Notes under the pieces: generated by a model | Databases searched by the model: none | Told to the model about the DNA's origin: nothing | The model's input: the letters and a program-made list of their open reading frames with translations, nothing else | Translations under genes and position numbers: made by a program | Assembly (NCBI GenBank): GCA_000827265.1 | Contig: KN834809.1 | Coordinates: 1 to 48,078, forward strand | DNA length: 48,078 nt | Reading direction: 5' to 3' | Source: Collybiopsis luxurians FD-317 M1 | Taxonomy: Eukaryota; Basidiomycota; Agaricomycetes; Agaricales; Omphalotaceae | Shown here: positions 1 through 48,078 of the stretch, piece by piece | Position numbering within the stretch: the stretch's first letter is position 1 | Layout: every line of letters begins with the position of its first letter

Positions 1-1467
1 CTCACTCCACTGGGAAATTCCCCTTCCTATAGTTTGTGAGTTCTGGATCTCCCATGTCCCCAGGAAATTAATCTCTGCTCACTCCATTGGAAATTCCCCT
101 TTCCCATAGGAGGCGAGTTCTGGATCTCCCATGTCCCCTGGAAATCAATCTTTTTTCTGTTTCCCATCTTGAGCCAGCTGATGTTCATTACATGAGGAAA
201 TCTCCATCTAGCCTGTAAGTGGTATACTTGTATTCTTTCATATAACCACTACTTACCACATTTCTATGTAGTATGTGAAGTTTTAATTATTTCCATACTC
301 TGTGATCAATATACTGATAGAGTGTCATTTATTTTGACAGTTTGCAAGTTCTCTATTTAATTCTTTCAAAAATTGTGTCTTACAGATTTTGAATTACCTC
401 AATTTTTGCAACTTTTAGAATGTGTGTGATTTTCCATCTTTCAACATCATTCCATGCCTACAGCAGGTGAACTATTATGTTTCCTAGTTTGTAAGTTGCT
501 TCATTCTACTTCTTCCTGCATTCTGATTGGTTATAATGTGGTTACCTTTGCTTTTAGTTTGTAAGTTACTCACTTTATATGTGTTTTACTGCATTCCTCC
601 TTACCATATTCTATCATTCTTTTAGAATGTATGCTCTTTGTCCTCATCTTTGCCCACTTGTTGCCCCATCTAATCCTTTCCTTATTGTTAGCCAGTTAGT
701 CACTGCTTTCCTTCTTCCATTCTTTGGAAAGACTTTTAATTTTGGTGCATTCTTGTGTACTATAAAGGTGAGTCTCTTACTTTCAGAATCAATTAAGTGT
801 TGTCTTAGGTTTCTGATCCTCTATGGGTTGCTATTCAGCCCGGTTTTTCTTCTAGCCATGTTTCTACATCCAAATTTCCATTTACCAGCCTTTTGGGCAT
901 TACTTCTATTTCCCAAACTTCAACCTTGAGTACCACTGGATCTATGTCTGCTTCTTCTGGTCCTTCTGGCTTCCTCCACTCCACTACTGATTGTGGGCTA
1001 AATGGTATTCAAGATATTTTCCCTATTTTCAATATACTGATGCCCAGTATTTTGCAGGAAATAACTCCAAGGCTGGGAGCAGTTATGGAAAGAAATACAG
1101 AAACAGGGCTGAATCACAGATTGCAGAAGGCCATATGTCTGAGTCTGTGGCATCTGCAGTACCATATGGGAATGAAGGGCCCAGGACACATAGCAAGACT
1201 AAACAACTTGCACTGACCGCATAATAACACACCAGATGACATTACTCTTCCACCTGCCAAGAAGCACAGGTTGACAAAGGGTAAAGATTCTGCAAGGCTG
1301 CATTCAACAAGGGGAAAGGATTCAAGGAGAGACTGAAAGATATGCAAGTTCTATTTTGTATTGATCAGTATCTTGCTCTAACTGCCTATTTGTCATCTTC
1401 CAGGGTTTCTGAAGTCTTCTGGAGATACTTGTTTATTCAGTTGAATGATGAATCTTATTTATTGTAA
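1..1467 (+). CDS. Microexon-array gene, copy A (3' part, enters from the left)
   Basis: I recognise no known family. The visible part starts inside an array of intron-like units separated by 3-nt candidate exons (separate entry). It continues with a 76-nt exon at 692-767 (Leu/Phe-rich), a Ser/Thr-rich exon at 856-1004 and, after an intron with a CTGAT branch-like box, an exon from 1058 encoding a Lys/Arg/Ser-rich segment. The last small exon begins after the acceptor near 1400 and reads SEVFWRYLFIQLNDES before TAA at 1465-1467. Two lesions suggest decay. The 692-767 exon is one base shorter than in copies B and E (76 versus 77 nt), and relative to B two bases are missing near 1220, causing an early TAA. 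The basic C-terminus with Lys/Arg clusters could be nuclear, but that is inference. The homologous parts of copies B, C, D and E support the exon borders. Confidence 0.5.
33..628 (+). repeat. Array A: 3-nt candidate microexons between introns (3' end of array)
   Basis: Acceptor-N3-donor units, read as AG/N3/donor: ttt at 33, gag at 110 (GC donor, gcgagt), cct at 212, tat at 272, ttt at 341 (GC donor, gcaagt), aat at 419, cag at 464, ttt at 488, ttt at 558, aat at 626. The first two belong to the 77-bp tandem family (spacing 33 to 110 is exactly 77). The other eight lie in non-tandem sequence and recur in the same order in copy C, with partial sets in B, D and E. None of the triplets is a stop codon. 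What is seen is the motif spacing; that these are spliced exons is inference. Confidence 0.7.
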
Positions 1468-3390
1468 GGGTCAGAGAGTCATGACCACCTTCAAGATTGT
1501 ACTTACAGGCATGAGGCCTGAGGGGGAGAAGGCGCATATCTGAGATTGTTGGAAGCTCTTTGAATATAAAATTCCACAAGCATTCTTTCCCAGCTTCTAA
1601 CTACACCCTTCAGAGCATCCTCTGAGGTCTGCATTTATGCTACAATGCCAAATAATAGGCCTATTGACTGCACAAGTAATACCTGATGGCCTAACATAAA
1701 AATTTCTTATGGGAATTAAATGCCATGAGGTACAGAAAGCTTGTGTCTTCATAATAATTCTACAAAAATTCTTTCCAGCCACCCAGCTGGTGGGCAGGAA
1801 GGCTACTGTTCATTTTTATCACAAAACTAAGGCACCTGAAACAGGTATAGGTTCATCTTCAGGATTTGATTGGAAAGTCATTTTGAGTTCTACTGAAATT
1901 CCCTACAGTTATGCAGCTGATCTCCAGCTGATGGGCTACCCTACACTTTTGCTGGAGGAATTATATGGAGCTAGATATCAGAAGGCACTCTGATTCAAAA
2001 TTCAACAAAATGCAAAATCAGGTAACTTGTTGAATTATTGATCTTAGGTTTGAACTCAAAGTGTGATTTTGTTCTTTAGGAATTCTATACAGTTATACAG
2101 CAGATGAGCTACTGCATATATTTTCTACAGGAATTGAATGCTGTCAACAATTGAAAAGTATATTGAATTATGATTCAACAGAATATGAAAATTGCACATT
2201 CATCTATTCAGTGAACTCAAGATTTGATTGAAAGTGAGTTTTATTCTACAAAAATCTAATGCAGTTAATTGGCTGATAGACTACTGCACATGTTTGACAT
2301 AGAAACTGAATTCTGTGAGGTATCAAAAGGGAACCTGGATTATATTTCAGTAGGATATTGAAATTGCGTATCCATCTGATCACAAACCTGAAGATCTAAT
2401 TTGAAAATGGTCATTCATATTTTCTGCAGTTATCCATTGAATTACCTGCACCCAGGGTCAAACTCAAAAGTGAGTTTTAAAAGAAATCTCTATACAGTTA
2501 CCCAGCTGATGAGCTACTGTATATATCTCCAACAGTAAATGAATGCCATCAACGATCGGAATGTACACTGAATCATGATTCAACAAAATGCGAAAATTGC
2601 ATATTCACCTTGCATTTATCTGTATGCTGACCTCAAAATTTGATTGAAAAGTAAGTTTTTTATTCCATGTTAATCTAATGCAGTTACTCAGTTGATGCTG
2701 TGAGGTATTGAAAGGACACCTCAATGATAATTCTGTAGAATATGAAATTTGGACATTCATCTTCCTATTCCCAAACCCTTGGGCTTGATCTGAACATGAT
2801 TATTCATCTTCAAGATTCTTTGCAGCTAACCATTCAATCATCGACCTCAGGATTAAATTCAAAAGTGACTGTAGAAATTCTACACCATTAACCAGCTGAT
2901 GAACTACTGCATCTATTGTCTACAGGATTTGAATGCCATCAACAATTCAAAAGTATACTGAATTATGATTTAACAGAATATAAAAATTGCATATTTGTCT
3001 ATTCATTAACTGGAAGAATTGATTGAAATTAAGTTCTTCATTCTACTATAATCTAATGCAGTTACTCAGCTGATAGACTACTGCACATATTTTACACAGG
3101 AAATGAATGCTGTGAGGTATTGAAGGGAGCCTGGATTATAATTCAGTAGGATATCAAACTTGTGCACTTTTCTGTCCACAGCCCTTAGATTTGATCTGAC
3201 ATTAGCTATTTGTTCGGCAAGATTCTTGGCAGCTATCTGGCCACTGTTGAGATACAGCCTATATTTCTTACTGACAATATATGCAGTGAAATGGTAAAGA
3301 CCACATATTTTGCATTTAGTATCCAGCTGTTCAGCTACTGCCTACATTCCCAGCAGAAATAGATATGGCAAATTAGAATGGATATTCATT
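1468..3390. repeat. Degenerate satellite-like repeats, no gene
   Basis: No convincing coding region. From about 1690 the sequence consists of diverged copies of a block containing a CCAGCTGATGAGCTACTGCA-like box, then TTTTCTACAGGAATTGAATG and ATTATGATTCAACA-like boxes. The blocks recur every ~170-235 bp (near 1915, 2095, 2265, 2500, 2890, 3060, 3325). Some blocks contain a GTGAGTTTT...CTAATGCAG stretch that resembles a very short intron. The 51-bp tandem repeat that follows uses the same vocabulary (GCTACTGCACAT, TTTCTACA), so it probably grew out of this satellite. Confidence 0.55.
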
Positions 3391-3409
3391 CTACAAAAAT
3401 AGTTTGCAG

Positions 3410-3715
3410 TTATCCAGCTGTTTAGCTACTGCACATATTTTCTACAAAAATAGTTTGCAGTTATCTAGCCGTTTAGCTACTGCACATACTTTCTACAAAA
3501 ATAGTTTGCAGTTATCTAGCCGTTCAGCTACTGCACATACTTTCTACAAAAATAGTTTGCAGTTATCTAGCCGTTCAGCTACTGCACATACTTTCTACAA
3601 AAATAGTTTGCAGTTATCTAGCCGTTCAGCTACTGCACATATTTTCTACAAAAATAGTTTGCAGTTATCCAGCTGTTCAGCTGCTGCACATATTTTCTAC
3701 AGAAAATATGTGTGG
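3410..3715 (+). repeat. 51-bp minisatellite, six units, open reading frame preserved
   Basis: Six head-to-tail 51-bp units differ at only a few positions. Because 51 is a multiple of three, one plus-strand frame stays open through all six (3404-3718) and reads repeated LQLSSRSATAHTFYKNS-like 17-residue units. No start context, flanking exon or family match was found, so the open frame may be a by-product of the repeat length. Confidence 0.85.
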
Positions 3716-4760
3716 TGAATTGTAGAATGGATATTTATTCAGAAATTCTTTGCAGTTTTTCAGCTGCTGGGCTACTGTATATATTTTCTACAGGAACTGG
3801 ATGTGGTGAGACTTCAAAGGCTACATAGGTTGAACAATCATCTGATGAGTTGTATATCTTGCCAGTCCATGTCTGAATGAGAAAGACTAATCATTCTGCA
3901 GAGATTATGTGCTACTGTAGTCCATATGAAGCTACTGCATGTACTTACAATCAGTATTATATCCCCTGACATAATGAAACCTACATTTGAATTGTTCCTC
4001 AGTGTATGGAAATGGGCCCTCTATCTAATCCATGATACAAGGGACATTGATATTGTGTGCCCTATCTTGCTAGTTGAGGACTGCGTAAGTTTGCTGCTGC
4101 AACCAAATGTTGCCAAGCTTTGAGTGCCCCACTGCAATGTAACACAACAGAACATGGAACAACTATTTACTGCCTATTTTTCAGGGTCTTTACTGCTTAG
4201 TTATTTTATATCACTGTAGGCTTGTTATTTGACAGGATGAATTTGAAGTGTCACTCAAATTCATTGTATTATTTCAGTCACTAACCATTGCATATTATTT
4301 CTATCAGGCTGGAGCACTTCGAGCGGGGATCAATGCCATAAAACTGTCAGGTTAGTGCTGGATCATATGATTCACATCAATGCCCATTCCATTGCATTCA
4401 TTATCACACCATATGTCACTGTTTGAATTAGCCTACCAGTGGGCCTCTGATATTGTACCCACTGGCCTGATTTCACATTCCAGCTGTCCCTATTTTGATG
4501 GCATATCACTTGACACATATCCCCAACCCAGACAGCACTGCCACATATGTTATGTATACCCACATGAATGGCAACTAAACCCTGGGTGTCACAGCTGGAT
4601 CCCAAAACACCAATACAAATGGCTTCCAATTTTATCTTTTGTCCTCATAATTCATGTTTCTTGAGTTTCCACAGTGTCAAGATTGAGTACATTGTTCTCA
4701 TTGACAGGCCTATTTGGTTTCTTCCAAGAGCCACTGTGAATTAAGCTCTGTACTGGCTGA
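3716..4760. other. No assignable gene; left border of segmental unit 1
   Basis: No coding region that I can support; the open frames here are short and lack family features. From about 4590 to 4760 the sequence matches 21064-21240 (same CAGCTGGATCCCAAAACAC start), which marks the left edge of the large segmental duplication. The match is interrupted at 4769 by the MULE and resumes at 8543. Confidence 0.55.
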
Positions 4761-4769
4761 CTCTTTTGA

Positions 4770-4832
4770 AGCTTCCCTAGCTCTCCCCCCCACTCCCAAT
4801 CACATGACCAAATCACATGACTCCCCAAATCA
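4770..4832 (+). repeat. MULE left terminal inverted repeat
   Basis: Pairs with 8480-8533 in reverse complement: AGCTTCCCTAG, then CACTCCCAATCA and CTCCCCAAATCA. The left copy carries an extra C-rich stretch (CTCTCCCCCC) and TG/CA transitions in the paired CACGTGA motifs. Confidence 0.9.
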
Positions 4833-5169
4833 TGCATAGTGTTTTGTTTGAAATTCCTTAAGTCCATCGCATGAATCATGTCATGTCCATTTGTTGAAGG
4901 TCTGTATGTTGAATTTGGTCTTGAAGAGAACCAAGAAATATATTAAAACTTGACTGTAATATTGTGGGTATTATTATATACTATGTTATTATGTATGAAA
5001 TGATCATCAGCCAGCTGTCTGTCAACTGTGTCAACATGTTGCCGTTCTTGCTTTCTTCCCCCCACCTTCTCTTCCCCCCCATTTCCTTGTGACATTGAGA
5101 GGCACATTCTGGAGGGAGCAGATGCACTCAATATCCTCAAGTGTCTCTCTCTGAAATTCTGGGCCTGGA

Positions 5170-8100
5170 TCAATAATACATGGCATTTGCTTGTGCCGAA
5201 TCCCATGTCCTTGTTCTTGCACCTCTGTTTACATTTTCCCAGTTCTCCACAGCAAGGCAGTCCTCAGCAAGATGCAAGAAGTGTGTAGACTCTCGCTCCA
5301 CAGTCTTCAGCATTTGAAGATCTCAGAATTGAAGTTGATATTCCAATCCATCCAGGAAGTCACACCCAGTCTGAATTATCAAATGCATTTGTTGTTCAAA
5401 GGATTCCTGGGATGCATACAAGACCTCTTCATCATCATCCTCTGTATCATTGCCGTCACTGTCTAGATTGTCTGAGGCTTGGGCTGAAGGGTTCAGCAGA
5501 GGATGAGAGAGAGTAGAGTATGGAATTGTGGGGCTCGAAGGAGGTAAGCTGTCAAACTGTTTGCCTAAAGAATCTGCTATCAACCTTTGTTTCAGCTTTA
5601 GGCTGGAGTGGCGCCAAATGGGAAATGTATGGTTTCATTTAACTTCATAGAAGAACCTGGGCGAGACCTCCTCTGTCATCTGCACCAGATGTTTGCAGAT
5701 GAGGAATCAACTCATAGTGAAACTTGGGCAAGTGCACACCCATTGAACAACATCAGGCTTGTATCTGGGATCCAGTGGATAAGATATACTCTTTGTCGAG
5801 CATTCCTTCCAGTCCTTTTTGAAAGCTTTTCACCAGGAACTACATTCTTGATACAATTGGCCTACAGGCTGCAGGAGTAAATCAAGTTTTTGGTAGTATA
5901 TAGGAGCAAGTTTTGCAGTGAGGATCCAGATGAGAAAGTCGACACAAGGTTTGTGAAAATGGTGTAGAAAATTGTTCTTGATTTTACACCAGCTACACAT
6001 TCAATGGTAAGAAAATGGTTTACCTCTAGTAATACTTGAATACTCACTGTGCTTCCACCATCATTGTGGTTTGCAATACAGGTAAATCTTTGTGCACAGA
6101 GTGTGCCCAAAGCTCCCATCTGCCTGGTCTATACCAGTTTTCCCACATGTACACCCATACCTCTCTCAGTTCATTTTTGACACAGTACAAATACATTTCC
6201 TTTACAGCCCAATAGCGTATTCTGTCCCTAGTTGGCACAGAGTATCCAGGAATCATGGGATGAGCATTCAGATGGTTCACCATCATCTGAATAATCTTCT
6301 CACGATGGATGTCAGGGCAAAAGGCATGCTGTTCATCAGAATTGTCTTCTTCAGTGTCACTAGTGCTAATTTCATGCTCTGCAGGTGTTGTGCTGACTAT
6401 GTGGATAAGATTGATGAGCTGACCTGTGGGCATCTGGACTTGGGTCACATGAGGCTTTTCCTTTACTGCCTCATTCGCTTCATTATTGTTGTCATCTTCT
6501 ATGTCACTTGTGCCATGGATGGGAAGGGTAATGAGTGGGTTGTGTTGGGGAATACAGAGAAGGATAGAATTCAGGTTGGAATCCATCCTTCAGACAAGAG
6601 GCTGATAATAGTCAAGCCCCCCTTCATGCTCATTCTTATCTGCTCTTCCGAGTGGATGGAACTGCAGGTCAATGAAGGAGAATTCATTCTTTGCTCTGCC
6701 TGGTCAGTATGGTGTTGTGGAAAGTTTTGATTTTGCCAAACATTTGCAAACAGCCTGTTTCATGTGCCAATAGCATAATTGAATCTTTGCATCTACCCAC
6801 ACCTCTCTCACCATCCCAATTTCCACCATGTCTTTATCCAGGTGAACAAATGAAGGGTTAATGCCCCACTTATCTTGAAGACCCTTTGTCCACTCGGTAA
6901 GTGCAGTCATTCGCTTATTCTGAGAGATGGCATTGACAGTTGATAGGAGACAATAGGACAGGGGGAATCCAGCATTATCTGCCTCCGCCATGACACAGTA
7001 TAGCTCAAGGTGTTTTGAATTTGTTTTATCTGATAAATGTGAGTACATTTTGTGGATGAACCAGATAGCTAGACACTCACATGTAGCGTCTAATGCAACC
7101 TCAACAGCTCCCTTGCCAAGCTGACCTGCAATTTTTTTAATGGTCCAGCTCAACTGTTCAATGCCTTTGGTAAGGTTAATTGTTCCCACTTCAATTTTGT
7201 CCCTGAGCTCATCCAAGAGTAGTACAGCTGACTCGATTTGATTGTCAGCTCATTTCCAAATCTCTTCAGATAATTTCATCCAAGTGAAATATATTTGAGA
7301 TGCAGTAACATTTGGGGTTTTTTTCTGAATTAGTGGAACAAGGTTGACCAGTTTGCAGGTTGCCATATTGCTTTGAATGGTCTCGATAGTGTCTACAGGC
7401 ATGGCAACATCATAGTATGGTTTGTGATTCACCTCATGGTGAATATTGACCCTGACTAGAACTTTTGCAGCATTGGAAAGATCTGTACATACAGAAATGG
7501 TAGTGCGGCTGTAACAGTTGTAGCGCTCCATACCAATAGTGTTGCGGTAGATGGCATTCTCCTTGGTGCTTTTCTTGGAATGTTTTTTATGATCGGCATC
7601 TTGGGAGCACCAATAATGCATTCGGATGCCAGTTTTTGTCTTTGTATTGTCGCGTACACTGATCAAGTTGTAAGTTAAGATTTCACTTGCAAATAGGTAA
7701 ATGCATATGTGAATCTGAATCCTGTAGCGGTCCATACTTTGCAAGCTGTCATCCTCACTTTTTCTCTGTGAGAAATGAGCGGGTCAAAGGCCATTGTGTA
7801 TGCACCATGGAATGTCCCTGTTCCTTTTGTGCCGAGTGAGCATTTGAGGGCAAGGAACATTTCTTCAGCTGTGCCATATACCATACATCCCTGGTTGTAT
7901 GGTTCAGTTATTGAGCTATAGGATACTAAATGGTTCATATTTACATGTGGTCTGTCTCTGTCTTCACTACCGCTGTCTTCTCCCCTAAATCTGCCAGTTG
8001 TAGCCAAGTTCATGTGTCCATCGTGTCGGTCTGCAAGAATCAAGCACTTTGGTGCTGGTCCTGAGGTCTCGAAGGTGTCTGCACGCAGTCTTTTGCTGGC

Positions 8101-8274
8101 TGATTGCTGGGCTTCAGTATCAGGCTCCAATAAACTTTTGGCAGCCTTCTCTTTCAGATAGTCTTTTTTCCTTCTATCCCGACAACACTGACAGGTAGTG
8201 CCTACCCAATTGGGGGGCAACAGAGAAGGACATTTGCTACACTTGGGTCCAGGAGGATTATTTTCGGGGTCCAT
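5170..8274 (-). pseudogene. MULE transposase with SWIM zinc finger, decayed
   Basis: The start ATG at 8274 opens a Cys-rich N-terminus (C-x2-C ... C-x2-C) and a ~200-residue first segment. A DNA-binding-like segment follows at 7744-7250 (GIRMHYWCSQDA). Next is the MULE catalytic core in the 7216-6704 frame, with first Asp in ALDAT, second in HLDKDMVEIG, and the C-x2-H motif CYWH. Then come an acidic linker and WYRPGRWELWA (6586-6044), an intron, FLHHFHKP and the SWIM motif CTCP...CKH near 5700, and an Asp/Glu-rich tail ending at 5170. Lesions seen: TGA at 5707-5709 inside the SWIM finger and at 5635-5637, TGA replacing Trp near 7249, and a frameshift near 5325. The enzyme is therefore not expected to work. 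Introns are partly guessed; the family assignment is firm. Confidence 0.85.
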
Positions 8275-8479
8275 CGGTAGGAAATGCTCAAGTATGCAGC
8301 GACAGTGGACTAAATTTCTTGTTCCGAAGTCCTAAAACCTAACCCTAGTTACATATTGGAAATAATAGGTAGTACAACATGTGACAAGAAAATATGTGTA
8401 TGCGATGCGTAGAGTTCAACCTAAGACGCGCTTTGGGAGTGTGGCGGAAACTGCCTTTCCCGAAGATTCCGATATTGCG

Positions 8480-8533
8480 TGATTTGGGGAGTCACGTGAC
8501 TTGGTCACGTGATTGGGAGTGGCTAGGGAAGCT
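8480..8533 (-). repeat. MULE right terminal inverted repeat
   Basis: Reverse complement of the left end. It contains two CACGTG E-box-like palindromes inside the repeat, one of which became CACATG in the left copy, consistent with CpG-type C-to-T decay. Confidence 0.9.
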
Positions 8534-8542
8534 CTCTTTTGA

Positions 8543-10031
8543 GCTTTGGTTCGGATGAAAACGACGAAGTTGCGCTCAGAGGGTCTGCGCCAAAAAAACT
8601 TGCCAGGCCCATCGCTACCTAAAGGAGCAGGGGAATTTCTTTCGCAATTAATCGACCCGTACCCAACTTCTTTCTTCCTGATTCTTCGAAGGACCCCGGT
8701 CATGACGATATTTTTCGAGCTGCGCAACCTACGAGGGCCTGGGGAGGTGTAAAGGTACGAAGTTTTTGGATTTCCGAGTCCCCATTCTCACTCTTTGATG
8801 ACTAGGCTCCTAGACTTTCTCGTCTCTCGGGATGCTTTCCACAGTTTTCCTCGCTGTCTTCGATTCTTTTGCCCTTTTCAACTTCGTTTCTGCTTCACTT
8901 CTGTTCAGACACGCGATGACGCGCTCACCTCTTTCCCCTACTGCTATTGATTCCATTATCGCTCTTCTCCACTTGCGCGTGTAGCGTACTGCATTATTCG
9001 GCTCGATGTGATCCTGGTAGTCGTGTGTTACTTCTTACTTCTTTCTGATACCAGCTGGGATCAACACATCCTAGAATGATCTTCCCAACTTTGAGCTTAA
9101 TGTTATCGACGACGATGGCAACCGGGTCCAGTACTGTGAGTACCCTGCATTGATTTGATTGTTACTCATAACATAATAAATCTAATTTACGTTTTGGCGT
9201 TACCGACTCGACGAACAGGTATTGGCCAGCCCGAGAGTCTATCGTTGGTAAGTGCGTCTGCTCGCTACTCGAGCTGCTCTCGCGAACTAACCCTCCCAGC
9301 TGTCCAGGACGAATCCGATCCGACTCAGCCAACAAGTCGAACGCGCCCGCGAATATCAGCAGATCTCCTCTAGCCTTGCCGTACTCACAGATATCAACGT
9401 CTTGAAGACGGCCTTGAACCCGGATCTTTCCCCCGATGTTTCTCTAGGATTCAGGTCCACCCTGCATGCATTGTTTGACTGTTTCCGGTATTCCTGCTGA
9501 AGTTCAGTGGCTCATGAGGGGACGGCTTACCAAAAATGTGATAAATGTGAGTGGTTTCTGTTTATCCAATATCGCTACCCCGGAAGCTTACTATCCTGGG
9601 TTGTTCCAGGTTGGCTATTTCCTTGGAGGGCACTAGCGGAACTCGACTCGGTATTGATAGGGCGAATTTTGCCAAGTTAAACCTCAAGGCATAGACTGTA
9701 GCTTACCTGTCCAGTTGTAGCAGAATTTTGAATCATCAGTAACAGTCAATGGCAAGTGCATGCCCACCGAAACATGCGAGTTGGGAAGAGTCCGAATATT
9801 CCAAATTTTGCTGAGTGTATCCTCTCTTTCTGTACCTCCCATTGCCTATGCGTCTTCCCAAGGTCATCTGCTCTGCGTAGGTCATAAACAATGTCACGCG
9901 TCCTTTCAAAGTAGACCTTCACAAACGGACATATAAGACGAAAGAGAGGTTCAAAGGGTGTAGAAAGATATATCTATGGGGGTGGATTTGGCATTTTTGA
10001 TCTTTCTACGTGTGTTGGTTATATGGGAGGA
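8543..10031 (+). other. Duplicated block with decayed plus-strand exons of unknown gene
   Basis: Matches 21254-22760. Conserved pieces on the plus strand include a segment ending in DDDGNRVQY before a GTGAGT donor near 9142, a small exon after ACAG near 9224, and a stretch reading LSQQVEREYQQ-like heptad sequence from about 9300 that runs into stops near 9500. The promoter-like C/T-rich stretch 8780-8960 resembles a basidiomycete 5' region. I do not recognise the protein. Stops and frame changes in both copies suggest a pseudogene or rapidly decaying gene. Confidence 0.4.
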
Positions 10032-10851
10032 TTAGTTGTGAATTGGCCGATCCTGCTCGGTCTGGAATTCGAAAATTAGCGTCGTTGGATGCTCAAGGAT
10101 ATGGATACTGACTTGACGCGTCATGCCGTCTCCCAAAGTAACTTCCCTATTGTGTTCCAGCATTCTCCTCATCGTATGTTGCAGCATAATGGTGGACGTA
10201 ATGTGCTTGATGGCCTCGTTCTGCGGCCTCGAAGACGTGAATAGAGTCCCAGACTCCCGCGAAGGTTCGGTCGATGTCACTACTGAAGTGGGAGTCAAGA
10301 TGGTCAGTATCCATCAGACATAGAGCGCCGCGCCGTGTACTCACTTTTCTTCAGCAAAACGACACCTGCAAGGCCGCCATCGTCAAGATCCCACAGATAC
10401 ACGGACGAGACGCCGCCTTCATAGTACCTAGACGATCATTAGCGAGGCTTCACAAGACTACGCAAAGTTTTTGTTCACATCTTACGATGGGTATCAAATG
10501 TTTCATTCGGCGAAATTTCGAGTTTTCTCAATTTCGGAGTTGAGACTGTTCTCTGGAAGACGGGTCGTTTTCGTTGGACCAAGGCGATCTGACGAGGTAT
10601 GGATACTAGGTGGATGGTAAATAAAATAATTCTACCAACCTATAGCTCTCGGCGTCGCGGTTATAATCACAAGCCAGGTATTCTCTCCCAGTTGCACGAT
10701 CAGTCTTGAGCTGCAGGGGTTGGTCGACACTTCCCAGCAAGTCGTCAGCGTAGTCGGGGCAGATTGAGATTAGCGAAGAGATGTTCTCCTCGGTCCTGGT
10801 GGGAGGGAGTCTTCGCATGAGATCTAACATGGAATCGACGAGGTCGGCCAT
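10032..10851 (-). pseudogene. F-actin capping protein subunit beta, truncated copy 1
   Basis: Exon 1 (10851-10640) encodes the hallmark N-terminus MADLVDSMLDLMRRLPP ... SSVDQPL-like SVDQPLQL ... CDYNRD of CapZ beta. Exon 3 (10427-10345) encodes [17 protein letters not shown]. Exon 4 carries WDSIHVFEAAERG and, in another frame, TSTIMLQ and MTRQ. The family normally blocks the barbed ends of actin filaments as a heterodimer with the alpha subunit. Here exon 2 is broken by a 13-bp local inversion with 4 missing bases (10551-10563). Exon 4 is frameshifted, and the C-terminal tentacle region (SHIANIG... in the family) is absent. This is a dead partial copy, and the working gene must lie elsewhere. 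Confidence 0.93.
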
Positions 10852-12820
10852 CGTGTCTATCCTGAACGTGGCGGGGCTTTCGGCGCTTAATGGTCGGTTC
10901 TAAGTACTTGATCAATGGCGCTTAAAGCTTATAGGGTAGCCCTCATTCAAAGAAGCATCTCAATTCATGGCTCCCATAAACAGCCTTATGACATCTACAC
11001 TTATTCAGCCGACTTATGCTTATTTCTGACTTCAAAGCTGCGGGGACAACTCCTACGGTTCCAGCTACTCATCGTTGCTTCCCCAGGTATCTTTCACCTA
11101 TTGTTGGACCTTGCGTATAGCCTTGTCAAAAACTCGGAAAAGTATGAGGTGCGTATTCTTTGATCCTTTGGCCGCAAACTCAATAATCATCGTCCAGCAG
11201 CCAACGCCGCGATTCTCCTTCAAAAAATGTACAAGACACGTTTTCCCTAAAGCCCCATCCGTGGTACTACCAACATCCTTCGAACAGTCGGTATTATGGA
11301 TCCTATCGGCACTCGTCACAACTACTGTTTCAATACCCGTCAAATAGCTCAAGGTCTGCCTCTGGCCGGAAGTTGCACTTGCTATACGTTGCATCCCTCG
11401 ACACTCTAGTACCATTTATTACGCTTCCGTGTTCTCCCGATAACACTCTCATACCTCGTTCCAGCTCAAATGTGCACTGTCTTCTCCTCCTCTTGCAGCT
11501 CTTGTACCGTTCATACCGTAGTAGCAGCTAACGATCAATCTCGTCGCTTTGTCACACACACACACACTCCCCGTTTGTCACTGCACTAAAAATGGGTTGA
11601 ATCCTGGAGGTTACCCAGATCATCACTTGTTACAGCAGCGATGTTGGCTGCCCAGACAAAGTTCAAAGGATCTGAATACCAGATGTGTACTAGCCCTTTC
11701 AGGCGGCAGGGCATTCGTGCTTGTTTCTCGTTTACCTTCGATTGACTTGAGTTGAGACTGCGACACGGTCGGCTGCGGAATCGATCATTAAAATATTTGG
11801 CGGAATGAACTTTTCGATCTGCTGTTTCATTTCCATACGTGTTTTCCATCCAGACTACATGCACGTTCTGTCGTAGATGGTTCTCGTCCGCTCTATCGAC
11901 CGACTTGACACTTTCTGGATACCTGTTATGAGAACGAGAAAGTATGAAATATTCACCTTTAATTTCGCGAATGAATGATACAATCTGCGCTGCTCCCTTT
12001 CCTGATACCTCCAAAGATTACCTGGAGCTCGTAAATTATTATGAGCGCTGATGACAATAACTATGACGAGCTCGAGGTCATCGTTCAATGCCAGCACAAT
12101 CTTGCAGTCTGACATGCGTAATTTGTTTACTAGTCCCGGTGGGTCGAAACTGCCGTTACGGGTTTGATGTTCAGGTCCCTTCAGGAGGGCAACCTTTTAC
12201 CTTTGTCCTGTCCTCGCTTGCGGACCCTCCATCTTGGAAAGTATCCGGCGAATTGGATGAAAGTTCCTCGATCGCTGCAGAGTCATCTCGATCTTTTTTT
12301 TTTCTGTTGGCGATCGCGCTGGAGGCAGGACGAGTCGATGCCCTGCGTGTAATGTATGCGTTCAGGTCAGAGTGCATGGTGCGATTGATTTGGTTAGGAC
12401 AACTCCGGTGTGCTTCGTGGAGAGCACGATTTAGCCAGTAAAAGTTAGGCAAGTTTCGGGCTCAAAGCGCATATGTAGAATGATCGAGTTCGTTTCAGAG
12501 TTCATATGTTTTTCTGTACGCAATGATACGTGTTGAACGAATGATTCAATGATCAATCAGAAATATGGAAGTCGTACATGTATCACCGATCAGTGAGCTG
12601 AAGGACAAACTGCAACACGATTGAAGCGTGTTTCTAACACAATCTTGAAGCTGTAGTCGGTGTAACCACTCTGAAAGTAATGAGGCTACAACATGTTCAT
12701 AAACTCTGCGACACCTTAATAGCAACGCAGACTCCCTGGGACTCAAACCCCCATCTTTGCTGTTCTCTTCAACGTCTCTTCCTAGCAAGTATCTTTTGAA
12801 TCACCCATATTTGTTCTATT
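10852..12820. other. Duplicated intergenic block, no supportable gene
   Basis: Collinear with 23640-25458, with numerous indels. Open frames on both strands are short and differ between the two copies, so none looks selected. A C/T-rich stretch (11460-11580, with a CACACACA run) and the ~100 bp before 12821 could serve as 5' region for the array gene copy B: CCCCCATCTTTGCTGTTCTC is shared with copy C at the same distance from the ATG. Confidence 0.5.
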
Positions 12821-15800
12821 ATGGAGCTACCTAACATCGGGTCTGAATCATTTACGACAATTTCTCCAAGCGTCGGCTCCTTTCAGAATGCACACGACTT
12901 CCAGATGCACAATCCCAGGTTTACAAACATTGACGGAGATTACATTATTCATCGCGGTCCAAGTGAGTACCTCATTTGTATGTGGCATCTTGAACTTCGT
13001 CTTGAGCACTTGGGCATTAAACAGGGGTAAGCTTTGGGACTTTCATCTGATCTAGCTGGGACTCGGGAATTGAATCAGTACCTCCAGGTTGTTTACACTA
13101 TCAAAGGCCATTTGCGCGGTAATATTCTGCAACTGGAAGATTATTTTTCTGTGGGTTCCTGCCAAGAAGGAACGATAGGGGAAAGGGTTGATATTGTACG
13201 GAGGTTTGATCGGGAGGAGGACCTAGAAACATTCGAAAATCGTCTTCGACGGTCAAGGTCAGAGTTTGTGAAATTTAAGCTCACTAGCTTACTGACACAT
13301 TATTTATCACATCAAGTTGGGCTCCGTTTAGTATGCAACCACTTTGGAGACTCAATATCAGTGGGTTTCCGTGTTTGGCAGTATCATCTGCACGTGAGCT
13401 CCCTTTACTGATCTCAAGTTTCCCCTGGGTCCTGAATGAAGTCGACGGCAGCTGTGTATACATTGCAAGAAATGTTTGAAGGAGAACTTCCTTCTAAAGC
13501 AGTACAAGAAAACTTGGTAGGATATTTTATATCTATCATGTCATAAAAGAGTGCTAAAAGGGATGAAGTATATCAAACTTACTGTATGACAGCTATTACA
13601 CCACTCAGTTAGGTAGTACACTCATGGGCATACTTCAATATAGACTTTTTTTCAAGAGAAAACCAAAGTCTATCCTGGACGGTGGGATAGTTACAAGCTT
13701 TGGAAGGGAGAAGGGAAGTACAAGAACCTTAGGCTGTTTGATCAGGGTGGAAACTTCACAGTCAACCCGGAACAACTAAATTTGCTGGGACTGCTTTATG
13801 AAGAATTTGAGAATTTCCAGGTTCTTTGTAGTCATGTTTCGAACTGAGTAAAGGCTGACAAATGAGTCTAGAAACATGGGGATGTGCGTTTCTATGAAAA
13901 TGCAGGACATTATCATAGTAGGTGCATTAGGAAAGGTAAGAACATATTTGATCTGATATAAAAAACCAATAATAAGGACGGTGAACCAGAAGGACCAGAT
14001 GATCCAGCAGTGATGCATATTAGATCAAATGAGGTCAATTTCATGAGATTGAATGCGGATGAACAAAAGGGCTAATAAAAATGGCATCTGATATTTTCCA
14101 TAGGTGGTGAGTGTCCAAATAGAATATTCGGTGCTCAAGAATAAGTAATGGAAATGAAATTGCCCCTTCCTGTAGTTGGTGAGTTTATTGCCCTCCAGGT
14201 CCCCCAGAAATCACTCTCTGCTTACTGCATTGAAAAATACCCTACCCCTGTACTAGAGGGTAAGCTTCCCATTTGGAAATCAATCTCTGCTCATTGTATT
14301 GGCAATCCCCCCTCCCATAGTGGGTGAGTTATTCATATTGCATGTCCATTGGAAATGAATCACTACTCACTGTATTGAAAATTCCTGATTCCTATTACTA
14401 GAGGGTGAGAAAACTTCCCACCCAGAAATTAATCTCTGCTTACTGCATTGGAAATTCTCCCTTCTCATAGTCAGTAAGTCATTCATCTCACATGCCTATT
14501 GGAAATCAATTTCTGCTTACTACATTGGAAATTCTTCCTCCTCATAGGCAGTGAGTTCTGGATCTCCCATGTCTCATGGGAATCAATCTGCTCACTGCAT
14601 TTGATATTTCCCATTCCCATAGGTGGTGAGTTATTTATCTGTCATGTGTCTTTGGAAATTAATCTCTGCTCACCACCTTGAAAAAATCTCCTATTCCATA
14701 TATAGTCAGTGAGTTCTTCATCTCCCATGTCCCCTTGAAATCAACCCCTGCTCACTGCCCTGCTCATAGACAGTGAGTTTTTTTATCTGGAAATCAATGA
14801 CTGCTCACTTTATTGGGAACTCACCCTTCCATAGAAAGTCAGTGCTTGATTGCTTGTGTTTCTTAGAAATCAGTTTTTGCTTACTGCAGTGTAAATTTCT
14901 CCTTCCTATAGGAAGTAAGCTTTGTATCTGGAAGTCAATCTTGGCTCACTGCACTGAAAATTCCCTCTTCCCATAGACAGTGAGTCTTTCGTCTGGAAAT
15001 TAACTTCTACTCGCTGCATTGGAAATTCCTTCTTCCTACAGAGAGTAAGTTTTTGTCTGGAAATTAATCACTGCTGACTGCATTGCCCTTCCCATAGACA
15101 GTGAGTCTTTCAGCTGGAAATCCATTTCCATTGTTGACTGAGTCTTACTGCACTGGAAATCATACTCCTATAGGCAGTGAGTTTTTCAAATGGAATCTCT
15201 GTTCACTGTATTCAAAATTACCTCCTCCCACCATAGACAGTAATTTAAAAGTTTCTTATCTGGAAGTTAATCTCTGCTCACTACATTGAAAAATTTTTTT
15301 TCCCACAGGTGGTAAATTCTTCATCTTCAACCATGTTGGAGGTGAGTTGTGCCTCTCCTGCTTGTCCCCCCCAAATCAATGTCTGCATTGAAAATCTCCT
15401 TCCCATAGACAGTGAGTTTTTTATTTGGAACTTCACCTCTGCTCACTGCATTGAAAATTCCCCCTTTCTATAGGTGGTAAATTTTTTATCTGGAAATTAA
15501 TCTCTGTTTAATGTATTGGAAATTCTCCCTTTCTATAGAATGTGAGCATTCATCTAGAAATTGATCTCTGCTCACTGCACTGGAAATATCCCCATAGAAA
15601 GTGAGCTTTCTATCTGAAAATCAATCTCTGCTTACAGTACTGGAAATTCCTCCTGCCCATAGTATTATGTGAGCATTCATCTAGAAATCAATCTCTGCTC
15701 ACTGCACTGGAAATCAACCTCTACTAACTGCCCTTCCCTTAGGAGGTGAATTTTTCCTCTGGAAATTGATCTCTACTCACTGCATTGGAAATTTCCATTT

Positions 15801-18165
15801 CCCAGACGGTAAATTCATCCCCTATATCCCATGGGAATTACTCTCTACTCACTGCGTTGGAAATTTCCATTTCCCAGACGGTAAATTCATCCCCTATATC
15901 CCATGGGAATTACTCTCTACTCACTGCATTGGAAATTTCTATTTCCCAGATGGTAAATTCATCCCCTATATCCCATGGGAATTACTCTCTGCTCACTGCA
16001 TTGAAAATTTCCCCTTCCCATAGACAGTGAGTTTTTCATCTGTCATGCCTCTGGAAATTAATCTCTGCTCACTGCCATGAAAATTTTTTCTTCCTATAGT
16101 TGGTGAGTTTTCATCTCTCATGATCCTTGCTGGAAATGAATTTCTGCTTGCTGAATTGGAAATACCCCCCTTCACATAGATGGTGAGATTTCCTTCTGAA
16201 TTTGAATCTCTTCTCACTGCTTCCTCCTTCGCCTAGTCAGTGAGTCCTTCATCTCCCATGTCTCTGGAATTAATGTCTGCTCACTGCATTGAAAATTTTC
16301 CCTTCTCCATTACATAGTTGGTGGGTTCCTCATTTCTTTTGTTTCCTGGAAATCAAGCTCTTCTTATTACCTTCTTTTACAGTGGGTGAGTTCTTCATCT
16401 CCCATGCCTTCAAATCATTTCCTGCTCACTGCTTTGGAAATTCTCCTTTAGTGGGTAAGTTCTTTATCTCCCATGTCCCCTTGAAACCTTGTTGAAACCA
16501 ATCTGTGCTTACTACATTGGAATTTCCCCTTCTCATACTAGCCAGTGAGTTCTTCATTTCCTATGTTTCTTGTATATCTCCACTGGAAATTTCCCTTTCC
16601 CATAGGAGGCGAGTTCTTCAACTCTCATAATTCTTGGAAATCAATCTCTGCTCACTGCATTGGAAATTCTCCCTTCCAATAGGAGGTTAGTTCTTCCTTA
16701 TCCATCTCCCCTGGAACTCAACCTCTACTCACTGTCTCCCTTTAGTCTGTGAGTCTTTCATCTCCCATATCCCCTGGAAGCCAATGTCTGCTTAAGACAC
16801 TGAAAATTCCCCTTCTCACAGAATGTAAGCTCTTCAACTCCCATGTCTCCTGGAAGTCATTTGCCAACTACTGCACTGGAAATTCCCACTTCCCATAGAT
16901 GGTAAGTCCTTTGTGTTGCTTGCCTTCAGCCAGCTGATGTTCACTACCTGGCAAATCTCTGCCATCTAGTTTGTAAGTGATTCCTCCACATTCTTTCATA
17001 TAACTATTACTTGACTTTTTTGCAACTTTTAGGATGTGTGTGATTTTATATCTTTTGATGTCAATGCATACCTACAGTGATGGACCTAATTTGTTCCCTA
17101 GCTCGTAAGTTGCTCCCTTCGTTTTCATCTCCTTGCTTGATCATAATGCAATTGCCCTTACTTTTAGTTTGTAAGCTACTCATTTTATATTTGTTTCACT
17201 GCATTTCTCATTACTATCCTGGAATGCAATTCATCCTTTAGAATGTATATTCTCATTTCAACTTCTCGCTATTTTACTTTATCTACTTCTTTCTTATGGC
17301 CAGCCGGTGGGTAGCTGCTCTCCTTCTACCATTCTTTGAGAAAGTTCATAACCTGGGTGTATTTTTTGTGTGCTATAAAGGTAAGTCTTTTGCTTTATAT
17401 GAGTGTGGCATTAAGTTCCTCATCCCGAATATATTCCTATTCAGCAAAGTCTCACTTTTACCAATGAATCAATGATCGAAATCACTGTAGATGACAACAA
17501 CCCTGATAGTGCTCATGTCCTGTCTACAGAAGTTGTTTTTCATCCCGACATTCCAATTTCAGATAATATCACTGGTGCTATTCCTGCTTCCTCTGGTCCT
17601 TCTGGCCCCTCCTGCTACATTAATGATATTGGGCTACATGGTGATCAAGATCCTTTATCCATTTTCAATATACTGGTGCTCAGTATTTTACAGGAAATGG
17701 CTCCAAAACTGGTAGCAGTCACCGAGAGAAACACAAAAACAGGGCTGCACCACAGACAGTTGCAAAAAGTCACGTGCCTGAATTTTTGGCACCTGTGGTG
17801 CCATATAGCGACAATGAAAGGCCCAGGACACGTAGCAAGACTAAACAAGTTGCATTGACTGCAAATAACAACATACCAGATGACATTGCCTTTTCACCTG
17901 CCAAGAAGGACAAGTCGGCAGAGGGTGAACAATCTGCGACATCACAGAAAAAGTATTCATGGAGTAAGTGAAAGATTTAGAAGATATATTTGGGTTGCTA
18001 ACCAGCCATCTGTCAGTTTCCAGGTTTTCTGAAGTCATCTGGAAATCCTGTTTTATTCAGTTGAATGATGAATCGGAAGGGCTAGAGACTCAAAGAATGT
18101 GGTGGGATGAAGGACTCGGACAGTGGAACGGCCCAGGTGGACTGAAATATTTCAACTTGACATAG
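12821..18165 (+). CDS. Microexon-array gene, copy B (most diverged array)
   Basis: No known family recognised. Exon 1 (from ATG 12821 to donor GTGAGT at 12962) reads FQNAHDFQMHNPRFTNIDGD, a short F-N-A-x-D-F ... FTNI pattern seen at the N-termini of many uncharacterised agaricomycete proteins. Further exons encode YTIKGHLRGNILQLEDYF (13080s), a 12-nt exon YHLH before GTGAGC at 13393, YTLQEMFEGELP (13450s) and WKGEGKYKNLRLFDQ (13690s). The last 5' exon (13980s) either ends at TAA ~14074 or, by a donor at AATGAG/GTCAAT and CTAAT branch, splices into the array at 14101. After the array come the 77-nt exon 17304-17380 (RWVAALLLPFFEK in frame), a Ser-rich exon, a basic exon with RSKTKQ and PAKKDK, and a final exon ending FNLT at 18165. 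Whether 5' part, array and 3' part form one transcript is inference. Confidence 0.5.
14104..17244 (+). repeat. Array B: ~45 intron-like units separated by 3-nt candidate microexons
   Basis: Reading left to right, the bases between acceptor AG and donor GT are gtg, ttg, agg, tgg, agg, tca, then gca, gtg, tca, aca, aaa, gaa, then aca, aga, aca, gca, aca, gtg and so on to aat at 17242. Of 47 positions, 45 keep AG-N3k-GT/GC. One is six nucleotides (tattat near 15663), one lacks the AG (near 15350) and one lacks the donor (tga near 17076). Intron-like parts vary from ~55 to ~90 nt and are only loosely similar, but donor, CTCAC/CTTAC-like branch box, pyrimidine tract and AG persist. No intact triplet is TAA, TAG or TGA. 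Three near-identical 69-bp units at 15785-15990 show recent local amplification. Confidence 0.75.
17304..17380 (+). other. 77-nt exon following array B
   Basis: After CAG at 17301-17303, one base plus 25 codons plus one base, then donor GTAAGT. The frame reads LLLPFFEKVHNLGVFFVCY. Copy E has the same length (47391-47467) with mostly conservative replacements (W/L, A/T, F/L, V/A, H/Y, N/D, K/Q) and several synonymous changes, as expected for a real exon. Copies A and C are one base shorter. Its length equals that of one array unit, so a unit origin cannot be excluded. Confidence 0.6.
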
Positions 18166-19330
18166 CTTTGTTTGGGACTCAAGTCTGAGTGTATTTATTA
18201 ATTTATGAACAAGACAGCTAGCCAGGCTTTGTGAGCTGTCAATGTTCTTGTGGTGTGTAATTAGTATGTGTCAAAAAACAAATTCTGGACAGTAACATTG
18301 ACAACTTGCAAGTTGCACTTCTCTCTGTGGGTAGGTCCGTCACGGAGTAAAGGGAGAAGTGCCAGTGGGTGATGAATAGATAGGTGCTGGGAAACTGTAT
18401 ATCAGAGATCATGTTGACAGGTTCCAGATTGAGAATGATACCCTTTTTGTTCTCCTAAATGTCCACCAATCAGAACTACTTTACCATTTCGAGCAGTTCG
18501 GCAGGGGGTGTGACCTGTGACGCTTTCAGGACCTGTGACTGTGCCAAAATTTTCCTTAATTTAGTTGAAAAAAAACTAAATTTCATGCATGATTTAGATT
18601 CACAGAATAGAGTACCTTACTGGTTGAAATGACACATGATAAGTATCACAAAAAAAATAAAATAACTTCAGAAATTTGCCTAAGATGCAAGGACAAGTAA
18701 AAAAAATTTCGGCAACAACCCATTGAGACCTGTGACCGCTGTGACATTTCGGCAAAATTGGGAGCTCTATGACCTGTGACTGCCGAAGTGCTTGAAATGG
18801 TACAGTAATTGAGAACTAGTCTGGGAAACATTTCCCAAAAATTGCTCTTTGGCTCTCAGCTTTGATCATGGCATCTTATAATCTGTAGCACAGCCTCTAA
18901 AAAAAGGTAAATTCCATTGCAAGAGGCTCCATAAAGACAAAGGTGATATTACCTCCATCGATGAGCACAACTGTGTTTTCAACAACTTGAGGTCCATTTG
19001 TAACTCTTATTATTTCCGAGTTTATTGAGAGCTATCATACATACAATAAAACCCAGCATTGAACAATAAAACTCTTTGGTCCTGGGATAAACCTCTGTTA
19101 TTCCAAAATGCAAGTTATTGTACAGTCACCAGTTGCAAGGGGTGACCAGTAATAATCCATAAAGACTGGTATAAATAGGACAGATAACATAAATCAAGCT
19201 AGCAATGAGCGGATAGATAGTTAAAAGAAAACAAAGGTCAATGCAGCAAGTAATGAAAGTGATATGGAATGAAGTGTATGAGAGAAAGAAATTACACAGT
19301 TTCATGAATTGTTTGCAGTTCCTTATACTC
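18166..19330. other. Shared convergent intergenic segment
   Basis: No gene. The segment (GACAGCTAGCCAGGCTTTG-like, CAATAAAACTC and others) recurs after array-gene copies C (29900-30500), D (33560-34330) and, inverted, E (45900-46740). AATAAAA-type signals on both strands are consistent with the convergent 3' ends of the array gene and the membrane gene. Confidence 0.6.
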
Positions 19331-20905
19331 ACCTAACATCTACACCCTCATGGTCAACAGCAAGATGTGTCATGACTGTCACCTAGTAAGCACAATTCTC
19401 TGTCAATTTTAAGCTGAAGTGTGCTTGATGAAAAGAAAACATACCTCAATATGGGTGTTCAAAGGTTTTGCCTCTGGCTTGTCCCGAAAGAGGTTTGTGA
19501 ATGATTGCAACATATTGACAGGAGGAGGCCTTTCAGCAAGCTTGGGATTTGTAATAATGCAAACTTCCAACTGAGGGTATTGCAAATGGATTGTCCATCG
19601 GATTCATATGCGGCAATTCAGGATGAGAATGGTCAGATGGGATATGTGGGATATGATGATAGTGCGGGAAGTGCAGTCAATGCAGTCAATGCGGAAAGTG
19701 ATGATAGGGAAGGTGGGGAAGGTGGAAGTGATGTCCCTGACGACTGGAAGCTTTTGTGGTTACCGAGAGCATGTAGATGCGAGGTTAGAGTTCTTGGTAA
19801 CAAACATATTTAGGGCTCTTGACACTTGGCCATCCACTATGCTTGACTTCGACGACGGTTCCTGAGACTTGTATCCCAGTACAGAGTATATAAGTTCAGT
19901 GTGACCTGAAAACTGGGTGTCAATGGGTCGAATACATATGATAAAGGTCATAGGAAAAGATGTACATCAACAGCGCGGCTTCCCAAACAGCTCCTGCCTA
20001 ATTCGTGTCCTTTCAGAGCGAAAAGAGTGCCAGTATTTATCCGATGAACCGAGTTAGTTTGAGTTTACTCGTTTGTAACGATTCAGATGTATCGTGGAGG
20101 TACTGAGAGCAACTAGCGAAGCCCCCTAAAAATCAGCACAACGAAAATGCTCCAAAATATCTAAACTCACACGAAAGCTCTCCTCGCCACTCTCTTCACC
20201 TTCTGGTTTGGGTGTCCATTTTTAAAAATAGGCCATAAGAATATCGAATCAAGAAACACATTAATATACCTACTATCAATGAGTCTAACCCGGAAAACCA
20301 TCATATTCCAATGAAGTACGCACAGGTCATAGGTTGACAAAGGGATGGACGCAAGGGTCTTCAAACCGATCACGCATGTCATGTCTCTAGATGTCAAAAG
20401 ATATATCCTAAGAAAAATGAGATCTTCAAATGTACTGAAGACTAGAGCTCTCAGCTGATAAAAAAATCTACCTGCGAGAACCGCGTGGATACTGACTACG
20501 ACGAAGATGATATCCACTGGAGTATTCAATCGACTTCGACTTCGACCTTCAACTGGAAGTGCCCACACAATATGTACACATTCAACTGAGAGCGAAAGGT
20601 GAGTCAGTTCAGGTCGTTTACGCAAAGGTTGGCATGTATTGAGATACAAGTACGCGAGGAGTTTGGAGGGGGTAGAACGCGATACAAAGTAATATTGCAG
20701 CTGAATACAGAATGATTGAACAATTATGCATTGACAAATACAAGGATTCTATCGAGTAGGTTGTCAGTAGACACTCTAATCAACCGATAGATAAACGAGA
20801 CGCGTGCTTGAGAATACAAACAACCAAGAACGAGAAGACAAAGCTCGGGCGAGGGCGTATCAACTAGGCTAGAAAAGCTGGATAACCTTTCCCTGGCCAG
20901 CCGCA
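19331..20905 (-). pseudogene. Multi-pass membrane protein, copy 1 (decayed)
   Basis: Minus-strand exons encode QYYFVSRSTPSKLLAYLYL, then VECVHIVWALPVEGRSRSRL, a hydrophobic helix (VDIIFVVVSIHAVLAG), CVIGLKTLASIPLSTYDL, an intron, and YINVFLDSIFLWPIF...KVKRVARRAFV. A Ser/Pro-rich C-terminal exon with SSIVDGQVSRALNMF follows near 19860. Compared with copy 2, the C-terminal exon is in several frames and the final exon has an extra base after VDHEGVDV, giving an early stop. The family is an uncharacterised fungal protein with several transmembrane helices and a cytosolic tail; its function is unknown. Confidence 0.75.
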
Positions 20906-20925
20906 GGGAAACACAGCGTGTTTAA

Positions 20926-22860
20926 TTAAGAGTACGAGTTCTCAAATTGTCGTTATGACGGGGCGTTGGAAACATTTTTCGCCGTATTGGGAATGTACAC
21001 GGTTCGGTCCGTCAGTCCGGTAGCGCTGCCTCACTTCTTTCTCGCGTCCATGGCGCTCTGGGCGTCGCAGCTGGATCCCAAAACACTAATACAAATGGCT
21101 TCCAATTTTATTTCCTGTCCTCATCATTCACGTTTCTAGAGTTTTCACAGCGTCAAGATTGAGCATATCCTTCTAATTGACAAGTCTATTCGGTTTCTTC
21201 CGAGGGCCACTACACTGTGATTCGTGCTCTGTACCGGCTGACTATTTTGAGCTCTGGTTTGGATGAAAACGACGAAGTTGCGCTCAGAGGGCCTGCGCCA
21301 AAAAGACTTGCCTGGCCCGTCGCTACCTAAAGGAGCAGGGGCATTTCTTTCGCAAATAATCGACCCGTACCTGACTTCTTTCTTCCTGATTCTTCGAAGG
21401 ACCCCAGTCATGATGATATTTTTCGAGTTGCGCGGTCTGCGAGGACCTGGGCAGGTATAAAGGTACGAAGTTTTTGGATTTCTAAGTTTCCAGTCTCACT
21501 CTTCGGTGCCCTAGCTCTCAGACTTTCTCGCCTCTCAGCATGCTTTCTACCGCTTTCCTCACTCTTTTCGCTCCTTTACTCTTTTCAACTTCGTTTCTTT
21601 TGCTGCTCCTCTTCAAACACACGATAACGCGGTCGTTACACCTCTTTCCCTTACTGTCATCGATTCTATTGTTCCTTTTGCTCGATTTACGCGTACAACG
21701 TACTGCCCTACTCCGCTCGATGAATGGCGATTTCTTACCCTTTCTGATATCAGCTAGGCTCAACCCCGTTCTAGCTGCCTGTGATAACCCTCCCGACTCT
21801 GAGCTCACCTTTATCGGCGGTGATGGTAACCAGGTGCAGCATTGAAATTTGTGAGTGCTCTGCATTGACCAGATTTTTAATCATAACACTCATTCTTCCC
21901 CGGAATATGTCGGATTCGTTATAATAAATATAATTTACATATTGACGTGCCTAACTCGACGAACAATACTGGTCGGCCAAAAGTCTATTGTTATTAAGTG
22001 CGTCTACTCGCCACCGTGACTAATTTCGCTAACTACCCCTGCCAGTTGTCCATGAGAGAACTGATCCGAGTCAGTTGTAATTACGACCAACAACTCTGAC
22101 ACGCCTCCGAATCTCAGCGCATCTCGTTAACCCTTACGGTACTCACAGATATCAACATCTTGAAGACGGTCTTGGGCCCGGACCTTTTCCTCGGTGTTTC
22201 TAATAATATTCATGTCCACCCCGCGCGCATTCTTTGACCGCTTCCGGTATTCCTGCTGACGTTCAGCAGCTCATGAGGAAACAGAATACCAAAAATGTGA
22301 TCATCGCAAGTGGTTTTGTTTATCCAATATCGCTACCTCGGAAGCTTACTATCGCAGATTGTTCCAGGCTGGCCATTCTCTCGGGGGCACTGGCGGAATT
22401 CGACTCAGTATTCCTAGGTGTTAGTCTGGGAACATTGCCAAATCAAGCCCTTAAGGCATGGATTGCAGCTGTAATAGTACGTGAATCATCAGTAACAATC
22501 AGTACAAAGTACATGACCACCAAAATATACGAGTTGGGGAGAGTTCGGATATTCCAAATTGTGCTGAGTGTATCCTCTCTTTCTGTACTTCCCGTTGCCT
22601 ACGCGTCTTCTCGAGGTCATCTACACTGCGTAGGTTATCAACAGTGTCACGCGTTGTTTCAAAGTAGACTTACACGGACGGACATGTTAGACGAGAAAGA
22701 GGCTCAAAGGGAGTAGAAAGGATGTACCTCTGGGAGTAGATTTCGCATTTTCGATCATTCTATCTGTATTGGCTATGTGGGAAGATGAGTAGTGAATTGG
22801 CCAATCTTGCTCTGTTTGGAGTTAGAAAAAGTCAGTGTTGTTCAATGCTTAAGGACGTGG
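20926..22860 (+). other. Unit junction and plus-strand block of unit 2
   Basis: 20926-21063 is unique spacer between the two units. 21064-21250 matches 4590-4769 and contains the empty MULE target. 21254-22760 repeats the block of unit 1. The best coding hint is an open frame 22234-22716 (PADVQQLMRKQNTKNVII and following), which is interrupted in the unit-1 copy, and an upstream piece PPDSELTFIGGDGNQVQ ending at 21845. I do not recognise the protein; it is probably a decayed gene. Confidence 0.4.
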
Positions 22861-23639
22861 ACACTGACTTGACGCGTCATGCTGCCTCCCAAAGTGGCTT
22901 CCACATCGCGTTTCCAGCCTTCTTTTTCTGCTCCTTATCGTTTGAAGACTTCTTCATCGTAACGTAATGGTGCATGTAAGGTGTCTGACCGCCTCGTTCT
23001 GCCCCCTCGAAGAAGTGAATAGAGCCCCAGGGTTCCGAAGATTTGGTCGATGCTGATGGTGTCATTGCTGAACAGGGAGTCAAAATGATCAGTAATTATC
23101 AGACATGGAGCATTGCGACGCGTACTCACTTTTTCTCAGCGAGACGACACCTGCAAAGCCGCCATCGTCAAGATCTCACAGATACACGGACGAGACGCCG
23201 CCTTCATAGTACCTAGGCGAACATAAGCGAGTCTCCACAAAGCTACACAAGAGTTTGTTCATATTTCACGATAGGTATCGAACGCTTCATTGGCTGAAAT
23301 TTCGAGTTTTCTCAATTTCGGAGTCGAGACTGTTCCGTCTTCCAGAGGCGGGTCGTATTCGTTTGACCAAGGCGATCTGACGAGGTATAGATACTAGATG
23401 CATGGAAAGTAAAGTGATTCTACCGACCTATAGCTCTCGCCGTCCCGGTTATAGTCGCAAGCCAGGTACTCTCTCCCAGTTGCACGATCAGTCTTGAGCT
23501 GCAGTGGCTGGTCGACACTTCCTAGCAAGTCGTCGGCGTAGTCGGGGCAGATTGAGATTAGCGAGGAGACGTTCTCTTCGGTCCTGGTAGGCGGAAGTCT
23601 CCGCATGAGATCCAACATCGAGTCAACGAGGTCGGCCAT
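22860..23639 (-). pseudogene. F-actin capping protein subunit beta, truncated copy 2
   Basis: Exon 1 (23639-23428) is in frame with MRRLPPTRTEEN, SVDQPLQL and ACDYNRDGESYR. Exon 2 (from 23376) is intact where copy 1 is broken and reads [16 protein letters not shown] and [18 protein letters not shown], the conserved CapZ-beta order. The exon-2 donor, however, is AT rather than GT: copy 1 has AAGAT/GTGAAC, here GAAAT/ATGAAC. Exon 3 ([17 protein letters not shown], ~23140-23215) is present. Exon 4 keeps WGSIHFFEGAERGG but then runs out of frame, and the C-terminal third is missing. The duplication therefore carried a partial gene that decayed independently in each unit. Confidence 0.93.
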
Positions 23640-25458
23640 GGTGTCTAGCCTGAGCGTCGCGGGACAAGGTTGAATTGAGTTGGCCTATGGCGCTTAAAGC
23701 TGAAAGTTTTATCTTCCTTTTCTTCCAGGCGAGATCCCAGATGGTTTGGCCGTTGCGATGTTTTGTCTATCGCTGGACATATGTCCGTGAACAACCTCCG
23801 GATTACTTGATGTATATGCTCGCGTACGCGACTTATGCTTATCTCTGACTTCACAGCATCTTGTACGGTGCCAACTACTGATCATTGCTTCCCTGGCTAT
23901 CTTTGGACCTTGCGTATAGATTTCACTGACAATATGTAGCTACTCTATACTCGCATAAAGTCAAAAAAGCCAGAGATGCGTTCCCCGCAAGCGCTAATTT
24001 CTTATCCGTCAAATATCTCGATGTCTGTGTTTGGCTGGAACTTGCACATGCCCTACGTTGCCTCTCGTGACAGCCCAGCGCCATTTGTTACGCTTCCATG
24101 TTCTCCTGATAATGCTCTCATACCTCGTTCCAGCTCAAACGCCCACTGTCCCCTCTTCCTCCTTCATCCCTCGAACTGTCCATACCCGAGTAGTACCCAA
24201 CGAGGATGGATACCGCTACTTTGTCACACACACACCCTCTCCTCGTTCGTCACTGCGTCAAAGATGGGTTGCATCCTGGATGTTACCCAGATTCATCACT
24301 TGTAATAACGGCGATGCGGATAAAGTTCAAAGGATCTGTATACCAAATGTGTACTGGCCTGCCTTATGGGCGTTATCATACTTGTTTCTCATATATATGT
24401 TGATGTACTTAGGTTGAAGCCGCGATATGGTCTACTATGGAATTAATTTTCTAATTAGTAATTCATGCAGACGTTTAGGATGGCATTGAACTTCTCCACC
24501 TGTCGTTCTTATCTTCATGTGTGATCCCTCCAGACCACACCTCTGCTCTGTCGTAAATGTTTGTTGTCCACTCTGTCGACCTACTTCGAATCTTCTACAC
24601 GGATCTGTTCCGAGAACAAGGAAGTATGAAACGTCCATCTTTAATTTCATGGATGAACGAAACCATCTCAGGCTGTGCTGTTCCCTTTCCTGATAGCTCC
24701 TAAGATGACCTGGAGCTCCGAAATTAACTGGATTGTTATGAGCGCTAATTACAATAGCTGTTACCAACATCGAGGGCATCCCGAAATGCCAGTACAGTCT
24801 CGCAGCCTGACTGGTGGCCATGGGGGAGCCTCATGATCTGTTTATTTGTCCTGGTGGGTCGAACTGCTGCGATGGGTCCAATGTTCAAGTCTGTTCGAAA
24901 GAATAATCTTTTACTTTTACCCTGTATTCGCTTCCAGACATTCCATCGTGTCCCTCATCATGTCCTTTCTGCTGTCAATCAAGGGACACATGAGGAGTCC
25001 ATGCACTGCGTGTAATGCACGCGTTCGGGTGAGAATACATAGTGCGATTGACCTGGCTTGGACGACTCTAGCTGTGCTTCATGGAGAGCACGATTTAGTC
25101 AGTAACAGGACTCGGAAGTGCCCAGATCGAAGTGTAAAATAATTGAATTCGGTTCAGAGCGCATATGTCATTCTGTACAGCTTGTGCGCAGTGTGACATG
25201 CTGTATGAATGATTCAATAATACGGCGGAAGGACAAATTGCCACACCGCTGAAGTGTGTTTTTAATATGATCTCAATGCTGTAGTCCGAGTCGGTGTGAA
25301 CACTCTGCAAGTAATGAGGCTACAACGTGTTCATGAACACTGTGACTCCTTAATAGCAATGTAGATGAGTTCCTGGGACTCAAACCCCCATCTTTGCTGT
25401 TCTCTTCAACGTCTCTTCCTAGCAAGCATCTTTTCAATTACCCAAATCTTGTACTGTG
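23640..25458. other. Duplicated intergenic block of unit 2, no supportable gene
   Basis: Counterpart of 10852-12820. Open frames are not conserved between the two copies. It presumably includes the 5' region of array-gene copy C (the shared CCCCCATCTTTGCTGTTCTC stretch lies ~75 bp before the ATG). Confidence 0.45.
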
Positions 25459-28400
25459 ATGGCGCAAACAAAAATCGGGTCATTTACAACAACTGGATCT
25501 GGTCCAAGCATCGGCTCCTTTCAGAATGACAACTTTCAGATAAATAATACTAGTTTTACAAGTGTTGCTCGTGGTCCAAATACTAGCTACTTTCAGAATG
25601 CACACGACTTTCAGATTGTAGATTCCACCTTTACAAACATTCAGTATAGTCCAAGTGAGTACCTCATCTTCATGTCGCATCTTCACCTTCATCTCAAGCA
25701 TTGAATAGGGGTAGGCTTCTAGACTTTTTCTGATTTAGCCAGGAGTTAGATCAATATCACCAGGTTGGTTATATTGTCAAAGGCCCTTTGCGTCGTGGCA
25801 TTTTGCAACTGGGAAATTATTTTATTGTGGGTTCCTGTCAAGAAGGAATGCCAGGGGAAAGGGTCGATATTGTACGGAGATTTGATTGCGAGGAGGACCG
25901 AGATACATTCGAAGGTCGCCTTAAACGCTCGCGGTGAGAATTTGAAATTTAAGCTGAATAACTTATTCACTCATCATTCATGGCATTAAGTTGGGCTGGG
26001 CAATTGAGCATGCAACCACTTTGGAAAATCAACATCGGTGGTCATCCATGCCTAGTAGTATCATCTGCACGTGAGTTCTCATTGTTGACATCAGGTTTCA
26101 ACTGGATTCTGAATGAAGTTGACAGCAGCTGTGTATACATTGCAAGAAATGCTTGGAGGGAAATTTCCTTCTGACGAAGTCCAAGAAAATATGGTACGAT
26201 ATTTGCCACCTGTGAAGCAGTAAAAGAGTGCTAAAAAGGATCAAGTATATCAAACTTATAGTAAGACAGCTTTCACACTACAGTGTTAGTGGGGTGGTAC
26301 ACCAATGCGCATACTTAAATATAGGCTTTTTTTCAACAACAAAGTGAAGTTTATCCTGGACAGTGGGATAGTTATAAGCTTTGGAAAGGAGAAGGGAAGT
26401 ATGAGAACCTTAGGCTGTTTGATCAAAGTGGAAATTTCATAGTGAACCCAGAAGAACTAAAAGTGCTGGGACTGCTTTATGAAGATCGTGAGGAATTCCA
26501 GGTTTTTTGAAGTCATTTTTTAAACTGCAAGGGCTGACAAATGAATTTAGGAACATGGAGATGTAAATTTCAATAATAAGGTAATAGAATATCATTGCAC
26601 ATGGGATGAGTGGGGTAAGTATACAGCTGATCTAGTAGGAAAACACTAACAATGAGAATGGCATATCAGGCCGGGAAGATAAATTAAACCATTTAACAAT
26701 GATGCATATTAAATCAGAGGAGGTAGATTTGACAATACTAGAAGGGAATAGACAAAAGTACTAATAAAAATGGCATCCAATATGCTCCATAGGTAGTGAG
26801 TATCTGGACACAATATTTGAACATTAAAGTTTGGTAACTGAATTGAAATTATCCTTCCTACTTCATTGGAACTTCCCCCTTCCCATAGCTTGTGAGTTCT
26901 ACATCTCCCCTGTCCTCTGGAAATCAATCTCTGCTAACTCCATTGGAAATTCCCCCTTCCCATAGTCTGTGAGTTCTGCATCTCCCATGTCCCCTGGAAA
27001 TTAATCTCTGCTCACTCCATTGGAAATTCCCCTTTCCCATAGGATGTGAGTTCTGCATCTCCCATGTCCCCTGTAAATCAATCTCTGCTCACTCCATTGG
27101 AAATTCCCTCTTTCCATAGTTGGTGAGTTCTGCATCTCCTATGTCCCCTGGAAATTAATCTCTGCTCACTCCATTGGAAATTCCCCCTTCCCATAGGGGG
27201 TGAGTTCTGCATCTCCCATGTCCCCTGGAAATCAATCTCTGTTCACTCCATTGGAAATTCCCCCTTCCCATAGCGGGTGAGTTCTGCATCTCCTATGTCC
27301 CCTGGAAATCAATCTCTGCTCACTGCATTGGAACTTCCCTCTTCCCATAGTTTGTGAGTTCTGCATCTCCCATGTCCCCTGGAAATCAATCTCTGCTNNN
27401 NNNNNNNNNNNNNNNNNNNNNNNNNNNNNNNNNNNNNNNNNNNNNNNNNNNNNNNNNNNNNNNNNNNNNNNNNNNNNNNNNNNNNNNNNNNNNNNNNNNN
27501 NNNNNNNNNNNNNNNNNNNNNNNNNNNNNNNNNNNNNNNNNNNNNNNNNNNNNNNNNNNNNNNNNNNNNNNNNNNNNNNNNNNNNNNNNNNNNNNNNNNN
27601 NNNNNNNNNNNNNNNNNNNNNNNNNNNNNNNNNNNNNNNNNNNNNNNNNNNNNNNNNNNNNNNNNNNNNNNNNNNNNNNNNNNNNNNNNNNNNNNNNNNN
27701 NNNNNNNNTTAATCTCTGCTCACTCCATTGGAAATCCCCTTCCCATAGCGGTGAGTTCTGCATCTCCCTATGTCCCCTGGAAATTAATCTCTGCTCACTC
27801 CATTGGAAATTCCCCCTTCCCATAGATGGTGAGTTCTGCATCTCCCCTGCTCCCTGAAAATCAATCTCTGCTCACTCCATCGGAAATTCCCCCTTTCCAT
27901 AGTTGGTGAGTTCTGCATCTCCCATATCCCCTGGAAATCAATCTCTGCTCACTCCATTGGAAATTCCCCCTTCCCATAGGATGTGAGTTCTGCATCTCCC
28001 ATGTCCCCTGGAAATCAATCTCTGCTCACTCCATTGGAAATTCCCCCTTCCCATAGTATGTGAGTTCTGCATCTCCCATGTCCTCTGGAAATTAATCTCA
28101 ACTCACTCCATTGGAAATTCCCCCTTCCCATAGCGGGTAAGTTCTGCACCTCCCATGTCCCCTGGAAATCAATCTCCACTCACTCCATTGGAAATTCTTC
28201 TTTCCCATAGACAGTGAGTTCTGCATCTCCCATGTCCCCTGCAAATTAATCTCTGCTCACTCCATTGGAAATTCCCCCTTCCCATAGTTGGTGAGTTCTG
28301 CATCTCCCATGTCCCCTGGAAATCAATCTCTGCTCACTCTATTGGAAATTTTCCCTTCCCATAGTCTGTGAGCTCTGCATCTCCTATGTCCCCTGGAAAT

Positions 28401-29793
28401 CAATCTCTGCTCACTCCATTGGAAATTCCCCCTTCCCATAGGAGGTGAGTTCTGCATCTCTCATATCCCCTGGGAATCAATCTCTGCTCACTCCATTGGA
28501 AATTCCCCCTTCTTATAGCCGGTGAGTTCTGCATCTCCTCTGTCCCTGAAAATCAATCTTCTTTCTGTTTCCTATCTTGAGCCAGCTGATGTTCATTACA
28601 TGTGGAAATCTCCATCTAGCCTGTAAGTGGTTTACTTAGATTTTTTCATATAACTATTACTTACTACATTTCTATGTAGTATGTAAAGTTTTAATTATTT
28701 GCATACTCTGTGATCAATATACTGATGGGGTCTCATTCATTTTGACAGTTTGCAAGTCCTCTATTTAATTCTTTCAAAACTGTGTCTAACAGATTTTAAA
28801 TTACCTCAATTTTTGCAACTTTTAGGATGTGTGTGATTTTCCATCTTTCAACATTATTCCATGCCTACAGCAGGTGAAATATTTTGTTTCCTAGTTTGTA
28901 AGTTCCTTCTTTCTACTTCTTCCTGCATTCTGATTGGTTATAATGTGATTATCCTTGCTTTTAGTTTGTAAGTTACTCACTTTATATGTGTTTTACTACA
29001 TTCCTCCTTACCATATTCTTTCATTCTTTTAGAATGTATGTTCTTTGTCCTCATCTTTGCCCACTTGTTGCCCCATCTAATCCTTTCCTTATTGTTAGCC
29101 TGTCAGTCACTGCTTTCCTTCTTCCATTCTTTGGAAAGGCTTATAATCTTGTTGCATTCTTGTGTACTATAAAGGTGAGTCTCTTGCTTTCAGAATCATT
29201 CAAGTGTTGTCTTGGGTTTCTTATCCCATATGTGCTGCTATTCAGCCTGGTCTTGCTTCTATTGCCACCACTGGATCTATGTCTGCTTCTTCTGGCCCTC
29301 CTGGCTTCCTCCACCATGACTACACTGCTGATTTTGGGCCAAATGGTATTCAAGATAGTTTCCCTATTTTCACTATACTGATGCCCAGTATTTTGCAGGA
29401 AATACCTCCAAAGCTGGGAGCAGTTATGGAGAGGAACACAGAAACAGGGCTGAATCACAGATTGCAGAAGGCCAGATGTCTGAGTCCTTGGCACCTGTGG
29501 TACCATACAGCCACAATGAAGGGCCCAGCATACATCGCAAGACTAAACTTGCACTGACCACAAACAATGACACACAAGAAGAAATTGCTTCTTTACCTAC
29601 TGGGGAATGCAAGTTGACCAAGGGAAATATGCAGCAAGACCAGATTGAACAACTTGGAGAGAGCATTCAAGGAGAAAGGGAAAGATGTGCGAGTTTCATT
29701 TGTATTAATGAGTGTCTTGTGATAATCGGCTATCAGCTCCCAGGGTCTCTGAAGTCTTGGGGATATGCTTGTTTATTCTATTCAGTTCAATGA
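25459..29793 (+). CDS. Microexon-array gene, copy C (youngest array)
   Basis: The start at 25459 matches copy B. The first exon has the FQNxxDFQI...FTNI pattern three times (SFQNDNFQINNTSFTSV, FQNAHDFQIVDSTFTNI), one or two more than B, before donor GTGAGT at 25655. Later exons parallel B: YIVKGPLRRGILQLGNYF, the 12-nt exon YHLH, YTLQEMLGGKFPSDEVQENM, WKGEGKYENLRLFDQ and EHGDVNFNN. The 5' part may end at a TAA near 26763, or splice through donor GAG/GTAGAT, TACTAAT branch and CCATAG into the first 3-nt exon at 26793; the 70-nt interval is the same in B. After the array come the 76-nt exon 29099-29174, the Ser-rich exon and a basic exon (29476 onward, RKTKLALTTNN). The 76-nt exon is one base short relative to B and E, and the tail differs, so the protein may be impaired. 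Confidence 0.5.
26793..29035 (+). repeat. Array C: 77-bp intron-like units with hypervariable 3-nt candidate microexons
   Basis: From 26889 the units recur every 77 bp: GTGAGTTCTGCATCTCCCAT, then a ~50-nt stretch with TGCTCACTCC (branch-like CTCAC), TTCCCCCTTCCCATAG, then three bases. The three bases before the gap are ctt, tct, gat, ttg, ggg, cgg, then ttt. After the gap they are atg, ttg, gat, tat, cgg, aca, then ttg, tct, gag, ccg. That is 12 different triplets in 17 units, whereas the 74-nt parts are nearly identical. Singletons follow in unrelated intron-like sequence: cct 28620, tat 28680, ttt 28749 (GC donor), gat 28826, cag 28871, ttt 28895, ttt 28965, aat 29033. The first triplet (gta, 26793) also lies outside the 77-bp family. 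One unit beside the gap has only two bases (27749-27750). Confidence 0.85.
27398..27708. other. Assembly gap (311 N) inside array C
   Basis: A run of N interrupts the 77-bp array. The true number of units is unknown and the gap size may be arbitrary. The unit at its right edge has several small indels, including a two-base instead of three-base spacer, which suggests low consensus quality there. Confidence 0.99.
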
Positions 29794-30705
29794 TGATTGA
29801 AAATCTTTTATCGGAAGGGTTAGAGACTCAAAAGTTAGAGTGAGATAAAGGGTTTGGACAGTGGAATGGTGGACAGAATTATTTCAGCTTGATATAACCT
29901 TGTTTGATGGCAGGCACTCAAGTGTATTTTTCATTTAATAAGACAGCTAGCCAGGTTTTGCAAGTTGTCACCAATCATATGATGTGTTATTATTTGGCAG
30001 GACAAGATAAGTCTTGGTTGCTTTCAACTGCAACTCACACTCCACTCTGTTGGTATGTCTATTACAGGGTAAAGGGAGAAGTGGATGAAGAATGGATAGG
30101 TGCTGGGAAATAGTCTATCGGAGATGTCAGTGTATTCCAGGCTGAGTATGATATATATATATATATTTGTGCTTCCCTCAATGAATTTGAGTGCCCAGTG
30201 ATCAGAAGCAGTCCAGCAAACATTTCTAAAAAATTGCTTCTTGATTTTCGATTTTGACCATGGTGCCTTACAATCTGCCATGGCACAGCATGAAAAAAAG
30301 GGAAAATTCAATTGCAATATGGCTTGAGGAAAATGAAGGCAATATTACACACATAAACAAGCACAGCTGGGTTTTCAACAAGGCTCACTCATAACTCTTA
30401 CTCAGGTTATTGCAAGGTTCAAGCTTACTGAGAGCTGGCATAGATTGCACAATAATGCCCAGGATCAAACAATAAAACTCTTTTGTCCTGCAATCTCTGT
30501 CATTCTAAATGCAAGTAATTCTGCAAGAGGTGCATCAGGAAAACTGTCCCAAGGTAATGTCAAGAATTCTCAAAAACATTTTGATAATGTTCCCGTAGTC
30601 TCCATAGACTGATATTTCACATAACTCTGGAAAATTATAATAGTTCAACACTGCCCTTGAGAAATGTTGACTACGACAGGAACAGTACTGCTATAGAACC
30701 ATTTA
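29794..30705. other. 3' flank of copy C, no gene
   Basis: The first ~700 bp repeat the convergent intergenic segment seen at 18166-19100, including a short AT repeat at ~30150-30168. The expected convergent membrane-protein gene is missing here; instead a transposase fragment and gene copy D follow. Confidence 0.55.
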
Positions 30706-31152
30706 CTATTGATATAAATTAAAGTACATATGTATATCTACAAATGAGCTCAGGTAGAATCATGAACATGCGTCTAAGACTGATTCATGTGTCCATCCTG
30801 CAGGTACTGTTCCACCCCATTTTGGATACAAATGAACACTTTGGCATATTGTATCAAGTGGGATAACAGAAACAGTGTGAGGCTTGTCCCTCTGTAGCAA
30901 CAGTCTAACATGGTAGAGTCCAGTGTGTCAGTCTAGATTCTGTGAAAATCTTGAGAACCATTCTACAAATGCTAGAATGACCAGTGGAGAAGTATTCTTG
31001 GGGAATAGCTGGTCTAAATGCTTCTCTGAAAGGGAGAATATTGCCTGTACACAACCAACATCTGGAAAATTACTTAAAGCCTGGGTTCTTGTAGGCTCCT
31101 TTGAATAGCCTCCAGGAGTATCTAAAGTGACCAAGCAACCCAGGCTGCTCAA
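30706..31152 (-). pseudogene. DNA-transposase C-terminal fragment (KDZ/Plavaka-like)
   Basis: On the minus strand a nearly open frame reads LAFVEWFSRFSQN, then LYHVRLLLQRDKP, VIPLDTICQSVHLYPKWG and FYLSSFVDIHMYFNLYQ before TAG at 30706-30708. There is one in-frame TGA where a codon before FYLS is expected. The order 'AFVEWF - short linker - VIP..I..SVHL.P.FG - FYV..F.D...Y' is typical of the C-terminal end of large fungal DNA transposases of the KDZ/Plavaka type; the exact family is uncertain. No catalytic part is present. Confidence 0.6.
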
Positions 31153-31829
31153 TGACCATAGGCACTTTCAAGGGGCTGAAGGACACCCCCCTATTTTTGT
31201 GGAAGTTCAGAGTAAATCAATGAAAAAGCATATGCTTTCAAATCATATGATAGACCATTAGTTCCTCTGAGGCATGCATGAGTAAGCCTGGAGCATTTGT
31301 AGGTCATAAATTATAACCTCAGATTGTAGTAGCTGAACTTCAATACTGTTCAAGTGATATCTATTTTATTTCATTCTTTCTGAGGATCAAAAATTCACAA
31401 TTGCATGTATACAGTGGTAGCATTGGAGTATTCTTGACAAACCTCAGTAAGCAAGCAAAGACTTGAAATAATTCTAGACTATGTGAAGTTTTCACTATTT
31501 GCATCTCCTACAATCAACATACTACTGATAGGGTGTCATTCATTATTCCAGTTTGCAAGTTATCTGCTTTATTCATACAAACATTGCTTAACAGATTTTG
31601 AATTACTTGAATTTTTGCAATTTTTAGGATGCATGTGAATGTCCATCTTCCAGTAGTATCAATACATGCCTATAGTAAATAATCTGTTTTCTTCCCAGTT
31701 TGTAAGTTGCTCCCTCTAATCTCATCTTGCTGCATTCTGAATGGATCATAATGTGATTGCCCTTGCTTTTAGTTTGTAAGCCATCTTATATATCTTTTAC
31801 TGCATTCATCCTTATCACTTTGGACTGCA

Positions 31830-32058
31830 ATCATCAGGAAAATTACCTTTTTCCCAGGCTGCCCAGAGGTCTCTGGAGACACCACCAAAATCCTAGGGAT
31901 CCCAGGGATCCCAGGAATCTCTCAGATCTCTCCTAGAGTCTTTTGGAGCTTTGAGATTGCTCTGGGATCTTTCAGGGTCCCTAGGGATCCCTAGGAATTA
32001 GGGGGTGTCTCCAGAGATCTTTGGGAAGCCTGGGCAAAAGGTAATTTTTTCTGATGAT
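31830..32058. mobile_element. MITE-like element with long terminal inverted repeats
   Basis: Left arm ATCATCAGGAAAATTACC, then CCCAGGCTGCCCAGAGGTCT and CTGGAGACACC. The right arm is the reverse complement with few mismatches (GGTGTCTCCAGAGATCTTTG, then GCCTGGGCAAAAGGTAATTT and CTGATGAT). The whole ~229 bp can fold into one hairpin and has no coding capacity. It interrupts the intron before the aat singleton of copy D; the other copies lack it. The target duplication is short and unclear (AT, or part of the palindromic ends). Confidence 0.85.
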
Positions 32059-32481
32059 CTTTCATCTTTTTAGAATGTATGCTCTTTGTTCTCATTTTCT
32101 GGCACTGTGTTGCCCCTTCTCATCCTTTTTTTATCATTAGCCAGTGTGGCATTGCTTTCCCTCTCACATTCTCTGGAAAAGCTTATACTAAGCCTTGTGC
32201 ATTTTTTTGTGTACTATGAAGGTGAGACTCATTTCACAGTTATTAAAGTGCAGTTTTAGGTTTCTCATCCCAAATTTATTACTATTAAGCCCTGTCTCTC
32301 TTTCAGCCCTGCTTCTAAGTCCAAATTTCCATCTACCAATCTTTTGGGCACTGCTCAGTCAGGATCTTCTATTTCCCAAACTTCAATCTTGGGTACCACT
32401 GGTTCTATGTCTGGAAGTTCCTATGGCCCTTCTGGCTTCACCCACTATACTACTAATCTTGGGATAATCAGATGATCTTGC

Positions 32482-33009
32482 TGTCGTAAAGCTGGTACAA
32501 ACATCCATTCCTAACCCCTATTCATTTCTCTTTTACTATACATCTTTCACATGACCGCGTTTATGACTAACTTTCATATCAATACCTTTTGGACATACAA
32601 CTCCTCCCTATCTCCACTCCACACGGTATCATTGTTCTTTTTCTATTTCGTTCCCACTGTCATTGTTTTATTAATGAACTGTCCTTGTTTCTCTTCTCGC
32701 ATCTGTCGCATGACCACATGCTCCATACCTTTTATTCTCGTAGCTGTCACTTAGCTATTGTCTTCCAGTAGCATTAGTTTCTTGTCTTATCCTCCAGTAG
32801 CATTAGTCTCTCTTACAGCTTACTACAGTATATATACCTACCACCTGTAACCTGAGTCCCTATCTTGACCTCTCTGTCGATTGGGACCAGGTGAGTATCC
32901 TGCTTGTACCAGTAGACTATTTAATTAACTCTGTCAATTGGGACCAGACTCTGCCTAAACTGATTACCATGCTCTTGAAAGCCACTCCGCTGTAAACCGC
33001 TTCATGACA
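32482..33009. mobile_element. Solo LTR (528 bp) with 5-bp target duplication
   Basis: The element starts TGTCGT and ends ATGACA (TG...CA with an imperfect 6-bp terminal inverted repeat) and is flanked by CTTGC at 32477-32481 and 33010-33014. A TATATATA box lies near 32831. It sits in an intron of copy D where copies A, B, C and E have continuous sequence (TACTGATGCCCAG-type intron end). No internal retrotransposon sequence is present, as expected after LTR-LTR recombination. Confidence 0.85.
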
Positions 33010-33540
33010 CTTGCTCCATTTTTTGATATACTGATGGCCAGTATTTTGCAGAAAATAGCTCCAAACCTGGGACCAGTCGCAGAGAGAAACATAAAATCAG
33101 GGCCCAATCACAGAGAGTTGCAGGAAACCACATGACCGAGGCTCTGGCACCTGTGGTGCCATTTAGTGAGAATGAAAGGTCCAGGATATATAGCAAGATT
33201 AAACTTCCACTGACCACAAATAATGTTACACCGGATAACATTGCTCCTACACCTGCCGACAGATGCAAGCTGACACAGGCAGAACACACTGCATGACCAC
33301 ATCCAACAGGGAGAAACCATTCAAAAAGAAAGTGAACAATGTATGAGTTATATTTGTGTTGATTAGCATAATTTTGCTCCAACTTGCTATCTGTTAGCTT
33401 CCATGGCTTTTGAAGTTTTCTGGAGATACTTGTTCCTTTAGTTAGATGATGAATCTTATTTATCGGCAGGGTTAGGGACTTGAAGGAAGTGGTGGGATGA
33501 AGGGTTTGGATGGTGGGACGGCGGACAGGAATCTTTCAAC

Positions 33541-34331
33541 TTGATATAACTTTGTTTGACACTCAAGTCTGACTGTATTTATCAATTCACGAACAAGACA
33601 GTTAGCCAGGCTTCGCAAGCTGTTACCAATCATATGGTGTGTAATTAGTAGGCATCAAAAAATAATCCTGGTTGCTTTCAGTCGCGAGTTGCACTCCACC
33701 CTTCAGGTCATAGTAGGTCTGTCACGGAGTAGAGGGAACGTTGGATAATGAATGAATAGGTCCTGGGGAACTGTCTGTTGGAAATTTCAATGTGTTACAG
33801 ATTGAGCCCGATACCTTTATTTTTTTCTCAATGAATTCAAGTGTCCACTGATTAGACGCAGCTCAGTAAACATTTTTCAAAAACCGCTCTCCGATTCTTA
33901 ACTTTGACCATGGCACCTTACAATTTGCCGTGGCCCAACATCGGAAAAAAGTGTAAATTCCATTGCAAGACGCTCGACAAAAACGAAGGCAATGTTATCA
34001 ACAAGCACAACTGTTTTTTCAACAAGGTTCATTCATAGCTCTTACATGTATGCAAGGTTCAAGCTTACTAAGAGCTATCCTTATTCATAGATTGCACGAC
34101 AACACCTAGTGTTGAACAATAAAACTTTTTGGTCCTGGGATGAATCTCTGTTATTCCAAAGTGCAAATAATTGTACAATTGCATGGGGTGATAATCCATG
34201 AAGACTGGTATAAATGGGACAGATAATGTATGAATTAAGCTGGCAACGAGCGGAAGATAGTTAGAAGAAAACAAATATCAATGCAGCGAGTAATGACAGT
34301 GATATGGAATAAGGTATAAGGGAGAAGGAAA
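33541..34331. other. 3' flank of copy D, convergent intergenic segment
   Basis: Homologous to 18166-19330. No gene; contains AATAAAACTTTTTGGTCC-like polyadenylation-type sequence. It separates copy D from the convergent membrane-protein gene. Confidence 0.55.
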
Positions 34332-36000
34332 TTACACAGTTTCATGAATCGTTTGCAGTTCGTTATACTCGCCTATATCTACATCCTCATGCTCGACCGC
34401 AAGATGTGTCGTGACTGTCACCTAGAAGGCATAATGCTCTGTAAATTTCAGGCTGAAGCATACTCGATGAAAGAAAACATACCTCGATATTGGTAGTCGG
34501 AGGTTTCGCCTCTGGCTCGTCCCGAAAGAGGTTTGTGAATGATTGGAACATACTGACGACAGGAGGTCTTTCAGCAAGCCCGGGATTAGCGCTTATGCGA
34601 ACTTCCGACTGAGGGTATCTCGGTACAAACACGGGTGTTGCAAATGGATTGTCCGCCGGATTTATACCCGGCGATTCAGGATGAGAACGGGATGCTGTAT
34701 ATGGGGTGTGATGGCGGTGTGGGAAGTGCGGTATATGCGGAAAGTGAGGATGGGGAAAATGGGGAAGGTGGAAATGATGTCCCTGACGACCAGAAGCTTT
34801 GGTGGGTGGTGGAACTGTAAATGGCACGCGAGAACTTGTAGATGCGATGTTAGAGTTCTTGGTAGCAAACATATTTAGGTCTCTTGACACTTGACCATCC
34901 ACTATGCTTGAGATCCGGCTTCGACGACGGTTCCTGACACTTGTAGCCCAGTACAGAGCATAAGAATTCAATGTGACCTGTAAACGGGACACCAACGGGT
35001 CAGTTACATATGGCAAAGGTCATAGGAAAAAGCGTACATCAACAGCGCAGCTTCCCAAACAGATCCAGCCCAATTCGTGTCCTTTTAAACCAAAAAGAAC
35101 GCCAATATTTACCTGTCAAGCCGAGTTAGTTCGAGTCAACTGGTTTCAAATGGTTCGGATATACCGTAGAGGTACTGAGACCGACTAGCGAAGCCCTGGA
35201 AAGAATCAGCAAAACGAAGATGCTTCAAAAGATGAAAACTCACACGAAAGCCCTCCTCGCTACTCTCTTCACCTTCTGGTTTGGGTGCCCATTTTTCAAG
35301 ATAGGCCATAAAAACATCGAGGTAAGAAACACGTTGATATACCTATTCACAATGAGTTTAACCCGGAAAACTTTCATATCCCAGTCAAGTACGCACAGGT
35401 CATAGGTCAACAAAGGTATGGACGCAAGAGCCTTCAAACCAATAACGCATGTCTCGTCCCCAGATCTGAAGAGCGATATTCGACCTAGGCGAAATGAGAT
35501 CTCCGCATACACTGAAGACCGGGGCTGATTAGAAACAAATTACCTGCGATCAAGAGTCCGATAACGACCGCGTAAAGACTGACAGTGACGAAGCAGATGA
35601 TATCTACTGGAGATTTTAATCGACTCCGAGTTCGACCTTCAACTGGTGGTGCCCACACAATATGCACCCGTTCAACTGAAAGCACAAAGTAAGGTAAGTC
35701 CGCACTGGTCATTTACGCAAAGGTCGGCACGTACTGAGGTACAAGTACACGAGGAGTTTCGAGGTGGCGTAGAACGCGATACAAAGTAATATTGCAGCTG
35801 AACATACAGCATGATTAAACTGTAATCCAATCCCAAAAACAAGAATTCCACCTAGTGTAGACTGTCAGTAAACACTCTAGTCAATCGATAGATGAACGAG
35901 ACGCGTACTTGAGAATATAAACAGCCAAGAATCCAAAAGAACGAGTAGAAGACAAAGCCTAGGCCAGGGCGTATCGACTAGGTCAGACAAGCTGGATAAC
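34332..36000 (-). CDS. Multi-pass membrane protein, copy 2 (best preserved)
   Basis: Exons on the minus strand, N- to C-terminal: a helix GFVFYSFFWILGCLY (~35940), a segment around 35750, VERVHIVWAPPVEGRTRSRL, helix IICFVTVSLYAVVIGLLIAG, CVIGLKALASIPLLTYDL, intron, YINVFLTSMFLWPIL and KVKRVARRAFV, then VNIGVLFGLKGHELGWICLG and YALYWATS. The long cytosolic tail contains RRRSRISSIVDGQVSRDLNM and a His/Pro/Phe repeat (HFPHPHFPHIPHFPH). A last exon 34421-34332 encodes VEHEDVDIGEYNELQTIHET before TAA. At least five hydrophobic helices are visible. This resembles an uncharacterised, widespread basidiomycete membrane family with no known function. The N-terminal start is not fixed, and a TGA lies in the frame through ~35705. 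Convergent with array-gene copy D. Confidence 0.75.
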
Positions 36001-36030
36001 CGTTCCCTGGCCAGCCGCCGGGAAACACAG

Positions 36031-38565
36031 TGTGTTAAAATAGTCATCCCTGAAAAAGAAAAATATTCGCGGGTTTGAATCAATGCCCATCGATCTCCGA
36101 AGAAAAAGCGAACCAAAAAATGTAATCAGAGCGCTGAGGAGCTGCATGCCCACAGAAGAGAATCCTTGGGCCTGCATGACGGATGGGGGGAGGGGGGGGA
36201 GGAAGAGGAGGAGGAAGAGAGGGAGTTAAGATAAGGTTTGCGTCAGGACACAAAGAACTATGATATATACACAAAGGATTCAAACCTCATTTGGCCATAA
36301 TAGGGAACCTTGGAACGAATTAATTGAGAATATCGTCCTGTCAATATAAATGTCGGGATACTCGTATGTAACGCAGTTCGATTCGAGGCTGGTCAAGATG
36401 TATGTACGTACATCGATGGATCCACTGATTTTAGTCTTTGCGCCGCAAACAGATTTGCCACCGACAGCTGTACGACCCTGCTGGAACAAAGCCAGTTAGC
36501 GTTTCGTGCAGTTACAACATTCATATGATTATGTACTTTAGACTCTCGACGAGTACTTGCACCACAAATTATGCCCCACACGCCTTCAGAAATATTCCCT
36601 TTCTCCCGCATACCTTTGTCGCGATCATTTCGCAAAAAAAATCAAAGCAACTCGGGAACGGTTGCACGGTATAAATGAGGTTCTGGACAATAGGTACCTA
36701 CGACTTCCTCCATTAAACAGAATTTGAATATTATGTGCCTCGGTAGCAGTGTGAAGCAACCACGGCAATAAATCAGCAGCGAGCCAACTATCGAAGAAGC
36801 ATTTCCAATCCCTATATGATAGCATTAGGACCTTGTTCCTCCCAAAGCTGAAATTCCTGGAGCCCGCTGGAGCTCGAAGAAAAAAAGTTACTTTCGTCGA
36901 CACAAGTCTTGAATGGTACTTTCCAGCTAGGAAATTTCACGTCCAGCTTGAACAAGACGATGGTGATGGTGATGGTAGACATGTGTTGTGGCGTAATCTG
37001 CTTGACAGGTTAAAGTAAAAGAGGGCGCATCACGTCTTTCTGCAGCAGCCCTGGGAAACCCTGTTTTTGATTTAATAGACCCAATTACGGTGATTGCGTC
37101 GGCGTCGGGACTCGCGTCAATGGAGGTAACCGGTCCTTGTAATTTGTAGGCATAGCATTGTAGAATTGTACGCAAGAGATAAGAATCTCTCGAGGCTGAA
37201 GAGGACAGTCACCCCCAAACGACACAAAAGACGTGTCAAACTCCGTTCACCGATGCGATGCGATGCAATCGCCTTCCGGTCGAGCTCCAGGACCACGTAC
37301 AAGAAATTAAAATTAGAAAAAAAATTGTTTTTTCCTCAAGGATGTTCCTGCATAGTACCAACCCTCTGATCTTCTGCAGCCTGCAGCTTCAGCACTAGCC
37401 TCAATACGGTTTGAACCATGTTAGACGCTCCGAGTCTCGATCGATATTTGGATGGCTGGAATGCAACCTCGAGGCACCGGAACGAAACGTACGTCTTACA
37501 TCCTGGCAATTGAGCATGGAGCTTTTGAGCATCGTCAGTACATACGTCAGTAGACCCAGAGTTCACTTTATGAAGCAATTAGCATTAAGCAAATAAGCAG
37601 GTGGCGCAAAGATGGGTCGGAGCGTACATGATTTGATTAAATCGCATATAGCGTTTTGTTTTTGTTTGGAGTTTTTTGCCTTCTTTTCTTTCGACGAGAT
37701 CCAGATGATGCTCGGAATCTAATCAGAAAATAAAACTTGATATCTTGCTTTGGAACAAGGGAGGGCCGAATAAGAAGTGTTACTGACAGAAGGATTGCAA
37801 AGACGACTCAGTCTAGAACCTAGCTTAACTTACATAAGAAATGATCTCCGATAGAGAAAAATCGTGTTCGGAATCGGAAATAATTTTTTCGCAATTACTG
37901 CTGGCGCCTGTTTGAGGAGGCTGGTGGACAAGAATGAGGATTGATGCATGCCGATCGGGCAAGGGGAAGTGCCGAGGGAGACAGGACGAGACGACTCCAC
38001 CTCCGGACTTGCAGTAACTAATTCGGGCAGTTGAATCGAAAAACCGTCCAAGTCAAAGATAGCAAGCTCCCGCTCGCAGCAAATCCTTGGAAGACGATCT
38101 CCTACGCCAGATCAGGTTTGTGTGAGCGATTATTTCTCTGTAGCCAGTGAGGTTCTGACGCCTGAAGCAGATTTACCGCACGGATACAGTAAGTCTGGAC
38201 GACGCATCGACTTCGAAATGGCGGCTAGGTATCCAGATCTCGAGTGTAGCATTTCAGTCAGCAAACCCGAAAAAAAAAGGATTATCAAAGACGTAGGGGC
38301 ACCGAATATAACATAGAGTATAACGGTTCACCTATGTAGATTAGCGTATTTACATTGAAAGTGTGCGCGAGTGTGTGAGTGTGTATACATTCCATCCCTA
38401 GGAAGAGAATGACAATTCTACATGAAATCGTCCGGTTGATTTCCAAAATCATCCAATGCTTCATCATATACTCCAGTATCCACCCTATAACACCGGAATA
38501 TCAATCAGTCCAGTTCAATCATGAAAAGAGGAGCAAGAAAAAAAAGAGAAAAAGAGAATCTCGAC
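36031..38565. other. Unique region with possible decayed minus-strand gene
   Basis: Outside the duplication. A purine-rich G/A tract lies at 36183-36224. Between ~37580 and 36390 on the minus strand several fragments look exonic and lie in the same order and strand: DDAQKLHAQLPGCKTYVSF, FFDSWLAADLLPWLLHTATE, NIQILFNGGSR before a GTAGGT donor near 36700, and NISEGVWGIICGASTRRESK near 36580. I do not recognise the family and could not build a continuous model. A further plus-strand open frame at 38122-38313 (YFSVASEVLTPEADLPHGYS) is unsupported. The rest shows nothing clear. Confidence 0.3.
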
Positions 38566-39494
38566 TCACTTGCTCGCCACCTTCGCAGACCCAAGCGTCG
38601 GCTTCGCAGCCTTCTTCTTCTTCCCACTAGCTTTATCCCTCTGCTCCTTCTGCTTCTCATTCGCCAACGTCGTCAACCCGCTCGCGGCCTTGCGCACCTC
38701 GACGTCCTTGAGTGGTCCAGCTAGCTCCCGCACGTGGTGCTCGACGAACGTAGGGTAGAGAGGTTTAGATTGATGTCTTTTGATGATGAGTTCGGTGATC
38801 ATGGTTGAGAGTTTGATAAAGTCGTCCTTTGTACGTGGTTGGAAGGAGATGAGTGCGTCTAGGTCTTTTGCTGTATAGGTATATCAGATAGAGGGGGATT
38901 TTTTTGTTGAAGGAATGATCAGTCAATCAGAACCTATACGTTAGGAGGAAGGGGGGATGGGGGAGGAGGGGAGTGTCCACTAACCTCCAATCGCAGCAGC
39001 CCCAAAAAGTTCCGTCGCATTATTGAGGTCCGCATCTAGCTCCTTCTCCTTGGCCAGTCTAGCCTTCTCCCTAGGATCCAAAACCGCGTCTGAATCATAC
39101 GGATCGTCTTCGTCTCTCTTTTTAGCCTTCATCGCTTCTTTTTCTGCCAGCTTGGCCTTTAAGGTGCCCTTTTTCTTTGGGGGTGCCGCTGCGGCGGAGG
39201 GGGCGGGTTTGGGAGATTCGTCTTCCGATGAGGAGGCCTCCCAGTCGCTCTGAAGGTGATTTGATCAGTGGAGTTAGTTGGATTAGGTGGATGAGGGGAT
39301 AAGGGAAAAAATGAGGCGTACGGCTGGACCACCATCATCTTCATCTTCGCCTTCCCATTTTCCTTTAGCTTTGGCTGGAGCTACTTTGGGTGGTGGGCTA
39401 GTAACCTTGTCGTCGTCGGAATCGTCTATATGGATCATCAATCGATTAGAAGATCTTGAGGCAATGGCAGAGAGCACATACCCCAGTCAGACAT
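38566..39494 (-). CDS. HCR1: Translation initiation factor eIF3 subunit j
   Basis: Four exons: 39494-39482, 39425-39322, 39249-38985 and 38870-38566. They total 687 nt (228 aa) and are in frame. The protein begins MSDWD with an acidic stretch, has a second SDWEASSSEDE acidic block, a Lys-rich helix (KLAEKEAMKAKK), DPREKARLAKEKELDADL, NNATELFGAA, the conserved DFIKLSTMITELI helix and HHVRELAGPL, and a Lys-rich tail. This is the eIF3j/Hcr1 layout: acidic N-terminus, central coiled dimerising helices, basic C-terminus. The family binds the 40S decoding centre, helps start-site selection and in yeast also 20S pre-rRNA processing. Length is close to the family norm. Its start codon lies 85 bp from the divergent COQ9 gene, so the two share a short bidirectional promoter. 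Confidence 0.93.
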
Positions 39495-39579
39495 TTTGAA
39501 TGAGATGAAGGTGTCGGATAGAAAGGCGTTGCGTGGCGTTGAGCGCTTATTTTTTTTCTGTGACATTCCCTTCATCATC
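39495..39579. promoter_or_regulatory. Bidirectional promoter region between eIF3j and COQ9
   Basis: Only 85 bp separate the two divergent start codons. A T-rich stretch (TTATTTTTTTTCTGTG, ~39547-39562) precedes the COQ9 ATG. No TATA box is obvious. Confidence 0.5.
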
Positions 39580-40382
39580 ATGTCCAGATCACAACTATTG
39601 AAGATAGCCAGTACTTCCCTCGTTAAGACTCATGGATTCACTAGAGAGGCTCTGGCACGCTCTGTATTGGATTTACCCCCGGAAAAAGCACATTCGGAAC
39701 CGCTGTCTGACACTGCCGTGTCGTCGTTATTCGGGCACGGAGATGCAGCTAGGAAAACGTTGATTCAAGCTTGGTTGGATGAGGGGTTATCTCAGATGGG
39801 CTCTGCGAGGACTGCGGGGTTAACCGGTGTATTGCATGCGAGGTTGGATTATAATAAACCTGTGCTGCAACTGCTTCCAGAGGTGAGTGCATATGATTTC
39901 AACGTCCATGGGAGTCTTGATATATGATTTTTTTTAGGCATTCGCTCTGCTTGCATCACCAGAACGCGGGTTACCGCCTCTTGATCCTCGGCCTGCGCTG
40001 AGTCATGCTGCGAGGGTAGCTGACGAGGCTTCGTATTTATCGGGAGATACTTCTGTGCAGGTATGTTTTCTTTTATCTTATTTGCCGAGGTGCTTTTCAA
40101 CCCGCCACTTTAGCTCGCTTGGTACACCCATAGAGCATCTATAGCCGCGGTATATTCAGCAGCAGGTACACCATTTCTCCGTTATTCGAATCACTCGTTC
40201 TACCCTCACACTCTCTTCTAGAGCTTCACCAACTAACATCACCCGAAACCGCACATGCGTTCCTTGATTCCTTATTGGCCGGATCTGCCGCACTAAAGGG
40301 TACACTAGACGAAGTCCAGGTCTTCTCCAGTTACGTTTTCAAGAGTTGGAAAGGGATATTGAAGAGCAAAGGGATATTATAG
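39580..40382 (+). CDS. COQ9: Ubiquinone biosynthesis protein COQ9
   Basis: Four exons: 39580-39882, 39938-40060, 40114-40165 and 40222-40382. They total 639 nt (212 aa) and are in frame. The N-terminus (MSRSQLLKIASTSLVKTHGF) overlaps a short mitochondrial-targeting-like stretch. Further on are the TetR-like helix FTREALARSVLDLP, KTLIQAWLDEGLSQM, the lipid-site region SYLSGDTSVQLAWYTHRASI and AAVYSAAELHQLTSPE, and a C-terminus FKSWKGILKSKGIL. COQ9 is a peripheral protein of the mitochondrial inner membrane that binds isoprenoid lipids and presents coenzyme Q precursors to COQ7. The protein is at the short end for the family, as is usual in basidiomycetes. All donors and acceptors are canonical and no lesion is seen. 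Confidence 0.92.
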
Positions 40383-40593
40383 CTGGTGTGTTCTTAATTT
40401 TCGAGACGCGAATGACGCGTTTCGTACGCGATCTGAATTAATATCTAGAGCATTGGGTCTAGCTCTATCTCGCGTCGATGGACTATAAACCGTGTATTAT
40501 ATTTCGTTGTTAATTTATCTTACATTTCAGCGCCAGCTTCGGGACTTGCTCTGGACTCGGCCCGAACATCGGCGCGGCTCATTTCTCGAGTAT

Positions 40594-40637
40594 CACGTGA
40601 AAATGACGTCAACGAATGAACCAGAGCGTTCTATTGG
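40594..40637 (+). promoter_or_regulatory. E-box, CRE palindrome and inverted CCAAT upstream of the DnaJ gene
   Basis: CACGTG at 40594-40599, TGACGTCA at 40604-40611 and ATTGG (inverted CCAAT) at 40633-40637 lie within 44 bp, about 230-270 bp before the DnaJ ATG. These are perfect consensus sites for bHLH, bZIP/ATF-CREB and CCAAT-binding factors, respectively. Being between COQ9's 3' end and the DnaJ start, they most likely act on the latter. Function is inferred from the motifs. Confidence 0.6.
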
Positions 40638-40862
40638 TTTCCACATCGTTCCTTCACTCCTTCTTGTTGTCATAAATAGCATATTCATTCTCCGCATACC
40701 ATTCTTCCTCTTCAGACTCAACTTTATCGCATTCGCGTTTCCATCTCTCTAGATACCCTCCGAATTCTCATTTACCAATCCAAAACTTACACCTTTACTC
40801 GAGACATTCAACTACCTCGAAACTACTCTACTCGTTACGAGTGAAACCAGACTTTTGACAAT

Positions 40863-42227
40863 ATGGGTACCGACTACTACAAGTTATTAGGCATTAGCAA
40901 GAGTGCCGATGAAGCTGAAATCAAAAAGGCTTATAAGAAAATGGTAGGTATATTGGCTGCCCTGCTAGGTCGGCCTACTTGCTGTTTACCTGCTGTTTAC
41001 TAACTAGTTTCTACTTGACAGGCATTAAAATGGCATCCGGATAGAAATAATGGTTCAGAGGAAGCCTCGAAGAAGTTCAAAGAGGTGTGTTTTTACTCTA
41101 CCTCACCGCACACGAATACGTAACTCATGTTCTCGTTATCTCTCTCCTCCTAGATATCGGAAGCCTTCGAAGTCCTTTCTGATAAGAATAAACGAGCCGT
41201 ATACGACCAGTTCGGCGAGGAGGGTCTCAAAGGTGGAGGAGGCCCACCTCCCGGCGCAGGCGCAGGTCCAAGCGGATTCTCCGGATTCAGTGGGTTCCCT
41301 GGCTCTGGCGGTTCGACTTTCACGTTCACTTCCGGAGGTCCCGGAGGAGCGTCGTTCAGTTCATTTGGTGGACCAGGAGGAGGCGGCGGCTTCAATCCGA
41401 CGGATCCTAACAAGATATTCGAGTAAGTACTTACACGTTATTGACGTATGTGTGTTAATATCAAGTCGCTAACCATCTTTCTCTACGTCCACAGATCAAT
41501 ATTCGGGAACGGTTTTGGTGGATTTTCCGGAATGGGTGGAATGGGTGGTGGACGATCAGGCATGCGCTCGCAGATGTTCGATGACGACGACGATATGGAC
41601 GGATCCTTCTTCACTCACAACATGCCGGGAGGCATGCCCCGTTCATCCCGTCCCCGATCCTCCCGTGCCAACTCGTCTTCATCACCAAACGAAATCACCC
41701 GCCCGCTCAAAGTGTCTTTAGAAGACCTTTACAACGGAGCCGTCAAGCACCTCAAAGTCGGCCGGAGACTACTAAACGGGTCAACGGAAGACAAGGTACT
41801 AGACATCCAGATCCACCCGGGTTGGAAATCCGGTACCAAGATCCGGTTTGCAAGGGCCGGGAACGAACAGCCTAGTGGGGAAGCGCAGGATTTGGTGTTT
41901 GTGGTGGAGGAGAAGCCGCACGAGACGTTTAAGAGGGAAGGGAATGATCTTGTGTGTCATGTGCCGCTTTCGCTGGTGGAGGCGTTGACGCACGAGAGTG
42001 GGCTGAAGAAGATGGTGGAGGTTTTGGATGGGAGGAAGATTCAGGTAAACGTGCCCGCGGGGGTGGTGAAGCCTGGGCAGGAGACGACGGTGCAGGGCGA
42101 AGGGATGCCGATTAGGAAGGATGGTGCGGTAAAGAAGAAGGGAGATTTGGTTATTAAATGGAATGTTGTGTTCCCGGATCGGCTAACGTCTTCGCAGAAG
42201 GAGGGGTTGAAGAAGGTGCTTGGGTGA
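40863..42227 (+). CDS. SIS1: Class-B DnaJ/Hsp40 co-chaperone (Sis1/DNAJB1 type)
   Basis: Four exons: 40863-40943, 41022-41084, 41154-41422 and 41495-42227. They total 1146 nt (381 aa) and are in frame. The J-domain is at the N-terminus ([27 protein letters not shown] contains the HPD motif that stimulates Hsp70 ATPase). A Gly/Phe/Pro-rich linker follows ([13 protein letters not shown]; later [15 protein letters not shown]), then an acidic patch (FDDDDDMDG) and two C-terminal beta-barrel domains ([46 protein letters not shown]-like [12 protein letters not shown]). There is no Cys-rich zinc domain, so it is class B, not Ydj1 type. The C-terminus lacks the EEVD-like tail, as expected for the co-chaperone. 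Expected role: cytosolic and nuclear Hsp70 partner. Confidence 0.95.
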
Positions 42228-42479
42228 GCGTGGTGTAGAGTAGGAAGGACGCAAGCGGTTTATTTCCTTTGTTGTATAATTGTAACAAGTACAGTACTTA
42301 TAGCCATCATCGTATTTTTATTATATCTTTCTTTTTCTGTCTCTCAATTGTACATAGAGTAATGCATGCATGTTTTTACATACTTTGGAAACGTGCGGGA
42401 GGTACGATGCTCAGGAATAGATTTATATAGGGGAATCATACAGCGTGTATTCTACTTAATTCTCGAGCTGCTAGTTGCT
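42228..42479. other. 3' intergenic of DnaJ and convergent gene
   Basis: 252 bp between converging genes. T-rich with TTTATTATATC-like signals; no gene. Confidence 0.5.
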
Positions 42480-43244
42480 CTATTCGAAGAGAGTATGATA
42501 CTGGTTCATATGTGCACTGCACGTGCAATTTGTTAGAATGGGGTTCGAGTTCACTAAGACTCAGAAAGAGAGAAAAGGTACGTACACATGTCCTTTCGCC
42601 GTCTCCTTTTGAACAATGGCTCTAAGGTATTTCGGACATATACCTTCGATGCGTTCGGATACTTTGGTTCCTTTTCTGATCTTGGTCCCAGTCTCATGGC
42701 TCCCAACATCATCCCCACCCCCACCATTACCTTCAACGTCAACATCAGCCTCCTCAAACACCCTCAACTTCCAAACCTGGACCCCCGAGTTCGACCACGT
42801 CTCGTACAGCGCTACACGCGCCGCTTCGTCCCATGTTAAAGTTCCGGTGAGCACGACGTTGGTTTTGAAGAGGCCAAAGACGAGGGGCACAGTTTCGGTC
42901 ATGGTGAAGGGTTGGCGGGGGAGTGTGCATCGGTGGGCGTCCGCTTGAGTTTCCTTTGTTTCCGCTTCCCCTGTTGCTGCTGCTGCTGCTGCCGGTACGG
43001 TTCTAACATGAACATCCTGTAACGACTCTTCCTCCCCAATCCCAACTTCATCAGCGTCGAACAGTTCAAACTTTGTGCATAGCGAGGATAACCGACAGAC
43101 GCGTTCGTGGCCTTGGGTGGTTCCTAGGATGGGAAAGACGGCGGATATGGGGTGGTGGAGGGTGACGGAGTGGGTATGGGAGAAGTTGGGGGTGAAGCCA
43201 AAGTGCTGTTCGGAGTCTGAGGGCGAGGACGTGGGGGTGGACAT
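42480..43244 (-). CDS. Conserved fungal protein of unknown function (START-like fold suspected)
   Basis: Two exons, 43244-42586 and 42516-42480, total 696 nt (231 aa) and are in frame. The second exon is tiny, encoding HMNQYHTLFE. Features in order: FGFTPNFSHTHSVTLHHPIS, then VFPILGTTQGHERVCRLSSL, a low-complexity acidic/Ala region (AAAAAATGEAETKE), LPRQPFTMTETVPLVFGLFK, LTGTLTWDEAARVALYETWS and ERIEGICPKYLRAIVQKETA. The pattern 'hydrophobic strand with a polar ligand-site arm - TGTLTWD - ERIEG.CP..L..IVQ..T..GH' is what SRPBCC/START-like lipid-binding folds look like, but no specific family is recognised. Donor GTACGT and acceptor GTGCAG are canonical. Confidence 0.75.
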
Positions 43245-44211
43245 GGACGTGGACGTGGACGTGGATGTGAATCAAGTGTTGTTAGGGGCTGCGATGCGAT
43301 TGACATGACATCATTTATAAAGTTACATATTGTCGACACTCTTTCAGCTGTACAGCTGCAGAACCAAACACGAGTGAAAATTTACATGAATCCATACCAA
43401 TGAAGAAAAAGTTGCTCGGACAGCACAGACTACCAACAGGATGGGTTAGACTAAGTATGTGGTATGTAGTGATAAAACATAAATATATAAATCACCATTT
43501 ACCAACTGACAGTCGGACCAGGCTTCAAATTTGCTTGCAAAAGTGTTCGCTCCGTTCCAGGGTCCCACTTGAACTATGCCTTTCCCGCTGAGACCCCCCT
43601 AGGGTCTGATTTATATGGAAAGACTCAATTACTGACAAGCTATCCACATTGACCAAAATGAATACTGCAATAGGATAGCATGCCTGCCAAATATACTCTT
43701 GAAAATCAGCTGAGCTTGGAGAGAAGAGTTAAAACTCACAGAAGCTATAGTGAATATACCAGAAACAATCTGTTGGATCCGATGCATAGTGTGCTTAGTG
43801 GTCATGTGGGTGCATATGGATACGTGGTGTCCTGTAGCATCCGGGTATAGGATATGGATGTAGGTATACAATTTAGCTTCCGTGCGGGTATCTATGCATA
43901 GCTGTTTCACAGCTTATTTATGTTTTCTTCTTCCTAATTCTTTAGCCCCCTTAGCTATATAGCTCAACAGAAAATACTTGGCCCTCAGAACTTCTCTGTC
44001 ATTCTGAGGGTACATGTCTATATTCATTTTACTATATTCTTTTACTTACTTACTGTTACCTGTAGTTGCGTGTACTTACATAGGAACTTAGGTAACAGAG
44101 AGAACTTCTCTGTTGTTCTGAGGTTGTGTGTACTTACATAGGAACTTAGTTTGTCAGATTCACAGTCAGAACAGTGTTTGTCCTAGACTGACACATTAAT
44201 AACCTTGAAAA
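43245..44211. other. Intergenic, probable 5' part of the copia-type element
   Basis: No gene up to 44211. A palindrome AGACCCCCCTAGGGTCT lies at ~43590. Two 22-bp direct repeats (GTGTACTTACATAGGAACTT and two more bases, 44070-44091 and 44128-44149) with a shared AGAACTTCTCTGT-like motif (also near 43986) precede the gag start and probably belong to the leader or LTR end. I could not define LTR ends. Confidence 0.4.
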
Positions 44212-45305
44212 ATGTCACTATCAAACTCAAATGCTCTCCAGAACCTCATCATATTCCCTGAAGACTGCCAGCTTGTTGGTCTTAGTAACTGGGCAGTATT
44301 CTGTGACCGTATGAAGAGCGTTGCTTGTTCTACTGGTCTCGGAGGATATTTGGACAGAACAATCACAGCTCCTCCAACTCTCACTGCCCCCACTGCTGGC
44401 ACTGCCCTGCCACAACTGTTGTTACTGCTATCAATTCCTGTAATCCATCTGTCAAGGAGTGGGATCTCCATGATAGTCATCTTGTTGGGATCATTTATCA
44501 GAACATCAAGGATCCCCTCTCTATTGGAGTTACTCAGGACATGCCATCTAATGCTATGTGGACAACACTTACTGGAGAGTACAAAACTACATCAGCTGCA
44601 GCTCAAACTCTTGTGAAAGAGTGTATTCAACAGTTCAAATATGTATCTGGAACTGGAACGCCTTTCGAAGAATATTTTGGGCAGCTTGAAGCCCTCCAAA
44701 AAGCCACTAGCAATGTAGGCTGTACCATTTCTGACAATGACTTGCATTCTCAATTCCTCACTTCCTTGTCCATTGAGTATCTGTGGGTGCTTCAGACCCA
44801 TAGTGCATGCTCATACTCTGACCTAAAATGTGCTCTCATGAAGTACAATATGATGGTTGAGTCCTCAACTAATACCTCTGGAAATGTGACAGTTCTGAAC
44901 ACCTTGGCTACTGCTGGTAAATCAGGTTCCAGGATCATTTGTGATAATTGCAAATGTACTGGCCATGTAAAGAGGAATTGTTGGACATGTGGAGGAGGAA
45001 GCGAAGGAAAAGGGCCTCGGTGGTATTCAGCTCCTAAAGGAATGGAACTGAACAAGTTGTCTGTCTCCCTAACTGTTGCGTCCACCTCGGCGTCTGATCC
45101 TGGTCCTGACACTGCAACTGCGGCAGCAACCATCTATGACTTTGGTGACTTTGAACTTGGAGGTACAACTCGCTATTTGGATCGCTCCTCCCCTTCTGAC
45201 TTTTCCTTCATCAGATTGGGAAGAGAGGCTTCTGCCTTTCTGAGCAGAACTGGGAGCAATACCATTAGTATACCATCATCCACTGTACCTCCTAAATCAT
45301 GTTAA
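44212..45305 (+). pseudogene. Ty1/copia-type gag with zinc knuckle, truncated
   Basis: The ATG at 44212 opens the gag N-terminus (NALQNLIIFPEDCQLVGLSN, then WAVFCDRMKSVACSTGLGGY). A frame change near 44400-44420 leads into the frame ending at 45305, which contains WTTLTGEYKTTSAAAQTLV, FEEYFGQLEALQKATSNVGC and the zinc knuckle CDNCKCTGHVKRNC (C-x2-C-x4-H-x4-C, 44940-44981), then GGGSEGKGPRW. Near 45170 RYLDRSSPSDFSF aligns with the YLDSGASDxxF aspartic-protease site but has lost the catalytic Asp-Ser-Gly. Protease, integrase, reverse transcriptase and the 3' LTR are absent; the element stops at a fragment of the membrane gene. Nonautonomous, dead. Confidence 0.8.
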
Positions 45306-45318
45306 TAATAGAATTCCA

Positions 45319-45905
45319 ATGTTCATAGACTCTGTACTGGGATACAAGTCTCAGGAACCGTCGTTGAAGTCAAGCATAGTGGATGGCCAAGTGTCAAGAG
45401 CCCTAAATATGTTTGTTACCAAGAACTCTAATCTCACATCTACATACCACAAAAGCTTCCAGTTGTCAGGGACACCACTTCCACCTTCCCCACCTTCCCT
45501 ATCCTCACTTTCCGCATTGACCACATTGACTGCACTTCCCACACCATCATCATATCCCACATATCCCATCTGACCATTCTCATCCTGAATTGCCGCATAT
45601 GAATCTGATGGACAATCCATTTGCAGTACCCTCAGTTGGAAGTTCGCAGAATCATGAATCCCAAGCTTGCCGAAAGGCTTCCTCCTGTCAATATGTTCCA
45701 ATCATTCACAAACCTCTTTCGGGACAAGACAGAGGCAAAACCTTCAAACACCAATATTGAGATATGTTTTCTTTCATTGAGTATGCTTCAGGATGAGACT
45801 CACAGAGCATTATGTCTTCTAGGTGATGGTCATGACACATCTTGCAGTTGACCATGAGGATGTAGATATAGGCAAGTATGATGAACTGCAAATGATTCAT
45901 GATAC
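45319..45905 (+). pseudogene. Multi-pass membrane protein, copy 3 (C-terminal fragment)
   Basis: Starts at YxxSVLGYKSQEP-like sequence corresponding to YALYWATS in copy 2 and contains SSIVDGQVSRALNMFVTKNS, a Pro/Ser-rich tail in shifting frames, ERLPPVNMFQSFTNLFRDK and the last exon HEDVDIGKYDELQMIHDTV. It lacks all membrane helices: the 5' part is replaced by the gag element. Orientation is opposite to copies 1 and 2, matching the inverted array-gene copy E, so the convergent module is kept. Confidence 0.8.
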
Positions 45906-46749
45906 TGTGTATTTCCTTCTCACATACACTTTATTCCATACCACTATTGTTACGCATTGCATTAATCTCTATTTTATTTCAACTATCTATCTATCACTAG
46001 CTTAATTCATACATTATCTGTCCCATTTATACTAGTCTTTACAGATTATCACCCCTTGCAATTGTAAAGTACTTGCACTATAAAATAATAGAAATTCATG
46101 GACCATAGAGTTTCATTATTTGATGCTGGGCATTGTTGTTCAATGTATGATGGCTCTCAATAAACTTGAACATTGTAATGTCCAGAGTAAGATTTGTCAA
46201 TGAGTGTATTTAAAATATGATTGTGCTTGTTGATTGAATTGCCTCTGTCTCTGTTGAGGCTCTTGCAATGGAATTTACCTTTTGTCTAATGTTGTGCCAC
46301 AGAAGATTGTAAGGCACCATGGTCAAAGTTGAGAGCTAAAGAGTGATTTTTTGGGAAGTGTTTCCTGGAATTGGTGCCAGTGGGTGCTCAATATTATTGA
46401 TCATGAGGAGAACAAAAATTGCATCATGCTTAACATGAAACTCATTGAATCAGAGATCTGAATGACAATTTCCCAACCCCTGTCTATTCATCATCACACT
46501 TATCCATAGAGTGGAGTGCAACTTGTGAGTGGAAAGTGACCAGGATTTTTTCAACACTTACTAATTACAGACCGTATAATTGGTGACAGCTTGTGAGGCC
46601 TGGCCAGCTGCCTTGTTTGTGAATTAATAAATACACTCAGACCTGAGTGTTAAACAAAGTAATATCAAGTCCAAATATTTCTGTTCACTGTTTCACAGTC
46701 CGAATTCTTTGACCCACCCCATCTTTTGAGTCTGTTACCCTGACCATCA
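45906..46749. other. Inverted copy of the convergent intergenic segment
   Basis: Reverse complement of the segment at 18166-19330 and 33541-34331. No gene. Confidence 0.6.
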
Positions 46750-48078
46750 CTAAGATTCATCATTCAAGTATCTCCTGAAGACTTCAGAAACCCTGGAAGG
46801 TGGGGGGTAGGCAGTTAGAGTAAGATACTTATCAATACAAAATATAAGTAACTCACGCATCTTTCAATTTCTCCTTGAATGCTTTTCCCTTGTTGAGTAC
46901 AGCCTTACCCTTTGTCAACCTGTGCTTCTTAGCAGGTGAAGGAGCAATGTCATCTGGTGTGCCATTATTTGTAGTTGGTGCAAGTTGTTTAGTCTTGCTA
47001 CATGTCCTAGACCCTTCAATGTCACTATATGATACCACAGGTGCCAAGGACTCAGATATATGGCCTTCTGCAATCTGTGATCCAGCCCAGTCTCTGTGGT
47101 TCTTTCCATAACTGCTCCCAGCTTTGGAGCTATTTCCTGCAAAAGATTGGGCATCAGTATATTGAAAATGTGGAAAGTATCTTGATGACCATGTAGCCCA
47201 AAATCAGTAGTGTGGTGGAAGAAGCCAGAAGAGTCAGAGGAAGCAGACATAGAAGTAGTGCCCAAAAGGTTGGTAGATGGAGATTTGAACTTAGAAACAT
47301 GGCTAGAAGAGTGAATAGGCTGAATAGCAATGCATGTGGGATGAGAAACCTAAGGCCACACTTAAATAACTTTGAAAATAAAAGACTCACCTTGATAGTA
47401 CATGAAGAATGCACCAAGATCATAAGCCTTTCTAAAGAGTGGAAGAAGGAAAGCAGTGACCAACCGGCTGACAATAAGAATTAGATAGGGTAACAAGTGA
47501 GCAAAGATGAGAACATAGAGCATACATTCTAGAAGAATGAAAAAAGATGGTGAGGAGGAATGCAGTAAAACACATATAAAATGAGAGACCTACAAACTAA
47601 AAGCAAGGACAATCACATTATAGCCAATCAGAATGCAGGCAGAAGAAGTAGAAGGAAGCAACTTACAAACTAGGGAACAAAATAGTTCACTTGTTGTAAG
47701 CATGGATTGATATTGGAAGATGCAAAATCACACACATCCTAAAAGTTACAAAAATTGAAGCAATTCAAAATTTGTTAGACAAAGGTTTTGAAAGAATCAA
47801 ATAGAGAACTTGCAAGCTGTCAAAATGAATGAGTCCCTATCAGTATATTGATCACAGAGTATGCAAATAATTAAAACTTCACATACTACATAGAAATATA
47901 GTAAGTAATAGTTATATGAAAAAATATAGGTAAGCCACTTACAGACTAGATGAAAATGTCCTCATGTAATGAACATCAGCTGGCTCAAGATAGGAAACAG
48001 AAAGAAGATTGATTTCCAGGGGACATGGGAGATGCAGAACTCACCATCTATGGGAAGGGGGAATTTCCAATGGAGTGA
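46750..48078 (-). CDS. Microexon-array gene, copy E (3' part, continues beyond the window)
   Basis: Minus strand, best-preserved 3' part. After the array (separate entry) comes the 77-nt exon 47467-47391, with RLVTAFLLPLFRKAYDLGAF in frame and donor GTGAGT. The Ser/Thr-rich exon (47300s-47200s) reads FKSPSTNLLGTTSMSAS and FFHHTTDFGLHG. The basic exon (to 46853) reads SQIAEGHISESLAPVVSYS, RTCSKTKQLAPTTNNGTPDD and PAKKHRLTKGKAVLNKGK. The last exon reads VSEVFRRYLNDES before TAG at 46750-46752. The Lys/Arg-rich KKHRLTKGK is a plausible nuclear localisation signal. One donor (G/GTCATC) is weak. No family recognised. Together with B this copy gives the best estimate of the true protein tail. Confidence 0.55.
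47526..48047 (-). repeat. Array E: 3-nt candidate microexons (minus strand)
   Basis: On the minus strand, from the window end inward: atg (48047-48045, within the 77-bp family, preceded by CATAG and followed by GTGAGT), then tct, tat, ctt (GC donor), gat, a unit with a mutated acceptor (ACAACAA/GTGAAC), ttt, ttt, aat (47528-47526). This is the same singleton order as copies A and C. The tandem array presumably continues beyond position 48078. Confidence 0.7.

Follow-up and report, generated by a model that had tools for sequence, protein, structure and literature searches.

Can the three bases that lie between a splice acceptor and the next donor, repeated unit after unit, be the codons of a gene? 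This question is raised by an array in Collybiopsis luxurians FD-317 M1, located in gene C of the window, by which we mean the whole stretch of 48,078 nucleotides analysed here (contig KN834809.1, positions 1 to 48,078).

Spacing of splice sites and size of the family

The site listing of the gene C array contains 27 acceptor/donor pairs from 26793 to 29101, and recounting confirmed the claim of an earlier sequence-only reading that the gap from AG to donor is exactly 3 bases in 26 of them, the exception being a pair at 27749 with 2 bases between the sites, which adjoins the N gap at 27398-27708 as stated in that reading. The array does occupy the range 26793..29035 assigned to it there, but this range is too narrow, as the pairs reach 29101 and further copies are present in the window. 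Tandem Repeats Finder delimited a 77-nt repeat, corresponding to a 74-nt intron plus 3 nt, at 26860-28559 with 88-91% matching. Beyond this repeat, eight more 3-base pieces (28620-29101) lie between introns of 57-74 nt outside the repeat.

Genome-wide, the pattern CATAGNNNGTGAGT gave 95+115 matches, in comparison to 18+13 for the reversed pattern. Across 29 stretches of the family, a distance of 3 between a pyrimidine-preceded YAG and a GTRAGY donor was observed in 361 cases, against at most 12 cases for any other distance within 0-24 (8 sites for distance 0, where the acceptor directly abuts the donor) and 1 case for distance 3 in the antisense direction. The CTCAC box, which had been described as branch-like, indeed sits at the expected branch-point position: a CTNAY motif whose A lies 18-40 nt upstream of the acceptor was found in 316 of 509 inferred introns versus 148 of 509 after shuffling, with a peak at 28-31 nt.

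About 23 loci with the N-terminal exons of gene C are present in C. luxurians, and 22 of the 23 stretches examined had, downstream of the N-terminus, a splice chain with four or more 3-nt exons. The chain search was conducted by dynamic programming that scores donors, acceptors and intron length, with exons of 1-60 nt allowed, exon length unscored, and site weights trained on the pattern-found 3-nt exons of other copies (not A, C, D, E or F). It yielded 36 chains, whose 481 internal exons comprised 427 of 3 nt, 25 of other multiples of 3 and 29 non-multiples, whereas the antisense control gave 3 chains with 29 exons, 0 of them of 3 nt, and shuffled sequence gave no chain. Among short exons (≤30 nt) of lengths other than 3, 20 of 32 were multiples of 3. 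The longest predicted chain, M23e, comprises 45 exons, 44 of which have 3 nt; its odd exon, AGTGTAAAGT, reads naturally as AGT followed by the donor GTAAAG. Loci that showed no N-terminus in the unit search were contig ends or partly covered loci. One family copy (L079; contig C12, ~913000-920000) carries a transposon-like insertion with apparently long inverted ends, positioned in the intron preceding the last N-terminal exon.

Database searches characterized this as an orphan family. Searches with phmmer, with a profile and with full-length proteins returned 5, 9 and 2 proteins, all from C. luxurians, and no relatives beyond this species were found among 5.8 billion proteins. The family has no match in Pfam up to E 1 and none among solved structures (PDB), and the window has no match in Rfam. 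For the N-terminal part, the predicted structure had a mean pLDDT of 46, which is uninformative, and inspection of the N-termini by eye revealed no hydrophobic start.

Reading frame across genes B and C

The window harbors an older complete copy, gene B (12821-17971), along with partial copies at 1-1300, 30500-33000 and 46900-48078 (Table 1). The contig start (1-151) and the end of contig C7 (locus L012, position 1) both fall inside arrays, and the assembly may have split a single gene into the 5' half on C7 and the 3' half on C61. Elsewhere in the window, we observed open frames with a weak match to the MULE transposase PF10551 (6044-8331, minus strand; E 1.3e-4, below the curated cut-off), a Copia-type gag frame (PF14223; 44307-45305, plus strand), an ordinary gene for a DnaJ C-terminal domain protein (PF01556; 41445-42227, plus strand), and a tandem repeat with a 51-nt period, 6.3 copies and 96% matching (3389-3708).

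Table 1. Coordinates of the family copies in the window (array exons are predicted).
Feature	Position	Strand	Basis or remark
Gene C, N-terminal exons 1-5	25459-25654, 25709-25710 (2 nt), 25764-25933, 25991-26070, 26129-26193	+	Paralogue alignment
Gene C, N-terminal exons 6-9	26246-26260 (15 nt), 26325-26501, 26551-26614, 26670-26722	+	Paralogue alignment
Gene C, young array	26793..28521	+	19 predicted microexons, mostly 74-nt introns
Young microexon starts, first half	26793, 26889, 26966, 27043, 27120, 27197, 27274, 27351, 27749 (2 nt), 27826	+	
Young microexon starts, second half	27903, 27980, 28057, 28134, 28211, 28288, 28365, 28442, 28519	+	
Assembly gap in gene C array	27398..27708	.	311 N; room for about four units
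Gene C, old array	28620..29101	+	Eight codons CCT TAT TTT GAT TTT TTT AAT CCT; like spacing in other copies
Old-array codon starts, gene C	28620, 28680, 28749, 28826, 28895, 28965, 29033, 29099	+	
Gene C, possible 36-nt exon	29139..29174	+	12 codons, open in phase 0 in copies A, B and C
Gene C, last exons and stop (29246..29793)	29246-29345, 29399-29790; TGA 29791-29793	+	C-terminal similarity between copies
Gene B, N-terminal exons 1-5	12821-12962, 13025-13026, 13088-13257, 13317-13393, 13452-13516	+	
Gene B, N-terminal exons 6-9	13569-13583, 13644-13820, 13872-13935, 13990-14033	+	Closes ..MHIRSNE, phase 0
Gene B, old array (14104..17306)	14104-17244, plus CCG 17304-17306	+	44 predicted exons, introns 53-111 nt
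Gene B, tail (17345..17971)	17345-17380 (36-nt exon, uncertain), 17445-17640, 17694 to TGA 17969-17971	+	
Gene A, array 3' end and C-terminal exons	1..1300	+	Single codons from 33 on; 5' part lost at contig end
Gene D, array 3' end and C-terminal exon	46900..48078	-	Runs beyond the window to ~52800 on the contig
Decayed fragment resembling array 3' part	30500..33000	+	TAA, the sole stop among pattern-found 3-mers

The N-terminal block of gene C (25459..26722) closes with ..HLTMMHIKSEE in phase 0, and the GenBank protein GYMLUDRAFT_48025 (P0001) agrees with its exons up to HIKSEE, save for one extra residue at exon 5. The 2-nt exon between exons 1 and 3 (13025-13026 in gene B, 25709-25710 in gene C) is GG, GC, GT or AT, and a 2-nt piece stands between acceptor and donor in all 12 paralogues aligned. 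An arginine in the GenBank protein of gene C is supplied solely by this 2-nt exon, and the GenBank model therefore already accepts very small exons elsewhere in the same gene. When cut at alignment columns, the N-terminal exons kept an open phase-0 frame in 10 of 15 paralogues; gene C is one of the five that failed in this way, and its exons are open if its own boundaries are used for the cut. An upstream gene ending at a TAA before the array was considered and rejected, as TGCTAAT is an intron box at the expected branch-point position; paralogues leaving that exon in phase 0 also contradict such an end.

Downstream of the array, the C-terminal part is alike in copies A, C, D, E, J, K and L. 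The possible 36-nt exon of gene C is uncertain because the preceding intron would be only 37 nt, and dropping it leaves the frame unchanged. The gene B model runs through 486 codons in one frame, from the ATG at 12821 to the TGA at 17969, and joins nine N-terminal exons, 44 array exons (41 predicted at 3 nt, the other three at 6, 30 and 33 nt), CCG, the doubtful 36-nt exon and the two last exons.

Codon signal and codon hypervariability

No stop was found among the 422 codons of the chain set, nor among 367 once close copies were left out. A looser set of pattern-found, clustered 3-mers held 1 stop in 456, compared with 32.5 expected from base composition; for this set, the chance of zero stops would be ~2e-15 for independent codons, which those of related copies are not. 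The bare pattern without the pyrimidine filter gave 370 sites with 0 stops, while the 7 bare-pattern sites outside the family, a small control, included 2 stops. Upon joining adjacent pairs (n = 358), stops numbered 0, 50 and 9 in phases 0, 1 and 2, respectively. The association between letters within codons reached a chi-square of 330, versus at most 96 in 500 shuffles, and exceeded stop avoidance alone. TGG (37 seen, 9.8 expected), TTT and GAT were in excess, and C at the third codon base was scarce (7/456), which CpG decay ahead of the donor's G would explain because NNC to NNT is always synonymous.

These results bear on two rival readings. The array might be removed as one large intron, or the first and last units alone might be used, so that the inner codons would never reach a protein; gene B is compatible with this, being in frame with or without its array because both array borders are in phase 0. 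However, untranslated codons would not shun phase-0 stops over hundreds of units, and we consider this reading improbable. Little credence is likewise given to a satellite, or a relic of a dying family, whose splice-like look was inherited from one ancestral intron. Such an origin would suit the 88-91% regularity of some tandem arrays, the confinement of the family to one species in the databases searched, and the presence of fragments and of the transposon-like insertion. The coding-constraint test, by contrast, did not find the absence of constraint expected of a satellite, since stops are shunned in one phase only. Moreover, the 509 inferred introns have 57 different lengths, yet 427 of 481 exons measure 3 nt; the constant exon length is therefore not simply inherited from one repeat. 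The open frames of gene B and of the N-terminal exons also speak against this origin.

The codons themselves are hypervariable. Among 28 exact 77-nt units of young arrays (copies A, C, E and F), the three exon positions had diversities of 0.69, 0.74 and 0.57, against an intron mean of 0.126; over all 378 unit pairs, 67% of exon bases differed versus 13% of intron bases. Nearest-neighbour units differed at 4.6 of 74 intron bases and 1.96 of 3 exon bases, with a codon in common in 1 of 28. For the 21 pairs in which both flanking introns were 2.5-5% different, exon bases were 62% different, and for the five pairs with flanking introns less than 2.5% different, the exon difference was 7%, four of these pairs being the same position in two genes. 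When matching positions of close copies were compared, the rate of codon change was similar to that of the introns or somewhat higher (intron/codon change of 8.7/15.2%, 7.1/12.5%, 6.3/12.5%, 8.9/20.8% and 27.8/33.3%), with one pair in which the codons changed far faster (3.9 versus 55.6%; six codons). So the status as a sense codon is strictly kept, whereas the identity of the residue is not. The cause could be either strong diversifying selection once units have duplicated or a homogenisation that acts on the introns and spares the codons.

A further explanation for near-identical introns around unrelated codons would be that mobile introns (introner-like elements) entered a single ordinary exon between its codons. 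Single intron copies in unrelated genes were, however, not found among the best 40 of 49 candidates: the matches to the unit, at least 127, were clustered on 11 contigs. No cause is known for insertion at every third base in phase 0, and a run of one repeated codon, TCA in K23c, indicates duplication of the whole unit. We therefore regard mobile introns as very improbable.

Predicted splicing and comparison with known systems

Taken together, these analyses make it very likely that the array is protein-coding, with each 3-base piece a whole-codon exon that would be spliced serially into the mRNA of an orphan family. The conserved N-terminal exons end in phase 0, tens of units of acceptor-NNN-donor follow, and later exons resume in phase 0; the NNN pieces shun stops in that phase alone, and their 3-base length holds while the introns vary in both sequence and length. 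Stop avoidance, phase-0 borders and spacing kept despite diverged introns thus favor the initial proposal of real single-codon exons between intron-like pieces, to which the present work adds the family, the old copy and the hypervariability of the codons.

Since an acceptor and a donor that lie 3 nt apart cannot be occupied simultaneously, the introns would be recognised by intron definition and excised singly. With every excision, one codon would be added to the end of the upstream exon and an intact donor re-created, resulting in a ratchet that advances codon by codon. Tandem duplication of the intron-plus-codon unit is the likely means by which arrays grow and shrink; it would never shift the frame, and the codons would then diversify. 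In the predicted protein, a conserved N-terminal part of ~250 residues would be followed by a hypervariable segment of ~20-60 residues, in which Phe, Trp and Asp are abundant, and by a basic C-terminus that is probably disordered.

As every unit is in phase 0 and free of stops, any skipped unit would still yield a full-length protein. It is conceivable, though we hold it only tentatively, that the coding array is used as a combinatorial library, with units skipped at random so that each gene gives many in-frame variants. Every subset of units stays open, the young array has almost the same donor and acceptor sequences throughout, so that nothing visible favors the nearest partner, and the codons are hypervariable. 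Splicing in fungi, however, mostly pairs nearest sites over short introns, which would give one fixed order, and stop avoidance alone is equally expected under constant inclusion. Somewhat more doubtful is a protein-diversity engine, in which 20-60 single-codon exons, joined in varying subsets in each of ~23 genes, would give a cloud of in-frame peptides, and unit duplication and fast codon change would renew the repertoire in the germ line; if true, this would be a recognition or decoy system without known counterpart.

If spliced as predicted, the arrays would set a new limit for the spliceosome, with tens of single-codon exons and neighbouring sites that exclude each other at every junction, and would offer a single natural substrate in which intron definition, ratchet-like splicing and the order in which introns are removed can be tested directly. 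A genome could then extend and vary a protein residue by residue without frameshifts. Annotation pipelines miss such genes, as the GenBank models stop before the array or read introns as protein.

Searches of open-licence papers turned up no run of single-codon exons and none with codons far more variable than the introns, in agreement with the remark in the sequence-only reading that no such gene has been described. Isolated ultra-short exons are documented: a 3-bp exon in Drosophila homothorax, two 3-nt exons in Dactylellina lipS, and 1-nt exons in Arabidopsis APC11 and Fusarium CYP621A (PMC7392893, PMC5639578, PMC4674806, PMC12940212). The spliceosome thus copes with exons of 1-3 nt (PMC7392893, PMC4674806, PMC12940212), and the authors of the Arabidopsis APC11 study propose intron definition with recursive splicing. 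These exons are single or paired, never tens in a run as here. Like recursive splicing and stwintrons, the predicted process is a stepwise removal in which each step prepares the next donor (PMC4674806, PMC5639578); unlike them, it would leave one codon per step, whereas the ratchet points of recursive zero-nucleotide splicing leave no residue and stwintrons are nested rather than serial. Introner-like elements (PMC4457414) share the near-identical fungal introns in families but lie across unrelated genes, whereas those described here are arranged in tandem and, to the extent examined, restricted to array loci.

Closer in structure are two animal gene families. Aphid bicycle genes have ~17 exons on average and megacycle more than 100 microexons (PMC9168663); like the arrays, they have many small internal exons of a single phase in a fast-evolving orphan family, but their exons exceed a codon and are in phase 2, instead of single codons in phase 0. 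Flatworm micro-exon genes (MEGs) have exons of 6-81 bp in the text or 3-81 in the abstract, mostly 15 bp (PMC10526429), and introns of 100 to almost 5000 bp (PMC10526429; PMC7653826). By the structural definition in PMC7653826, a MEG has seven or more exons, of which half or more are microexons (<70 nt, divisible by 3), in runs of at least four; predicted gene B, where 41 of the 44 array exons measure 3 nt, falls within it. Sequence kinship of the family to MEG proteins was not detected in the phmmer, profile and full-length searches. In both groups, short exons with lengths divisible by 3 occur in runs, the families are variable and lineage-specific, and skipping is frame-safe (PMC10526429; PMC7653826), whereas here the exons are nearly all of 3 nt, the introns span 50-110 nt, the codons are hypervariable and the host is a fungus. 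The array therefore appears to be an extreme variant of the micro-exon gene kind, a structure strongly supported by the sequence, with its splicing predicted.
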